From Synechococcus sp. CS-1332 (lineage in GTDB: Bacteria; Cyanobacteriota; Cyanobacteriia; PCC-6307; Cyanobiaceae): a stretch of 64,000 nt of DNA. Positions 1-64,000 of this stretch are shown here, piece after piece; the first letter of the stretch is position 1, and each line of letters starts with the position of its first letter. The stretch lies in the NCBI RefSeq assembly GCF_025127995.1, contig NZ_JAHLYP010000020.1:1-64000 (forward strand), given 5' to 3'. A model generated the notes under the pieces. The model was given only the letters and a program-made list of their open reading frames with translations. It had not been told where the DNA came from and did not search any database. Made by a program: the position numbers and the translations under genes.

Positions 1-923
1 ATCGCCGGGCGCCGCCTCCGGGGACGGGATGCCTGGGCGGTCTGGGCAGGGGATGGTGTCACCGCAGGGGTTTCCGTCGCCGCGGGGACGACGGGCAGCG
101 GCGGCGGCGCCGGCGGCTCGCCGAGACATCCGCTGCGGCCAATGGCCACAGTCACGTCGTCGCCGCTGCCCTCGCGGCTGACCCGATCCAGCGCCTCCGG
201 CAGGGTGCTGGCCGCCTCGGCGCCACTGCGGGCCAACCAGGCCGCCAGGGTGAGGAAGTCGCCGTCGGTGGCACAGGATTTGCGGATGCCGTCGGTGCAG
301 AGCACCAGGGCGAAGTCGCTGTCGTCGGCGACGATCGGATGCAGGCCCGCCCGGCGGGCGAACAGGGCCGCCGCCCGGGGCTGGCAGAGGCTGCAGGTGG
401 CTTCTCCGAGCGCGGTGGGCTCGTTCTCCTCCTCCAGCAGCCGGGCGCGGCCGTCCGCCTCCACCCGCACCAGGTCCCAGTCGCCCAGGCCCGTATGGCC
501 CCACCAGCGGGTCGTCATCACCACCAGGCCCAGGGTGCTGCCGTAGAGCAGGGGCTCGAAGTCGCCCTCGCCGGGATCGCTCTGCCAGTGGGCCTGCACC
601 GCCTCCAGCCAGCGGCGCTGGACCGCCTCGGGCAGGTCGCGGGCCAGCCAGCGGCTCCAGTCCCCCTCCCCGTCCCCCGGGGGCGCGGCGGCCAGGGTGT
701 CACCCACCACGGCCAGGGCCGTCTCGCAGGCCAGGCGACTGCCCACCTCGCTGCGCCGGTAGCGGCGCCCTCCGTGGCCATCGGCCACCGCCATCAGCAT
801 CACCGGCTGCCCGTCGCCATCGCGCAGCTCACCGCAGAGCACGGCGTCCTGACAGGGGCGGCCGGCACGCCGGTGGGCGGCACCGGCCCGGCTGGCACCG
901 ATCGGCGCCGCCCAGCGGGTCAC
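1..923 (-). CDS. PP2C-family Ser/Thr protein phosphatase (3' end cut by window edge)
   Basis: Metal-dependent protein phosphatase that would remove phosphate from Ser/Thr residues of proteins. From the GTG at 923 the frame is open to the window edge (about 307 codons). Visible motifs: CQDA near residue 24, the metal-binding DGHGG at 48-52, LCTDGIR in the middle and GSGDDVTVA near the end of the catalytic domain, followed by a Pro/Ala-rich tail that leaves the window. The GTG overlaps the TGA of the upstream vWA gene, so the two are probably translationally coupled; a second in-frame GTG lies at 926. Together with the kinase, vWA and FHA genes it forms a kinase/phosphatase module. The true C-terminus is not visible. 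Confidence 0.85.
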   Translation of the reverse strand, partial: MTRWAAPIGASRAGAAHRRAGRPCQDAVLCGELRDGDGQPVMLMAVADGHGGRRYRRSEVGSRLACETALAVVGDTLAAAPPGDGEGDWSRWLARDLPEAVQRRWLEAVQAHWQSDPGEGDFEPLLYGSTLGLVVMTTRWWGHTGLGDWDLVRVEADGRARLLEEENEPTALGEATCSLCQPRAAALFARRAGLHPIVADDSDFALVLCTDGIRKSCATDGDFLTLAAWLARSGAEAASTLPEALDRVSREGSGDDVTVAIGRSGCLGEPPAPPPLPVVPAATETPAVTPSPAQTAQASRPRRRRPA

Positions 924-1657
924 CACACCAGGGGACCGACGTCGTCGGTGGGATCCAGCACGGTGGGGGGCAGATCCGGCAGGGGGATGTTGCCCGCCGC
1001 GGGCTCAAGGGGCGTTTCGCTGACCCGGCTGGCAGGCATCGAGGCGGCCCCCACCACCGCCGTGGAGGCCCACTGGATGTACTGGGCCAGGGAAGTGGCG
1101 TTGCTGGCCTGCAGGGGGCGGCGGGGCGAGCGGCCCGACGTCGCCGGTTCCGTGCCGATGAACCGCTGCAGCACCTCCAGGTCGGCGTCATGGCCCAGGG
1201 CGATGGCCAGGCGCACCGCCTTCTGGGCCCAGGGCACCCGCAGCAAAGCCTCGAGGCCGGCGGCGAAATCATCGGTGGGCTGGCCATCGGAGATCAGCAC
1301 CAGCACCGGCGGCAGGGCGCGCACCTCCATCGGCGGGGTCTGCAGGGCCGCCGCCACCAGCTTCAGGGCCTCCCCCATCGCCGTGATGCCGCCGGCCTGC
1401 AGATCGCGCCATTCCAGCTGGTCCACCGGCGTGGGGGACTCGATGTGCCACGCGGCGTGGTCGGCGAAGCGCACGGCCCGCACCAGCACCCGCGCTTCCG
1501 GGTTGTCCCGGGCCACCGCCGCCATCCCCGGCAGCGACTGGCGGATGGCCTGGTTGAGGGCCTGCATCTTGCCCGACGCCGCCATCGAGCCGGAGCAGTC
1601 GCAGAGGTAGAGGAAGTGGAGCGGGCGGTTGGCCAGCTTGACGTCAGGAAACGGCAT
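920..1657 (-). CDS. vWA (MIDAS) domain protein, TerY-like
   Basis: A 245-residue von Willebrand factor A domain protein, probably a cytosolic scaffold that binds partners through a metal ion. The MIDAS motif DCSGSM is at residues 20-25, followed by a typical alternating fold and a second conserved stretch, LVLISDGQPTDD, in the middle. The last 60 residues are proline-rich and look unstructured. It lies 3 nt after the kinase stop codon and overlaps the PP2C start by 4 nt, which places it in one operon with both. In the TerY-P triad known from tellurium-resistance-type gene clusters, a vWA protein, a PP2C phosphatase and a zinc-ribbon kinase occur together; this gene fits that role by context. 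Confidence 0.85.
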   Translation of the reverse strand: MPFPDVKLANRPLHFLYLCDCSGSMAASGKMQALNQAIRQSLPGMAAVARDNPEARVLVRAVRFADHAAWHIESPTPVDQLEWRDLQAGGITAMGEALKLVAAALQTPPMEVRALPPVLVLISDGQPTDDFAAGLEALLRVPWAQKAVRLAIALGHDADLEVLQRFIGTEPATSGRSPRRPLQASNATSLAQYIQWASTAVVGAASMPASRVSETPLEPAAGNIPLPDLPPTVLDPTDDVGPLVW

Positions 1658-1660
1658 CTC

Positions 1661-3016
1661 TCAGGCGGCGGGGGATGGCCGGGTGGGGCGCTGCACGGCG
1701 ATCGGACCCGCGGGGGTGTGGATCCGGGCGAGTGCGGCGAGGCTACAGCTCTCGCCAGGCTGCACCGGCTGGACGCGGCCGTCGGGGGTCTCGGCGCTCC
1801 AGGCGGCCGCCTGGAGGTTGCGCAGCCCCAGCCGCCGGGGATCCTGGGGATGGGCCACCACCCGGGCCAGTGGCCGGCGCAGGTCCTCCCCTGCCAGGGC
1901 ATCGAAGTGGTGGGGGTGCAACTCGTTATCGGGCGCCGCCAGCACGGCCCCATGGGGCAGCACCAGCGTGATCGGCTCCGGCAGCGGTGACGCGCAGCTC
2001 CAGCACAACGCCGGGGCACCGCTGGCCTGGAAGTTCTCCTGGCCGCAGGCGGGGCAGAGGGCACGGCGGTCGAGGGTGCGGGCCAGCTCCTGCTTCCACT
2101 GGCCGGTGAGGGCGCGGCGGGAGGGCTGCTTCATGCCGCGGCAGAAGGTCTGCTCGAACAGCGCCTGGAGGGGGCGGGGGTAGATGGGCCAGGTGATCAG
2201 GGCGGCCACATGCTCGATCGGGTCGGGCCTGTTGCGATCGTCGACCGGATCGAAGATGAACACCGGGTCCTCGCCGCAGAGGCGGCGGCGGGCCGGCTCG
2301 TCGAGGCAGCGGATCGCCAGCTCCATCTGACCCTTGAGGGGATCGTGGCGGGTGAGCAGCCGGAACAGCAGCACCGCCAGGGAGAAGAGGTCGCTGTCCG
2401 CCCCGGGCCGAGCCTGCCCCAGCAGGACCTCCGGGGCCATGAAGCCCGGGGTTCCCAGCACGGCGCCGTGGTCGGCACCATCCACCGCGACGTTGTCGTT
2501 GTCGCAGATGAGGATGCTGCCGCCGCCGGGCTCCAGGAAGAGGTTGCCCAGCGAGACGTCCTTGTAACAGAGCCCCGCCAGGTGCAGGGCATGGAAGGCG
2601 TCGGCGAGGCCGAAACAGGCGCGCAGCACCTGGCGCAGGCCGATCGCCAGCCGGCCGGCGGCATGCTCGCTGGCGCCCACGTAGGCGGGAGGCCGCAGGG
2701 GCATCAGGTAGCCGAAGCTCTCCTGCCGGAGGCGGATCAGGGGGCGGCTGGCGGGGCTGACCCGCAGCAGGGCGATCGGCCAGAGGAAATCCTCGTTCGG
2801 AGCGGTGGCCCGGATGCTCGCCACCAGGCGCCGCTCCAGGCCCCCGTCACGGGCGATGCAGGCCGGCAGGTACCACTTCAGGGCCAGCCGCTCCCCCTCC
2901 AGGTCCACCTCGTAGACCTGGCCCTGGGTGCCGCCCCCGAGGCCCCGGATGATCTGGAGCGGGGCCTCCAGACCCTCGAAGTCCAGGCTGGCGCCCTCCG
3001 GCAGGATCCAGCTCAT
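1661..3016 (-). CDS. Atypical Ser/Thr protein kinase with C-terminal zinc ribbon (TerY-P triad type)
   Basis: A 451-residue Hanks-like kinase. The glycine-rich loop GLGGGTQGQV is at residues 25-34 and the ATP-binding lysine (ALKWY) at 47. The catalytic loop reads YKDVSLGN instead of HRDLKPEN: the catalytic Asp and metal-binding Asn are kept, but the HRD histidine and the Lys are not. The DFG position reads CDNDN. After the kinase fold comes a four-cysteine zinc ribbon (CPAC...CWSC) and a beta-rich tail. These features match the kinases of TerY-P triads. The start ATG at 3016 overlaps the stop of the FHA gene (ATGA); the frame is open further upstream but antisense-like in composition. Likely substrates are the adjacent FHA-linked proteins (inference). 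Confidence 0.85.
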   Translation of the reverse strand: MSWILPEGASLDFEGLEAPLQIIRGLGGGTQGQVYEVDLEGERLALKWYLPACIARDGGLERRLVASIRATAPNEDFLWPIALLRVSPASRPLIRLRQESFGYLMPLRPPAYVGASEHAAGRLAIGLRQVLRACFGLADAFHALHLAGLCYKDVSLGNLFLEPGGGSILICDNDNVAVDGADHGAVLGTPGFMAPEVLLGQARPGADSDLFSLAVLLFRLLTRHDPLKGQMELAIRCLDEPARRRLCGEDPVFIFDPVDDRNRPDPIEHVAALITWPIYPRPLQALFEQTFCRGMKQPSRRALTGQWKQELARTLDRRALCPACGQENFQASGAPALCWSCASPLPEPITLVLPHGAVLAAPDNELHPHHFDALAGEDLRRPLARVVAHPQDPRRLGLRNLQAAAWSAETPDGRVQPVQPGESCSLAALARIHTPAGPIAVQRPTRPSPAA

Positions 3017-3705
3017 GGCCGTCGCCCCGCCGCCGGGGCCGCTCCCATGGCCTTGCGGATGCCGTTGCGGTGGGCCAGGGCCGTCTCCAGGCTGTCGAAG
3101 CGATGGCGGTAGGCCAGGCCGTCCTGCAGCGTCACCTCCAGCAGATGCTCCCAGCGGGAGCCCAGCAGGATCCAGCCCGCCAGCGCCCCCAGCTGCAGGG
3201 GCCAGAACAGCCAGGGGAAGGGAAGCAGCAACAGGCCGCCCAGGCAGAGCAGCAGCCACCAGCTGAAGGCCTGGGGATGGCGCCGGCGGCTGCGCACGTA
3301 GGCCGAGCGGATCCGATCGAGGGGCAGGGAGCGGCCGGCGAAATCCAGCTGGCCGGCGGCCGGCTGGGCCAGCACCGGAGCCGCGGGGCGGCTGGTGGCG
3401 CGGAACTGCAGCACCGGCCCCTTCAGGCCCAGCCGGATCTCGTCCCCGTCCGAGAGGGGCCGGCAGTCCCGCAGCCGGGCGCCTTCGAGGTAGGTGCCGT
3501 TGGCGCTGCCCAGGTCGCAAAGCAGCCACTGGTCCGCCCGTGTTCGCGACACCCGCACCAGGGCGTGGTGGCGGGAGACGCCCTGGGCCTGGCTCAGGCA
3601 GAGGCCGCTGGCCGGATCGCGACCGATCGAGAGGGGCGTGCGGGGATCCAGCGCCACGCTGCGGCCGGGATCGTCCCGCAGCAGCAGCCGGGGGTGGGCG
3701 CTCAT
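3013..3705 (-). CDS. FHA domain membrane protein
   Basis: A 230-residue protein with an N-terminal forkhead-associated domain (residues about 20-95) that should bind phosphothreonine peptides: SIGRD, the SRHHA core and LGSANGTYL are all present. A linker is followed by two closely spaced hydrophobic segments (about 145-180) rich in Leu and Trp, then a short basic cytosolic tail. It should therefore dock phosphorylated partners at the membrane. It overlaps both neighbours by 4 nt (ATGA), the 94-aa membrane protein upstream and the kinase downstream, which makes co-expression very likely. Confidence 0.85.
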   Translation of the reverse strand: MSAHPRLLLRDDPGRSVALDPRTPLSIGRDPASGLCLSQAQGVSRHHALVRVSRTRADQWLLCDLGSANGTYLEGARLRDCRPLSDGDEIRLGLKGPVLQFRATSRPAAPVLAQPAAGQLDFAGRSLPLDRIRSAYVRSRRRHPQAFSWWLLLCLGGLLLLPFPWLFWPLQLGALAGWILLGSRWEHLLEVTLQDGLAYRHRFDSLETALAHRNGIRKAMGAAPAAGRRP

Positions 3706-3986
3706 CGGGGGTCGTCTCCGGGCTCAGGGCGGCGGCCCAGGCGCCGGTCGGCCTGGAACCGGCCCCACCAGCCCATCGGTTCCCCCTCCCTCCAGGGAAT
3801 CACCCGCCCGGGGAACAGCAAGGCCGAGGCCGCCAGCGCCAGCGCCACCAGGAGCAGGAGCAGCAGCACCCAGCCGGGGATCGCCCCCACCCAGGTGGCG
3901 GCAAAGCTGGCCCGCACCGCGTACACCCCGATGGTCAGGGCGGTCCAGATGCGGAAAGGTGCCCATGGATCCCGCCGTTGCTCCAC
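3702..3986 (-). CDS. Small two-TM membrane protein, first gene of the kinase operon
   Basis: A 94-residue protein of unknown function. Two hydrophobic stretches (about residues 12-34 and 37-58, the second very Leu/Val/Ala-rich) are followed by a charged tail containing WREGEPMGWWGRFQ and an Arg-rich end. It overlaps the FHA gene by 4 nt and is the first gene of the minus-strand operon, facing the FHA-penicillin-binding protein gene across a 218-bp divergent region. By position it may be a membrane anchor or assembly factor of the signalling complex, but nothing in the sequence proves that. Confidence 0.65.
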   Translation of the reverse strand: MEQRRDPWAPFRIWTALTIGVYAVRASFAATWVGAIPGWVLLLLLLVALALAASALLFPGRVIPWREGEPMGWWGRFQADRRLGRRPEPGDDPR

Positions 3987-4204
3987 CTGGCCGGCCGCTC
4001 CGATCGCTGCGGGTAGCGTATGGGAGCAAGGCAGATGGGCCGGGGATGGTGGGGACGACGGAGCAGGCGTCGCCTGGCGACATCACCGCACCTGGCACCG
4101 CACCCCACACCGCACCCCACACCGCACCCGAACCCGCCACGGGTTGGCGGAGCCTCCAGCAGGCCCTTCGCCGCACCGATCCGGATGGCGGCCGTCGCCG
4201 GGCC
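3987..4204. promoter_or_regulatory. Divergent intergenic region between the kinase operon and the FHA-PBP gene
   Basis: This 218-bp stretch separates two divergent transcription units and must hold the promoter of the minus-strand operon, and probably that of the plus-strand gene. I see no strong -10/-35 pair. A short tandem repeat lies at 4099-4130. If translation of the penicillin-binding protein begins at the ATG at 4046 instead of 4205, most of this region is coding. Confidence 0.4.
4099..4130. repeat. Short tandem repeat, 12-nt unit, about 2.6 copies
   Basis: The unit CGCACCCCACAC occurs at 4099-4110 and 4111-4122 and is followed by a partial copy. It lies just upstream of the FHA-PBP coding region. 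If the upstream ATG at 4046 is used it would encode an (H-T-A-P)n stretch. It is too short and simple to be a CRISPR or a phase-variation tract. Confidence 0.7.
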
Positions 4205-6343
4205 ATGGCCACGGCCCTGGGGGAACTGAACCGCCACGGCGCCTGGCTGGAACTCTGGATCGGCGGCCAGTGTCGCCGGCATGTGGCCCTGGAGGGCGGT
4301 CGTTACCGCATCGGCCGCGATCCCCTCTGCGAGCTGCAGGCCGACGCCACCGGCGTCAGCCGCGTGCACGCGATCGTGGAGCAGGAGTGCCCCGGCGACC
4401 GCGACTATGTCGGCGAGGATTTCGGCTCCGCCAACGGTCTGTTTCACCGCGATCGCCGCATCCGCGCCATTCACCTGCGGGACGGGGACCGGCTGCAACT
4501 CGGCTCGCCGCTGAAGGGGGAGGCGCCGACCCTGGTGTACCGCCATCCCCGCAGCCCCCTGGGGCAGCTGGTGCACTGGGGGGCGATCGGCGCCCTCGTC
4601 GGCTCGGGCGTGGCCCTGGGGGGCCTGCTGCTGGCCACCACCGTCTCCGGTGGCTCCTCGATCCGGTCGGTGGGCGGGCCGGTGAAGGTGTTCTCGACCG
4701 ATGGCCGCCAGATCGATGCGGCCGAGGGCTCCTCGACGGCCCTGCCCACCCTGGCCGACTACCCCCTGCACCTGCGCCAGGCCCTGATTGCCTCCGAGGA
4801 CTCCCGCTTCGGCTGGAACAGCGGCATCGACCTGTTCGGCACGCTGCGGTCCCTGGTGCAGGGCACCGGCGGTGGCAGCGGCCTGGCCCAGCAGGTGGCC
4901 CGCATGGTCTACCCGGCCGTGGGCACCGATGTGTCGGTGGCCCGCAAGCTGCGGGAGCTGTGGGTGGCCTGGCAGCTGGAGGCCGGATTCAGCAAGAACC
5001 GGATCCTGAAGATGTACCTCGACCGGGCCTACCTGGGCCTGGGGGCGGAGGGATTCGAGCAGGCGGCCCAGCTCTATTTCCGCAAGTCGGCCAGCGCCCT
5101 GGATGTGGCGGAGTCGGCGTTCCTGGTGGGCCTGCTGCCGAGCCCCAACAGCTACAGCCCCTGCAACCGGGAGAACCCCACCTGGGGAAGGGAGCGCCGC
5201 GACCTGGTGCTGGGGCGGATGCACGCCGAGGGCTACCTCTCCGACCAGGCGCTGATCGACGCCCGCCGCCGCCCCCTCAACATCGATCCCTCCGCCTGCC
5301 GCGACTCCACCTACTCCAGCTATCCCTTCTTCAGCGATTACGTGATCGGCGAGCTGGAGGGGCGGCGCTTCGCCCTCGACCTCAGCAGTGCGGAGGCCCG
5401 GGGCAACTACGCGGTGATCAGCAGCATCGACCCCCGCCTGCAGGCCATCGCCCAGAAGCAGCTGAAGGCGTTCCTGGAGGGGCCGGGGGTCCGGGCCGGG
5501 CTCACCCAGGGCGCCCTGATCTCGATCGACTACGGCACCGGGGCGATCCTGGCCTACGTCGGCGGCGGCGATTACAGCCGCTCGAGCTTCGATCGGGTGC
5601 AGGCCCTGCGTCAGCCCGGATCCACCTTCAAGCTGTTCTCCTTCCTGGCGGCCCTGGAGGCCGGCGTGAAGCCCGGCGATGCCGTCTCCTGCGCCCCCCT
5701 GGCCTACGTGGCAGGCTGCCGTGGCGGGGGTGGCATCACCAGTGTGGCGGCGGGCTTCGCCAACTCCGACAATGTGGTGGCCCTGCGGCTGGCCCAGCAG
5801 GCCGGCCTGAACAAGGTGGTGGCCAAGGCCCGCCAGCTGGGTATCAGCACGCCCATGGAGGAGAGCGTCTCGATGGTGCTGGGCGGCAAGGAGACCTACC
5901 TCTACGAGCTGGCGGGGGCCTATGCCGTGGTGGCCAACGGCGGCCGCTCGGTGCCCCTCCACGGTGTCAAACGCATCTATGACCTGGGCATCTGCGGCTC
6001 GGTGCGGTCCCTGGCCGACTGCCCCCCCAGCGGCGTCACCACACCGGTCGGCGAGCTGCCCCGTCAGCTGATCGAACCAGCGGTGGCCGCCGAAATGGAT
6101 GCCCTGCTGCGGCAGGTCGTGAGCGGCGGCACCGGCGCCGCCGCCGCCGTGGTGGCCGATGCCCGCGGCAAGACCGGCACCACCGACAACGGCGTCGATG
6201 TGCTGTTCGTGGGCTACTCCCCCTCCAGCCGCATCCTCACCGGCATCTGGATGGGCAACGACGACAACCGCCCCGCCCAGGCCGCCTCCGGCGCCCTGGT
6301 GGCCCAGCTGTGGGGGCAGGTCATGCGCGCCCTGGCGAGCTGA
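4205..6343 (+). CDS. Class A penicillin-binding protein with N-terminal FHA domain
   Basis: A 712-residue bifunctional peptidoglycan synthase. The N-terminus is a cytosolic FHA domain (about residues 15-105: YRIGRDP, GVSRVHA, FGSANGL), then a single transmembrane helix (about 121-145). The glycosyltransferase domain (GT51) keeps its catalytic Glu at 198 (SEDSRFGW) and the second Glu in ARKLRELW. The transpeptidase domain has the SxxK serine at 473 (STFK), the SxN motif SDN at 521-523 and KTG at 656-658, so both activities look intact. An alternative ATG at 4046 would add 53 residues of low complexity. The FHA domain would let a threonine kinase recruit or tune the synthase; the divergent kinase operon is the obvious candidate. 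Confidence 0.9.
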   Translation: MATALGELNRHGAWLELWIGGQCRRHVALEGGRYRIGRDPLCELQADATGVSRVHAIVEQECPGDRDYVGEDFGSANGLFHRDRRIRAIHLRDGDRLQLGSPLKGEAPTLVYRHPRSPLGQLVHWGAIGALVGSGVALGGLLLATTVSGGSSIRSVGGPVKVFSTDGRQIDAAEGSSTALPTLADYPLHLRQALIASEDSRFGWNSGIDLFGTLRSLVQGTGGGSGLAQQVARMVYPAVGTDVSVARKLRELWVAWQLEAGFSKNRILKMYLDRAYLGLGAEGFEQAAQLYFRKSASALDVAESAFLVGLLPSPNSYSPCNRENPTWGRERRDLVLGRMHAEGYLSDQALIDARRRPLNIDPSACRDSTYSSYPFFSDYVIGELEGRRFALDLSSAEARGNYAVISSIDPRLQAIAQKQLKAFLEGPGVRAGLTQGALISIDYGTGAILAYVGGGDYSRSSFDRVQALRQPGSTFKLFSFLAALEAGVKPGDAVSCAPLAYVAGCRGGGGITSVAAGFANSDNVVALRLAQQAGLNKVVAKARQLGISTPMEESVSMVLGGKETYLYELAGAYAVVANGGRSVPLHGVKRIYDLGICGSVRSLADCPPSGVTTPVGELPRQLIEPAVAAEMDALLRQVVSGGTGAAAAVVADARGKTGTTDNGVDVLFVGYSPSSRILTGIWMGNDDNRPAQAASGALVAQLWGQVMRALAS

Positions 6344-6344
6344 A

Positions 6345-7451
6345 TCAGACCAGCCAGCCCAGGCTGCTGGCCAGCTCCTGGGCGCGGGTGACCAGGGCCC
6401 AGGCCGTTCCCAGCACGGTGCCCCACCACCAGGGGCTGCTCCAGAGACGGGCCATGGGGCTGCTGCTGTCCTGGGGATCGCGGCGGGGCAGCTGCCAGCC
6501 CAGCTGCACGGCGCCAAAGATCACCAGCAACACCCAGGCGGGGATCTCCACCGGCCCCAAGACGAAGGGGTGGGCCTTCCAGTGCAACAGGCTGAGAACC
6601 GAAGCCAGGGCGATCACGGCCGCGATCGGCCCAGAGGCCCCGTCCCAGTGCCTCAGCACCCGGGCCCGGCGGGCCACCAGCACCGCCGGCGCCGTGGTGG
6701 CCAGGGCGGTGAGCGAGTAGCGCAGCAGCAGGGAGGACAGGGGCAGCGATGAGCCACCCAGCACGATCGTCAGCATCACCAGGTTGAACAGGGCCTCGCG
6801 GTTGGCCGCATGGATCCAGGGGGCGGTGATCCAGCACCAGGCACGGCGGGGATCACCGCTGGCCTCCAGGGCCAGGGGCCAGCGGCGGCGAAGGGCCCGC
6901 AGCGGGCCGAGGGCCAGGGCCTGGAGCAGGGCCAGAGCCACCACCAGCACCACGCCGCTGCCCCAGCGCCAGGGATCGAAAAACCATTGGTCGAGCTCCC
7001 CGCCGGCCCAGAACAGCACCAGGGCGCCTGAAGCCGAGAGCGCCAGCCCTGGACCGAGGGGCCGCAGGCTCACCAGCCAGGGCAGGGGGAAGCGCCCAAC
7101 GGTGGCAGGGGCTACGTCAATGGCCTGATCTTCCCCAGAGGAACGGGGGGGGGCCACACCAGAGCAGGCCTCCAGCAGGTCGAGCAGCTCGGCCAGCACC
7201 TTCGGCGCGTAGATCCCGGCCAGATGCTGGCTGAGGGCGGTGACGGCACTGCGCTGGGGGCCACCCTGCAATTGCAGCACCCGCAGCAGCAGGGGCTGGG
7301 TGGCCAGATCCCGGACGGGTCCGCGCAGGCCCTCTTCCGCCCCAAGGGCGTCAATCAGCCGGTTGGCCAGGGCCTGGGGGTTGTCCAGGCTGACGGAGCC
7401 GGTGTCAATCCACTGGCGCAGTTGCAGACCCAGGTCCCGACCCTTGCCCAT
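6345..7451 (-). CDS. Rhomboid-like membrane protein, probably lacking protease activity
   Basis: A 368-residue protein. About 115 soluble helical N-terminal residues are followed by some six transmembrane segments. A rhomboid signature is visible: WIHAANREALFN resembles the HxxxxHxxxN motif of TM2 with Glu in place of the second His, and GASG at 271-274 matches the GxSG motif with the nucleophile at Ser273. The last transmembrane segment, where active rhomboids carry the catalytic His (consensus like AHxxG), reads SPWWWGTVLG with no His. I therefore infer a rhomboid pseudoprotease. It begins 32 nt after atpC and may be co-transcribed with the ATP synthase genes; it converges on the FHA-PBP gene. 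Confidence 0.65.
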   Translation of the reverse strand: MGKGRDLGLQLRQWIDTGSVSLDNPQALANRLIDALGAEEGLRGPVRDLATQPLLLRVLQLQGGPQRSAVTALSQHLAGIYAPKVLAELLDLLEACSGVAPPRSSGEDQAIDVAPATVGRFPLPWLVSLRPLGPGLALSASGALVLFWAGGELDQWFFDPWRWGSGVVLVVALALLQALALGPLRALRRRWPLALEASGDPRRAWCWITAPWIHAANREALFNLVMLTIVLGGSSLPLSSLLLRYSLTALATTAPAVLVARRARVLRHWDGASGPIAAVIALASVLSLLHWKAHPFVLGPVEIPAWVLLVIFGAVQLGWQLPRRDPQDSSSPMARLWSSPWWWGTVLGTAWALVTRAQELASSLGWLV

Positions 7452-7483
7452 CGCCGCCGCAGCCTCCCGGCCCGCAGGAGAAC

Positions 7484-7891
7484 TCAGGCGGCCTTGCTGG
7501 CCTGAAGACGGGCGCGGGCGCGGGCCAGGGCCTGCTGGGCCTTGACCTTCTCGGGGCTGGGGTCGGAACCTTCCAGGGCCGTAGCGGCCTGCTGGGCCGC
7601 CTCGAAGTCGCTCTGGGCGGCGGTGGCATCGATGCTGCTGCCCAATTCGGCGCCGTTCACGAGAACGGTGACCTCATTGGCCACCACCTCGGCGAAGCCG
7701 CCCATCAGGGCGATCGACTGCCAGTTGGTCCCCTCCCGCACCCGCAGCACACCGCTGTCGAGGGCGGTGAGCATGGAGACGTGGCCGGTGAGGATGCCGA
7801 GCTGGCCGGTGGTGCCGGGCAGGATCACTTCGTCGGCGGTGCCGTCGAAGACGCTCTGATCGGGGGCGAGGACGCGCAGGGTGAGGGTCAT
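7484..7891 (-). CDS. atpC: F1F0 ATP synthase epsilon subunit
   Basis: A 135-residue protein, the usual length for the cyanobacterial/chloroplast epsilon subunit, part of the central stalk that regulates ATP hydrolysis in the thylakoid ATP synthase. The N-terminal beta-sandwich begins MTLTLRVLAPDQSVFDG and contains PGTTGQLGIL and GGFAEV. The C-terminal helical hairpin is Ala/Gln-rich with ARARARL near the end. It follows atpD by 16 nt; the atpD-atpC pair apart from the large atp operon is typical of cyanobacteria. Confidence 0.97.
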   Translation of the reverse strand: MTLTLRVLAPDQSVFDGTADEVILPGTTGQLGILTGHVSMLTALDSGVLRVREGTNWQSIALMGGFAEVVANEVTVLVNGAELGSSIDATAAQSDFEAAQQAATALEGSDPSPEKVKAQQALARARARLQASKAA

Positions 7892-7907
7892 GGAGAAGAT
7901 TCCCGGA

Positions 7908-9546
<1,639 letters not shown>

Positions 9547-9616
9547 CTCACCCCAGCGACGCTCCAGCCCCGGCCGGTCCCGTCGTTGTCTTCGCAACCA
9601 TTCTTCGCGTCATTTC

Positions 9617-9928
9617 ATGGCTGCCGTTTCCCTCAGCGTCTCCACGGTCAAACCCCTCGGAGATCGCGTCTTCATCAAGGTGTCCGAATCGGAGGAAAAA
9701 ACCGCCGGCGGCATCCTTCTGCCCGACACCGCCAAGGAAAAGCCCCAGGTGGGTGAAGTCGTCCAGATCGGTCCTGGCAAGCGCAACGACGACGGTTCCC
9801 GTCAGGCCCCTGAAGTGGGCGTCGGCGACAAGGTGCTCTACAGCAAGTACGCCGGCACTGACATCAAGCTCGGAACCGACGAGTACGTGCTCCTGTCCGA
9901 GAAGGACATCCTGGCCGTCGTCAACTGA
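9617..9928 (+). CDS. groS: Co-chaperonin GroES
   Basis: A 103-residue co-chaperonin that caps the GroEL ring during folding of cytosolic proteins. Characteristic stretches are [11 protein letters not shown] near the N-terminus, the mobile-loop region [19 protein letters not shown], and [12 protein letters not shown]. The ATG at 9617 gives the standard cyanobacterial N-terminus; an upstream in-frame extension is not conserved in character and would cover the CIRCE element. First gene of the groES-groL operon. Confidence 0.97.
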
Positions 9929-9933
9929 TCTGA

Positions 9934-11619
<1,686 letters not shown>

Positions 11620-11669
11620 TCGCGCCTGCGGTCAGCGTCGGATCCAACCTCCTTCGCTTTCTCCTTCTT

Positions 11670-11695
11670 GCGCCCCTACGGGGGCGCTTTTTTTT
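11670..11695 (+). terminator. Rho-independent terminator after groL
   Basis: GCGCCCC (11670-11676) pairs with GGGGCGC (11681-11687) around a four-base loop and is followed by eight T residues. It ends the groES-groL transcript. Confidence 0.92.
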
Positions 11696-11704
11696 GGCGA
11701 CCGA

Positions 11705-12010
11705 TCAGTCCGGGTCAGGAACAAGGCCGAGATAGAACGGCAACCCAGCATCAACGGCCGCAAGCTCGCTCTCGCTCACCTGGCCGTAGCGGCGCCGGAT
11801 GCGTTGCTTGTCTTGCCAGCCTTGCCCCTGCGACCAGCGCACAGCAACGCCGGCAGAGGGATCAAGCAAGTCGCTGCCAACTTCAGACAAGCCCTCAGCC
11901 CAGGCGGCCAGACCCCATGCAGCGGTGGCGGTGCTGTCGTGATGGGGGGCGGGTCAGCCCCAGGAACACCAATAGCGCTGCTTGATGAGGACGAACCAGG
12001 CGGGCGCCAT
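11705..12010 (-). pseudogene. Interrupted small reading frame (one in-frame TGA)
   Basis: Read from the ATG at 12010, the frame runs 18 codons (MAPAWFVLIKQRYWCSWG), meets a TGA at 11954-11956 and continues in the same frame for about 82 codons to a TGA at 11705. The second part has protein-like composition (Trp, charged and hydrophobic residues well mixed). The downstream part alone could start at the TTG at 11890, giving 61 residues. I recognise no family. It may be a dead gene, a short gene starting at the TTG, or chance. It is the only coding-like signal in the gene-poor stretch 11700-12341. Confidence 0.3.
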
Positions 12011-12341
12011 GGCTGCTGCTGGCGGAAGCACCGGATCCGCCCTCTATCCAGAACGCCAGCGGCTTGTCCTCTCGTCCTGGTCTCGCCCGGAGGCCTGCAG
12101 CCCCTGGCAAAGGGAATGGCTGCCAAGGCCGTTGCGGCTTCATGACACTGGGAGGTGCGCATTTTAAAGAGAGAGATACTTCAGATGTGATCAGCAGTTC
12201 AACTGCATTCTGCTGTTGAACTGCATCAAAAGAAGTCTCTGGCAATCACAGCTACTGCTTGCACTTTCATTCGCTGCCTACCTTGAAGGGAATGGTCCGG
12301 CTGCGTTGTCCGGATGCCAATGCAGCGTTGCCAACGAACAG
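12011..12341. other. Gene-poor stretch before the radical SAM gene
   Basis: No convincing gene is visible on either strand. The sequence is somewhat richer in A and T near 12160-12260, where the promoter of the radical SAM gene probably lies. At 12189-12235 the stretch GCAGTTCAACTGCATT and its neighbour GTTGAACTGCATC form short inverted and direct matches that could fold, but no clear terminator or operator emerges. Confidence 0.4.
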
Positions 12342-13940
12342 ATGAACGCCCTCCTGCTCTATCCCCACTTCCCGAAAACGTTCTGGTCGTTCGACCGGCT
12401 CCTGGCGATGGCCGGCGTGAAGGCCTTCATCCCGCCGCTGGGGATCCTCACCGTGGCGGCCCTGCTGCCGCCGGATTGGAAGCTGCGCTTCCATGACCGG
12501 AACGTGGCTGAGGAATCGGAGGACGACTGGCACTGGTGCGACCTCGTCATCCTCTCGGCGATGCTCGTGCAACGGCAGGATTTCCACCAGCTGATTCGCA
12601 AGGCGGTAGCGATGGGCAAAAAGGTGGCGGTCGGCGGACCCTATCCCACCTCACTGCCGGCCCATGCGCTGGAGTCCGGGGCCCATTACCTGATCCTCGA
12701 TGAGGGCGAGATCACGGTGCCCGCCTTTCTGGAGGCCCTCGAGGATGGCGCAGCCTCGGGGGTGTTCCGGGCCGACCAGAAGCCGGATGTCAGCCTCAGC
12801 CCCAGGCCCCGCTATGACCTGCTGCAGCGTGACGGCTATCTGATGATGGCGGTGCAGTTCTCCCGCGGCTGTCCCTTCAACTGCGAGTTCTGCGACATCA
12901 TCAATCTCTATGGCCGCAAGCCACGGACCAAGCAGAACCACCAGCTGCTGGGGGAACTTCAGACCCTCTACGACCTGGGCTGGCGGGGATCCATCTTCAT
13001 GGTGGATGACAACTTCATCGGCAATCAGCACAACGTCAAGCATCTGCTCCGCGACCTCATTCCCTGGATGCAGGAGCATCGCTACCCCTTCAACTTCCTC
13101 ACTGAAGCCTCTGTGAATCTGGCCGAGCAGCCCGACCTGCTCAAGCTGATGGCCCAGGCCGGCTTCTTCGGGGTCTTCCTGGGCATTGAGACCCCCGACC
13201 AGGACAGTCTCGCGGTCACCCGCAAACAACAGAACACCCGCCATCCCCTTGTGGAGGCCTGCCAGACGATCAACGCGGCGGGGTTGATCATCTACGCCGG
13301 GTTCATTCTCGGCTTCGACGGGGAACGATCAGGGGCCGGAGAGCGTATCGAGGCGTTCGTCGCCGAAACAGCCATTCCCCAGCCGATGCTGGGGATTCTC
13401 CAGGCCCTGCCGAACACGGCCCTGTGGACCCGGCTGGAGCAGGAAGGGCGGCTGCTGCCGGAGGCCGATATCCTCTGCGGCGACCAGAACACCTTGATGA
13501 ATTTCGTACCCACCCGGCCGCTCCAGGAGATCGGCCGCGAGTATGTCCAGGCCTTCTGGCGGATGTACGAACCGACCACCTATCTGGAGCGCTGCCTGCG
13601 CCACTGCCTCGCTATCACGCCCAATCCCCACTGCTCCCAGCAGATGCATGTGCCCCTGGTCAAGGCGGTGCGGCTACTGGCCCTGCTGATCTGGTACCAG
13701 GGCCTGCGCCGCCCTGGGCTGCGCCGCCAGTTCTGGTGGCAACTGCTGCAGATGGGGCGGCAACAACCACGACTGATGGCCCTTTACCTGGGCCTCTGCG
13801 CCGCCGGCGAACACTTCTTCGAGTACCGCCAGCTGGCCCGGGAGCGCATCGGCGACCAGCTGGGCCAGGATCTCCTGGTGCCATCCCCGCCTGTGCCGGA
13901 CGTCAGCGCCAGGGAAGCCGTTCTGGTGGGGGCGGACTGA
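12342..13940 (+). CDS. B12-binding radical SAM protein (HpnP-like / DUF4070 family)
   Basis: A 532-residue protein with an N-terminal cobalamin-binding-type domain (about 1-150; FWSFDRLLAMAG and IPPLGILTVAALLPPDW are typical), a radical SAM core with the cluster motif CPFNCEFC (Cys177, 181, 184), and a C-terminal DUF4070-like helical domain. The family includes HpnP, the hopanoid C-2 methylase, and related B12-dependent methylases. The substrate here cannot be read from sequence, and no hopanoid genes are nearby. I chose the ATG at 12342 because MNALLLYPHFPKTFWSF is the conserved start; the frame is open 126 nt further upstream. It is flanked by the gene-poor region and a small membrane gene on the opposite strand. 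Confidence 0.85.
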   Translation: MNALLLYPHFPKTFWSFDRLLAMAGVKAFIPPLGILTVAALLPPDWKLRFHDRNVAEESEDDWHWCDLVILSAMLVQRQDFHQLIRKAVAMGKKVAVGGPYPTSLPAHALESGAHYLILDEGEITVPAFLEALEDGAASGVFRADQKPDVSLSPRPRYDLLQRDGYLMMAVQFSRGCPFNCEFCDIINLYGRKPRTKQNHQLLGELQTLYDLGWRGSIFMVDDNFIGNQHNVKHLLRDLIPWMQEHRYPFNFLTEASVNLAEQPDLLKLMAQAGFFGVFLGIETPDQDSLAVTRKQQNTRHPLVEACQTINAAGLIIYAGFILGFDGERSGAGERIEAFVAETAIPQPMLGILQALPNTALWTRLEQEGRLLPEADILCGDQNTLMNFVPTRPLQEIGREYVQAFWRMYEPTTYLERCLRHCLAITPNPHCSQQMHVPLVKAVRLLALLIWYQGLRRPGLRRQFWWQLLQMGRQQPRLMALYLGLCAAGEHFFEYRQLARERIGDQLGQDLLVPSPPVPDVSAREAVLVGAD

Positions 13941-13957
13941 CCCACGACGCCTGGGGC

Positions 13958-14158
13958 TCAGCGCCCCAACAGAGCCCGCAGCAGGCTCAGTCCGATCAGC
14001 AGCCCAAAGCCGATGTTCCAGAGCATGGCGTCGCGACCGGAGAGGGCGGCGAGCCAGCCGGGCAGGCGGCCGCGGCGCTGCTCCAGCAGCAGGGTGAAGC
14101 CCAGCAGCAGCAGGAGCGGAACCCCCAGGGCAATCAGCAGCGCAGGCAACGGGGCCAT
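13958..14158 (-). CDS. Small two-TM membrane protein
   Basis: A 66-residue protein with two hydrophobic segments (about residues 4-25, Leu-rich, and 46-63) linked by EQRRGRLPGWLAALSGRD. No function can be assigned. It is the last gene of the minus-strand run secG-msrB-this gene, 19 nt after msrB, and converges on the radical SAM gene. The composition and the tidy spacing argue that it is real. Confidence 0.6.
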   Translation of the reverse strand: MAPLPALLIALGVPLLLLLGFTLLLEQRRGRLPGWLAALSGRDAMLWNIGFGLLIGLSLLRALLGR

Positions 14159-14177
14159 GGTGGGGGGAGGCGGTGCC

Positions 14178-14681
14178 TCAGCTCCCCGGCACGAAGGCCA
14201 GGGCCACGCCGTTGTTGCAGTAGCGCTTGCCGGTGGGCTTGGGTCCGTCGTCGAACACGTGGCCCTGGTGGCCGCCGCAGCGGCGGCAGTGGTACTCGGT
14301 GCGCGGCAGGATCAGCTTGAAGTCGGTCTTGGTGACCACCGCCTTGGGCAGAGGTTGCCAGAAGCTGGGCCAGCCGGTGCCGGAGTCGAACTTGGTGGTT
14401 GAGGCAAACAGGGGCAGGCGACAGCCGGCACAGACGTAGCTGCCGCTGCGCTTCTCGTTGTTGAGCGGGCTGCTGAAGGGGCGCTCGGTGCCCTCATTGC
14501 GCAGCACGGCATAGGCCGCCGGACTGAGGCGCTTCTTCCATTCCGCCGGGCTGAACTGCCAGGCGGGGTCGGTGGCCTTCGCCGCCGCCAGGGCCTTCGA
14601 GACCGGCAGGAAGGGCAGCAGCCCCGCCAGGGGCGCCCCCACCCGGGCCAGCAGGCTTGAGAGAAAGTTGCGGCGATCCAT
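14178..14681 (-). CDS. msrB: Peptide-methionine (R)-S-oxide reductase, exported (Tat-type signal)
   Basis: A 167-residue MsrB that reduces the R epimer of methionine sulfoxide in proteins. The zinc site is made by CAGC and CRRC, FDSGTGWPSF is the family signature, and the catalytic Cys is in RYCNNG near the C-terminus. The N-terminus MDRRNFLSSLL plus a hydrophobic stretch looks like a twin-arginine export signal, placing the enzyme in the periplasm or thylakoid lumen. It follows secG by 5 nt. The window also carries an msrA with a signal peptide, so both stereoisomers can be repaired outside the cytosol. Confidence 0.93.
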   Translation of the reverse strand: MDRRNFLSSLLARVGAPLAGLLPFLPVSKALAAAKATDPAWQFSPAEWKKRLSPAAYAVLRNEGTERPFSSPLNNEKRSGSYVCAGCRLPLFASTTKFDSGTGWPSFWQPLPKAVVTKTDFKLILPRTEYHCRRCGGHQGHVFDDGPKPTGKRYCNNGVALAFVPGS

Positions 14682-14686
14682 GCGTC

Positions 14687-14917
14687 TCAGCCCAGCCAGC
14701 CGGCGCTCAGCACCACCGCCAGCCCCAGGAACAGGGACAGCAGGGTCCAGGTGATGCGGTTGAGGGTGTTCTCGGCGCTGCGGGCGCTGCTGAACATCGA
14801 GCCGCCGCTGGAGGCCAGCCCCCCCATGCCGTCGCCCTTGGGGCTATGCAGCAGAACGGAGATGATCAGCAGGGCGCCGCTGAGCATCCACAGGGAGGAG
14901 ACGATGTTCTTGACCAT
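14687..14917 (-). CDS. secG: Preprotein translocase subunit SecG
   Basis: A 76-residue SecG, the small two-helix subunit of the SecYEG channel. Helix 1 is SLWMLSGALLIISVLLHS, followed by the conserved loop PKGDGMGGLASSGGSMFSS and SAENTLNRITW leading into helix 2. Length and loop are typical. It follows gpmI by 32 nt; linkage of gpmI with secG is common in cyanobacteria. Confidence 0.96.
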   Translation of the reverse strand: MVKNIVSSLWMLSGALLIISVLLHSPKGDGMGGLASSGGSMFSSARSAENTLNRITWTLLSLFLGLAVVLSAGWLG

Positions 14918-14949
14918 GGAGCCAGACTAGCCGTCCCCGATGCGGCCCT

Positions 14950-16620
14950 TCAAGCGCCGAGGGTCTGGGGGATTCGGGCGGCGGGAGCGGAGGCGGGCAC
15001 CACCAGGGAGGTGCCGGTCATGCGGGCCGGCTTGGGCAGACCCAGGATCTCCAGCAGGGTGGGGGCGATGTCGGCCAGGCCGCCATGCTCGCGCAGGGTG
15101 ACGTCGTTGCCGTGGCCTTCCAGTTTGCGCTTTTCACCCTCCACCAGGATCACCGGCACGGGGTTGGTGGTGTGGGCGGTCCAGGGGAGCCCGTCGGGGC
15201 CCTGCATCACTTCGGCGTTGCCATGGTCGGCCGTGATCAGAAGGGTGCCGCCCATGCGGGTGGTGGCCTCCACCAGGCGGCCCACGCAGCGGTCGACCAT
15301 GGCGATGGCTTCGGTGGCAGCTTCCATCTGGCCGGTATGGCCCACCATGTCGGGGTTGGCGTAGTTGATCACCACCAGGGAGTAGATCCCCTTGGCGATG
15401 GCGGCGATGCAGCTGTCAGTGAGCTTCTCGGCCGACATGGCCGGGGCCATGTCGTAGGTGGCCACCCGGGGGGAAGGCACCAGGTGGCGCTCCTCACCGG
15501 GGAAGGCCTGCTCGATGCCACCGTTCATGAAATAGGTGACGTGGGGGTACTTCTCGGTTTCGGCGGTGCGGAACTGCCGCAGGCCGTGGTCGGAGACCAC
15601 CTGGCCCAGAAGACCATCGAGGGATTCGGGGGGGAAGGCCACCGCCACCGGCAGGCCCTGTTCGTACTGGGTGAACGTGACGACGTGGAGGGGGCCGATC
15701 CACTGGCGCGGGAAGCCGTCGAAGTCCGGCAGCACCAAGGCGCGCATCAACTGGCGCACCCGGTCGGGGCGGAAGTTGAAGCAGACCAGGCCGTCGCCGC
15801 TCTCCAGCAGTCCCTCGGCGAGGCGCACCGGCTCGAGGAACTCGTCGGTGATGCCCTCCGCATAGGAGCCCTGCAGCACCTCCGCTGGGGTGAGGAGGCA
15901 GATCTCGGACGGCTCGGTGAGCAGCCGGAAAGCCTTCTCCGTGCGCTCCCAGCGCTGGTCGCGGTCCATGGCCCAGTAGCGGCCGCAGAGGGTGGCGATC
16001 CGCCCCACGCCTGCTTCTTCGATCATGGCCTGAAGGCGGGCCAGATAGCCGGGGCCGCCATGGGGGGCCGAGTCACGGCCGTCGGTGACCACGTGCACCA
16101 GCACGTCGCTGAGGCCGCGGCCGGCCGCCCAGCGCAGCAGCCCTCCGAGATGGTCGATGTGGCTGTGGACGCCGCCATCGGAGCAGAGGCCGATCAGATG
16201 CAGGGGGCGGCCGCTGGCCACCAGCGTGTCGCCCAGGTCGTTGAGGGCCTGATTGCCGGCGATGGTGCCGCTGCGCACCGCCTGGCCGATCCGCACCAGC
16301 TCCTGGCGGATGATCCGGCCGGAGCCGATGGTGAGATGGCCCACTTCCGAGTTGCCCATCTGATGGTCGGGCAGGCCGACGGCAGCGCCGCTGGCTTCGA
16401 TGAGGGTGTGCGGATAGGCGTGCCAGAGGGCGTCCATCACCGGTGTATCGGCCGCCCTGACAGCGTTGTGGTCGCTCTCGTGGCTGTAGCCCCAACCATC
16501 AAGGATGGCCAGGACCATCGGAGCTACGGGGGCAGCCGCCTCGCAGGAAACCCGTTCGGCTTTGCCGTTGGCGGACTGCTTCTGGGAGGGAACTGCGGTC
16601 ACCAGAGAGAAATACTGCAC
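14950..16620 (-). CDS. gpmI: 2,3-bisphosphoglycerate-independent phosphoglycerate mutase
   Basis: Interconverts 3- and 2-phosphoglycerate in glycolysis, using two Mn ions and an active-site Ser. Key segments are ILDGWGY at the N-terminal metal site, MGNSEVGH with the catalytic serine, [10 protein letters not shown], and TADHGNAE near the C-terminus. The start is uncertain: GTG at 16620 gives 556 residues, GTG at 16602 gives 550, and ATG at 16518 gives 522 but would cut an alignable APVAP stretch. It is divergent from pyrR. Confidence 0.95.
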
Positions 16621-16647
16621 GTTTCAACACAAAACCAACCTACAGCG

Positions 16648-16660
16648 CTTCCCTGGGAAG
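16648..16660. promoter_or_regulatory. 13-nt perfect palindrome between gpmI and pyrR
   Basis: CTTCCC-T-GGGAAG lies in the 91-bp divergent region between the gpmI and pyrR starts. It has the form of an operator for a dimeric regulator. No known consensus is matched, and with no nearby relatives this may be chance. Confidence 0.3.
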
Positions 16661-16711
16661 GCGTTCTTCCGGCCGGGATGCGTCAGGCTTTGGTTACACG
16701 TCATACGTTTC

Positions 16712-17272
16712 ATGGCCAGGCCCATGGCCGGTCCGGCACCCACGGACCGGTTGGAACTGCTCTCCGCCCAGGACCTGGGACGCACCCTCGACAGGCTCGC
16801 CTCCCAGGTGCTGGAGGCCGTGGCCGACAGCCAGGACCTCGTGCTGCTCGGCATCCCCACCCGTGGCGTGGCCCTGGCGCGGGTGCTGGCCGGACGGCTG
16901 GAGGCGATCTGCGGCCATCCCATCGCCCACGGCAGCCTCGATCCCACCTTCCACCGCGATGACCTGGAGCGGGTGGGCACCCGGCTGGTGGAGGCCACCC
17001 AGCTGCCGGTGCCCGTGGACGGCCGTCAGGTCGTGCTCGTCGATGATGTGATCTTCACCGGCCGCACGGTGCGGGCCGCCCTGGAGGCCCTGCAGGCCTG
17101 GGGACGTCCCCGCCGGGTGGGGCTGCTGGTGATGGTGGACCGGGGCCACCGGGAAGTGCCGATCCAGCCCGATTACTGTGGCCGGGTGGTGCCCACCGCC
17201 CGCCACGAGACCATCCAGCTCTGCCTCCAGGCCATCGATGGGGAGGAGGGGGTCTACCTGCTGCGGGACTGA
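16712..17272 (+). CDS. pyrR: PyrR-type pyrimidine regulator / uracil phosphoribosyltransferase
   Basis: A 186-residue type I phosphoribosyltransferase. The PRPP-binding motif VVLVDDVIFTGRT is clear, GIPTRGVALA is the conserved loop near the N-terminus, and VDRGHREVPIQPDYCG matches PyrR rather than generic Upp. PyrR attenuates pyr mRNAs in some bacteria and also converts uracil to UMP. No pyr operon and no attenuator is visible here, so in this organism it may act mainly as an enzyme. A second ATG at 16724 is possible. pyrF is 45 kb away in this window, not linked. Confidence 0.9.
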   Translation: MARPMAGPAPTDRLELLSAQDLGRTLDRLASQVLEAVADSQDLVLLGIPTRGVALARVLAGRLEAICGHPIAHGSLDPTFHRDDLERVGTRLVEATQLPVPVDGRQVVLVDDVIFTGRTVRAALEALQAWGRPRRVGLLVMVDRGHREVPIQPDYCGRVVPTARHETIQLCLQAIDGEEGVYLLRD

Positions 17273-17293
17273 AGCGGCCTCAGACAAGGGATG

Positions 17294-17539
17294 TCAGACG
17301 GTGGCCAATTCGTCCTCGCGGAAGTGGGCGCGGAATTTGCCGAAGGCCACCACCACCGGCAGGTTCGGACTGATGGGGCGACCCTTCCAGTCATTGAGGA
17401 CGTTGAACACCTCTCCCTGCTGTCCTTCCATGTCGAAGGCCTCGCCCCGGTGCTGGGGGTGGTTGTAGATGACCACGCTGCTGCTCACCTTGACCTGATC
17501 ACCTGGCTGCATGTCCACCGGGACGCTCTGCGGGGTCAT
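17294..17539 (-). CDS. ftrV: Ferredoxin-thioredoxin reductase, variable (alpha) chain
   Basis: An 81-residue small barrel protein that forms the non-catalytic half of the heterodimeric reductase passing electrons from photoreduced ferredoxin to thioredoxins. Diagnostic sequence: KVSSSVVIYNHPQHRGEAFD, GRPISPNLPVVV and the C-terminal KFRAHFREDEL. A shorter start at the ATG at 17512 (MQPGDQV) fits the conserved core equally well. Its redox partner, a ferredoxin, is also encoded in this window at 27693-27992. Confidence 0.93.
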   Translation of the reverse strand: MTPQSVPVDMQPGDQVKVSSSVVIYNHPQHRGEAFDMEGQQGEVFNVLNDWKGRPISPNLPVVVAFGKFRAHFREDELATV

Positions 17540-17551
17540 CCTGTCATGGGC

Positions 17552-18406
17552 TCAACGCTGGCAGGCGCTTTCCGGCCCGGCCTCGACCACCCTCCCGCCC
17601 AGCTCCTTGCAGGCCGCCTGGAACGCCTGCCACTCGTCCATGCCGGCGGCGATGCGGCGCTGCACCAGGCCATCCAGCTTCTCGCCGGAGACCGTGTGGG
17701 GCAGGGAGCCGTGGCTGTCGTGCTCCCGGTCCTTGCCCTTGAGCTGGTCGAGGCCCTTTTTCACCTCCTGCCGCAGGGGCTCGCTCTGCTGGCGCCACCA
17801 GGGGTGGTCGAGGCGGTTGAGGCTGTCAAGCGCCTCCCACCAGCGCTTCTGTTTCACGAGCAGGGTCGCCCGCTCCAGCTGGGAGCGGTTGCGGTTCCAG
17901 ATCTCCTGGAGGTCGTCGCCCATGGAACTGCCATCGTCCTTGCGCTCCTCGCCCAGGGGCGTAAGCGCCGCCAGAGCCCCCGGCAGATCACCGGCCTGGA
18001 AGCGGTTCATCGCCATGGCCCGCAGCTGGCGCTGCCAACGGGCGAGCCGTTCCCGGTCGGCGGGGGTGCCGGCCCTGGAGTTGATCACCTGGCGCTGCAG
18101 GCGCAGGGCCTCGCTCCAGTTCTCCTGGCCCCAGAGCTGGTCGGCCTTGGCCCGCAAGCACCGGCCCCGGTCGAAGGGGGAGCGGCCGGGCAGCCAGCTG
18201 AGGGCGGCCAGCTGTTCGCTGTAGCGCAGACAGTCGTCGAGACGGCCGGTGGCGGAGGCCTGCTCCAGGCGCACGGGCAGTTGGCGCTCCCACCAGTAAC
18301 CCAGACCGATGGCCGCGGCGACCGAACCCAGGGTGATGGCCAGCCAGAAGCGGGGCAGTCTGTGCCGGCGAAGGGCCAAGGGGGGAGAAGCGGGGCGGTT
18401 CTCCAT
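17552..18406 (-). CDS. Membrane-anchored helical protein downstream of the Hsp70-like gene
   Basis: A 284-residue protein with a single N-terminal transmembrane helix (about residues 19-36, WLAITLGSVAAAIGLGYWW) and a long Trp-rich helical domain with a repeating pattern (DCLRYSEQLAALSWLPG, ALRLQRQVI, RWWEALDSLNRL) that resembles TPR-like helical pairs. The C-terminal 50 residues are charged. It is 73 nt downstream of the Hsp70-like gene on the same strand, so the two may act together, for example as a membrane-tethered co-chaperone (inference). I recognise no named family. Confidence 0.65.
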   Translation of the reverse strand: MENRPASPPLALRRHRLPRFWLAITLGSVAAAIGLGYWWERQLPVRLEQASATGRLDDCLRYSEQLAALSWLPGRSPFDRGRCLRAKADQLWGQENWSEALRLQRQVINSRAGTPADRERLARWQRQLRAMAMNRFQAGDLPGALAALTPLGEERKDDGSSMGDDLQEIWNRNRSQLERATLLVKQKRWWEALDSLNRLDHPWWRQQSEPLRQEVKKGLDQLKGKDREHDSHGSLPHTVSGEKLDGLVQRRIAAGMDEWQAFQAACKELGGRVVEAGPESACQR

Positions 18407-18479
18407 CCGTTGTATGCAACGGCGGCCACCGGCGCCCGGTCGCGGGGGCAGCCTGGTCGGCGTCCACCGCCCCTGCCCT

Positions 18480-20033
18480 TCAGTGCACCGGACCGAGGCG
18501 TTGGGGTCCTCGGCGGCCGCCGTCGGCAGGGGCCTCCAGGTCGTCGCACTCCACCAGGAGCTGGGCCTCGGTATCGATGGAGAACCGCAGCCGCAGCCGA
18601 TCGACGCCACGGTGACCGGGGAAGGCCAGGGGGATGGCCAGCGGCGGCGTGGACCAGGGCCGCACCGGGGCCGCCCCCGCCGGTCGCGTGCGCAGCACCG
18701 GCAGCCCCCCCTCGAAGACCACTTCGGCCCGCTCCTCGGGCAGGGGCTCCCCCAGCACCAGTTCCAGCTGGTCCTGGCCATCCCTGCTGCAGGCCAGCAC
18801 CAGCTCCAGGGGCTGCTCCGTGGGCCAGCTCTGGCCGGCCATGAACAGGGGATGCCAACGATGGCAGCCGCTGCGCCGGTCCCAGCAGCGCAGGGACACG
18901 CCGCGGGCCAGCACGTCCCGCACCCGCACCCCGGGCGTCAGGGCCAGGGCCCCCAGGGCCACGGCCTCCACGGGCCGCTCGCCGCGCAGGGGCACGCCCG
19001 GACAGCGGCTCTCCAGCCACTGGCGGATCAGGGGAATTCGGCTGCTGCCCCCCACCGGCAGCACCGCGTCGATGGCGGCCAGCCCCAGTCCCTCCCGGCG
19101 GGCGGCCGCCAGCACGGCCTCCAGCAGACCATCGAGCAGCTGCAGCAACCCCCGCTCCTCCAGAAGCCGCTCAAAGGCCGGCCGGCTCAGGCTCAGTTCA
19201 CGGAAGGAACCCTGCCCGGCCTGGATCTGCAGGGCCTCAGGGGCGTCGCTGAGCTGGCACTTGAGGCGCTCGGCGAGCTGCAGCAGGGCGCCGTCGACCG
19301 GAACATCCGGGCAGAGGTGGGAGGCGATCCAGCGATCGATGTCCCGTCCGCCCAGGGCCACACCAGCCTTGCCTATCACCCGTGCGCAGCGCAGGGTCTG
19401 GGTGCTGCGGGTCAGATCCCGGCCCGCGAAGCGCAGCAGCTGGGCGATCGGCGCGGCCCGCCCCTCGCCACCTTCCAGGGCTACCAGGGAAAGATCGATG
19501 GTGCCACCGCCCATGTCCACCACCAGCACCCGGCTACCGGCGGGCAGCCCGGCGCCGATGGCGGCGGCGGTGGGCTCATCCACCAGCGCCAGCTCCGGCA
19601 CCGCCAGATCGCGGCTGGCCCGCTGCAGCCAGGCCCGGTAGCCCCGATAGGTTTCGATCGGGGCGGTGAGCACCAGCCGTTCCGGCACCAGTTCCGGAGG
19701 CAGGGCCCGCCAGAGCCCCTCCAGCAACAGGGCACCGGCCCGCTCGGCCGTGAGCCAGCCCGACGATGGGCCCGTCGCCGGGGCTCCGATGTGGCGCTTG
19801 AAATCCCGGCAGAGGCCGGGATGGTCGCCATCGGCCAGGGCCGCCTCCAGCACCTGGCGGCCGATCAGGGGCCGTTCGGCCTCGGGGGTCTCCAGCCACA
19901 GCAGGCTGGGCACCACACAGGGGTCGCCGCAGCTGTAAGGCGGCAGGGGCAGCAGCCCGGGGAGCCCCTGGCTGTCCTGCCAGGCCACCACGGTGGTGCT
20001 GCTGCCCAGGTCGATCGCGAGGGTTCCGGGCAT
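18480..20033 (-). CDS. Hsp70-family (DnaK-like) protein
   Basis: A 517-residue actin-fold ATPase. Phosphate loop 1 is IDLGSSTTVVAW at the N-terminus, phosphate loop 2 is VVDMGGGTIDLS, DEPTAAAIGAGL is the connector, and VGGSSRIPLIRQ is the adenosine motif. After the nucleotide-binding domain only a short beta-rich region remains, and the alpha-helical lid of true DnaK is absent. It is therefore a divergent, specialised Hsp70 rather than the housekeeping one. The membrane helical protein downstream is a likely partner. Divergent from rpoZ across 145 bp. Confidence 0.9.
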   Translation of the reverse strand: MPGTLAIDLGSSTTVVAWQDSQGLPGLLPLPPYSCGDPCVVPSLLWLETPEAERPLIGRQVLEAALADGDHPGLCRDFKRHIGAPATGPSSGWLTAERAGALLLEGLWRALPPELVPERLVLTAPIETYRGYRAWLQRASRDLAVPELALVDEPTAAAIGAGLPAGSRVLVVDMGGGTIDLSLVALEGGEGRAAPIAQLLRFAGRDLTRSTQTLRCARVIGKAGVALGGRDIDRWIASHLCPDVPVDGALLQLAERLKCQLSDAPEALQIQAGQGSFRELSLSRPAFERLLEERGLLQLLDGLLEAVLAAARREGLGLAAIDAVLPVGGSSRIPLIRQWLESRCPGVPLRGERPVEAVALGALALTPGVRVRDVLARGVSLRCWDRRSGCHRWHPLFMAGQSWPTEQPLELVLACSRDGQDQLELVLGEPLPEERAEVVFEGGLPVLRTRPAGAAPVRPWSTPPLAIPLAFPGHRGVDRLRLRFSIDTEAQLLVECDDLEAPADGGRRGPQRLGPVH

Positions 20034-20178
20034 GGGTCGGAGGGGGCGGGGTGGCCGAAATGGTGGCGGTGGACCTGGTGGCGCACGGGCGCAGGTGCCC
20101 CCCTTCTAGGCCTTGTCCAGGAGGAAGGGCGGGCCCCAGGGGCTGACCTAAGGTGTTGAGATTGATGGTCAGGTCCGT

Positions 20179-20406
20179 ATGCCAAGCAGCGAACTCAATG
20201 CCAAGGAGCTGGCCCAAAGGGGGGAGAGCCTGATCCGGCACTCCAGCAACCGCTACCTGACCACCGTTCGCATCGCTTTCCGGGCCAAGCAACGCCGTTT
20301 CGATGATTTCGACGGCCTGCTCGACGACTCGATGATCAAGCCCGTTCAGCGGGCCATCGTTGAACTCAGCGACGAGCAGGACCAGCCCGACCTGCTGCCC
20401 GGCTGA
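20179..20406 (+). CDS. rpoZ: DNA-directed RNA polymerase omega subunit
   Basis: A 75-residue cyanobacterial omega subunit, which helps assemble and stabilise RNA polymerase. The sequence [20 protein letters not shown] followed by [11 protein letters not shown] and the C-terminal [17 protein letters not shown] is characteristic of the cyanobacterial form. The gene ends 22 nt before the DUF1818 gene, an arrangement common in cyanobacteria. Confidence 0.95.
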
Positions 20407-20428
20407 GCCGGGCCCGTTCCGTCCGGCC

Positions 20429-20854
20429 GTGGAGATCTGCGAAGGCCAGGGCTGGCGGCTGGTGGTGGATCCCTCCCGCACCCCCTACACCGCCCTGATC
20501 GGGGGTGAGGGCTGGGCCAGCGAACTGACCGCCACCGAGCTATTGGCCCTGCAACAGGCGGCCGGGCGACTCACGGCCCAGCACAGGGCCATCGCTGACA
20601 CCTTGATGGCCGAGGAGGCCATTGACATCGAGCTTGAGTTGCCGATCGGCAATCGTCCTGAAGGAGACCAAGGATCCCTGTGGCTGGGCCTGCGCGGAGA
20701 TCGCCTCGGCTGGTCGCTGCAGCTGGTGCTGACCCCGGAGCCGGGATCGCGGGGCTTCGAAGCGGGCTGGGGCGCCACTGCCAGCGAAGCCGTCGCTGCG
20801 GCGCTGGAGCGCCTGAGACCCGCTGCGGCGGGTGGCGGCGATCAGGAGTCTTGA
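20429..20854 (+). CDS. DUF1818 family protein
   Basis: A 141-residue cyanobacterial protein of unknown function. I start it at the GTG at 20429 (VEICEGQGWRLVVDPSRTPY), because GxGWRLxxD-R-pF/Y is the family's N-terminal hallmark and sequence upstream overlaps rpoZ. Other typical segments are LIGGEGWASELT and DIELELPIG. The family fold is a compact alpha/beta domain; no catalytic residues are evident. Likely co-transcribed with rpoZ. Confidence 0.83.
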   Translation: MEICEGQGWRLVVDPSRTPYTALIGGEGWASELTATELLALQQAAGRLTAQHRAIADTLMAEEAIDIELELPIGNRPEGDQGSLWLGLRGDRLGWSLQLVLTPEPGSRGFEAGWGATASEAVAAALERLRPAAAGGGDQES

Positions 20855-21148
20855 TCGTTGGCGGATTCCGCAGACGTCATCGCTGTTTTGCACCGTTTCT
20901 CCCCAGGCGGTTGTCCTCTGCCGCTGCTCCCTGCTCCGGTCTGGGGAGAAGCTCCACCGCCCATGGCTCTGGCTTGACAGATCAAGACAGCCCCTCCGGC
21001 GGGAGGCTGGTGACACAGGGAGCGACCTGAAGCCCTTGCAGCCGCTTGTGTCCCATGTTGGGATCGGGGACGTCTTGCCGAAGGCACCGCCGTTTGACGA
21101 TGCCCCTTCGGTGTGGAGAACTGGCTGACGCGCTGCATGGAATCCACG
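20855..21148. other. Intergenic region between the DUF1818 and DUF2811 genes
   Basis: About 290 bp without a convincing gene. Base composition is slightly lower in GC than the surrounding genes. The sequence CTTGACA at 20972-20978 looks like a -35 element, but I found no well-placed -10. A small RNA cannot be excluded. Confidence 0.35.
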
Positions 21149-21403
21149 ATGGCCCGCCTGAGAACCCTGCCGTTGGATGGGACCGAGTCGCTGGTGAGCC
21201 TGCGGGCAGAGGTGCCCGAACCGCTGCTGGACGCGATGCGACAGTTCATCGAGCACCACCCCAACTGGGACCAGTACCGGCTCTTCCAGGCGGCCCTGGC
21301 AGGCTTTCTGGTGCAGAACGGCATCCGCAACCGGGGGGTGACCCGCTGCTACCTGGCCAACCTGTTTCCAGGCCATCAAGGCTTCTCGGCGCCAGCGGCC
21401 TGA
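21149..21403 (+). CDS. DUF2811 family protein
   Basis: An 84-residue protein of a small cyanobacterial family without known function. The conserved core is VSLRAEVPEPLLDAMRQFIE, then HHPNWDQYRLFQAALAGFL and VTRCYLANLF. The pattern suggests a small helical protein similar in size to ribbon-helix-helix regulators, but DNA binding is not demonstrated. Start codons at 21113, 21137 and 21149 are all possible; the last gives a length closest to the family. It converges on the EVE-domain gene. Confidence 0.75.
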   Translation: MARLRTLPLDGTESLVSLRAEVPEPLLDAMRQFIEHHPNWDQYRLFQAALAGFLVQNGIRNRGVTRCYLANLFPGHQGFSAPAA

Positions 21404-21419
21404 GGGGGAACAGACCGCC

Positions 21420-21887
21420 TCAGGCCGCTGGCTCCACCCCCAGAAGGCTGAAGATCCGCGCGGCGCTCGCTTCACTCACCGGCAGGATCGAGAGGCGGTT
21501 GCCCCGGCGCACCACCACCAGCTCCTCCACGGTGAAATGCTCCCGCAGAGCATCAAGGCTGAGCAGCGTCGGGAAGGTGGCGCGATAGGAGAGACGAACG
21601 CAGTCCCAGCGAGGGGCTTCGGGTTTGGAGGCCGGGTCAAAGTATTGAGAGGTGGGATCGAACTGGCTGGGATCCACCACTGCCGTTTCGATCACCTCCA
21701 TCAGGCCGACAATCCCGGGGGGACTGACATTGGAGTGGTAAAAAAAGGCGCGATCACCGATCTGCATCGCACGCATGAAGTTGCGGGCCTGGTAATTGCG
21801 GATCCCATCCCAGAGGGTGATGCCCTCCGCCTGCAGATGCTGGATGCCGTAGACATCCGGCTCGCTTTTCATCAACCACCAGGCCAT
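21420..21887 (-). CDS. EVE (PUA-like) domain protein
   Basis: A 155-residue single-domain protein. The sequence begins MAWWLMKSEPDVYGI, the hallmark of EVE domains, followed by LWDGIRNYQARNFMRAMQIGD and FYHSN. EVE domains are related to PUA and YTH folds and read modified bases in DNA or RNA; some associate with restriction or toxin systems, but no such genes are close here. It starts 12 nt downstream of the murD stop and may be co-transcribed with it. Confidence 0.9.
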   Translation of the reverse strand: MAWWLMKSEPDVYGIQHLQAEGITLWDGIRNYQARNFMRAMQIGDRAFFYHSNVSPPGIVGLMEVIETAVVDPSQFDPTSQYFDPASKPEAPRWDCVRLSYRATFPTLLSLDALREHFTVEELVVVRRGNRLSILPVSEASAARIFSLLGVEPAA

Positions 21888-21899
21888 GGGTCGTCGGTC

Positions 21900-23306
21900 T
21901 CAGAGGGCCAGCACCAGCCGGCGGAAGTGGTCACCGCGGGCCTCGAAACTGGTGTACTGATCGAAGCTGGCACAGGCCGGGGACAGCAGCACCCCCTGGC
22001 AGCCGAGTTCCGGAGCCAGGCTGGCGGCAAGGGCCACGGCGCCCTCCAGATCCTCCACCTGCTGCACCACACCGCCATAGCCGCTGGCGTGCAGGAGTCC
22101 GGTGAATGCCCCACGGGCCGCGCCGTAGAGCACCACCGCCGCCGCCCGCTCCTGGAGCCGCTCCAGCCAGGCCGTTGCCTCCCCCTGCTTCGACTGACCA
22201 CCAGCCAGCACCACCAACGGTCCCTCCAGTGCCCGCAGGGCCACTTCGGCGGCGTCGTAGTTGGTGGCCTTGCTGTCGTTGAACCAGGTGATGCCGTTCA
22301 GGTGGCGCAGGCGCTCCAACCGATGGGGCACGCCGGGGAAGCAGCGGCAGGCGGCCTCCATCACCGCCGGCTCCAGCCCGGCGTGGAGCCCCACGGCCAC
22401 CGCCAGCAGCAGGTTCTGGCGGTTATGGGCCCCTGGCATCGCCAGGGCGCTGGCGGGGAACAGGGCTCCCTGGCGCCCCTGCACCATGTCCTGGTCGTCG
22501 ATCCAGAGCAGCGGATCAAGGCCAGCGGGCAGGGCCTCCCGGGGCCCGGCGGTGATCCAGTCGGCGTGGTCCCAGGTGTCCGCGTGGCGGCGCAGATCAG
22601 GGTCGTCGGCGTTGAGCACGCGGGTGCGGGCGTTCTCCAGCAGGCGTCGTTTGATGGCCCGATAGGCGGCCAGGGTGCCGTGGCGCTCCAGGTGGTCGGG
22701 GGTGAGGGTGGTCCAGACGCCGATGGCGGGGGCGACGGACGGGGCCGCCTCGAGCTGATAACTGCTCAGTTCCACCACCAGCCAGTCGGGGCGGGGCCCC
22801 TGCTCCAGGCGCCGCTGCAGCACCACCTCGGCGGCGGAGATGCCGACATTGCCGCAGAGCGGCGCATCCTTGCCGCCCTGCTCCAGCAGGTGGTGCACCA
22901 GGCAGGTGACCGTGGTCTTGCCATTGGTGCCGGTGATGCCGATCCAGGGCACATCCCGGCTGGCCTGCCAGGCGGGCACGATCTCCCCCTGCACCTGAAT
23001 CCCCTGGGAGCGCAGCTCCTCCAGCACCGGATGGTTCCAGGCGATTCCTGGACTCACCACCACCACGGCCGGCGGCAGCGGCAGGGACTGGAACGCTTCG
23101 ACGCTGAGGGGCACCCCCAGGTGCGCGGCGATGGACTCGCTTTCCAGCTCGGCCGCCCGGGCCCGCAGCTCGGGAGTGTCACCACTCTCGATCACCACCA
23201 CCGGTTCGCCGCGGGCGTGAAGCAACCGTGCGGCCCCCAGTCCCGATCGGCCAAGGCCCACCACCACCGTGCAGGACAGGGGTGGAACGGCCTCGGTGGG
23301 ACTCAC
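21900..23306 (-). CDS. murD: UDP-N-acetylmuramoyl-L-alanine--D-glutamate ligase
   Basis: A 468-residue Mur ligase that adds D-Glu to UDP-MurNAc-L-Ala in the cytosolic steps of peptidoglycan synthesis. The ATP-binding motif GITGTNGKTTVT and the C-terminal domain segment WFNDSKATNYDA are clear, and the N-terminal Rossmann-like motif GLGRSGLGAARLL binds the UDP substrate. Length and domain order are standard. It precedes the EVE gene by 12 nt; upstream, 95 bp separate it from the tRNA-Val gene on the same strand. Confidence 0.96.
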   Translation of the reverse strand: MSPTEAVPPLSCTVVVGLGRSGLGAARLLHARGEPVVVIESGDTPELRARAAELESESIAAHLGVPLSVEAFQSLPLPPAVVVVSPGIAWNHPVLEELRSQGIQVQGEIVPAWQASRDVPWIGITGTNGKTTVTCLVHHLLEQGGKDAPLCGNVGISAAEVVLQRRLEQGPRPDWLVVELSSYQLEAAPSVAPAIGVWTTLTPDHLERHGTLAAYRAIKRRLLENARTRVLNADDPDLRRHADTWDHADWITAGPREALPAGLDPLLWIDDQDMVQGRQGALFPASALAMPGAHNRQNLLLAVAVGLHAGLEPAVMEAACRCFPGVPHRLERLRHLNGITWFNDSKATNYDAAEVALRALEGPLVVLAGGQSKQGEATAWLERLQERAAAVVLYGAARGAFTGLLHASGYGGVVQQVEDLEGAVALAASLAPELGCQGVLLSPACASFDQYTSFEARGDHFRRLVLAL

Positions 23307-23401
23307 GCTGACTGGCTCAAATTCACGATCGGCCGAGGGTAGCAGCGCAGTGAACGTGGACCAGAATCAACCAGGATTCGGGACGATCGAATAGAAATAA
23401 A

Positions 23402-23473
23402 TGGGCGATACTGGAATCGAACCAGTGACTCCTACCGTGTCAAGGTAGTGCTCTACCTCTGAGCTAATCGCCC
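23402..23473 (-). tRNA. tRNA-Val (anticodon GAC)
   Basis: The minus strand folds into a complete 72-nt cloverleaf. The acceptor stem GGGCGAT pairs with ATCGCCC, the D arm contains AGCTCAGAGGTAGAGC, the anticodon stem CTACC/GGTAG encloses the loop TTGACAC with anticodon GAC, and the T arm contains GGTTCGATTCC. CCA is not encoded; the base after the acceptor stem is A. Confidence 0.96.
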
Positions 23474-23641
23474 GTTGCCGGGATCACACCGAGGTGCAGG
23501 GAAAACGACTGAGATCTCGATGGAGATCAAAACAGAATGTCGCTCTTGACTTCACCGACGGGAAATCCGTTGGATCCGTTTCTTCCTGAAGCTTTTCCTA
23601 CTCGCCGGCCTTCCCTCCTGTCAACTTGAGCCCCCGGGGCC

Positions 23642-24415
23642 TCAATGGCGCTCCATCCGGATCCGGAAGCGCTCCCGCTTGGTGGGATCGATCGCCAACA
23701 CCTCCAGCTCCCCCCGCCCCTCCAGCTGGACCCGCGCCCCCACGGCCAACGGCTGGCTGGGACTGGTGACCACGCTCCAGTCGATGCGGACGGCCCCCTG
23801 GCGGATCAGGCTGGCCATGCGGCTGCGGGACAGGCCAAAACCCGCGGACGCCAGGGCATCCAGCCGCAGGGAGGCTTCCACCGTGGTCAGCTGCCGGGGC
23901 AGACGCCGGGCCGGCAGCTGCAGCGCCTCGATGGGCCGGGCCTCGAAGCGCACCGGCACCGTGCGCACCAGGCCCTCGCCGCCATCCAGCCGGCTGGCCA
24001 GGGCCGCCGTGACGATGGCCTGAGCGCCCCGATCCCCCCGCAGCCACAGATCGCCCCACTCGGCCGCGCTGGCACCGGCGCGCGCCAGTCCCTCGACCAT
24101 GTCGGCCGCGGAGGCGGGATCAAAGAGGAAATTGCCGCTGATCTCCAGCCCCATCAGGGCGGGAGCCAGTGGCTCCTGGCCCGCCCGCCCCAACACCAGG
24201 CAGCGGCGCTCGGCGCCGGGGTGGCCGCCATCGCTGGCGAGGCCCAGCTCACTGAGCACAGCGAGCCTGGCCTCGGCCTCCTCCCGCACCGACGCTTCAA
24301 GGAAACCGCTGACCTGCGGTTCCCAGGTGCGCAGGGCCGTTTCCGCCAGGCTGAACAGACCCTCGAGGGCCTGCGGGTGGCGGCTTCCAGCCAACAGGTC
24401 CCGTCGTGGAAGCAT
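23642..24415 (-). CDS. Photosystem II S4-domain (YlmH-like) RNA-binding protein
   Basis: A 257-residue protein with a C-terminal S4 RNA-binding domain (about residues 180-235, LRLDALASAGFGLSRSRMASLIRQGAVRIDW broken here into its two helices and the following strand) and an upstream YlmH-type domain containing ERRCLVLGR and ALMGLEISGNF. Cyanobacterial and chloroplast members are named for a link to photosystem II; the precise role is unsettled. The ATG at 24415 gives the usual N-terminus MLPRRDLLAG. The membrane protein gene upstream ends 13 nt before it. Confidence 0.87.
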   Translation of the reverse strand: MLPRRDLLAGSRHPQALEGLFSLAETALRTWEPQVSGFLEASVREEAEARLAVLSELGLASDGGHPGAERRCLVLGRAGQEPLAPALMGLEISGNFLFDPASAADMVEGLARAGASAAEWGDLWLRGDRGAQAIVTAALASRLDGGEGLVRTVPVRFEARPIEALQLPARRLPRQLTTVEASLRLDALASAGFGLSRSRMASLIRQGAVRIDWSVVTSPSQPLAVGARVQLEGRGELEVLAIDPTKRERFRIRMERH

Positions 24416-24428
24416 GGCGGCAGGGGGA

Positions 24429-24932
24429 TCAGATGTCGTCCAGCCGCACCACCGCCTTCGGTTGTGCCAGCTGGATCGTGGTCCAGGGGATCTCACCCCC
24501 GGCGGGTAGCTCCAGCAGCAGCAGCCAGCAGCCTTCGTCGAGGCGGTTGCGCAGGATCCGGATGCGGTCGTCCTCCTCGGAGCTGACGCTGGCGGCGGCG
24601 GCGAAGCTGCCCATCCAGCCGGATCCCATGCCCAGCAGGCCGCCGATCAACGGCTCCCCGTAGGCCCCGGCGAAACTGAAGGTGTGCAGATCGGTGATCT
24701 GGGTGAAGGTGAGTCCGGCCAGGAAACCGAAGGGCAGCAACCAGCGGACCATCGACTGCTGACGCCGCCGCCGGGCCGTGGCCGGATCCAGCCGCTCAAC
24801 GTCCGACATGGTCGCCTCACCGCTGCCGATCGCCAGGACGCGGGTCGGGGCCGGCTGAAGCGCCAATAGCCGATCCCGCAACGCCTGCAGGCGATCGCGG
24901 TCGTCCAGCACGACCACCACACTCAAGGACAT
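24429..24932 (-). CDS. Conserved cyanobacterial membrane protein
   Basis: A 167-residue protein of unknown function. The N-terminal 45 residues look like a small alpha/beta domain (SLSVVVVLDDRDRLQALRD), followed by a basic stretch (ARRRRQQSMVRW), a hydrophobic region of two membrane segments (about 65-82 and 92-112, Gly-rich), and a soluble C-terminal domain ending QLAQPKAVVRLDDI. It directly precedes the S4-domain gene and is divergent from serA across 87 bp. Confidence 0.7.
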   Translation of the reverse strand: MSLSVVVVLDDRDRLQALRDRLLALQPAPTRVLAIGSGEATMSDVERLDPATARRRRQQSMVRWLLPFGFLAGLTFTQITDLHTFSFAGAYGEPLIGGLLGMGSGWMGSFAAAASVSSEEDDRIRILRNRLDEGCWLLLLELPAGGEIPWTTIQLAQPKAVVRLDDI

Positions 24933-25019
24933 GGGCTCGTCTCCACACCGCTCTCTACACTGCACCTCCGGCCTGCCCCCCTGGGGGCGTACCCCCCGCC
25001 CCCCGCAACGCTGCCGGAC

Positions 25020-26606
25020 ATGACGAAGGTTCTGGTCTCCGATCCCATTGACCAGGCGGGGATCGACATCCTCTCCCAGGTTGCCCAGGTCGACGTGCGC
25101 ACGGGCCTCAGCCCGGACCAGCTGGTGGCCTGCATCGGCGACTACGACGGCCTGATGATCCGCTCCGGCACCCAGGTGACCGCCGAGGTGATCGAGGCCG
25201 CCGGCAATCTGCGCATCATCGGCCGGGCTGGCGTCGGAGTCGACAACGTCGATGTGCCCGCCGCCACCCGGCGCGGCGTGATCGTCGTGAATTCTCCGGA
25301 GGGCAACACGATCGCCGCGGCCGAGCATGCCCTGGCGCTGATGCTCTCCCTGTCGCGGCACGTGCCCCACGCCCACGCCAGCACCATGGCCGGAGGCTGG
25401 GACCGCAAGACCTATGTGGGCAACGAGCTTTACAAGAAAACCCTGGGCGTGGTGGGCCTCGGCAAGATCGGCTCCCACGTGGCCCGCGTCGCCCGGGCCC
25501 TCGGCATGGACGTGGCCGCCTACGACCCGTTCATCTCCGCCGAGCGGGCCCAGCTGTTGCAGGTAAGGCTGCTGCCCCTGCCCCAGCTGTTCGCCGAAGC
25601 CGACTACGTCAGCCTGCACCTGCCCCGCACGCCGGACACCGAAAATCTGGTCAACGCGGCCCTGCTGGCCACGATGAAGCCCACCGCCCGGCTGGTGAAC
25701 TGCGCCCGCGGCGGCATCATCGATGAACAGGCCCTGGCCGATGCGGTGGAAAACCGGGTGATCGCCGGCGCGGCGATCGACGTCTACGCCAAAGAACCGC
25801 TGGCAGCCGATTCACCCCTGCGGCTGGTCAAGGAGCGCCTGATCCTCACCCCCCACCTGGGGGCCTCCACGGAGGAAGCCCAGGAGAACGTGGCCATCGA
25901 TGTGGCCGAGCAGATCCGTGACGTGCTGCTCGGCCTTCCAGCCCGCAGCGCCGTGAACATTCCCGGCCTGACCGCCGAGGTGATGGAGCAGCTGAAGCCC
26001 CACCTGCAGCTGGCCGAAACCCTCGGCCTGCTGCTCAGCCAGCTGGCCAGTGGCCAGATCAGCGAGCTGGAGGTGCGACTGCAGGGGGAATTCGCCTCCC
26101 ACCCGGCCCAGCCCCTGGTGGTGGCGGCCCTCAAGGGCATCCTGTCGGCCGCCCTGGGCGACAGCATCAACTACGTCAACGCCAGCCTGGAGGCCAAGGA
26201 GCGCGGCATCCACGTGCTCGAGGTGAAGGACGACGCCAGCCGGGACTTCGCCGGCGGTTCGCTGCAGCTCAGCTCCCGCAGCCCCCGGGGTAACCACAGC
26301 GTCACCGGCGCGGTGTTCACCGACGGGGAACTGCGCATCACCACTATTGATGAGTTCCCGGTCAACGTGACGCCGAGCCGTCACATGCTCTTCACCCGCC
26401 ACCGGGACATGCCCGGCATCATCGGCCAGCTGGGCTCCCTGCTCGGGGAGCACAACGTCAACATCGCCTCGATGCAGGTGGGGCGCCGCATCGTGCGGGG
26501 CGACGCCGTGATGGTGCTGAGCCTGGACGACCCGATCCCCCCCAGCCTGCTGGCGGTGATCCACGACATCAACGGCATCCAGGCCGCCCATCCGGTCACC
26601 CTCTGA
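25020..26606 (+). CDS. serA: D-3-phosphoglycerate dehydrogenase
   Basis: A 528-residue long-form SerA, first enzyme of serine synthesis from 3-phosphoglycerate. The NAD-binding motif is GVVGLGKIGSHVA; active-site segments include NCARGGIIDEQAL and LTPHLGASTEEAQ with the catalytic His. An intervening domain and a C-terminal ACT domain (about residues 455-528, RHRDMPGIIGQLGSLLGEH) allow feedback control by serine. Its TGA overlaps the start of prmA by one base. Confidence 0.97.
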   Translation: MTKVLVSDPIDQAGIDILSQVAQVDVRTGLSPDQLVACIGDYDGLMIRSGTQVTAEVIEAAGNLRIIGRAGVGVDNVDVPAATRRGVIVVNSPEGNTIAAAEHALALMLSLSRHVPHAHASTMAGGWDRKTYVGNELYKKTLGVVGLGKIGSHVARVARALGMDVAAYDPFISAERAQLLQVRLLPLPQLFAEADYVSLHLPRTPDTENLVNAALLATMKPTARLVNCARGGIIDEQALADAVENRVIAGAAIDVYAKEPLAADSPLRLVKERLILTPHLGASTEEAQENVAIDVAEQIRDVLLGLPARSAVNIPGLTAEVMEQLKPHLQLAETLGLLLSQLASGQISELEVRLQGEFASHPAQPLVVAALKGILSAALGDSINYVNASLEAKERGIHVLEVKDDASRDFAGGSLQLSSRSPRGNHSVTGAVFTDGELRITTIDEFPVNVTPSRHMLFTRHRDMPGIIGQLGSLLGEHNVNIASMQVGRRIVRGDAVMVLSLDDPIPPSLLAVIHDINGIQAAHPVTL

Positions 26607-27550
26607 TGGGCCTGGTCTGGTGGCGGCTGGAGATGGCCGCCCCGGCCGAACTGGAGGAATCCCTGCTCTGGAAGCTGCCGCTGCTGGGGGTGCCCCGGGT
26701 CGCCCTGCAGCATCCCCCCGAGGCCCCGGAGCGCCGCCAGTTGCTGGCCTGGTTGCCCGAAAGCGATTGGCCCGCCGACCAGCGGCAGGAGCTGGAGCGG
26801 GCCCTGGCCCCGTTGGGGGAGCCCTTCAACCTGGCGCTGCCACAGGTCCACTGGCAGCGGCAGGCTGATGAGGACTGGAGCCTGAGCTGGAAGAGCCACT
26901 GGCGGCCCGATCCTGTTGGGGAGCGGCTGCTGGTGCTGCCGGCCTGGCTGGAGGTGCCAGCTGAGCAGGCCGATCGCCTAGTGATCCGCATCGATCCAGG
27001 CAGTGCCTTCGGCACCGGCAGCCATCCCACCACCCGCCTCTGCCTGGAGGCGCTCGAAGCCCTGGCCGGCGAGCGGGAGCGCTCTGGCCAGGGGCCGGGC
27101 CTGCACGGGCTGCGGGTGGCCGATCTGGGCTGCGGCAGCGGCATCCTGGGCCTGGCCGCCCTGCGACTGGGGGCGGCGACCGTGGCGGCCGCCGACTGCG
27201 ATCCCCTGGCGGAGCGGGCGACACGGCAGAACGCCGCCCTGAACGGCCTGGACGGCGCCCAGGCGCTGACGGTGACCACCGGGTCGGCGGAGGCCCTCTC
27301 GGAGCTGCTGGGGGGGCGCGGCGCCGATCTGTTGCTGTGCAACATCCTGGCGCCGGTGATCGAAGCCCTGATTCCCTGCTTCCCACGGCTGCTGGGCACC
27401 GGCGGTGTGGGCCTGCTCAGCGGCCTGCTGGTGGATCAGGCCGCAGGCCTGGAGCGGGATCTGCTGGCTGCGGGCTGGCGGGTGGAGCAGCGGGTCGAGC
27501 AGGACCGCTGGGGCCTGCTGCGGATCCGTTCGGCCTCGGATGTTGCATAA
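26606..27550 (+). CDS. prmA: Ribosomal protein L11 methyltransferase
   Basis: A 314-residue SAM-dependent methyltransferase that trimethylates ribosomal protein L11. The substrate-recognition N-terminal domain contains MGLVWWRLEMAAPAELEES, and the catalytic domain shows PGSAFGTGSHPTTRLCLE, VADLGCGSGILGLAAL (SAM motif I) and LLCNILAPVI. It starts in the TGATG overlap with serA, so the two are translationally coupled, as in many cyanobacteria. Confidence 0.95.
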   Translation: MGLVWWRLEMAAPAELEESLLWKLPLLGVPRVALQHPPEAPERRQLLAWLPESDWPADQRQELERALAPLGEPFNLALPQVHWQRQADEDWSLSWKSHWRPDPVGERLLVLPAWLEVPAEQADRLVIRIDPGSAFGTGSHPTTRLCLEALEALAGERERSGQGPGLHGLRVADLGCGSGILGLAALRLGAATVAAADCDPLAERATRQNAALNGLDGAQALTVTTGSAEALSELLGGRGADLLLCNILAPVIEALIPCFPRLLGTGGVGLLSGLLVDQAAGLERDLLAAGWRVEQRVEQDRWGLLRIRSASDVA

Positions 27551-27630
27551 GGCACGCTGATCTGTGTCCTGGCTTTGATTGGCCTTCCCGGCCTGCGAGC
27601 CCAAGAACGCCGGGAATGCCCCCTGTCGGA

Positions 27631-27652
27631 TGTAGGAAGGGCGGGTCCTACA
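27631..27652. promoter_or_regulatory. Perfect inverted repeat upstream of the ferredoxin gene
   Basis: TGTAGGA (27631-27637) and TCCTACA (27646-27652) form a perfect 7-bp inverted repeat around 8 nt, ending 40 nt before the ferredoxin start codon. It could be an operator for a dimeric regulator or a hairpin in the 5' untranslated region. No known cyanobacterial consensus is matched. Confidence 0.5.
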
Positions 27653-27692
27653 GGCCCTGGCTTCCGGGTGTCTGTGAGCTCCAATCTCTTCC

Positions 27693-27992
27693 ATGGCTTC
27701 CTACAAGGTCACCCTCGTCAATGAGAGCGAGGGCCTGAACAAGACCATCGAGGTTCCCGACGACCAGTACATCCTCGACGCCGCCGAAGAGCAGGGCATT
27801 GACCTGCCCTACTCCTGCCGCGCCGGCGCCTGCTCCACCTGCGCTGGCAAGCTCACCGCCGGCACCGTCGACCAGTCGGACCAGAGCTTCCTCGACGACG
27901 ACCAGATCGAAGCCGGCTTCGTCCTCACCTGCGTCGCCTACCCCACCTCCGACTGCACCATCAAGACCCACACCGAAGAAGAGCTCTACTGA
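27693..27992 (+). CDS. petF: Plant-type [2Fe-2S] ferredoxin
   Basis: A 99-residue photosynthetic ferredoxin that carries electrons from photosystem I to FNR, ferredoxin-thioredoxin reductase and nitrogen or sulfur assimilation enzymes. The cluster is bound by the CRAGACSTC segment plus a distal Cys in [16 protein letters not shown] at the N-terminus and KTHTEEELY at the C-terminus are typical of PetF. It stands alone, with a palindrome upstream and an intrinsic terminator 55 nt downstream. Confidence 0.97.
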
Positions 27993-28046
27993 GCTCCTCG
28001 CCGGGCGATTCGCGCGGATCGCCCCTTGAACCCCGTGTTCTTCTCC

Positions 28047-28069
28047 GCCACCCTCAGGGGTGGCTTTTT
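28047..28069 (+). terminator. Rho-independent terminator after petF
   Basis: GCCACCC (28047-28053) pairs with GGGTGGC (28058-28064) around TCAG and is followed by five T. The next gene's ATG lies immediately after it at 28071. Confidence 0.88.
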
Positions 28070-28070
28070 C

Positions 28071-28460
28071 ATGTCACTCCAGGTGAACACCGTGCTGGCC
28101 TGCGGCAGCGAGCATCCCAGCCCCGGCGGCCAGTACAGCTACCGGGTCCTGGGGCCCTGCTGCCGCCTGTTCGATCGGGAGGAACTGCCCTGGCCCTGCT
28201 GCCGGCTGGCCTGGCGCAGCAAGGAGCCCAGCTGGCGCCGCGTCGGCCGCCGCTTCGTGGCCGACCTGGCCGCCCGCCGCTGCCCCTCCTATGCCGTGGA
28301 GCTGCTCCAGCCCGGGGCCAGGCCCACCCGCACCGTCATCACCCTGTTCCCCCAGCGGTTGGCCCCCGGCCTGCAGGAGTGGTGGTACAGCAAGCTGCCC
28401 GGCTCCCTGGAGGCCGGCAACCTGGCGCCGCCTCCACCGGCGCCCGCCCCGGCGCCCTGA
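28071..28460 (+). CDS. Hypothetical Cys/Trp-rich protein
   Basis: A 129-residue protein without a recognised family. It begins MSLQVNTVLACGSEHP, contains four Cys in two clusters (GPCCRLFDREELPWPCCRL) that could bind metal, several Arg/Trp pairs, LEEWWYS-like sequence near the C-terminus (LQEWWYSKLPGSLEAG) and a Pro/Ala tail. The ATG directly follows the petF terminator stem and T-run, so its promoter would overlap the terminator or transcription may read through. Codon use resembles the neighbours, which argues that it is real. Confidence 0.6.
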   Translation: MSLQVNTVLACGSEHPSPGGQYSYRVLGPCCRLFDREELPWPCCRLAWRSKEPSWRRVGRRFVADLAARRCPSYAVELLQPGARPTRTVITLFPQRLAPGLQEWWYSKLPGSLEAGNLAPPPPAPAPAP

Positions 28461-28479
28461 GCCGCTGGTGTCCAGCCAC

Positions 28480-28513
28480 AAAAAAGCCGGCCAGTCCTGG
28501 TGGGCTGCCGGCT
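28480..28513 (-). terminator. Rho-independent terminator after psbV
   Basis: On the minus strand AGCCGGC (28513-28507) pairs with GCCGGCT (28491-28485) around a 15-nt loop and is followed by a run of T (28485-28480). It ends the psbV transcript. Confidence 0.85.
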
Positions 28514-28530
28514 CAAAGTTGGAGGGGGAA

Positions 28531-29103
28531 TCAGAAGTAGATCTTGCCGCCGCCCCACTGGATGCCCTGAACCTTGGGGGCCACCAGGATGTAGCCGGCG
28601 ATCAGGCGCAGATCCTCGTCATCCAGGTCGCGCATCTTCACGAACACATCGCTGCTGCGCAGGCTGGGATGGACGTCGGAGATGCTGTACTCCCCGTCGT
28701 AGGAGGTGGGATCCTTCATGTAGTCGACCAGGGCGTCGACCGAATCCCGGGGCGGGGTGGCCAGGGCGAGGGTCTCGGGATCCAGGCCCACGTTCTGGTT
28801 GGTCTTGGTGATGCCGCCGGCATGGCAGGTGCCGCAGCTGTCGTTGAAGAGTTTGCGGCCGCTCTTGACCTCCTTCTCGGTGAAGGTCACCAGGGTGCCG
28901 TCAGGGGACACCGGCACGGTGAGGTCCTCGGCACTCCACTGGGCCGCTGCCGCGGGACCCGCAAAGCAGACCAGCAGGGCCAGGGGAAGGATCAGCAGGG
29001 TCCGGGCGATGGCACGGACAAGGGAGCGACGGACGGCGGAGCGATGGACGGCGGCGCGGCGAACAGCTGAAAGGGGGGCGGCTGAGAGAAAGAGGGGGGC
29101 CAT
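28531..29103 (-). CDS. psbV: Photosystem II extrinsic cytochrome c550
   Basis: A 190-residue precursor of PsbV, the lumenal heme protein that stabilises the Mn4CaO5 cluster of photosystem II. The mature part begins near AQWSAEDLTVPV; the heme is attached at CGTCH and the second axial His is probably the one in SDVHPSL. NVGLDPETLALATPPRD and the C-terminal GGGKIYF are hallmarks. The precursor N-terminus is unusually long (about 54 residues) with repeated Val-Arg-Arg / Val-His-Arg units before the hydrophobic core LLILPLALLVCFAG. I chose the ATG at 29103; no other in-frame start lies between it and the hydrophobic core. Confidence 0.95.
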   Translation of the reverse strand: MAPLFLSAAPLSAVRRAAVHRSAVRRSLVRAIARTLLILPLALLVCFAGPAAAAQWSAEDLTVPVSPDGTLVTFTEKEVKSGRKLFNDSCGTCHAGGITKTNQNVGLDPETLALATPPRDSVDALVDYMKDPTSYDGEYSISDVHPSLRSSDVFVKMRDLDDEDLRLIAGYILVAPKVQGIQWGGGKIYF

Positions 29104-29199
29104 GGAAGAAGCCGGCGAAATGGCGGTGGGACCGCAACTGAGACCTTGTATCACGGGCGATGGGTCCCCCGCAGCCGAATCACGCGAACTGTTGCAGGC

Positions 29200-30147
29200 T
29201 CAGCCCGCCTCCCCCACCTCAAGGCTGAGGAAGTCCCTGGCCACGATCGTCTCTGGAAAGATGGCCCGGGCCTCGGCCACCAGGTCGTCAGGGGTCATGG
29301 GATTCCCGGCCACGTAGCGGGGACTCAGGTGGGTGAGCACCAGCCGCTTCACCCCCGCCTCCAAGGCCGTCTGGGCGGCCATGGTGCTGGTGGAGTGCTG
29401 GCGGGCGATGGCCAGCTCCGCCTCACCGTGGGAAAAGGTGGATTCATGGATCAGCAGATCGGCGCCCCTGGCCAGGGCCACCGCCGCCTCGCTGAACACC
29501 GTGTCGGTGCAGTAAACGACACTGCGGCCTGGCCGCGGCGGCCCGCACAGGGCCTCACCGCGGATCACCCGGCCGTCGTCAAGGGTGACGCTGCGACCGG
29601 CCTTGAGCTCCCCGTAGACCGGCCCGGGGGGAACACCCAGGGCCTTGGCCCGCTCCACGTCGAAGCGGCCGGGCCGCGGCTTCTGATCCACCCGGTAGGC
29701 GTAGGCCGGTACCCGGTGGGTGAGGGGGGTGCAGCGCACCGTGATGTCGTCGTCATCGAGCACCAGGCGGCCCCGGGCGGCGGCCTCCTTCACCCGGTGG
29801 GTGCGAAGGGGATAGCCGATGCGGGTGGAGGAGGTGCGCATCACCCCCTCCAGGTAGTCGCGCAGCGGATCCGGTCCGTAGAGATCGATCCCGCCACAGC
29901 TGCCGGCCAGACCCAGGCTGGCCAGAAGCCCCGGTAGACCGAAAACGTGGTCGCCGTGCATGTGGGTGACGAAGATGCGGCGCAGCTGCGACACCCGCAG
30001 CTCGCTGCGCAGGAACTGGTGCTGCGTGCCCTCGCCGCAGTCGAACAGCCAGAGCTCGGCGCGCTGGGGCAGACGCAGGGCGACGGCGGAGACGTTGCGG
30101 GCGCGGGTGGGAACGCCGGAGCTGGTTCCCAGGAAGGTGACCTGCAC
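29200..30147 (-). CDS. rnz: Ribonuclease Z
   Basis: A 315-residue metallo-beta-lactamase-fold endonuclease that trims tRNA 3' ends. The zinc motif [10 protein letters not shown] is present, the N-terminus [14 protein letters not shown] is typical, and the C-terminal HESTFSHGE and [10 protein letters not shown] provide further metal ligands. Because the tRNA gene in this window does not encode CCA, this enzyme would act on it. It lies 96 nt upstream of psbV on the same strand. Confidence 0.96.
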
Positions 30148-30234
30148 ATCCGGGGGGCCTCAGCTCGCATGTTGCCACGCCGCCAGCCGGTGCGGTGGCC
30201 GGCGCCATGGCGATTGCCGAAGGTGCCGTTCAGA

Positions 30235-31560
30235 ATGACCCGTTGTCGCTTGGGCACACTCGTGGCCTTCCTCCGTCTCGGATGGCACGCCGGCTTGCCG
30301 CTGGCGCTGCTCCCAGCCGCCGTGGCAGCGCCGGTGCCGATTGAGGCCAGGGCGCCGGCCCCGCTGGTGCGGGTGCTGCTGCAGGAAGCCCCCAGCCTTG
30401 AGCTGGAAGCCGGCAGCACCGCCCTGCGCCTCGGCGATGGAGCCGGCCGCACCCTGCTGGAGCTGGCTCCGGGGGCCCGGGTGCAGTTCGTCCGCAGCGG
30501 CGCGGCACTGGAGGCGAGGCTTCTGGGACCGGCCGGCACTGCACGGCGGCTGTCGCTGCCATCGGGTCAGGCCTGGATCGATCCCGCCCCGGCCCAGGGC
30601 GGCAACAACGAGCCCGTGCTCACCCTGCAGCAGCGCCGCTACCGCGGCCGGCTGCTGGTGCGCAGCGAAGGTGATCGGCTGCAGGCGATCAATCTGATCG
30701 ACGTCGAGAGCTACCTGCCCAGCGTGGTGGGCAGCGAGATGCCGGCCAGCTGGCCGCAGGCGGCCCTGCGGGCCCAGGCGGTGGCGGCCCGCACCTACGC
30801 CCTGCGCCAGCGCCGACCGGCGGCCCCCTTCGACCTCAAGGCCACGGTCGCCAGCCAGGTCTACAAGGGGGTGGAGAGCGAAACCGACTCCACCCGTGAG
30901 GCGGTGCGCAGCACCCGCTCCCAGGTGCTGGTGCACGGCTCCGCCCTGATCAACGCGGTGTTCCACAGCAGCAGTGGCGGCCTGACCGAAAACAGCGGCG
31001 AGATCTGGCGCCAGCAGCTCCCCTACCTGGTGAGCGTGCCCGATTTCGACCAGGCCAGCCCGGTGCATGCCTGGCAGCTGCGCGTCGAACCCGAAAAACT
31101 GGCCAGGGCCTTTCGGGAGACCGACGGCGCCTTCCGCATCGAGGTGCTCTCCACCACCAGCTCCGGCCGCATCCGCCAGGCCCGGGTGACCGGACCTGGC
31201 GGCACGCTGCTGCTCACGGGCGCCGAACTGCGGCAGCGGCTGGGACTGCGCAGCACCCTGGCCCGCTTCGACTTCGAGGCCCCCAGGGCCTACCCGTTCC
31301 CTCCACCGCTGCCCTCCCTGCAGGGCGTGTTCACCCCCGAGGGGATCCGCTCCCTGGCCTCCGGCATGGTCCCGTCCCCCTGGCGAAGCCCCCGTCCACC
31401 CGCCGCGCCGACGCTGCTGGTGAGCGGCCGCGGCTACGGCCACGGGGTGGGCATGAGCCAGTGGGGGGCCTACGGGCTGGCCCTGCGCGGCGAGGATTAC
31501 CGCCAGATCCTGCAGCACTACTACCAGGGGGCCAGGATCCTCCCCTACACCTCCCTTTGA
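30235..31560 (+). CDS. SpoIID/LytB domain protein, exported
   Basis: A 441-residue protein with an N-terminal signal sequence (hydrophobic core around residues 18-30, ending AAVAAPV) and a SpoIID domain. Typical motifs are DVESYLPSVVGSEMPASWP, ALRAQAVAARTYAL with the catalytic-region Glu just before it, ESETDSTREAV, AVFHSSSGGLTE and the C-terminal GRGYGHGVGMSQWGAYG. SpoIID is a lytic transglycosylase acting on denuded glycan; the cyanobacterial homologues probably remodel septal or peripheral peptidoglycan. The downstream nagB reading frame overlaps its stop. Confidence 0.9.
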   Translation: MTRCRLGTLVAFLRLGWHAGLPLALLPAAVAAPVPIEARAPAPLVRVLLQEAPSLELEAGSTALRLGDGAGRTLLELAPGARVQFVRSGAALEARLLGPAGTARRLSLPSGQAWIDPAPAQGGNNEPVLTLQQRRYRGRLLVRSEGDRLQAINLIDVESYLPSVVGSEMPASWPQAALRAQAVAARTYALRQRRPAAPFDLKATVASQVYKGVESETDSTREAVRSTRSQVLVHGSALINAVFHSSSGGLTENSGEIWRQQLPYLVSVPDFDQASPVHAWQLRVEPEKLARAFRETDGAFRIEVLSTTSSGRIRQARVTGPGGTLLLTGAELRQRLGLRSTLARFDFEAPRAYPFPPPLPSLQGVFTPEGIRSLASGMVPSPWRSPRPPAAPTLLVSGRGYGHGVGMSQWGAYGLALRGEDYRQILQHYYQGARILPYTSL

Positions 31561-32330
31561 GGCACGGCTCCCCCTCCACCACCAGCCCCGCCATCACGCC
31601 CGTCGTCCTGGCTGATGCGGCGGCGGTGGCCGAACGGGTGGCGGCGCTGCTGCTGGCGGATCGACTGCAACCGCAGCAACCCCTGGGCCTGGCCACCGGA
31701 CGCACGATGGAGCCCGTCTATGGGGCCCTGGCCCGCCGGATGGCTCGGCTGGAAGCCGCCCTGGCGGCCAGGGTGCGCGACACCTGGTGCAGCTTCAACC
31801 TGGACGAGTACGTGGGGCTGGCGCCGCAGGATCCCAGCTCCTTCGCCGCCACCATGGCCCGCCAGCTGGTGGCGCCCCTTGGCCTGGATCCCGAGCGGGT
31901 GAGGCTCCCCGATGGGCGGGCCGCCGATCCGGAGGCCGAAGCCCGTCGTTATGGCGCCGCCGTCAGCGCGGCCGGTGGCATCGGCCTGCAACTGCTGGGC
32001 CTGGGCCTCAACGGCCACGTGGGCTTCAACGAACCCCCCTCGGACCCTGCGGTGGCCTGCCGCTGTGTGGTGCTCAGCGACCACACCCGCCGCCAGAACG
32101 CCGGCGCCTTCGGCAGCGACCCCGCCGCTGTCCCCCGGCAGGCCATCACCCTGGGACTGGCCGAGATCCTCTCGGCCCGCCGGGTGCTGCTGGTGGTCAC
32201 CGGGGCCGAGAAGGCGGCCATCCTGCGACGCACCCTGGAGGAGCCCCCTTCCGCGGAGCTGCCCGCCAGCTGGCTGCAGCACCATCCCGCCCTGACGGTG
32301 ATCGCCGACGCCGCGGCGATGCTCAGCTGA
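31557..32330 (+). CDS. nagB: Glucosamine-6-phosphate deaminase (6-phosphogluconolactonase-like fold)
   Basis: A 257-residue enzyme converting glucosamine 6-phosphate to fructose 6-phosphate and ammonia. Family motifs are [26 protein letters not shown] (catalytic Asp), [15 protein letters not shown] and [10 protein letters not shown]. The only start codon before the conserved region is TTG at 31557, which overlaps the TGA of the SpoIID gene (TTGA). Coupling of an amino-sugar enzyme to a peptidoglycan-acting protein is suggestive of cell-wall sugar recycling. Its 3' end overlaps the yebC gene by 8 nt, tail to tail. Confidence 0.88.
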
Positions 32331-33099
32331 GCAGGACCGCTTCCATCAGGGCCTCGTCCGCTTCGAGATTGGTGGTGACGCTGCGCACGTCGTCGAGATC
32401 CTCGAGCACATCCAACATGCGCAGACAGGAGGCCAACACGCCCCCGTCCTCGAGGCGGCAGGGCAGGGAGGCGATCCAACGGTGCTCCCACCCCGCCAGC
32501 GGCAGCTCCAGATCCCTCAGTCCATCCTGGAGGGCTTCGAGATCAGCAAAGGCCCCGAACACATCGACCCCTTCTGCGTCGATGGCGTAGCCCGCCACCG
32601 CCGGACCTCCCCGTTCCTCGAGGGCCAGCAGGCTCTCCAGCAGGGTCTCTTCGTCGGCGGCGGGCAGGGCCAGCCGCACCACGGCCCGTTGCTCGAACAG
32701 GTAGCTGACGCAGCCAGTCTCACCGAGATTGCCGCCATGCTTGCCGAACGCAAGCCGCAGGTCGGCGGCGGTGCGGTTGCGGTTGTCGGTGAGGGCCTCG
32801 ACCAGCACGGCCACCCCCCCGGCGCCATAGCCCTCGTAGCGCACCGCCTCAAACAGGTCGGCGCCACCAGCGCCCTGGCCGCTGCCCTTGGCGACCGCCC
32901 GGTCGATGTTGGCGTTGGGCAGCCCCGCCACCTTGGCCTTCTCGATGGCCGTGCGGAGCTGGAAGTTGCCGGCGGGATCGGCACCACCGCGGGCCGCCAC
33001 GGTGATCTCCCGTCCCAACCGGGTGAAGAGCGCCCCCCGCTTCGCGTCCACCACCGCCTTGGTGCGCTTGATCTGGGCCCATTTGCTGTGGCCGGCCAT
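32323..33099 (-). CDS. YebC/PmpR family protein
   Basis: A 258-residue protein of the YebC/TACO1 family. [20 protein letters not shown] is diagnostic, and [20 protein letters not shown] and [14 protein letters not shown] follow as expected. Members have been described as DNA-binding regulators and as factors easing translation of difficult, for example proline-rich, stretches. It is 18 nt downstream of truB start-to-stop reading direction (truB lies after it on the same strand), and overlaps nagB tail to tail. Confidence 0.93.
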
Positions 33100-33117
33100 C
33101 GGGTTGTTGGGAGAGAT

Positions 33118-34041
33118 TCAGCCGGTGGCGTCGAACACCAGCCGGGGCAGGAGCAGGCCCTTGCCGTCGGCACGGGCGATGCCCGCCAGACTGCCATCCG
33201 GCGTAAGCACGGCAACGGCCCCTTCGGGCAACTGCTCCACCGTACGGGGCAGCGAACGGCCGCAACGCCACGGGGATAGCTGGGCGGGATCAAGACGCTG
33301 GCGCGGCAGATCCACCAGCACGTCGAGGGGATCCAGCAGGGGGGGGAGGGGCCCGCTCGCCAGGCGTTCCAGGGAAATCGCCTGGTGCAGGCCGAAACCG
33401 AGGGCAGCGGTGCGGCGCAGGCTGGCCAGGGCCCCGCCGCAGCCCAGGGCCTCCCCCAGGTCCCTCGCCAGGGCGCGCACGTAGGTGCCGGCGGAACAAC
33501 GCACCTCCAGATCCAGGCGGCCGCTGGCCGGATCCCAGCCGAGCAGGTCGAGGCCATGGATCACCACCGGCCGCGCCGTCAACGCCAGCTGCTCTCCCGC
33601 CCGCACCCGGGCGTAGGCCCGCTGGCCATCGACATGCACGGCGGAGACCTGGGGGGGAACCTGCAGGATCTCCCCACGGAAGCGGGCCAGGGCCCGTTCC
33701 AGATCCTCGGCACCGAGGGACGGCACAGCCTGCTGCTCCAGCACCTCACCCTCGAGGTCATCGCTGCTGGTACGAAGCCCCAGCTTCACTGTGCCGCGGT
33801 AGGTCTTGTCGCCGGGAAGGTAGGGGAGCAAGCGGGTGGCCGGACCCAGGGCGATCGGCAGCACGCCGGTGACCGCCGGATCTAGGGTGCCGCCATGGCC
33901 CACGCGCCGCAGGCCTGAGGCCTTGCGCACCCGGGCGACGACGTCGTGGGAGGTCAGGCCGGCGGGTTTGTCGATCACCAGGAAGCCGCAGCCGTGGCGT
34001 GACGGAGACGTAGGCGGCAGCCTGGTGGAACCTTCCTTCAT
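33118..34041 (-). CDS. truB: tRNA pseudouridine(55) synthase
   Basis: A 307-residue TruB that converts U55 of the tRNA T arm to pseudouridine. FLVIDKPAGLTSHDVVARVR opens the domain, GHGGTLDPAVTGVL holds the catalytic Asp, and CSAGTYVRALARDLGEAL is the third motif. The ATG at 34041 is preferred over 34065 because the latter overlaps the divergent transporter gene at 34054. It starts only 12 nt from that gene and ends 18 nt before the yebC start, so yebC is probably transcribed with it. Confidence 0.95.
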   Translation of the reverse strand: MKEGSTRLPPTSPSRHGCGFLVIDKPAGLTSHDVVARVRKASGLRRVGHGGTLDPAVTGVLPIALGPATRLLPYLPGDKTYRGTVKLGLRTSSDDLEGEVLEQQAVPSLGAEDLERALARFRGEILQVPPQVSAVHVDGQRAYARVRAGEQLALTARPVVIHGLDLLGWDPASGRLDLEVRCSAGTYVRALARDLGEALGCGGALASLRRTAALGFGLHQAISLERLASGPLPPLLDPLDVLVDLPRQRLDPAQLSPWRCGRSLPRTVEQLPEGAVAVLTPDGSLAGIARADGKGLLLPRLVFDATG

Positions 34042-34053
34042 GCTCAGGCGCCG

Positions 34054-34809
34054 ATGACCCTGCAAGACCGGCGCGAGGTGGCCTTTCTGGTGCTGGCCGG
34101 CATCTTCCTGGGGACCATGGGCATGCTCAACATCCTGGGCCTGACACGGTTCCTGACGCTGGGCAGCATCGGCTCCTTCCCGATCATCGTGGCGATCGGG
34201 GCCTTGCCGTACCCCGTCACGTTCCTCTGCACCGACCTGATCAGCGAGATCTGGGGCGAGCGGCGCGCCTCCCAGGTGGTGTGGGTGGGTCTGATGCTCA
34301 ACGGCTGGATCGTGCTGGTGCTCTGGCTTGGGGGAATCCTGCCGGGTCTGGACGGTTTCGGTGGGGCAGCGGGCCTGCCGGCCGACCCCCTAGCGGATGG
34401 GGTACCGGTGTTCTTCGAGGTGCGACGCCTGGCCTTCGGGGCCGTGGGGGCCTCGATGGCCGCCTACATGGCCGCCCAGTTCACCGACGTGCGCCTGTTC
34501 CATTTCTGGAAGCGCCTCAGCAACGGCAAGGCCCTTTGGCTGCGCAACAACGGCTCCACCCTGATCAGCCAGATCGTGGACACCTCGGCGGTGGTGCTGA
34601 TCAGCCACTACGCCGCCCATGTGCTGCCCATCAGGGCGGGTGAGCCCGTGCTGCCCCAGCTGGGCGTGTTCATCGCCAGCGGCTACGTCTTCAAGCTGGT
34701 GGCGGCCCTGGCCGACACCCTGCCCTTCTACCTGCTGGTGGGCTGGCTGAGGAGATACCTGGAGGTGCCGGGGGACGGCACCGAACTGGACGAGGTGCCC
34801 TTGTCCTAG
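34054..34809 (+). CDS. Queuosine precursor transporter (VUT / YhhQ family)
   Basis: A 251-residue membrane protein with about six transmembrane segments. [27 protein letters not shown] is the family hallmark (read here in two overlapping parts), with [17 protein letters not shown] in the second half. YhhQ imports 7-deazaguanine precursors used to make queuosine in tRNA. The 3' end overlaps the rpmA stop by 4 nt (tail to tail). Linkage to truB is a theme of tRNA modification. Confidence 0.88.
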
Positions 34810-35078
34810 GCGGCCACAGCGATGTCGATGTTGATGCGCTTGCGGTTGCGCAGGCCGCGCTTGATGGATTCGAACTTGACAACGCCGTCCACCAGGGCGA
34901 ACAGGGTGTCATCGGAGCCGCGGCCGACATTGACGCCGGGGATCACCGAGGTGCCGCGCTGACGGATCAGGATCGAGCCGGCGCTGACGGTTTCACCGCC
35001 GTAGCGCTTGACGCCGAGGCGCTTGGAATTGGAATCGCGACCGTTGCGGGTCGAACCGGTGCCTTTCTTGTGGGCCAT
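34806..35078 (-). CDS. rpmA: 50S ribosomal protein L27
   Basis: A 90-residue L27. [20 protein letters not shown] at the N-terminus and [17 protein letters not shown] are diagnostic. It follows rplU by 56 nt, the standard rplU-rpmA pair. Confidence 0.98.
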
Positions 35079-35134
35079 GGGGAGAACGGGGGGTGGAAGG
35101 AGATAGGAAGAGAGCTGGACGCTGGGGAGCCCGA

Positions 35135-35536
35135 TCAGGCGATCGCCTTGCCGCCCACCTTGATCGACTGGACCATCACGCGGGTGAGCTCCTGGCGGTG
35201 GCCGTTCTTGCGACGGGTCTTCTTCTTAGGGCGCATCTTGTAAACGATGATCTTCTGGCCGCGGCGATGGGCCATCACTTTGAGCTCCACCGTGGCACCT
35301 TCCACGTAGGGCTGGCCAAGGGTGGTGCCGGAAGCGTCCTTCACCAGCAGCACGTTCTCCAGGGTGACGGTGCTGTCGACATCGGCACTGAGCCGATCGA
35401 GATCGACATAGCGGTCGGTCTGGAGCCAGAACTGCTGACCGGAAGCCTCGACGATGGCGTAGGCGCCGGTGGTATCACTCATCTCGACGCCAGTCGCTGC
35501 TGCGCTGGGGAGATCGTGCTGGGGGGCTTGGGTCAT
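35135..35536 (-). CDS. rplU: 50S ribosomal protein L21
   Basis: A 133-residue L21. The conserved part begins [16 protein letters not shown] and ends with [20 protein letters not shown]. The N-terminal 18 residues before MSDTTGAYA are not conserved, so the start may be the ATG at 35482. It is divergent from kaiA, an arrangement seen in other marine-type Synechococcus genomes. Confidence 0.96.
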
Positions 35537-35683
35537 CTGAAGGGGGCGTGGCCAGGCTGGCAGCAGGAAGCCGCCATTGAGCCTGGCGCACGGAATCGAA
35601 AGACAGAACTAAGATCTTCCCGTCCGGGCCTACCTTCCGTCAAGAATCAGCCCGATCAGGGGATCTCCCCGCCGCAGCGGTCG
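35537..35683. promoter_or_regulatory. Divergent promoter region rplU / kaiA
   Basis: 147 bp between the ribosomal and clock genes. TAAGAT at 35610-35615 on the plus strand is a reasonable -10 element for kaiA, 69 nt upstream of its ATG, but I do not see a well-spaced -35. The region must also hold the rplU promoter on the other strand. Confidence 0.35.
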
Positions 35684-36532
35684 ATGCCCCAACCGGTTCT
35701 CAACATCCTTTCCCTCATCAAGACACCTGCCCTGGCCAAGGCCTGCGGCCAGTGGCTCAAGGGCGGACGCTACCAACTGTTTCAGGTGGACCCTTCCACC
35801 GAGCCTCCCGAGCCGTTGGTGCAGCGCTGTGGTGACGTCGACGGACTCCTGCTTGAGGAGGGTGCCCTGGAGGGGAGCTTCTTCGCGACGCTTCACGAGA
35901 GGGGGCTTGAACTGCCGGCGGTGCTGATCGGGCCTGTGAGCGGCGAGGTGCTGTTCCATGGGGCCGAAGTTCGCCTGCCCCCTGACCAACTGGAACAGCT
36001 GAGCTACAGCCTCGATGCCGCCGTCTCCCGGTTCCTGCGCACCCACACCCCACCAGCCAGCTCCGAGGCCCAGGCGGCCACCCCCGAAGGCTGGAAACTG
36101 TCGAACCGGCTCAACGGTCGCCTCGGGTATCTGAGCATTTATTACAAGCGGGATCCCTCCCGCTTTCTGCGCAACCTGGAAGCCGAGGAGCGCAGCGAAC
36201 TGCTTGACTCCTTGAAGCGCAGCTACCGCGATCTGCTGATCAGCTACTTCAAAAATCCGGCCACGGCCAACCAGGCGATTGAAAGCTTCGTGAACACAGC
36301 CTTTTTCGCCGATCTGCCGATCACCAAAATGGTCGAGATCCACGTGAATCTGATCGAAGAATTCTGGAAACAGCTCATGCTGAAAGGTCAGAAGAACGAC
36401 TTCCTGCAGGACTACCGTCTTGCCCTTCTCGACGTCATGGCCCACCTTTGTGAAATGTATCGGCGCTCCATTCCTGCGGATGTGCCGATCGTGCCTGCCC
36501 CCATACCCGAAGCGTCCAGCCCCTCCGCCTAG
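35684..36532 (+). CDS. kaiA: Circadian clock protein KaiA
   Basis: A 282-residue KaiA that stimulates KaiC autophosphorylation. The N-terminal pseudo-receiver part (about 1-130) is divergent and lacks obvious phosphoacceptor chemistry. The C-terminal helical dimer domain is well conserved: [38 protein letters not shown] and [19 protein letters not shown]. The full length is notable because Prochlorococcus has lost kaiA. The start at 35684 follows the usual [11 protein letters not shown]. kaiB begins 8 nt downstream. Confidence 0.96.
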
Positions 36533-36540
36533 CCACTTCC

Positions 36541-36903
36541 ATGACTTTTCGTAAGACTTACATCCTCAAGCTCTACGTGGCCGGCAACACGCCCAATTCC
36601 ATGCGGGCTCTGAAGACACTCCGCGACATCCTCGAGTCTGAGTTCCGCGGGGTCTACGCCCTGAAGGTGATCGACGTCCTGAAGAATCCGCAACTGGCCG
36701 AAGAGGACAAGATTCTGGCCACGCCCACCCTGGCAAAGATTCTTCCCCCACCGGTGCGACGAATCATCGGCGATCTTTCCGATCGGGATCGGGTGCTGAT
36801 CGGCCTTGATCTCCTTTACGAAGAACTCTCGGAGGAGGACTTCAATCTGGACATCGACGATCTGGAGGCTGGCGGTGAAGTCTCCCCCCACGAATCCTCC
36901 TGA
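36541..36903 (+). CDS. kaiB: Circadian clock protein KaiB
   Basis: A 120-residue KaiB, the fold-switching protein that binds phosphorylated KaiC and sequesters Kai[21 protein letters not shown] and [20 protein letters not shown] and the [18 protein letters not shown] stretch are strongly conserved. The acidic C-terminal tail ([16 protein letters not shown]) is typical of cyanobacterial KaiB. It lies between kaiA (8 nt) and kaiC (51 nt). Confidence 0.98.
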
Positions 36904-36954
36904 GGCCGTCCTGGCCAGGCCATCCCCGCAACAACACCAGCCCCATCCCCCTCC

Positions 36955-38508
36955 ATGCCTTCGATGCCGGATCCCAACGTCCACGACACGACAGCCAATC
37001 GGATGCAGATGCAGAAGCTACCCACGGGGATCGAAGGCTTCGATGACATCTGCCACGGTGGTCTACCGATCGGCCGATCGACCTTGATCAGCGGCACCTC
37101 AGGAACCGGGAAAACGGTCTTTTCGTTGAATTTTCTCTGCAATGGCATTCGCCAGTTCAACGAACATGGCATTTTCGTCACCTTCGAAGAATCTCCCCTC
37201 GACATCATTCGCAATGCCTCCAGCTTCGGCTGGAACATGCAGGAAATGGTGGAGCAGAACAAGCTGTTTGTCCTGGACGCCTCCCCGGACCCCGATGGCC
37301 AGGAGGTGTCCGGAAGTTTCGACCTCTCCGGCCTGATTGAGCGCATCCACTACGCGATCCGGAAATACAAAGCCAAGCGCGTGGCGATCGATTCCATCAC
37401 CGCCGTCTTTCAGCAATACGACGCCATCTCCGTCGTACGCAGAGAGATCTTCCGGCTGATTGCCCGGCTGAAGGAGATCGGGGTGACCACGGTGATGACC
37501 ACCGAACGCGTCGATGAATACGGAGCCATCGCCCGTTACGGCGTCGAAGAGTTCGTCTCCGACAACGTGGTGATCCTGCGCAACGTGCTGGAGGGGGAGC
37601 GGCGCCGCCGCACGGTGGAAGTACTCAAGCTCCGAGGCACCACCCACATGAAGGGGGAGTTCCCCTTCACCATGGGCAGCCACGGCATCAGTGTGTTTCC
37701 GCTGGGGGCGATGCGCCTCACCCAGCGTTCCTCCAACGTGCGTCTGAGCTCCGGGGTCCCCCGGCTGGACGAGATGTGCGGGGGGGGATTCTTCAAGGAT
37801 TCGATCATCCTGGCGACCGGCGCCACCGGCACCGGCAAGACCCTGCTGGTCAGCAAGTTCGTGGAGGATGCCTGCCGCAGCAAGGAGCGGGCCATCCTGT
37901 TCGCCTATGAGGAATCCCGCGCCCAGCTGCTACGCAACGCCACCAGCTGGGGCATGGATTTTGAGCAGATGGAGCAGGACGGTCTGCTCAAGATCATCTG
38001 CGCCTATCCAGAGTCCACCGGCCTGGAGGATCACCTGCAGATCATCAAGACGGAGATCAGCCAGTTCAAGCCGTCCCGCATGGCCATCGATTCCCTCTCC
38101 GCCCTTGCCAGGGGCGTGAGCCACAATGCCTTCCGGCAGTTCGTGATCGGGGTGACGGGCTATGCCAAGCAGGAGGAGATCGCGGGCTTCTTCACCAACA
38201 CCTCTGAGGAGTTCATGGGCAGCCACTCAATCACTGATTCCCACATCTCCACCATCACCGACACCATTCTGCTGCTGCAGTATGTGGAGATACGCGGCGA
38301 AATGGCCCGGGCCCTGAACGTGTTCAAGATGCGTGGTTCCTGGCACGACAAAGGCATCCGGGAGTTCGTGATCACGGGCAACGGACCGGAGATCAAGGAT
38401 TCCTTCGCCAATTTCGAGCGCATCATCAGCGGTGTTCCCCATCGCATCACCACCGATGAGCGGGCCGACCTCGGTCGCATCATGCGCAGCGTGGAAGGGG
38501 AAATCTGA
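36955..38508 (+). CDS. kaiC: Circadian clock protein KaiC
   Basis: A 517-residue double-RecA ATPase, autokinase and autophosphatase, the core of the circadian oscillator. Walker A of CI is GTSGTGKT at 47-54 and the CII copy is in ATGATGTGKT. The phosphorylation sites correspond to Ser432 and Thr433 within SITDSHISTITDT. EIRGEMARALNVFKMRGSWHD and the C-terminal IISGVPHRIT tail, where KaiA binds, are intact. All residues needed for a self-sustained KaiABC clock appear to be present. The accessory island starts right after this gene. Confidence 0.98.
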   Translation: MPSMPDPNVHDTTANRMQMQKLPTGIEGFDDICHGGLPIGRSTLISGTSGTGKTVFSLNFLCNGIRQFNEHGIFVTFEESPLDIIRNASSFGWNMQEMVEQNKLFVLDASPDPDGQEVSGSFDLSGLIERIHYAIRKYKAKRVAIDSITAVFQQYDAISVVRREIFRLIARLKEIGVTTVMTTERVDEYGAIARYGVEEFVSDNVVILRNVLEGERRRRTVEVLKLRGTTHMKGEFPFTMGSHGISVFPLGAMRLTQRSSNVRLSSGVPRLDEMCGGGFFKDSIILATGATGTGKTLLVSKFVEDACRSKERAILFAYEESRAQLLRNATSWGMDFEQMEQDGLLKIICAYPESTGLEDHLQIIKTEISQFKPSRMAIDSLSALARGVSHNAFRQFVIGVTGYAKQEEIAGFFTNTSEEFMGSHSITDSHISTITDTILLLQYVEIRGEMARALNVFKMRGSWHDKGIREFVITGNGPEIKDSFANFERIISGVPHRITTDERADLGRIMRSVEGEI

Positions 38509-38571
38509 AAAGGGAGAGCGGAACAACAAGCCTTGGGTCCTGCGGTGATAGCGCTCAAGGCGTGGCGCCGA

Positions 38572-39325
38572 TCATCCGCTGCTGAGCACCCGCTGGTTGT
38601 ACCGATGGAACCTGGCCATGAGCAGGGGACGCAAGAGGCGCCGAAAGTGGCGTGTGGTCAGTTCGCGGCGACGGTTCAGGACCGGCTGGGTGGTGCTGCC
38701 TTCGATGATGGAGGCTGGAGCACCGATCGCCGCCAGAAATCGGGGCAGCACCCCGTCACCGCTCACAGCCTGGTCGATGTCGTAAAGATGCAGCGGGGAA
38801 ACAGAAAGGCGTCGCCACTCCCAGGCGAAGGCGTTGTAATCGCTGAACTTTGAAAGATATCTGCCGCGGAGCAGAAACCCAAAAACGAAGCCTGGATAAC
38901 CAAAGCGAAATCGATGCCCAGAACGCTTCAGCTCGCAGTACAGCGACTCCAAATAGTCGTCAACACGACGCAGGAACATCAGCCAGCACAGTGTGTCCAT
39001 CTTCTCGAAGAGTTGATTCCAGCCGTTTCAAGCTTTCCGGACGGCCGGCCAACAAGCTGAAATCCTCACTGCTGATCACCGCCTGGGGAAGTCGACAGCC
39101 GCGCAACTCAATCACCAGCGCCTCCAATCCACCATTGTTCTGATTCCATCGCTTGTCTCCCATGAGCTGGAAAGCCAGGTTGTGATGGTCAGAATCTGCT
39201 GACTAGGTGCCCTTAGCAGGAACGTAGATTCCTGCCGATCCAAGTTCGGCTGCCCGCTGCCTGAGAAAAGCCCGGATAGATGTCGTGCCAGTCTTGTTGT
39301 CTCCAATATGCATGAATAGATGCAT
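38572..39325 (-). pseudogene. Sulfotransferase-like pseudogene (tandem copy of the intact gene upstream)
   Basis: The N-terminus MHLFMHIGDNKTGTTSIRAFL (ATG at 39325, read in two parts) matches the PAPS-binding start of the neighbouring intact gene. After GIYVPAKGT an in-frame TAG (39203-39205) interrupts the frame. Homology continues in the same frame (HHNLAFQLMGDKRWNQ, ISSEDFSLLAGRPESL) until about 39000, where a one-base shift moves it to another frame (LCWLMFLRRVDDYLESLY) that runs to the C-terminal RRLLRPLLMARFHRYNQ at 38572. Two independent lesions mean the gene is dead. Its similarity to the intact gene across the whole length shows a tandem duplication. Confidence 0.85.
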
Positions 39326-39401
39326 TGGACTACTGCTATCGATAAATAGTGTGAACCATACCGGAAAAACCAATCGCCAGCTGGCCGCCCCCGCGCTCTG
39401 G

Positions 39402-39421
39402 AAAAAAGCCAGCGAAGCTGG
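39402..39421 (-). terminator. Rho-independent terminator after the intact sulfotransferase
   Basis: On the minus strand CCAGC-TTC-GCTGG (39421-39409) is followed by a C and six T. It sits 17 nt downstream of the intact sulfotransferase stop codon and insulates it from the pseudogene. Confidence 0.7.
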
Positions 39422-39438
39422 GTCCGGCTCCAGGCGCT

Positions 39439-40227
39439 TCAGCCGTTGAGCATTTGCAGGTTGGAGCGATGAAAGCGGGCCATCAGCAGAGGGCGAAGGA
39501 GCCGTCGGTAGCGACACAACACCTTCTCCCGGCGGGGATTCCGACGAGGAGCTTCGCCAGAAGCGTCAATCAGGGAGCTGGGGGCACCGATGGCCCTGAG
39601 GAAACTGGGCAGAACACCAGAACCTGAGGCTGCCCGGTCGTAATCAAGCAGGTGGAGGGGGGAAGAAGACAAGCTTCGCCAGCGGCACGCGAAGTCGGCG
39701 AAGTCAAAGTAGTGGACGGTGCGACAAAACTTCCTATTCTGGGTGTACTTTCCATTGAGAAGAATTTTGAGAACGAATCCGGCGTATCCAAGGGATGGGC
39801 GAATACCGCAACCCATCAGGAGGCCGTAGAGAGATTCGGAGTAGTCATCCACCCGGCGACAAAACATCAACCAGCTGATCGAATGCCTCTCTTCGTATAG
39901 GGTGTGCTCAAGAAGGTGGAGACCCTCAGGATTCTCCACGAGATAGGAAAGTTCTTCGCTGCTTATAATGGCTGCGTGAGTATTGCTATCGCGCAGCTCT
40001 GCAACCATCTCATTCAACCCTCCACGCGCCTGATCGTAGCGACTGTCGCCCATAAGCTCGAAGGCCAGATTATGATGAACAGCAGTTTTGCCACTCGCCT
40101 CATTCACCGTGCCTGAAACCGGAACGTAGATTCCCGCGGCAACCATTTCGGCAGAATGCTCATAGAGAAAGGCCTGAAGGGATGTCGTCCCGGTCTTGTG
40201 GGTTCCGATATGAATGAAGAGATGCAT
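39439..40227 (-). CDS. Sulfotransferase-like protein (P-loop, PAPS-dependent type)
   Basis: A 262-residue protein. The N-terminal HIGTHKTGTTSLQAFL is the phosphosulfate-binding loop of carbohydrate and protein sulfotransferases, followed by ISSEELSYLVENP and the WLMFCRRVDDYSESLYG segment that resembles the 3'-phosphate-binding region. The C-terminus is basic. The acceptor is unknown; with the glycosyltransferase next to it, a surface polysaccharide is a reasonable guess. GC content is lower than in core genes, consistent with acquisition. A dead tandem copy follows. Confidence 0.8.
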   Translation of the reverse strand: MHLFIHIGTHKTGTTSLQAFLYEHSAEMVAAGIYVPVSGTVNEASGKTAVHHNLAFELMGDSRYDQARGGLNEMVAELRDSNTHAAIISSEELSYLVENPEGLHLLEHTLYEERHSISWLMFCRRVDDYSESLYGLLMGCGIRPSLGYAGFVLKILLNGKYTQNRKFCRTVHYFDFADFACRWRSLSSSPLHLLDYDRAASGSGVLPSFLRAIGAPSSLIDASGEAPRRNPRREKVLCRYRRLLRPLLMARFHRSNLQMLNG

Positions 40228-40585
40228 CGCAAAGGAGGAAGCCGGAAGATGCCATCAATTGTAGGAGAGGCGGGGAGTGCCTCTGTCAGCAACCCATCCA
40301 GTGCAAGGTATCGAACCCTCCCACATTATCAAGGCTGTGAGCCAAGGACAAAGATCTCAATGATATGGGAAAATTAGGACCCTTGGTGAGATCGAGACGC
40401 TGCTTCAGATAAGCCGGCATACTGATTATCGCAAGATTTTGCAACATGCTCTCAATGGTCCAGCTAGACATGCATCGCCGGAGCAGAGGGTCCGAACATG
40501 ATGACCTGATCCATTATTCAATGGAAGCCATCTCCGAACAGACCTCCATACCCGAGAGTTCACGATGATCAGCCTTTCTCCATCA
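40228..40585. other. Non-coding stretch between sulfotransferase and glycosyltransferase
   Basis: A 358-bp, AT-richer stretch with no supported gene. Short frames on both strands have no recognisable protein character. It probably holds the sulfotransferase promoter and may be the remains of a lost gene. Confidence 0.4.
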
Positions 40586-41422
40586 TCAAAGAGTCAAGAT
40601 TGACTTTCGCCTCATCGTTTCATCCTTAATTTCGCTATAATCGGTAGACATGAGATCATCCAAGTCAAATTTCCTATAAAACTTATTATTCTGCAACTTG
40701 TTGAGACAATTTTCAATTGATACAATTCTGTAGTGATAGCAAAGCAAATACCCGTTGCGGATGTCGTCCTCTCGCAGGCAATTGTAGTAGGCAGAAATGC
40801 GATCGATATTTTTATTCACGCCATCCACAACCTTTATCCCTCCTCTCAGTACGGCAATTCGACTAGGAACTGGATGATGGTAATACATACGTCGAAAAAA
40901 CTTTGGCCTGAAAATGCACTTCACTTCTATTTCTTCGTAGCGGCATCTGAACTTTCTCTGGCTTGAACGACTATTGACGTGGGTGACATCATGATTCCAA
41001 CGATAAATATTATCCTGCAGCAAAGACTCAGGATTCTTCTTCCGAGAATTTGAAGACATCATTACCCATGGTACTTTGATGCACGCGACATCTTTGAAAG
41101 TTGTCTCCAGCTCATCCTTGATTGTTAAATGACTATTTCTCTTGGTAGTGATATACTCGTCGACGTCAACATAAATGACCCAATCGTAGCATCTCCTGAT
41201 ACGTTTATACAGCCTGTCCACCTCCTCGTCAATATTCTTCTCAGGGTCATCCAACAGCCTGTACTCAATTTTGGCATGATGGAATAGTGACTGGCGATAT
41301 TCTTCGGTGGAATTATCATCCAATACGTAAATTTGATCGACACCTTGACTGAGATAATACCTGCAGAATTCATGAAGGAAGGGCTCTTCCTTGTTGCGCG
41401 TTACAAGGGCAATATTGGACAT
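40586..41422 (-). CDS. Glycosyltransferase family 2-like (Glyco_tranf_2_4 / GT92-type) protein
   Basis: A 278-residue protein. NKEEPFLHEFCRYYLSQGVDQIYVLDDNS is the typical N-terminus of this glycosyltransferase group (shown here as consecutive short parts), and VIYVDVDEYI carries the DxD-type metal and nucleotide-sugar site. The C-terminal half is rich in Arg, Tyr and Asn, including YYHHPVPSRIAV. The gene is visibly AT-rich compared with the rest of the window, which points to recent transfer. It lies between the sulfotransferase and a decayed IS, and a TATAAT box precedes it at the IS edge. Confidence 0.8.
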   Translation of the reverse strand: MSNIALVTRNKEEPFLHEFCRYYLSQGVDQIYVLDDNSTEEYRQSLFHHAKIEYRLLDDPEKNIDEEVDRLYKRIRRCYDWVIYVDVDEYITTKRNSHLTIKDELETTFKDVACIKVPWVMMSSNSRKKNPESLLQDNIYRWNHDVTHVNSRSSQRKFRCRYEEIEVKCIFRPKFFRRMYYHHPVPSRIAVLRGGIKVVDGVNKNIDRISAYYNCLREDDIRNGYLLCYHYRIVSIENCLNKLQNNKFYRKFDLDDLMSTDYSEIKDETMRRKSILTL

Positions 41423-41442
41423 TGAGTCACGGTAATATTTTC

Positions 41443-41469
41443 ATTATACCCTACCTGGCATTTACACAA
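41443..41469 (-). promoter_or_regulatory. Candidate promoter for the glycosyltransferase, abutting the IS end
   Basis: On the minus strand a perfect TATAAT (41448-41443) lies 20 nt upstream of the ATG, with TTGTGT (41469-41464) 15 nt further upstream as a possible -35. The -35 touches the left inverted repeat of the IS element at 41470. The spacer is 1-2 nt shorter than ideal. Confidence 0.5.
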
Positions 41470-42707
41470 GGGCACCTCAAAAATTCCGTAACACTCACTG
41501 ACGGCATGTGTATTACGCAATAGACTCCTTGCAGTTCAACATAGCTGAATGGGACAGCGTGGATTCTGGGATGAGGACAAGCGCATCCACAGGCTTCAGC
41601 AGAAGAAGCCCACGTTAGCGACTCTATCCGAGACCATTCCCTGGGGTGTCTTCAGGCCACTGCTCAAGCAGGGTTACATCCATAAACGTAAGAGCAATGC
41701 TGGTGGAAGCGAATTGATCCCCTCATCCTCTTCAAGATGCTGGTGCTGCAGCAGCTGTTCAACCTCAGCGATGAGGAGCTGGAATTTCAGGTCAACGACA
41801 GACGCTCATTTGAGGAGTTTTTCGGACTGGGAGTGATGAACATCATTCCCGATGCCACTACCATTGCTTTCTTCCGCGAGCGGCTCCACAAGTCGGGTGT
41901 CATCGATGAGCTTTTTGAACGGTTTGAGACCTGCGATCCCAGGGGCTGGAGGCCCGTGGTGGGCAGATCATCAATGCCACGCTGGTCCCTGTTCCCAAAC
42001 AGTGAAACTCACGGTCTGAAAACGAAACCATCAAGTGTGGTCAGCTGCCAGAAGGATGGGCCGACAAGCCAGAACGCCTGCGGCAGAAGGACCTTGATGC
42101 TTGCTGGGTCAAAGAGAATGGCATCAGCCACTACGGATACAAGAGCAGCATCTGAATTGACGCCGAACATGCCTTCATCCGAAGATACGCCATACCCCAG
42201 CCAACATTCACGACCGCCAGATGATCCCGCAGGTGCTGGATCCTGAGAACAGGGATGACTTCGCCTGGGCTGATTCCGGCCACGCAGGCGCGCGGTATGA
42301 GTATCTACTGGAAGTGGCTGGTTTTGAGAGCCGAAGTCATGAGAAGGGTTCACGCTGCCATCCCTTGAGCGAGGAGGCCAAGGAGCGAAACAAGGCCCGA
42401 TCTGGTGTGTGGTCAAGGGTTGAGCACGTCTTTGGGGCAATCACAACCGGCATGCGCGGCAAGTTGACAAGGCGGAAGGGATTGGCCATAACAAAAGCTT
42501 GGTGGTGACTGCGTAATTTGGCTTACAATTTCCTGCGCTTCCTGTGCTGCTCCTCAAGGACAGTGCTGGCTGCCTGATCATTCGGTAGCGATACAACCGT
42601 CCCGCATTGAAGTCATGGATTTCAGTCATCAGGCGGATCTGCACGTGCCGAGATTGAGCTTGTGGCCTCTAAAGCAGCCTGGGAGATTTCAATATTTTGA
42701 GGTACCC
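41470..42707 (+). mobile_element. Decayed IS5-family insertion sequence
   Basis: The left end GGGCACCTCAAAAATTCCG (41470 onward) and the right end, read on the minus strand from 42707 as GGGTACCTCAAAATATTGA, are imperfect inverted repeats enclosing about 1.24 kb. Between them lies a transposase gene broken by several frameshifts and stops. I could not find a clear target duplication, so the outer boundaries may be off by a few bases. The element cannot move on its own. Confidence 0.75.
41549..42579 (+). pseudogene. IS5-family transposase remnant, multiple frameshifts
   Basis: Homology passes through at least three frames. It begins MGQRGFWDEDKRIHRLQQKK, shifts near 41715 to KMLVLQQLFNLSDEELEFQV with NDRRSFEEFFGLGVMN and DATTIAFFRERL, shifts again near 41935 to LRSQGLEARGGQIINATLVP, then meets an in-frame TGA after PVPKQ (about 42001) and another near 42153, shifts once more near 42220 to MIPQVLDPENRDDFAWADSG, and ends with RVEHVFGAITTGMRGKL and, in a further frame, LRNLAYNFLRFLCCS. 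DAT, AWADSG and VEH...E-type segments correspond to the DDE transposase core. Confidence 0.85.
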
Positions 42708-42824
42708 CTTTCTTATACATCCCATGCACCTGATTGCCAACCTTGCCGCAGAACTTCTTTCACTTACCCGGATCTTCAAGTAAGCCGGCAGCATGGGTGA
42801 TCATGCAAAGGGGAAGGTGAGCGA
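42708..42824. other. Spacer between IS remnant and nblS
   Basis: 117 bp with no gene. It marks the right border of the accessory island, and the nblS stop codon lies at its edge. Confidence 0.5.
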
Positions 42825-44900
42825 TCATTTTCGGTTCTTACCGTTCAGACTGCCGAGATCAGCAGTCCGGTAAACTGATTCTGATCCTACGGATCTACGT
42901 TCCACTTGGAGCTGCAGTTCGTCGCTGTCGGAACTTTCTAGCTGCAGGTCGAACCAAAAGGTGGTTCCCGCCCCAGGATCGCTGACCATCTGGGCCCGGC
43001 TGCCGTGCTTCTCAACAATCCCCCTGACGATCGACAATCCCAGGCCCGTCCCCGCCTCGGTGTGGACCGCATTCTCCACCCGGTAGAAGCGCTCAAAGAT
43101 TCGCTCTTGGTCGGACTCTGAGATGCCGCAGCCGGTATCGGAGATTTCAATGCGCAGCCTCGGCAGTGGGGAGGTAAGCGCGCAGTTTGGATGGACTCCG
43201 TCGCCGTTACTGGGTTCGAGTAGGCACTGGTCTGGCCAGATATAGGCCCTGATCATCAGCTGACCACCTTTCTGGGTGAACTTGAGGCCGTTGCCCACCA
43301 GGTTGTCGAACACCTGGAGCAGGAGATCCCAGTTGCCGCGGACCCGGGGCAAGTGCTGGTCACCGGAGAAGATCAAAGTGACACCCTTCTCCTCCGCGTT
43401 CAGCCGGTAGGTGCGCAGGGTCTGCTCGATGGCCGGGGCGAGGTCCATGGGCTCCAGCTGCCAGACCCGGTCGGATTCCAGCCGGGACAGGTCGAGCACG
43501 TCGGTGACCAGCCTTGAGAGCCGGTCGGTCTCGGCGTTGGCGATGCTCAGGAATTCCTTCTGCTCCTCGGGGCTGAGCAGGTCGCCCATGTCGTGGAGCG
43601 TCTCCACATAGCTCTTGATGTTGCACAAGGGGGTGCGCAGCTCGTGGGAAACATTGCTGATGAAGCGGCTCTGGGCCGCATTCAGTTCCACCTCCCGGGT
43701 CAGGTCCTGGATCGTCATGGCGATGCCCTTGAGGCTTTCGCCGCTGGCATCCCGCACCGACTGGAGCACGATGCGCAGGGTCCGGGGGGGATCGCCGAAG
43801 CTGCAGCGCACCTCCGTGTTGTCCCGTTCACTGAGGATCAGGCTCTCCAGCGGATCGTGCAGTTCCATGGCCAGCCTGTCGGGCAGTTCGGCGGTCAGCT
43901 CGCTGCCCTCCAGGTTGCGGCCCTCCCAGCGGAACAGGCGCCTGGCCGTTGGGTTGGCCAGCACGATGAGGCCTTCGGCGTCGAGCAGCACGGCACCATC
44001 GGCCATGGTGGCGATCAGCGACTGCTGCTTCACCTGGGCAGCGGTGAGCTCCTCGATGTTGGCGGCCTTGTAGACCTCCAACTGGGAGGCCATGGTGTTG
44101 AACCCGTTGAGAAGCTCACCCAACTCACCGCCCACGGGCAGGGCGATGCGGGTCTCGAAATTGCCGCCGGCGATCGAGCGCACCCCGCGCAGAAGTTCCT
44201 TCACCGGCTGGGTGATGGTGAGGGCGTTGAACACCGAGCCCAGGATCACCAGCACCCAGATCGAGATGAACACCGCCACGGTCACCTCCCGGGTGAGGGC
44301 GGCACTGGCCAGGAGCGTTTCGTTGGGGTTGATGCCGAGGGCCACCACCCCGAGGTAGCGGCCGTCGCTCACCATCGGCACGAACACATCGGTGACCTGG
44401 CCGTCCGGGGTGAGGTGCTGGCGGATCAGCGGGTTGTCGGGACGCCGCTGAATGTCGGCAGGCAGCTCCAGGCGGCGGCTGAGCAGGCGCTCGCCCATGC
44501 CGGTGCTACCACCCATGGGGATGCCCAGGTAGATCACCCCGTCGGAATCGGCGAAGAAGATGTAGCGAAGGCTGCGGCTGGACTGCCAGAAGCGTTCGGC
44601 CACCGAGGCCAGTTCGCGGTCGTTGCCCTCGGCCACAAGGGGAGTGACGTTGGCCGAGAGCAGCAGCCCGAGGTCCCGGGCAAAGCGGGTGTCACTCATC
44701 CGGGCATCCCGCTGGATGCCGTTGAGTGCCAGGAAGGTGATGCCCGTCATCAGCAGGCTCACCACGAGAGTGGCGACCGCAAGCAGTTTCGTCTGCAGGC
44801 TGAACTCAGCCCACCAGCGCCGCAGGCGCGCCCGCCAGAGGGTCAGGGAATCGGCCGGCTCGGCGCTGCTGCGGGCGGACCCTGGTTCGCTGAGCGTCAT
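42825..44900 (-). CDS. nblS: Sensor histidine kinase NblS (Hik33/DspA orthologue)
   Basis: A 691-residue membrane sensor kinase that in cyanobacteria governs high-light, nutrient and cold responses. Order: TM1 (about 40-60), a periplasmic region, TM2 (about 205-228), HAMP (ITQPVKELLRGVRSIAGGNFETR), PAS (about 295-400), HisKA with the phosphoacceptor His419 in SNVSHELRTPL, and the ATPase domain with N box DNLVGNGLKFT, G1 ISDTGCGI and G2 AGTGLGLSIV. The C-terminal ~25 residues after the ATPase domain are unconserved and lie next to the island border. Its ATG overlaps the purD stop by 4 nt, as purD is upstream? No: purD stop at 44897 overlaps the nblS ATG at 44900, so purD precedes it and the pair is coupled. 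Confidence 0.95.
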   Translation of the reverse strand: MTLSEPGSARSSAEPADSLTLWRARLRRWWAEFSLQTKLLAVATLVVSLLMTGITFLALNGIQRDARMSDTRFARDLGLLLSANVTPLVAEGNDRELASVAERFWQSSRSLRYIFFADSDGVIYLGIPMGGSTGMGERLLSRRLELPADIQRRPDNPLIRQHLTPDGQVTDVFVPMVSDGRYLGVVALGINPNETLLASAALTREVTVAVFISIWVLVILGSVFNALTITQPVKELLRGVRSIAGGNFETRIALPVGGELGELLNGFNTMASQLEVYKAANIEELTAAQVKQQSLIATMADGAVLLDAEGLIVLANPTARRLFRWEGRNLEGSELTAELPDRLAMELHDPLESLILSERDNTEVRCSFGDPPRTLRIVLQSVRDASGESLKGIAMTIQDLTREVELNAAQSRFISNVSHELRTPLCNIKSYVETLHDMGDLLSPEEQKEFLSIANAETDRLSRLVTDVLDLSRLESDRVWQLEPMDLAPAIEQTLRTYRLNAEEKGVTLIFSGDQHLPRVRGNWDLLLQVFDNLVGNGLKFTQKGGQLMIRAYIWPDQCLLEPSNGDGVHPNCALTSPLPRLRIEISDTGCGISESDQERIFERFYRVENAVHTEAGTGLGLSIVRGIVEKHGSRAQMVSDPGAGTTFWFDLQLESSDSDELQLQVERRSVGSESVYRTADLGSLNGKNRK

Positions 44901-46255
44901 GGCCGCACCGGCGGTCGCGTCCGCACCTGGTGGCCGATGTCGCGGCGGTAGACCATGCCCTCGAAGCCAACCTGTCCCAGGCCGGCGTAGGCCCGCTCGA
45001 ACGCCGCATCGAAATCCTCAGCCTGGGCCACCACGGCCAGCACCCTCCCTCCGGCGGTGACCACGTGACCGTCCTCGCCCCGGCGAGTGCCCGCGTGAAA
45101 CAGCTGCAGGTCCGGGTCGTCCAGCAGGTCGCCGTGGATCGGATCACCGCGACGAACCTCGCCGGGGTAGCCCTCGGCGGCGGCGATCACGCAGGCGCTG
45201 CAGCGGGGCTCGATCGTCAGGGGAGGGGCCCCCTCCAGGCAACCGGTGGCACAGGCCAGCAACACCCTGGCCAGCTCCGGGCCGAGCAGCGGCATCAGGG
45301 TCTCGCACTCCGGGTCGCCGAAGCGGCAGTTGAACTCGATCACCCGCGGACCGTCGCCGGTGAGCATCAAGCCGGCGAAAATCACGCCGCGGTAGTCGAT
45401 GCCACGGGCCCGCAGGGCCGCCAGGATCGGCTCCAGCACCAGCTGGCGCACCTGCTCCATGCCCGCCCCATCGAGTAGCCGGGCGGGGGCGTAGGCCCCC
45501 ATGCCACCGGTGTTGGGGCCCGTATCGCCTTCGCCGATGCGCTTGTGATCCTGGGCCGGGGGCAGCAGCACCATGGTGCGGCCATCGGTGAGGGCGAACA
45601 CCGACACCTCCGGGCCGTGCAGACGCTCCTCCAGCACCAGGGAGGGGGCGGCGCCGGCTTCACCAGGCGTGACGGCCTGGAAACGACCGGCGAACACCTC
45701 CTCGATGGCCTGCCGGCACTGCTCGAGGCTGTCGGCCACCGTTACGCCTTTGCCGGCAGCCAGCCCATCGGCTTTCACCACCAGGGGGCGGCCATGACGC
45801 TCGAGGGCGTCCAGGGCCTGCTGCTGATCCGTTGCCGGCCAATACCCCGCCGTGGGCACGCCCGCTTCTCGCATCAGGTCCTTGGCCCAGCGCTTGCTGG
45901 CTTCCAACAGGGCGCCATCCGCCCCGGGGCCGAAGACCGCCAGGCCCTCCGAGCGCAATCGATCCGCCAGACCGGCCGCCAGGGGCGCTTCCGGCCCCAC
46001 CACCACCAGGTCGATGGCCCGCTCGCGGCAGGCTGCGGCCAGAGCCTCCTGGTCGTTTTCGGCGATGGCCAGCTGGCCGCAACCAGCCAGGGACGCGGTG
46101 CCACCGTTGCCGGGAGCCACCAGCACCTGCTCAACTCCGGGACAGCGCGCCAGGGCCCAGCCCAGGGCGTTCTCACGGCCACCGCCGCCAACCACAAGGA
46201 TCCGGGCCGGCACCGACCCAGCCGGGGGAACATCAGCGGCGGTGGACGAAACCAT
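44897..46255 (-). CDS. purD: Phosphoribosylamine--glycine ligase
   Basis: A 452-residue ATP-grasp enzyme, the second step of purine synthesis. ILVVGGGGRENALGWAL opens the protein; VVKADGLAAGKGVTVA and GEGDTGPNTGGMGAYAP and VIEFNCRFGDPE are the ATP-grasp and substrate motifs. The start at the ATG at 46255 gives a short extra N-terminus (MVSSTAADVPPAGSVPA). Its TGA overlaps the ATG of nblS, so translation of the sensor kinase is likely coupled to a purine gene. Confidence 0.96.
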   Translation of the reverse strand: MVSSTAADVPPAGSVPARILVVGGGGRENALGWALARCPGVEQVLVAPGNGGTASLAGCGQLAIAENDQEALAAACRERAIDLVVVGPEAPLAAGLADRLRSEGLAVFGPGADGALLEASKRWAKDLMREAGVPTAGYWPATDQQQALDALERHGRPLVVKADGLAAGKGVTVADSLEQCRQAIEEVFAGRFQAVTPGEAGAAPSLVLEERLHGPEVSVFALTDGRTMVLLPPAQDHKRIGEGDTGPNTGGMGAYAPARLLDGAGMEQVRQLVLEPILAALRARGIDYRGVIFAGLMLTGDGPRVIEFNCRFGDPECETLMPLLGPELARVLLACATGCLEGAPPLTIEPRCSACVIAAAEGYPGEVRRGDPIHGDLLDDPDLQLFHAGTRRGEDGHVVTAGGRVLAVVAQAEDFDAAFERAYAGLGQVGFEGMVYRRDIGHQVRTRPPVRP

Positions 46256-46368
46256 GGGCAGAAAAGAGGAGCAGAACGGGGGTGGATCGGGGAGGAGAGC
46301 TCCCCTAGGTTGAGCGCCGGCACGGGTGCTGCACCGGTTGCCCTCACCTGCCTTGCTGCCACTCCCCT

Positions 46369-47541
46369 TTGCCATTCTCTCCGACCGCCGTCTCGACTGC
46401 CGCCCCGCCCAGCGGATCCGGCCCGACCACCGGCCAGTCCCGGCGCTGGCAGCGGTGGCCACGGGGGTGGCGATGGGCGCTCCCGGGGACCCTTGGAGCG
46501 CTGGCCATCCTGGGGCTGTTGACGCCACTGGGTGCTGCGGCGGCCATCCCCACGACCGCTGCGCCGTCAGTGGCAGCAGACCAGGAACCCCGGGGTCCTG
46601 CCGTAGACGGGGCAGAGACCGGAGCCTCCGGGCCGCCGCAGGAGTCCGAAGAACCGCCACCAATCCTCAGCGACAAGGCGTTCGCCGACCTGCTGCGCGA
46701 CGGTGACCTGGAGCAGCTCGACGTGGCCTGTCGCCAGAGCGCCGAGGCCGATCTGGGTGAGCGCCTGAGGCAATTACAGCAACGGTTGCTGACACTCCAT
46801 CCGGCCCCCCAGCCCCTGGAGGTGGTGCTGGCCAACGCCGACGTGCTGCTGAGCTGCCGGGCGCCCAGCGAGGCCATGGACGTGCTGAACCGCTTCGGGC
46901 CGGCCGCCGGAGCCGAGCGGATCCAGTGGTTGCAGCTGCAGTGGCGCGCTGCCTCGGCGGGGCTGGACCATCGCCGGGCGGCCCTGGCCCTGGAGCGGCT
47001 GCGGCAGGAGAGCGGAACGTCCCTGGATGGCATCGCCCTGCCGCTGCAACGCCAGGAGGATGGCACCGTGATCAGTCGCTCCGCGCTGGAACTGCTGGCT
47101 CTGCATCTCGAATCGCGGGGCTTCCCCCGGGTTGGCGGCGACCTGCTGGTGCGGGCCCGCCAGGGTGGCCTGGCGGGGGCCCTGCGTCTGCAGCAGGCGG
47201 TGGGGTTGCTGGTGGAACTGCCGGCGCCTGAGCGGGAGGCCCTGCTGGAGGCGGCCCTCGACCAGGCGGCGGCGGCGGGGGCCTGGGGCCTGGTGGCGGA
47301 GCTGCTGGACACCCAGGCCGCCTTGCCCTCCGGGCGGGCCGTGGAGCGCCGCCTGCGGCTCAGCGGCCGCATCGACGACGCCTACGGGGAATGGCGCTGG
47401 CGGCGCGAGGATCCGGCTTCGGCCCCGCGCGCCCGCCAACTGGAGATCCAGCTGCGTTCCCCCCGCGACCCTGGCGGCCATGCCGCCGATCTCCCGGTGC
47501 CGGCGACGGAACCGGCCCCGACCACGACGCCCGCCCCATGA
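46369..47541 (+). CDS. Exported or membrane-anchored helical protein upstream of purC
   Basis: A 390-residue protein of unknown function. After a basic N-terminus ([12 protein letters not shown]) comes one hydrophobic segment (about residues 37-58, [22 protein letters not shown]) acting as signal or anchor, a Pro-rich linker, then about 250 residues of helical, Leu/Ala/Arg-rich repeats ([20 protein letters not shown]) with a TPR-like look, and a Pro/Thr tail. The first start codon is a TTG at 46369, so the true start is uncertain. It overlaps purC by 4 nt (ATGA). Confidence 0.65.
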
Positions 47542-48296
47542 CCCTCATTCCTGCCACCGGCCGCCTCCTCTACGAAGGCAAGGCGAAGCGGGTCTATGCC
47601 ACCGACCAGGACGACCTGGTGGCCGTGGAATACAAGGACGACGCCACGGCCTTCAATGCCCTCAAGAAGGCCCAGCTGCTCGGCAAGGGGGCCCTCAACT
47701 GCCGCATCTCCGCTTTGCTGTTCGAGCACCTGGAGCGGCTGGGGGTGCCCACCCACTACCTGGGCCTGCAGGGGGATCACTGGATGCTGGTGCGGCCGGT
47801 GAGGGTGGTGCCGGTGGAGGTGGTGGTGCGGAACGTGGCCGCCGGTTCCCTCTGCCGCCAGATGCCGATCGCAGCGGGCACCCCCCTGGATCCGCCCCTG
47901 CTCGATCTGTACTACAAGGACGACGCCCTGGGCGATCCCCTGCTGAGTGAGGCGCGGCTGGAGCGCCTCCAGCTGGTGACGCCCGACCAGCTGGAGGCGA
48001 TCAGGGACCTGGCCTTCCGCGTCAACGGCGGCCTGCGTGCGCTTTTCGCCCAGGTGGGGCTCGACCTGGTGGATTTCAAGATCGAACTGGGCTTCACCAG
48101 CACGGGCGAATTGGTGGTGGCTGACGAGATCAGCCCCGACACCTGCCGCCTGTGGAACCGATCGGTGAGCGACGTCGAGGCGAGGATTCTGGACAAGGAC
48201 CGTTTCCGCCAGGACCTGGGCGGAGTTGTCGAGGCCTACGGGGAGGTCCTCAAACGGGTCCAAGGGGTCTGTCCCGAACCGCGGGTCTACGGGTAA
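47538..48296 (+). CDS. purC: SAICAR synthetase (phosphoribosylaminoimidazole-succinocarboxamide synthase)
   Basis: A 252-residue purine-biosynthesis enzyme. [24 protein letters not shown] and the [15 protein letters not shown] and [15 protein letters not shown] motifs are typical. The ATG at 47538 overlaps the stop of the helical protein gene. purC is divergent from purD by about 1.3 kb, so two purine genes flank the same locus. Confidence 0.97.
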
Positions 48297-48339
48297 GGTC
48301 AGCGGAATTTGCGGCCTGGCCGCTCTGCAGACGACATCC

Positions 48340-50751
48340 ATGATTGGCGTTCGCCTCGGCAGGCCCCACATCCTTCGAAGCGTCACGCCCCGGGCGGCGA
48401 CCGCCTCCTTGCCACTGCTCGTGGCCCTGGTGCTGGCAGGCGGCCAGGCCAGGGCGGTCGAGACTCCCCCTACCAAGCGCGAGGGTCAGGCCCCGGTGCC
48501 CTCGCTGGCTCAGGCTGGCGCCGATCCTTTCGCTGCCCCGGCCGACGTCGCCCCTGCCCCCACCGGCACCCCAGCAGCACCCGCCCCCGGAGCCAGCCCA
48601 GCCACCCCCGCCACTCCAACTCCAGCCACTCCAGCCCCAGCTACCCCTGGCGCCCCCGCCGCCAGCGACGACCGGCCCGGCAAGCCCGCCCTCGGACCAG
48701 CCCCCTCCCCCGCCGCATCAACCGAGCCCCGGGTGCTGATCAGCGAGGTGGTGATCGAAGGCCTGGCGGATCATCCGGAGCGTGAGCGGCTGGAGTTGGC
48801 TGCCTATGCCGTCATGGCGGTGACACCCGGCAACGCGATCACCCGCAGCGAACTGGAAACGGATCTGCAGGCCATCTACGCCACTGGCTGGTTCTCGGAC
48901 GTCCGGATCCAGCCCCAGGACGGCCCCCTTGGGGTGAGGCTGGTGGTCTCGGTGGTGCCCAACCCAGTGCTCACCAAAGTGAGCCTCGATCCCGTCGACG
49001 CCAAGCTGCCCGACACGGTGCTGCAGGACACCTTCGCCGGTGACTACGGCAAGACCCTCAACCTGGTCACCCTGCAGGGCCGCATGCAGGAACTGCAGAA
49101 GTGGTATGCCGACCAGGGCTTCTCCCTGGCCCGCGTCACCGGCCCCTCCCGGGTCGGCCCCGATGGCGACGTCCAGTTACTGGTGCGCCAGGGCACGGTC
49201 AAGGGTGTGGAGGTGCAGTTCCTCAACAAGGAGGGATCGGCCACCAACGACAAGGGCCAGCCGATCAAGGGCAAGACCAAGGAGTGGGTGATCACCCGGG
49301 AGATTTCGATCAAGACCGGCGAGGTCTTCAACCGCCGCAACCTCGAGGACGACCTCAAACGGCTCTATGGCACCGGCCTGTTCAGCGACGTCAAGGTAAC
49401 CCTGCGTCCTGAACCGGAGGATCCCGGCTCGGTCGTGATTGTGCTGGGGGTCGTCGAGCAGTCGACCGGTTCCCTCTCCGGTGGTCTGGGCTACAGCCAG
49501 AGCCAGGGTGTCTTCGGCCAGATCCAGGTGCAGGACAGCAACCTGTTCGGCCGCGCCTGGGACCTCTCCACCAGCTTCACCTACGGGCAGTTCGGCGGCC
49601 TGGCCGATATCTCCTTCAGCGACCCCTGGATCAAGGGGGACCGGTTCCGGACCGCCTTCCGCTTCAAGGCCTTCATCAGCCGGGACGCCCCCCAGGTGTT
49701 CCAGAGCCAGAACAACGGCAACATCTTCACCGTCTCCGACTTCTACCAGGCCCCTGGTACCCAGGTCGCCTACAACATCTTCTCGCCGATCAACCCCCTC
49801 GGGGATGTCTTCCCGTCGGTGACGGCGGCCCGCATCGCCGCCGAAACCACCGGTCAGAACCTCAGCTGGTTCCAGTTCGACGGCAACAGCGTGCTGATCC
49901 AGCGCGTCGGCGCCAACGTTCAGTTCGTGCGGCCCCTCAACGGCGGCAACCCCTTCAAGCGGGCCCCCTGGACCGTGCTGCTGGGTCTGACCGGCCAGGT
50001 GGCCACGCCGATGGACTTCTCCGGCACCTCCCGCCGCTTCGGTCTGGCCACCCCGAACGAGGCCACCGCACTCTTCACCGCTCCCACCAACTCGATCATC
50101 TGCCTGGCCTACAACTGCGCCGCCCGCAACCAGTTGCTGGGCCTGCGGTTGGCGGCAACGATGAGCACCCTCAACGATCCCCGCAACCCCACCAAGGGCA
50201 ACTTCCTCAGCCTCGGCACCGAACAGTTCTTCTCAGTGGGTCCCGACTCGCCCACCTTCAACCGACTGCGGGGCAGCTTCACCCATTACATCCCGGTCCG
50301 CTGGCTGAAGTTCTACAAGGGGTGCCGGCCCAAAGCCGGCGAGACCGAAGACTGCAAACAGGCCCTGGCCTTCCAGGTGTCCGCCGGCACGGTGATCGGC
50401 GATCTGCCCCCCTATGAAGCCTTCTGCCTGGGCGGCGGCAACTCGGTGCGGGGTTACTTCGACTGCGATCTTGGCGTGGGCCGCAGTTTCGGCGAGGCCA
50501 CGATCGAATACCGATTCCCCCTGTTCAGCATCGTCAGCGGCGAGCTGTTCGTCGATGGCGGCACCACCTTCGGCAGCCAGACGAAAGTGCCCGGCAACCT
50601 GGGCGGTCTGCTCAACAAGCCTGGCTCCGGCTTCTCGATCGGCACCGGCCTGATCGTCACCACCCCGGTCGGCCCCCTGCGACTGGAAGTGGCGAGCCAG
50701 GACTTCACTGGCGAATGGCGCTTCAACCTCGGCGTGGGCTGGAAGTTCTAG
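48340..50751 (+). CDS. Omp85/BamA-family outer-membrane assembly protein
   Basis: An 803-residue outer-membrane protein. It has a signal peptide (core LPLLVALVLAGGQARA), then a low-complexity Pro/Ala/Thr linker (about residues 67-125), three POTRA-type modules (from VLISEVVIEGLADHPERE; GWFSDVRIQP and GTGLFSDVKVTL mark successive repeats) and a C-terminal beta barrel including GGGNSVRGYFDCDLGVGRS, the conserved VRGY/F motif, and a final strand ending in aromatic WKF. It inserts beta-barrel proteins in the outer membrane. It is followed without gap by lpxC, so outer-membrane protein and lipid A genes form one operon. Confidence 0.94.
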   Translation: MIGVRLGRPHILRSVTPRAATASLPLLVALVLAGGQARAVETPPTKREGQAPVPSLAQAGADPFAAPADVAPAPTGTPAAPAPGASPATPATPTPATPAPATPGAPAASDDRPGKPALGPAPSPAASTEPRVLISEVVIEGLADHPERERLELAAYAVMAVTPGNAITRSELETDLQAIYATGWFSDVRIQPQDGPLGVRLVVSVVPNPVLTKVSLDPVDAKLPDTVLQDTFAGDYGKTLNLVTLQGRMQELQKWYADQGFSLARVTGPSRVGPDGDVQLLVRQGTVKGVEVQFLNKEGSATNDKGQPIKGKTKEWVITREISIKTGEVFNRRNLEDDLKRLYGTGLFSDVKVTLRPEPEDPGSVVIVLGVVEQSTGSLSGGLGYSQSQGVFGQIQVQDSNLFGRAWDLSTSFTYGQFGGLADISFSDPWIKGDRFRTAFRFKAFISRDAPQVFQSQNNGNIFTVSDFYQAPGTQVAYNIFSPINPLGDVFPSVTAARIAAETTGQNLSWFQFDGNSVLIQRVGANVQFVRPLNGGNPFKRAPWTVLLGLTGQVATPMDFSGTSRRFGLATPNEATALFTAPTNSIICLAYNCAARNQLLGLRLAATMSTLNDPRNPTKGNFLSLGTEQFFSVGPDSPTFNRLRGSFTHYIPVRWLKFYKGCRPKAGETEDCKQALAFQVSAGTVIGDLPPYEAFCLGGGNSVRGYFDCDLGVGRSFGEATIEYRFPLFSIVSGELFVDGGTTFGSQTKVPGNLGGLLNKPGSGFSIGTGLIVTTPVGPLRLEVASQDFTGEWRFNLGVGWKF

Positions 50752-51623
50752 TGACCAGCTGGCCCAGCGACTACCGCCAGGCCTGGACCCTCCGCTCCTC
50801 CGTGGAGCGCACCGGGGTCGGGCTGCACAGCGGCGCCATCTCCCGCGTCCGCCTCGGCCCCTCGGAGCGTCCTGGCTACTGGCTGGGCTGGCTGGACGCC
50901 CCGCAACGCCCCCTGCAGCAACTCGGCCCCGAGCAGGTGAGCGACACCCGCCTCTGCACCTGCCTGCAGCTGGGGGATCGTCGCCTGGCGACGGTGGAGC
51001 ACCTGCTCGCGGCCCTCGCCGGCACCGGCGTCAGCCAGGCGGAGCTGCTGGTGGAGGGGGAGGAGATCCCCCTGCTGGACGGCTCGGGGCTTCCCTGGGT
51101 CGAAGCCATCAGCGAGGCGGGGCTCTGCAGCCAGGGTGAGCGCCTCGAGCCCCCCCTGCCGTCCCTGCCCCTCACCCTTCACCAAGGCCAGAGTTTCGTG
51201 GTAGCCCTGCCGAGCGACCGGCTGCGCCTGGCGGCGGCCATCGACTTTCCCCAGGCGGCCATCGGCCGCCAGCTCTACGCCCTGGATCTCACCCCAGAGA
51301 GCTTCGTGGCGGAGATCGCTCCGGCCCGCACCTTCGGCTTCCGGGAGCAGGTGGAGCAGCTGCTGGCCGCAGGGCTGATCCGCGGCGGTGCCCTCGACAA
51401 TGCCCTGGTCTGCGACGGTGATGGCTGGGTCAATCCACCACTGCGCTTCAGCGACGAACCGGTGCGCCATAAGCTGCTGGATCTGCTGGGAGATCTGGCG
51501 TTGGTGGGCCTTCCCCGGGCCCACGTCTTCGCCTACCGCGGTTCCCATGGCCTGCACACCGCCATGGCCGCGGCCCTTGCGGCCCAGGCGCCCCGCCTGC
51601 CCGTGCCCGTCCCGATCCACTGA
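50751..51623 (+). CDS. lpxC: UDP-3-O-acyl-N-acetylglucosamine deacetylase
   Basis: A 290-residue zinc deacetylase, the committed step of lipid A synthesis. Zinc and catalytic motifs: [19 protein letters not shown] and the C-terminal [13 protein letters not shown] with the HKxxD pattern. [17 protein letters not shown] is the usual N-terminal region. The GTG start at 50751 shares its first base with the TAG stop of the Omp85 gene (TAGTG). Confidence 0.95.
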
Positions 51624-51627
51624 TTCC

Positions 51628-52131
51628 TTGACCGTTCTCCCCTCCGCCGCTCCCCAGGCCGCCACGGCCGCCTGCCCCGCCGCCGACCCGGCGCGGGCCG
51701 TGGTGCTCAGCAGCGAACAGATCCTCAACCTGCTCCCCCATCGCTACCCCTTCGCCCTGGTGGATCGGGTGATTGAGTACGTCCCAGGCAAGCGGGCGGT
51801 GGCGCTCAAGAACGTCACCTTCAACGAACCGCAGTTCCAGGGCCATTTTCCCGGCCGCCCCTTGATGCCCGGCGTCCTGATCGTCGAGGCCATGGCCCAG
51901 GTGGGGGGCCTGATCGTCACCCAGATGCCCGATCTGCCCAAGGGCCTGTTCGTTTTCGCGGGCATCGACGGTGTACGTTTCCGGCGGCCCGTGGTACCCG
52001 GCGATCAGCTCCTGATCACCTGCGAACTGCTCAGCCTCAAGCGCAAGCGCTTCGGCAAGGTGCACGCCACCGCCACGGTCGATGGCGAGCGGGTTTGCTC
52101 GGGCGAGCTGATGTTCTCGCTCGTGGACTGA
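51628..52131 (+). CDS. fabZ: 3-hydroxyacyl-ACP dehydratase
   Basis: A hot-dog-fold dehydratase of fatty-acid synthesis. [14 protein letters not shown] has the catalytic His and [13 protein letters not shown] the catalytic Glu; [16 protein letters not shown] and the C-terminal ELMFSLVD are typical. No ATG lies before the conserved part: the TTG at 51628 gives 167 residues and the GTGs at 51700/51703 give 143 or 142. It provides hydroxyacyl-ACP balance next to LpxA, which consumes 3-hydroxyacyl-ACP. Gap to lpxC is 4 nt, to lpxA 4 nt. Confidence 0.94.
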
Positions 52132-52135
52132 CGCG

Positions 52136-52957
52136 ATGTCGAGTACTGCCATGACGACATCCGTGCATCCCACGGCCCTGGTCGATCCCCGGGCCCGATT
52201 GTCCCCCGGTGTGGAGATCGGTCCCTATTCCGTCATCGGTCCGGAGGTGGAGATCGGCGAAGGCAGTCGCATCGGTCCCCATGTCGTGATCGACGGGCGG
52301 GTGCGGATGGGCAAGGGCAACCGGATCTTTCCGGGGGCCTGCATCGGCCTTGAACCCCAGGATCTCAAGTACGGCGGTGCCCCTACCGAAGTGGTGATGG
52401 GGGACGAGAACACGATCCGGGAGTGCGTCACCATCAACCGGGCCACGGCCGAAGGGGAGAGCACTGTCCTCGGCAACGGCAACCTGTTGATGGCCTATAG
52501 CCACATCGGCCACAACTGCCAGCTCTCCGACCGCATCGTGATCGCCAACGGTGTGGCTGTGGCGGGTCACGTGGTGATCGGGGACCGCGCCGTGATCGGC
52601 GGCGTGCTCGGGATCCACCAGTTCGTCCACATCGGCAGTCTGGCGATGGTGGGCGGCATGAGCCGGATTGATCGGGATGTGCCCCCCTTCATGACGGTGG
52701 AAGGCCATCCCGGCCGCATCCGGGGCCTGAACCGTGTCGGACTGCGCCGCAGCGGTGTGGCCCAGCTGGACGACGGCGCCCAGTTCCGCCAGCTGCAGGA
52801 TCTCTGGACCCTCATCTACCGCAGCGATCTGGTGTTGGCGACCGCCCTGCGGCAGGCGCGGGAGCGTCCCCTGCTGGCCGCGGCCGATGAGCTGTGCGCC
52901 TTTCTGGAGGCCTCGGTGGGGCCGGGCCGGCGCGGACCGCTGCCGGCCCAGCGCTGA
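52136..52957 (+). CDS. lpxA: UDP-N-acetylglucosamine acyltransferase
   Basis: A 273-residue left-handed beta-helix acyltransferase, first enzyme of lipid A synthesis. Hexapeptide repeats begin [23 protein letters not shown], the catalytic His is in [14 protein letters not shown], and [20 protein letters not shown] and a helical C-terminus ([14 protein letters not shown]-like) complete it. Overlaps lpxB by one base (TGATG). Confidence 0.95.
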
Positions 52958-54138
52958 TGGTGCGATTGCTGGTCAGCACCGGTGAAGTCTCCGGTGATCT
53001 GCAGGGATCCCTGCTGGTCAAGGCCCTGCACGAGGAGGCCGCCCTCCGTGGCCTGCCCCTGGATGTGGTGGCCCTCGGGGGTAGCCGTATGGAGCGGGCC
53101 GGGGCCCAGCTGCTGGCCGACACCACCAAGCTGGGGGCCATTGGGCTGTGGGAACCGATTCCCCTGGTCCTTCCCACCCTCAAGCTGCAGGCCCGGGTGC
53201 GCCGCTGGCTGCGCCAGCACCCCCCCGATGCGGTGGTGCTGATCGATTACATGGGGGCGAACGTGAACCTGGGTCTGCGCCTGCGGCGGCTCTACCCCAC
53301 TGTGCCCATCACCTATTACATCGCCCCCCAGGAGTGGGCCTTCCGCCTCGGCGACGGTGGTACCACTCGGCTGATCGGTTTCACTGACAGGATCCTGGCG
53401 ATCTTCCCAGAAGAGGCCAGCTTCTACGCCGCACGCGGTGCCCAGGTCACCTGGGTGGGCCATCCCCTGATCGACACCCTCCAGCAGCGGCCCTCTCGCC
53501 AGGAGGCCCGCCAGCAGCTGGGCCTGCCCCAGGAGGCGCCGGTGCTGCTGATGCTGCCCGCCTCGCGGCGGCAGGAGCTGCGCTACGTGCTGCCTCCCAT
53601 GGCCGAGGCGGTGGCCCTGCTGCAGCGGCAGCGTCCCGATCTGCAGGTGCTGCTGCCCGCGGGCCTGCCCGGGTTCGAGGCGGTCCTGGGCGACACCATG
53701 CAGGAGGCCGGGATCACGGCCGTGCGGGTGATCCCGGCCGGGGAGGCCGATGGGCTGCGGCCCCTGCTCTGTGCCGCCGCCGATGCCGCTCTCACCAAGT
53801 CCGGCACCGCCAACCTGGAACTGGCCTTGCGGGGGGTGCCCCAGGTGACCGGTTACCGGGTGAGCCGGCCCACGGCGTTTCTGGCCAAACATGTGATCCA
53901 CTTCAATGTGGCGCACATCTCCCCGGTGAACCTGGTGCTCGGTGAACGGCTTGTGCCTGAACTGCTGCAGGACGACTTCACCCCGGACGCCATCCTCGCG
54001 GCCCTGCTGCCCCTGTTCGATCCCGCCTCAGGCGCACGCGAGCGGGTGCAGGAGGGCTACGTTCGTCTACGGCAGAAGCTCGGAGAGCCAGGCGTCACCC
54101 GCCGGGCGGCGACGGCGATTCTGGAACCGTTCTTCTGA
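52957..54138 (+). CDS. lpxB: Lipid-A-disaccharide synthase
   Basis: A 393-residue glycosyltransferase (GT19) that joins UDP-diacylglucosamine and lipid [57 protein letters not shown] and [12 protein letters not shown] are typical cyanobacterial motifs. The ATG overlaps the lpxA stop. lpxD is not in the window, so the pathway is split. Confidence 0.95.
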
Positions 54139-54146
54139 CGAAGCCG

Positions 54147-54773
54147 ATGCGACTGATTGCGCTGCTGCTGGGGCTGCTGCTCGCCCTGGGAGGCCCGGTG
54201 GCTCCGGCCCTGGCGGCCACTGAGGAGGCTGTTCTGGCGGGAGGGTGCTTCTGGTGCCTGGAGCACGATCTCGAGGTGCTCCCTGGCGTCCTCGATGTGG
54301 AAAGCGGCTACAGCGGTGGCAAGAGCGCCAACCCCACCTACAAGCAGGTCTCGGCTGGGGGAAGCGGCCATCAGGAGGTGGTGCGGGTGCGCTTCGACAA
54401 CACCGAGATCCGCTACGACACCTTGTTGCGGGCCTACTGGCGCAACATCGACCCCCTCGATGGTGGCGGTCAGTTCTGCGACCGCGGCGATTCCTACCGG
54501 CCGGTGATCTTCACCACCAGCGCCAATCAGGCCGTGGAGGCCCGCAACAGCCTGGTGGCGGCGGCCCGGGAGCTGGGCAAGCCTGCAGCCGCACTCAAGG
54601 TGGCCATCCGGCCCCTGGCCAAGTTCTGGCCGGCGGAGGGCTATCACCAGAATTACGCCAAGCGCAATAGCGTTAGGTACAACTACTACCGCTGGTCCTG
54701 TGGGCGCGACCGGCGCCTGGACGCGGTCTGGGGTCGACGGGCCCGCAGCAGCCAGCGCTGGCAGGGCAGCTGA
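54147..54773 (+). CDS. msrA: Peptide-methionine (S)-S-oxide reductase, exported
   Basis: A 208-residue MsrA that reduces the S epimer of methionine sulfoxide. The catalytic Cys is in GGCFWCLE; GVLDVESGYSGGKSANPTY and GGSGHQEVVRVRFD are typical. A hydrophobic N-terminus (LIALLLGLLLALGGPVAPALAA) is a signal peptide, so it works outside the cytosol, in parallel with the Tat-type MsrB at 14178. It follows lpxB by 8 nt. Confidence 0.94.
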   Translation: MRLIALLLGLLLALGGPVAPALAATEEAVLAGGCFWCLEHDLEVLPGVLDVESGYSGGKSANPTYKQVSAGGSGHQEVVRVRFDNTEIRYDTLLRAYWRNIDPLDGGGQFCDRGDSYRPVIFTTSANQAVEARNSLVAAARELGKPAAALKVAIRPLAKFWPAEGYHQNYAKRNSVRYNYYRWSCGRDRRLDAVWGRRARSSQRWQGS

Positions 54774-54871
54774 GTCGAACCCCACCGGATGATGCAGACA
54801 CGGTGCTTTCCCACCCTGTCGCGACCCCGAAGAATGCCCTAGCGTTTGACCGTTCTAGGGAGGTCTTCTAT

Positions 54872-55075
54872 ATGTATCTGCTGACCATCCGTGACGGTCT
54901 GCAGACGCGCCATATCGGGCCCTACGCGAGCCCCAGGCAGGCGTCCGACGACCTCGACAAGCTGCAGGCCAGCTTTGGTGAGAAGGCCACCTGGCAGATC
55001 CATCGCCTCGAATCTCCCGCTGAGCTCCATGTCCATGTGAGCGGCAGGGGGGACATCGAGCCGGTGGCGGTCTGA
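54872..55075 (+). CDS. Small conserved protein (67 aa)
   Basis: A 67-residue protein, unknown function, MYLLTIRDGLQTRHIGPYAS at the N-terminus and a compact alpha/beta pattern through KLQASFGEKATWQIHRLE. The ribosome-binding sequence AGGGAGG at 54857-54863, 8 nt before the ATG at 54872, decides the start against an upstream in-frame GTG. No catalytic or metal-binding residues are obvious. Confidence 0.75.
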   Translation: MYLLTIRDGLQTRHIGPYASPRQASDDLDKLQASFGEKATWQIHRLESPAELHVHVSGRGDIEPVAV

Positions 55076-55078
55076 GCT

Positions 55079-55354
55079 TCAGGCCCGGGGCGGGGTGCGG
55101 GGATAGCCGCGCAGCAGTCCGCTTTCGATCATCAGGCCCACCCCCGCATTGATCAGGATCAACCCAAGGGCGCCGTACCAGACCCAAGGCCCTGCCTCCG
55201 GCAACGTCTGCCCCTGATCAGCGGAGGCTGCTAGGGCCGACCAGGTCTGGATGCCCTTGCGAATCACCCCCTCCCCAAACAGGCAGAGCCCTGCAGGGAG
55301 CAGGAGCACACCGAGCTGGGCCTTCACGTACCAGCGGATCTTGTGAACGGCCAT
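55079..55354 (-). CDS. Small two-TM membrane protein
   Basis: A 91-residue protein of unknown function. The N-terminus MAVHKIRWYVKAQ is followed by transmembrane segment 1 (LGVLLLPAGLCLFGEGVI), a short polar loop (SALAASADQGQTLPEAG) and segment 2 (WVWYGALGLILINAGVGLMI). The C-terminal tail is basic (RGYPRTPPRA). It converges on the 67-aa gene with 3 nt between stops. Confidence 0.65.
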   Translation of the reverse strand: MAVHKIRWYVKAQLGVLLLPAGLCLFGEGVIRKGIQTWSALAASADQGQTLPEAGPWVWYGALGLILINAGVGLMIESGLLRGYPRTPPRA

Positions 55355-55427
55355 GGAGCGATGCGTTGTCTGGTCTGGGGGCAAACCTAGGCCGGCCCCC
55401 ACAGACGCCTGGGGCGGGGTGGGCCGG

Positions 55428-56918
55428 TCAGCTGGCGGCACCCGCCACCAGCCAGGCCACCAGGGTGCGCACCCCGAAGCCAGTGGCCCCCGCAGGATCC
55501 AGCCCCCGGGACTTATCGCTCCAGACGGTCCCGGCGATGTCGAGGTGGGCCCAGGGCAGACCCTTGGTAACGAAGTCTTGCAGGAAAAGGGCGGCAGTGA
55601 TCGAGCCCCCCGGCCGCGGCCCGGTGTTCTTCAGGTCGGCGATGTGGCTCTTGAGCCCTTTCTTGTAGGAGCCGCGCAGGGGCATGCGCCAGAAGGCCTC
55701 ACCGCCGGCGTTTCCGGCTTGGAGAAGGGCGTCGGCCAGGCCGTCGCTGGGGGACCAGAGCCCGGCGATTTCCTCGCCGAGGGCGATCACGCAGGCCCCG
55801 GTGAGGGTGGCGAGATCGACGATGGCATCCGGCTCCAGGCCGCAGGCATAGACCAGAGCATCGGCCAGGGTGAGCCGCCCCTCCGCATCGGTGTTGTTGA
55901 TTTCAATGGTCTTGCCATTGGAGGCGGTGAGCACGTCTCCCGGATGGATGGCGCCGCCACTGATCATGTTTTCGCAGCTGGCCACGATCACGTGCACCTC
56001 CAGCCCGGCGGGCCGGATCTCACCAATGGCTCGGGCGGCCCCCAGCACCGCGGCGCTGCCGCCCATGTCGTACTTCATCATCTCGATCTGGGAACCGGCC
56101 GTCTTGAGGTTGTAGCCGCCGGAATCGAAGGTGAGCCCTTTGCCCACCAGCACGACCCGCCGCGTCACCTCGCCGGTGGGCCGGTAGGTGAGATGGATGA
56201 ATTTGGGGGGCAGGTCCGACCCCTGGGCTACCCCCAGATAGGCCCCCATGCCCAGGGCCTCGCAGTCGTCCCGCTCCAGCACCTTGAGCTCGAGTCCGAA
56301 AGCGTCGGCGATGGCGGCGGCCTCCTCGGCCAGGAACTGGGGGGTCGCGCTGTTCGGCGGTGCCGCCACCAGACGGCGGGCCAGTTCGACACCGCTGCAG
56401 GTCGCCGCCACGTTGGCCAGGCCCGCCTCTGCCCCTGCCGCAACTCCGAGCAGGGTCACCAGGGAGGGAAGGGACGGCGGTTCCGCCTCGCTCTTGAAGC
56501 GCTGGTCGGCGTAGAGCCCGAGCCGCACGGCTTCGGCCATGGCGGCCACGGCCGCCGTCGGCTCGAGGCCCTCGACCGGGAACAGCAGGCCGAGCTCCAC
56601 GGCACCCGCTGTGGCGGCGGCGCGGGCCGCTCCGGCACTGGACTGCCGCAAAGCCTCCAGGCCGAACTCCGCCGGATCCCCCAGACCCACCAGGATCAGG
56701 CTGGCCGGCGAGCCGCCTGGCCGCTCCAGGGTGATGGTCTGTCCTGGCTTGCCCTCGAACCGGCGGCGCTGCAGCAAGCCTTCGAACCCCTCGCCCACCA
56801 GCTCCTCGGCCAGGGCCCGACCGCTGCCCGCGGCGGGGGCGAACAAGCCCACCACCAAGGTGTCACCCGCCCAGGTCTCCTTGAGAGCTCCGGTGACGGC
56901 AAGACAGCAAAACTCCAT
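55428..56918 (-). CDS. pepA: Leucyl aminopeptidase (M17)
   Basis: A 496-residue dimanganese or dizinc aminopeptidase. VGKGLTFDSGGYNLK holds the catalytic Lys, MMKYDMGGSAAVLG and NTDAEGRLTLADALVYA bind the metals and are signature sequences. It removes N-terminal hydrophobic residues in protein turnover; some M17 enzymes also bind DNA. Lies 73 nt upstream of the 91-aa membrane gene, on the same strand. Confidence 0.96.
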   Translation of the reverse strand: MEFCCLAVTGALKETWAGDTLVVGLFAPAAGSGRALAEELVGEGFEGLLQRRRFEGKPGQTITLERPGGSPASLILVGLGDPAEFGLEALRQSSAGAARAAATAGAVELGLLFPVEGLEPTAAVAAMAEAVRLGLYADQRFKSEAEPPSLPSLVTLLGVAAGAEAGLANVAATCSGVELARRLVAAPPNSATPQFLAEEAAAIADAFGLELKVLERDDCEALGMGAYLGVAQGSDLPPKFIHLTYRPTGEVTRRVVLVGKGLTFDSGGYNLKTAGSQIEMMKYDMGGSAAVLGAARAIGEIRPAGLEVHVIVASCENMISGGAIHPGDVLTASNGKTIEINNTDAEGRLTLADALVYACGLEPDAIVDLATLTGACVIALGEEIAGLWSPSDGLADALLQAGNAGGEAFWRMPLRGSYKKGLKSHIADLKNTGPRPGGSITAALFLQDFVTKGLPWAHLDIAGTVWSDKSRGLDPAGATGFGVRTLVAWLVAGAAS

Positions 56919-56966
56919 GGACCCAGCGCAGGCGACCCATGATCGTAGCCAGCCTGGCCCTGCCCT

Positions 56967-57593
56967 TCAGGCGGGGTCGGCCGTGAACGGCGTGGCCCAT
57001 CGCTCCCGGGTCTCCTTGTTGAACGGGGGCAGCCAGCGCCGGATCAGGGCCTGCTCCAGGGCCCGGCGCGGGGACACCGCCGCCGGCACATCGCTCCAGA
57101 AGCGGATGCACGGCCGCGCCTCCAGGCCCACCCGTGCCAAGGCCTCGCCATAGGCCGCCAGGTACCCCTTGCAGTCGTGGTCGCCCTTCCAGCGCTGGTC
57201 GGCCCGCCCTGTCTCGCCGACGTAGAGCAGCAACGGCACAGGCAGCCCTGCAGGACGGTCCATCACCAGGTAGAGGGCCGCCCCCCGCTGGGGGAGTCGG
57301 GGCCAGCGCCAGAAGGAGAGGCTCTGGGGGCTGAGGCTGAGGGGATCGAAGCGGCGCGCCAGCTCGAGGGGATCGCCCGGATCGGCGGCAACGGGGAAGA
57401 GCTGCCCCTGTAGCAAGGGGGCGGCCCCGCCAGGAATGGCATCGGCGTAGAGCGGCCCCTGGTGCTCGGCCAGCCGGCCCTGCCAGGTGAGCAACTGCTG
57501 TCGCATCAGGGGGAGCTCCGGCGACGGCGAGGCACTGGCTGCTCCTGCCGCAGCTGCGACGGCGGCCGTGAACAGTTCCCCCTGCCGGCTCAT
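56967..57593 (-). CDS. GIY-YIG nuclease-family protein
   Basis: A 208-residue protein. The C-terminal half (about residues 105-195) fits the GIY-YIG fold: ALYLVMDRP in place of GIY, LLLYVGETGRADQRW in place of YIG with the following Arg, a Glu in ALEQALIRRWLPP and Asn in PFNKETRERW as metal and active-site positions. The first 100 residues are variable. Its start overlaps the upstream HhH gene's stop by 4 nt (ATGA), and pairing of a GIY-YIG domain with a helix-hairpin-helix domain recalls UvrC, split into two proteins (inference). Confidence 0.78.
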   Translation of the reverse strand: MSRQGELFTAAVAAAAGAASASPSPELPLMRQQLLTWQGRLAEHQGPLYADAIPGGAAPLLQGQLFPVAADPGDPLELARRFDPLSLSPQSLSFWRWPRLPQRGAALYLVMDRPAGLPVPLLLYVGETGRADQRWKGDHDCKGYLAAYGEALARVGLEARPCIRFWSDVPAAVSPRRALEQALIRRWLPPFNKETRERWATPFTADPA

Positions 57594-58261
57594 GGGGCCG
57601 GCCTCCGGGACGGCGGCAGCACCGGTCCGGGGGTGGCGGCGTAGCGGAACCGACCGATCCAGCGTTCGGCCAGGTCGGCGGGCAGCTGCAGCCGCTGCTG
57701 CAGATCGGCCAGGTCCCGAAAGGGCTCCCGGGCCCGCTCCAGCAGCAACCGCCGGCAGCGCTCCGGCCCCAGGCCAAGACGCTCCCGCAGCAAGCCTTCG
57801 GAGGCCTGGTTGATCGACAGGGGAGCCGGCAGCTGGTCAGGCCCGGGATCCCCGTGCCGCTTAAAACGAAGCACCGGCAGCCAGATCAGCACCTGCTCGG
57901 TGGGGACCTGCAGCGCCCCGGCCAGCTCCCCGGGGCCGCGCCACTGGATGCCGTCGCGCTGCAGTCGGATCAGTCGATCCACCAGATCGGGCCGGCAGCC
58001 CGGCAGGCGCAGCCAATCGCCGGCAGCGGCAAGGTTGACCTCGAGCGTCCAGCCCAGGGCGGCGGCGTGACGCACTTCAGCGGCATCACGAAGCCGCAGG
58101 CCGGGGTTCTGGGCAAGCTTGAGGGCGAGCAATTCCCTTTCCACCGCCTCGTCGGCCTCACCGGCGAGGACGGAGGGGGCGGCTGGTGGGGGCGGCGGCA
58201 GCTGCCCGGTGGCCACCAGCAGCCGGCGAGCCAGGGGATCCAGCCAGTGGCGCCCTGCCAT
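57590..58261 (-). CDS. Helix-hairpin-helix (ComEA-like) protein
   Basis: A 223-residue protein with three repeated HhH-like units: VNLAAAGDWLRLPGCRPDLVDRLI, then GPGELAGALQV, and SINQASEGLLRERLGLGPERCRRLL with a final unit before the Pro-rich tail. Sequences of this kind (xNxAxxxxLxxLPGxxxxxAxxI) bind DNA without base preference. It directly precedes and overlaps the GIY-YIG gene. It might serve as the DNA-binding partner of that nuclease. Confidence 0.72.
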   Translation of the reverse strand: MAGRHWLDPLARRLLVATGQLPPPPPAAPSVLAGEADEAVERELLALKLAQNPGLRLRDAAEVRHAAALGWTLEVNLAAAGDWLRLPGCRPDLVDRLIRLQRDGIQWRGPGELAGALQVPTEQVLIWLPVLRFKRHGDPGPDQLPAPLSINQASEGLLRERLGLGPERCRRLLLERAREPFRDLADLQQRLQLPADLAERWIGRFRYAATPGPVLPPSRRPAP

Positions 58262-58294
58262 GGAGGCCCACCTATCCGCACGTCAGATCTGAAA

Positions 58295-58999
58295 CTAGCG
58301 GTTGCTTCCGGGTCTGGGCCAGTCGACCAGACCCAGCTGCAGGCCGGCGACCACCGCCTGGATGCGACCGCGGACCCGCAGCTTGAGGAGCACGTTGCGC
58401 ACGTGGGTCTTCACCGTGTCGACCGACACCATCAGGTCGCCGGCGATCTCGGAATTGCTCAGGCCCCGCACGACCCGCTCCAGTACCTGCCGCTCCCGGG
58501 CACTGAGCCGCTCGTGGCCGCTGCCGGTCTGCTGCCCCGTGCGTAAGGCGCCGACCAGGGACCGATCCAGGTACATCCCGCCGCCGAGCACGGTCTGCAG
58601 GGCCTGCAGACCAGAGCCGGGCAACAGCCGCGACTCCGGCACGATGCCGTCGCAACCGGCGCGCAGGGCCGCCTGGATCAGGGCGAGTCGATGCTCCTGG
58701 GAAAGAATCAGCAGGGTGCGGACCTCGGGATGGCTGCGCTTGACCTGCACCACCAGGTCGACGCCACAGCCCTCCTCCAACCGGTCGCTGACCAGGAGCA
58801 GGGTGGGTTGGTGCTGGCGCACCAGGGCCAGCCCTTCGGCGGCAGTGGTGGCGGCACCCAGGACCCGGGCAGGGGTACCCACCAGCAGGGCCACCTGGGC
58901 CCGGCTGCCCAGGCAGAGCACCAGCCGGACACCGTTGAGCAGAACCAGTCCCTGGGTGACGTCGTCGCGCACCTGGGACAGCAGGGGGGTGAGGTCCAC
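58295..58999 (-). CDS. LuxR/NarL-type response regulator with degenerate receiver domain
   Basis: A 234-residue regulator. The C-terminal HTH is canonical: LSARERQVLERVVRGLSNSEIAGDL with SVDTVKTHVRNVLLKL. The N-terminal receiver keeps an Asp at the phosphoacceptor position (LLLVSDRLEEG) but the acidic pair normally at the end of strand 1 is missing (VRLVLCLGSRAQV), so standard Mg-dependent phosphorylation may not occur. GTG start at 58999; an upstream in-frame TGA limits extension. The gene before it (HhH) is on the same strand. Confidence 0.8.
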   Translation of the reverse strand: MDLTPLLSQVRDDVTQGLVLLNGVRLVLCLGSRAQVALLVGTPARVLGAATTAAEGLALVRQHQPTLLLVSDRLEEGCGVDLVVQVKRSHPEVRTLLILSQEHRLALIQAALRAGCDGIVPESRLLPGSGLQALQTVLGGGMYLDRSLVGALRTGQQTGSGHERLSARERQVLERVVRGLSNSEIAGDLMVSVDTVKTHVRNVLLKLRVRGRIQAVVAGLQLGLVDWPRPGSNR

Positions 59000-59185
59000 G
59001 GGAACAGAGGGCGCCGCCGCACCGCTGATGGGGGTCCATTTTCATCAGGTGCTGCGATGCAATTCGGTAGCGGCCGTGGCGAGGCGTGGGCCGGGATACG
59101 TGGATCGATACGTGGATCCGCACTCCCCAGGCGCCCCAGGCCTCTGCAGAATCGATCTCTCAAGCAGCTCGGAGCCGACGTCCCC

Positions 59186-59509
59186 ATGGCTTTCTTCGAC
59201 TCCGAGATCGTCCAGGACGAGGCCAAGCGTCTGTTCACCGATTACCAGCAGCTGATGCAGCTGGGCGGCGAGTACGGCAAGTTCGACCGCGAGGGCAAGA
59301 AGCTCTACATCGAACGGATGGAGGAGATGATGGAGCGCTATCAGGTGTTCATGAAGCGCTTCGAGCTCTCGGAAGATTTCCAGGCCAAGCTCACCGTCGA
59401 ACAGCTCCGCACCCAGCTCGGCCAGTTCGGCCTCACCCCGGAAAAGATGTTCGAGCAGATGACCCTCACCCTCGAGCGCATGAAGAGCCAACTGGAAGCG
59501 GCCGGCTGA
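59186..59509 (+). CDS. DUF1825 family protein
   Basis: A 107-residue cyanobacterial protein of unknown function: MAFFDSEIVQDEAKRLFTDY, then QQLMQLGGEYGKFDREGKK, YIERMEEMMERYQVFMKRFE and a C-terminal QMTLTLERMKSQLE. Strongly helical and highly conserved in cyanobacteria. It is followed 6 nt later by the amine oxidase gene. Confidence 0.9.
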   Translation: MAFFDSEIVQDEAKRLFTDYQQLMQLGGEYGKFDREGKKLYIERMEEMMERYQVFMKRFELSEDFQAKLTVEQLRTQLGQFGLTPEKMFEQMTLTLERMKSQLEAAG

Positions 59510-59515
59510 CCCCCC

Positions 59516-60910
59516 GTGAACGATGTCGTCGTTGTGGGAGCGGGGCTGGCAGGGCTGGTGGCAGCGGGGCAGTTGCAGCGATCCGGCCTGTCGGTGAAAG
59601 TGATTGAAGCGGCTCCGGCCGTGGGGGGCCGCATGGTGCGCTCCCCCCTGCAGATGGAAGACGCCCGATCGCCGGCGTGGGTGGATCTGGGCGGCCAGTG
59701 GGTGGGACCCAGCCACACCCGGTTCCTGGCCCTGCTCGAGGCCCATGGCCTGCGCCGTTTCCCCTCCCCCCATGACGGGGACACCGTCCTCTGCTTCGGC
59801 TCGCACCGCTGCACCTTCAGCGGCTTCTTCCAGGGCTTCCCGGAGGGGCAGCCGCCATCAGTCCCCAGCCGCGACTGGGACGATGCGATGGCGGCCCTGA
59901 AGCAGTTCCAGGCGCTGGTGGCGTCCCTGCCCGAGGGCCATCCCCATCACCATCCCGACGCCGCCGAACTCGACCGGCTGAGCTTCCAGGACTGGATCGA
60001 TGCCCACACCCACACCCCCTTCGCCGCCTGGTACTTCGCCTATTTCTGCCGGGCCGTCGGTTTTCTCGGGCCGGCAGAACCGGACCAGGTGTCGTTGTTG
60101 CATGTGGCCTGGGGACAGCGCACGGCGCCCCAGGGGGACCACCCCGAAGAGGACCTGATCCACGGCGGTGCCGGCCAATTGCCGGCGTTGCTGGCCGAAG
60201 GACTGGGGGATGCCCTGGTGCTGGGCGAGCCGGTGCGGGCCATCCATCAGGCCGACAGCCCGACTGGCCCTGGCATGGAGGCGGCTGTCGACGTGATCAC
60301 CGATCGCTCCAGCCATCGCTGCAGGGCCGTGATCGTGGCCATACCACCGGCACTCGCGGGCGCCATCCGCTTCACGCCGGAGTTACCGGCCGACCGGCTC
60401 GCCCTCCAGGAGGGGATGGCGATGGGGAACTGCACCAAGGTGCTGATCGCCTACGGACGGCCCTGGTGGCGGGAGGTGGGCCTGTCCGGCATCAGCCTCG
60501 GTGATCGGCCCTGGGTGGAGCTGTGCGCCGATAGCTCCGATCCGGAAACGGGCCTGGGGGTGCTCGCCGCCTTCGTGGTGGGTCGCCGCCGGGAGCGCTG
60601 GGCGGCCCTGGGAGCAGACCAACGCCGGTCCGCGGTGCTGGAGGATCTGGCCGCCTACTTCGGCCCCAGGGCCTTGGAGCCGCTGGAGTACGTGGAGAAG
60701 AACTGGCCCCAGGAACCCTTCATCGGTGGTGCCTTCGCCGCTTGGATGCCCCCCGGGCTGTGGACCCGCAGCGGCGACGCCCTGCTCCGGCCCCACGGCC
60801 GGGTGTTCTGGGCCGGCACGGAGGTGGCGGAGCGCTGGCCGGGTTTCTTCGAGGGTGCTGTGGACAGTGGCGAGCGGGCCGCGGCCGCCGTGGCAGCCCT
60901 GCTGGGCTGA
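59516..60910 (+). CDS. FAD-dependent amine oxidase family protein
   Basis: A 464-residue flavoprotein starting at GTG 59516. The FAD-binding motif VVVGAGLAGLVAAGQL and VIEAAPAVGGRM follow within the first 40 residues, WVDLGGQWVGPSH is typical of monoamine oxidases, and the C-terminal FFEGAVDSGERAAAAV completes FAD binding. It may oxidise amines or act as a related desaturase; the substrate cannot be told from sequence. It lies 6 nt downstream of DUF1825 and about 50 nt before tyrS. Confidence 0.87.
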   Translation: MNDVVVVGAGLAGLVAAGQLQRSGLSVKVIEAAPAVGGRMVRSPLQMEDARSPAWVDLGGQWVGPSHTRFLALLEAHGLRRFPSPHDGDTVLCFGSHRCTFSGFFQGFPEGQPPSVPSRDWDDAMAALKQFQALVASLPEGHPHHHPDAAELDRLSFQDWIDAHTHTPFAAWYFAYFCRAVGFLGPAEPDQVSLLHVAWGQRTAPQGDHPEEDLIHGGAGQLPALLAEGLGDALVLGEPVRAIHQADSPTGPGMEAAVDVITDRSSHRCRAVIVAIPPALAGAIRFTPELPADRLALQEGMAMGNCTKVLIAYGRPWWREVGLSGISLGDRPWVELCADSSDPETGLGVLAAFVVGRRRERWAALGADQRRSAVLEDLAAYFGPRALEPLEYVEKNWPQEPFIGGAFAAWMPPGLWTRSGDALLRPHGRVFWAGTEVAERWPGFFEGAVDSGERAAAAVAALLG

Positions 60911-60964
60911 TCAACTGCAGCACCATGGCTGCCTACGATCGCCCCAGGCAGGTAGCTGGCGTTG

Positions 60965-62269
60965 ATGGGCGAAGCAATCCAGGCGAACCAGGAGGAAGCA
61001 ACGGCCGTTCCGCCCCTGAGCGAAGCCCTGGCCAGGGGCATCGCCGACCTGTTTCCCGCCGGCCGGGATCCCGACCCAGACCAGCGCCTGGAGGCCAGGC
61101 TGGCTGAATCGGCACGCCAGGGGCGGCCGCTGCGAGTGAAGCTGGGCATCGACCCCACCGGCAGCGACATCCACCTGGGTCACAGCCTGCTGTTCCGCAA
61201 GCTGCGGGCCTTCCAGAACGCCGGCCACACGGCGGTGCTGATCATCGGCGACTTCACGGCCCGCATCGGCGATCCCACCGGCAAGAGCAGCACCCGCGTG
61301 CAACTCGACGCGGCGGCGGTGGAGGCCAATGCCGCCACCTATCTGGCCCAGCTGGGCCAGGGTCAGCCCCCCGAGCGGGCCCTGCTCGATTTCGAGACCC
61401 CCGGCCGGCTGGAGGTGCGGCGCAACTCCGAGTGGCTCACCGGCCTGGATCTCCCGCAGGTGATCGAGCTGCTGGGGATCGGCACCGTGGGCCAGATGCT
61501 GGCCAAGGAGGACTTCGCCAACCGCTACGGCTCGGGAACCCCCATCAGCCTGCACGAGTTCCTCTACCCCCTGCTGCAGGGCTACGACTCGGTGGCGGTG
61601 CAGGCCGACCTCGAACTGGGGGGCACCGACCAGAAGTTCAACGTGGCGATGGGGCGCGACATGCAGCGCCATTTCGGCCAGCGCCCCCAGTTCGGCCTGC
61701 TGCTGCCGATCCTGCCGGGCCTCGATGGGGTGCAGAAGATGAGCAAGAGCCTGGGCAACACGGTGGGCCTGATCGAAGACCCCCTCTCGATGTACTCCAA
61801 GCTCGAGAAGGTCCCGGACGCGGTGGTGGAGGACTACCTCACCCTGCTCACCGACCTGGACACGGCGGCGCTGCCCGAGGGGCCCCGGCAGCGGCAGAAG
61901 GCGATGGCGCTCGAGGTGACCGCCACGCGCCATGGACGCGAGGCAGCCGTTCAGGCCCAGGCCGATGCGGCCCGGTTGGTGGCTGCCGGCCTGTCCGGTG
62001 CAGGACAGGTTTCGGGTGACTTGAGCGCGGAAAGCGTGCCGGAAGCCTCCCTGGCGGGTCTGGCCTTCCCGCTGAAGGCCTTCTACCTGCTCAGCGCGCT
62101 GCAGGTGTGCGCCAGCAGCAGTGAGGGGCGGCGTCAGATCCAGGGGGGCGGCGTGAAGCTGGACGGCGAGAAGCTCAGCGACCCCAACCAGGAATTCAGC
62201 AGCCCCCAGGAACTGGCCGGCAAGGTGCTGCAGCTCGGCAGGAAGACCTTCCGGCGGCTGGTGGCCTGA
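60965..62269 (+). CDS. tyrS: Tyrosine--tRNA ligase
   Basis: A 434-residue class I synthetase. [20 protein letters not shown] contains the HIGH-like site (HLGH), KMSKSLGN is the second signature, and a C-terminal S4 RNA-binding domain ([18 protein letters not shown]) binds the tRNA. This is the TyrRZ-type length common in bacteria. A TTG just upstream at 60962 is less likely as start than the ATG at 60965. It overlaps pyrF by one base. Confidence 0.97.
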
Positions 62270-63021
62270 TGGCGGACGCCGAACTCCCCACCACGGCCCT
62301 GGAGCCCGCCGACCGGATCATCCTGGCCCTCGACCGCGGCCATGCCGAGGAGGCGCTGGCACTGGCAGCGGCGGTTCCGGAGCTGCGCTGGGTGAAGGTG
62401 GGCCTGGAGCTGTTCACCGCCGCTGGGCCGGATGTGGTGCGGGAGCTGAGGCGGCGGGGTCTGCGGGTGTTCCTGGACCTGAAGTTCCATGACATCCCCG
62501 CCACCATGGCCGGCGCCTGCCGCAGTGCCGCCCGCCTGGGGGCCGAGCTGATCACGGTGCACGCCTGCGCCGGGGGCGAGGCCCTGGCCGCCGCCCAGGC
62601 CGCGGCCGTGGAAGGGGCCGCCAGTGAGGGCTTCGGCGCCCCCACCCTGCTGGCGGTGACCGTGCTGACCAGCTGGGATCCCGACCGCTTCCGGCAGGAG
62701 CTGGCCATCGCAACACCGCTGGCCCCCTACGCGGCCCAGCTGGCCGCGATGGCGGCGGCGGCGGGCCTCACCGGGGCGGTGTGCTCCCCCTGGGAGGTGG
62801 CCGGCCTGCGGGCCGCCCATCCCCGGCCCTTCACCCTGGTGACCCCGGGCATCCGCCCCGCCGGCAGCGCAGCGGCCGATCAGAAACGGGTGATGACACC
62901 GCCGGCGGCGATGGCAGCCGGTGCCAGCCACCTGGTGATCGGCCGGCCGATCAGCGGCGCCACCGATCCGGCGGCGGCCTTTGCGGCCTGCTGCGCTGAA
63001 CTCCAGGGCTCGCCGGGCTGA
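62269..63021 (+). CDS. pyrF: Orotidine 5'-phosphate decarboxylase
   Basis: A 250-residue TIM-barrel enzyme, last step of UMP synthesis. [31 protein letters not shown] with the catalytic Lys/Asp set, VTVLTSWD and [20 protein letters not shown] are signature segments. Starts within the tyrS stop (TGATG), so the pair is coupled. Confidence 0.96.
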
Positions 63022-63027
63022 GCAGGT

Positions 63028-64000
63028 TCAGAGCGGAACCGGGGCTGTATCCAGTTGCAGGGGGGCCGCCTTGCCGTAGAGCCAGCCCTGACCATGGAGC
63101 CAGCCCTGGGAGCTGAGCAGTTGGGCCTCCTCGAGGGTTTCGACCCCCTCAGCCACGGTGTCCAGCTCCAGGCCTTCGGCCACCCCCACCAGCGCCTGGG
63201 CCAGCCGCAGGCTCTTGGTGTCCTTGGTTCGCAGGGCGCCGGTGAAGGAGCGATCCAGCTTCAACCCGGCGATCGGCAGATCGCGCAGATGGCTGATCGA
63301 CGAATAGCCGGTGCCGAAATCATCCACATACCAACGGACCCCGCTGGAGGCCAGCTGCTGGATCTGCTGGCCGATGCGGTCGGTGATGGTGAGCAGGGCC
63401 GTTTCGGTGACCTCCAGGTGCAGACGCTCCGGGAGCACCCCGGCGGCCTGCAGGGCTTCGGCCACCAACTGGGGGTAATCGGGCAGGGCGAGGGTGGCCG
63501 CCGACACGTTCACCGCCATGGTGAGTGTTGGGGGCAGCCGGGAGAGCGCCGCCAGGGCCTGGCGCAGCACCAGCAGGTCGATGCGGGCGATCAAGCCGCG
63601 GCACTCGGCACAGGGCAGGAAATCGGCTGGCGGCACTTCGATGCCATCGGGCCGCACCCAGCGGGCCAGGGCCTCGTAGCCGGTGACCTGGCCGGTGTGG
63701 AACGCCACGATCGGCATGAACCAGGCGGCGAACTCCCCCATCACCAGCCCGCGCTGGATCTCGGCCGCGAACAGCAGAAGGGTGTGTGCTTCGGTGGCCA
63801 GGGCGTCGTCGAGCAGGGCATAACAGTTGCGGCCCCGGCCCTTGGCCTGACGCATGGCGAGGCTGGCGTCCCGCAGCAGTTCATCGGGGAGAACCCCGGC
63901 CCGGGCGGTGGCGATGCCGATGCTCACCGTGGGCTCGATGGGCTGGCCGCCGATGCTGACCGGTGCACGGCAGGCCCTCAGGATCCTCTCGGCCGTGAGG
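63028..64000 (-). CDS. GGDEF-EAL domain protein (5' part outside the window)
   Basis: The frame is open from 63028 to the window edge (about 324 codons visible). The first residues (VSIGIATARAGVLPDELLRDAS and MRQAKGRGRNCY) are the C-terminal end of a GGDEF domain. The EAL domain follows: YEALARWVRPDG, Asn in MAVNVSAATL, Glu in LEVTETALLT, YVDDFGTGYSS, LKLDRSF and AEGVETLEE, all expected for an active c-di-GMP phosphodiesterase. The GGDEF signature itself is off the edge, so whether it can also make c-di-GMP is open. Confidence 0.9.
   Translation of the reverse strand, partial: LTAERILRACRAPVSIGGQPIEPTVSIGIATARAGVLPDELLRDASLAMRQAKGRGRNCYALLDDALATEAHTLLLFAAEIQRGLVMGEFAAWFMPIVAFHTGQVTGYEALARWVRPDGIEVPPADFLPCAECRGLIARIDLLVLRQALAALSRLPPTLTMAVNVSAATLALPDYPQLVAEALQAAGVLPERLHLEVTETALLTITDRIGQQIQQLASSGVRWYVDDFGTGYSSISHLRDLPIAGLKLDRSFTGALRTKDTKSLRLAQALVGVAEGLELDTVAEGVETLEEAQLLSSQGWLHGQGWLYGKAAPLQLDTAPVPL

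Follow-up and report, generated by a model that had tools for sequence, protein, structure and literature searches.

The beginning of the 64,000-nucleotide stretch of Synechococcus sp. CS-1332 DNA analysed here (the window) raises the question of whether a phosphorylation module encoded there acts on the cell-wall synthase gene that faces it. Five minus-strand genes lie divergently from a plus-strand gene for a class A penicillin-binding protein (PBP) with an FHA domain, denoted PBP-B (Table 1). All of the genes are located where the original prediction had placed them, with small corrections concerning a truncated phosphatase gene and the PBP start. The PP2C gene is cut because base 1 of the window is also the start of its contig (C2), and the missing C-terminal part is found at C10:38472-38879. 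A PBP start at position 4205 was dropped in favour of ATG 4046, which appears to be the most likely start since the reading frame is conserved 5′ of 4205. The five genes had been described as overlapping, which is nearly right: the overlaps measure 4 bp (94-aa/FHA), 4 bp (FHA/kinase) and 7 bp (vWA/PP2C), whereas the kinase and vWA genes are separated by a 3-bp gap. The five genes probably form an operon, and the divergent intergenic region may serve as a promoter region shared with PBP-B.

Table 1 Features of the kinase/PBP-B locus in window coordinates.
Feature	Position	Strand	Remarks
PP2C phosphatase	1..926	-	Incomplete at contig end; C-terminal TM-like segment and distal domain on contig C10
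vWA (TerY-like) protein	920..1657	-	Intact MIDAS; conserved C-terminal tail PLPDLPPTVLDPTDDVGPLVW
Atypical Hanks-type kinase	1661..3016	-	Zinc ribbon and C-terminal beta-rich domain
FHA membrane protein	3013..3705	-	N-terminal FHA; transmembrane hairpin within small beta/alpha domain
FHA domain of membrane protein	3427..3630	-	Canonical R29/S44/N69 in window; degenerate in many orthologues
94-aa small membrane protein	3702..3986	-	Two hydrophobic stretches; GTG start; heads the putative kinase operon
Divergent intergenic region	3987..4045	.	59 bp between 94-aa gene and PBP-B; near-identical across genus
FHA-class A penicillin-binding protein (PBP-B)	4046..6343	+	765 aa from ATG 4046
Cytosolic FHA domain of PBP-B	4304..4504	+	GR, SRxH, NG residues invariant (54/54 sequences)

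The TerY-P triad, reportedly first described by Anantharaman et al. in 2012 and represented here through papers citing that work, combines a TerY-like vWA protein, a zinc-ribbon Ser/Thr kinase and a PP2C phosphatase in one operon-like array. The original prediction of such a triad stands, as the kinase with its C-terminal zinc ribbon, the vWA protein with its MIDAS and the PP2C are found in a single array. The kinase is recognised by Pfam (Pkinase, 2.1e-12) and modelled (AlphaFold2 pLDDT 92.5, pTM 0.92), and kinase domains were the only matches listed by Foldseek for the whole model, which supports the kinase fold. It carries YKD in place of HRD, while the catalytic residues look intact, with K47, D153, N158 and D172 invariant in 18/18 sequences; the zinc-ribbon cysteines 321, 324, 338 and 341 are likewise invariant in 41 homologues. 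The C-terminal beta-rich domain was considered as a hidden FHA domain, which is not claimed here (0.8% probability in profile comparison). In the vWA protein (VWA_2, 6.6e-6; PADLOC TerY model matched weakly, E 0.005) the MIDAS residues D20, S22, S24, T92 and D124 are invariant in 18/18, and the same holds for the metal-ligand aspartates of the PP2C (PP2C_2, 1.8e-25), which adjoins in all blocks left uncut. Chloroflexi, Methylococcales and other groups have homologous kinases of 38-44% identity, the majority of them encoded close to vWA and PP2C genes, and the vWA proteins adjoining these distant kinases are 47-55% identical to that of the window. The distant triads are, however, without the FHA membrane protein, the 94-aa protein and the FHA-PBP that are added at the window locus.

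Descriptions of TerY-P triads place them with genes for DNA processing, defence and tellurite resistance, and they are found alongside restriction and defence systems (PMC11090510; PMC4978471). A stress or anti-phage module that has a PBP gene next to it by chance would fit this precedent and the weak PADLOC matches of the kinase. We nevertheless regard it as very improbable, as the partners at the locus are envelope proteins, the site between rhomboid/atp genes and housekeeping genes is stable in most genera, and neither a nuclease, a helicase nor a ter gene is recognised at the locus. Likewise, no restriction or DNA-processing partners were recognised here, a comparison of gene families spanning 20 kb around relatives brought up no ter or DNA-processing gene, and no relatives were found on viral contigs. 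Association with ter or DNA-processing genes is typical of a TerY-P triad, not required.

The divergent gene encodes a class A PBP, having both the Transgly (1.5e-43) and Transpeptidase (2.7e-23) domains and the motifs EDSRF, STFK and KTGTT; among PBP-B loci, STFK and KTGTT are counted in fewer than 53, some loci being cut by contig ends. Its FHA domain (4.4e-11) retains the R/S/H/N residues in all 54 sequences, and since GR, SxxH and NG are the phosphothreonine-binding motifs of FHA domains (PMC1262709), it is predicted to be a phosphothreonine-binding one. Fusions of an FHA domain with a class A PBP are old and widespread among cyanobacteria; what sets the window locus apart is an additional copy tied to the triad. 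PBP-B shares the architecture of the general FHA-PBP and nests in its clade, forming a monophyletic group (support 100/100) on a long stem with the ordinary FHA-PBP of the family as sister. It is a fast-diverged duplicate of a near-universal cyanobacterial protein and differs from the general form in being confined to triad loci.

The original prediction was staked on the PBP and kinase genes being conserved neighbours in related genomes, and both the PBP and the 94-aa gene indeed travel with the kinase. The kinase is present in 18 of the 121 genomes of the family; a PBP-B orthologue is found in 16 of these 18, always adjacent to the kinase, and in 0/103 others, an association far beyond chance (Fisher p 4e-18, kinship ignored). 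Among named genomes, 53/55 testable loci keep the whole block, although most loci have the same flank and many of these counts are therefore not independent. The PBP is missing beside the triad at two loci, both from Prochlorococcus. The shared flank might mean inherited gene order without functional coupling, a reading to which we give hardly any weight, as at least six loci (G101, L106, L111, L113, L114 and L115) hold the block without the rhomboid/atp flank, and the linkage is thus not merely background gene order. Within genus g34 the kinase and PBP-B are both present in one genome (G101) and both absent from two (G034, G075), and no PBP-B orthologue without the triad was seen among the genomes compared. 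The gain of FHA domains also appears coupled to that of the triad: apart from the ordinary FHA-PBP, 11 genomes with the triad have 23 FHA domains, 22 of them at the triad locus, and five triad-less genomes have none.

The same data bear on whether the PBP-B FHA domain could answer to another kinase, as that of the ordinary FHA-PBP presumably does, the triad being a neighbour with a task of its own. A second kinase gene is present elsewhere in the genome (contig C43), and FHA-PBP is near-universal in cyanobacteria where the triad is absent. Such an arrangement would, however, leave unexplained why PBP-B never occurs apart from the triad and why the linkage outlasts changes of the flanks, and it seems quite unlikely.

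A comparable parts list of a kinase, a PP2C, two FHA proteins and a PBP is found in the actinobacterial operon fhaA-fhaB-pstP-rodA-pbpA-pknA-pknB (PMC11898655). There, in contrast, the FHA protein is a separate adaptor and not fused to a class A PBP, and the vWA protein is an addition of the window locus. The window kinase is also not PknB-like, as had been predicted: Pfam finds Pkinase only and no PASTA domain, and the NCBIfam PknB_PASTA model scores it at 21.9 bits against a cut-off of 450. The retention of kinase, PP2C and vWA genes beside a duplicated FHA-PBP in a small group of cyanobacteria suggests that phosphorylation switches wall synthesis there in a manner different from the well-known one of tubercle bacilli and their relatives.

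The reading that we favour, and judge reasonably probable from the sequences, is that the block represents a TerY-P-type phosphorylation triad wired to a peptidoglycan synthase via phosphothreonine and the FHA domain of PBP-B. Besides the linkage and residue conservation above, the Rv1747 precedent and the FHA-fused envelope proteins next to other cyanobacterial triads, both treated below, speak for this reading. First, the kinase as the writer would phosphorylate a threonine on a partner encoded at the locus. The best candidate is Thr232 in the C-terminal tail of the vWA protein, a residue conserved in 53/53 sequences. A strict TxxD rule fails for this tail, as the +3 aspartate is kept in 49/53 and lost in 4/53, and distant triads retain the DDVW-like end of the tail without the threonine; the tail may alternatively be a docking peptide only. 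Next, the cytosolic FHA domain of PBP-B would bind the phosphothreonine, an interaction that would recruit PBP-B to the triad at the membrane and switch or place the activity of the synthase. Finally, the PP2C would erase the mark, probably anchored by a C-terminal hydrophobic, transmembrane-like segment, which in most relatives is followed by a further domain.

Alternatively, the FHA domain of the PBP could serve as a docking site for the kinase, which would directly phosphorylate either the PBP itself or some envelope protein close by, with no part for a vWA mark. A precedent exists in the Mycobacterium tuberculosis exporter Rv1747, the two FHA domains of which engage the operon kinase PknF and which is modulated by phosphorylation (PMC3908365), and an MxGTTEQ-like N-terminus is found in the PBP of all relatives within the window's genus. 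The GTTE stretch is, however, also invariant in DNA and may thus be a DNA signal, and the sole conserved threonine in the activation segment of the kinase is the structural one of the P+1 loop. No threonine of the cytosolic part of PBP-B is conserved across the clade, hence the PBP itself does not identify the ligand site, and an intramolecular ligand was rejected. Direct docking is for these reasons considered unlikely.

In the favoured circuit, the FHA membrane protein and the 94-aa protein would form a membrane scaffold or anchor. The 94-aa protein has no Pfam or NCBIfam match, and its orthologues (57-99% identity) adjoin the kinase in every complete block. The FHA membrane protein (Pfam FHA, 1.5e-16; AlphaFold2 pLDDT 85) has its closest solved structure in the FHA domain of mycobacterial FhaA (3poa/3oun), the product of the actinobacterial operon discussed above. 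Its phosphothreonine-binding residues decay across orthologues, with the asparagine kept in 24/54 and lost in about half, and some orthologues are without the arginine or serine, which makes the protein a doubtful phosphothreonine reader. It would seem to be a canonical reader only in the window's genus and a few others, and the original proposal of two FHA readers is therefore not supported in that form.

No account of an FHA-PBP adjoining a kinase triad was found in the literature searched, where coverage of subscription papers was poor and absence is not proven, nor was an account of a defined output of TerY-P triads. At the window locus the output gene is present, belongs to a known enzyme class and has its own phosphate-reading domain, so that writer, eraser, reader and effector would all be testable from a single 6-kb locus. 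If the proposed circuit is true, kinases outside the PknB lineage have come to control wall synthesis through FHA domains, and the locus would offer a handle on peptidoglycan regulation in cyanobacteria.

A broader and more tentative possibility is that cyanobacteria use the TerY-P triad as a plug-in module that writes and erases marks for envelope machines fused to FHA domains. The machine controlled would be a peptidoglycan synthase at the window locus and, at others, an exporter or an intramembrane protease, and the FHA ligand in the window's family would be the phosphorylated vWA tail. The triad would thereby gain a direct output, and phosphothreonine control of wall synthesis would have been invented a second time, independently. 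As in Rv1747/PknF (PMC3908365), FHA domains at the window locus are fused to a membrane effector adjoining a kinase, whereas the effector is a peptidoglycan synthase in place of an FHA-FHA-ABC exporter, and PP2C and vWA genes are in the putative operon. The Rv1747 architecture itself lies 4.8 kb from a triad in a Prochlorococcus. Among the other cyanobacterial triads, two (L143 and L060) adjoin FHA-FHA-ABC exporters, one (L133) adjoins an FHA-PrsW protease and an L,D-transpeptidase, and two more (L166 and L167) adjoin FHA proteins.

Position 1 of the window is also where contig C2 of this 2.97 Mb cyanobacterial genome starts. The block there comprises five minus-strand genes and a single divergent plus-strand gene for an FHA-fused class A PBP, here termed PBP-B. 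The rest of the interrupted PP2C gene was found on contig C10, and in most relatives the protein runs on through a TM-like segment to an additional distal domain, which could, speculatively, sense something outside the membrane. The PBP-B start was shifted to its present position since the N-terminal frame is conserved. Across 14 relatives the DNA at 3987-4075, which spans the divergent region and the opening codons of the PBP gene, hardly varies; such conservation exceeds the coding need.

Genes of the block and triad loci beside other FHA-fused proteins
Feature	Coordinates	Strand	Content
94-aa membrane protein	within 1-6343	minus	
FHA membrane protein	within 1-6343	minus	
Kinase	within 1-6343	minus	zinc ribbon
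vWA protein	within 1-6343	minus	
PP2C	within 1-6343	minus	interrupted by contig end
PBP-B	start 4046	plus	class A PBP with FHA domain
Pegethrix	L133:2165-7975		FHA membrane protein, FHA-PrsW protease, YkuD L,D-transpeptidase, MORN and RDD proteins
Chamaesiphon	L143		PrsW protease, FHA-FHA-ABC exporter
Prochlorococcus MIT 0701	L060:3347-5704		FHA-FHA-ABC exporter, 4.8 kb from kinase
Another cyanobacterial family	L166:5543-13438		kinase-vWA fusion, second kinase, 554-aa phosphonate-binding-domain protein, PP2C, two FHA proteins, in one array

The block matches by its parts the published descriptions of the TerY-P triad of kinase, vWA protein and PP2C (PMC11090510, PMC4978471). The triad and the FHA-PBP fusion are both known, and what is new appears to be their conserved union. 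The neighbourhood of the kinase and PBP genes, the loss of which the original prediction had named as refuting, is kept across the Cyanobiaceae in 16 of 18 cases. The kinase is present in 18 of the 121 family genomes compared, and a PBP-B orthologue (57-97% identity) accompanies it in 16 and occurs in none of the remaining genomes, always divergent from and adjacent to the kinase block with the 94-aa and FHA genes in between. Fisher's test shows a strong association (p 4e-18), as counted over 121 genomes that are related to one another and hence not independent, and for this reason independent evidence of the linkage was sought. First, within genus g34 the kinase and PBP-B occur together in one genome and are both missing from two. 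Next, of 56 family loci in named genomes one is cut, and 53 of the other 55 carry the PBP beside the kinase with small membrane genes between them; the two that carry just the triad are from Prochlorococcus (MIT 0701 and AG-412-I05). Finally, the usual flank of the block in most loci, a rhomboid-domain gene and atpC/atpD, is missing around an intact block in genome G101 and at loci L106, L111, L113, L114 and L115. In other phyla, most loci of kinases with 38-44% identity also encode a vWA protein and a PP2C as partners, and none of the 94-aa, FHA membrane protein and PBP genes was found there. In the window, the PBP gene and atpC are separated by a gene at 6345-7451 whose product has a weak, above-cut-off Rhomboid match (3e-6) and which flanks the block in most relatives. 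Locus L103, in a record titled Bifidobacterium breve, bears the cyanobacterial block with 62-81% identity for most proteins; this title is probably wrong.

Nearly all oxygenic cyanobacteria have a class A PBP that carries an FHA domain at its N-terminus. In a tree of 41 sequences the PBP-B proteins group as a single clade (100/100), whose stem measures 1.44 changes per site and whose sister is the family's ordinary FHA-PBP (98/88). The distribution and the tree thus argue that the fusion itself is old, and that the novelty is a duplicate which has diverged and become locked to the triad. In three genomes of genus g9 (G009, G092, G115) PBP-B is the sole FHA-PBP found, and the ordinary one seems to have been lost.

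The phosphothreonine-binding residues R, S, H and N of the PBP-B FHA domain are invariant (54/54). In the FHA membrane protein orthologues the Arg is kept in 46 and the Ser in 45 of 53 aligned, and the Asn in only 24 of 54; the protein is canonical in the window's genus and probably a scaffold elsewhere. Three FHA domains were counted in the source genome: the block accounts for two and the ordinary FHA-PBP for the third. Outside the ordinary FHA-PBP, 22 of 23 FHA domains in 11 triad genomes sit at the triad locus, and none was found in five triad-less genomes; on these counts, gain of the reader accompanies gain of the writer.

In the kinase, Lys47, Asp153, Asn158 and Asp172 are invariant and the HRD motif reads YKD. 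The only conserved Thr of the activation segment is the structural one of the P+1 loop, which makes PknB-style activation by loop phosphorylation unlikely. C-terminal to the zinc ribbon, residues 343-451 (window 1664-1990) form a beta-rich domain that is conserved in every triad kinase of the comparison; it has no recognised homologue and is FHA-like only by eye. A scan for conserved Thr gave a sole match in a linear tail, Thr232 of the vWA protein, within PLPDLPPTxxDP. This Thr is found in 53/53 family members, 49 of which also carry the +3 Asp. It is lacking in 19 distant triads, 18 of them with the terminal Trp retained. With moderate confidence, the vWA tail is a putative phosphorylated ligand of PBP-B: the kinase would phosphorylate Thr232, the PBP-B FHA domain would bind the tail, and the PP2C would erase the mark. 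Such a model would be similar in logic to the actinobacterial fhaA/fhaB/pstP/pbpA/pknB operon (PMC11898655) and to Rv1747/PknF (PMC3908365); however, the kinase of the block is not PknB-like, and no PASTA domain was detected in it, in agreement with the earlier view that the circuit is not of the PknB/PASTA type. The analysis as a whole is comparative and sequence-based, with non-independent family counts.

Other cyanobacterial triads adjoin differing FHA-fused envelope proteins, a pattern that is a lead because the loci are few and not randomly sampled. In G029, the genome matching MIT 0701, both FHA domains lie within the single FHA-FHA-ABC exporter and are the only ones in the genome. In another family, an operon-like array that includes FHA proteins occurs in three genomes (L166, L167, L169); for L166 these proteins were checked with Pfam. 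The MIT 0701 triad is surrounded by COP23 and trypsin-TPR proteins.
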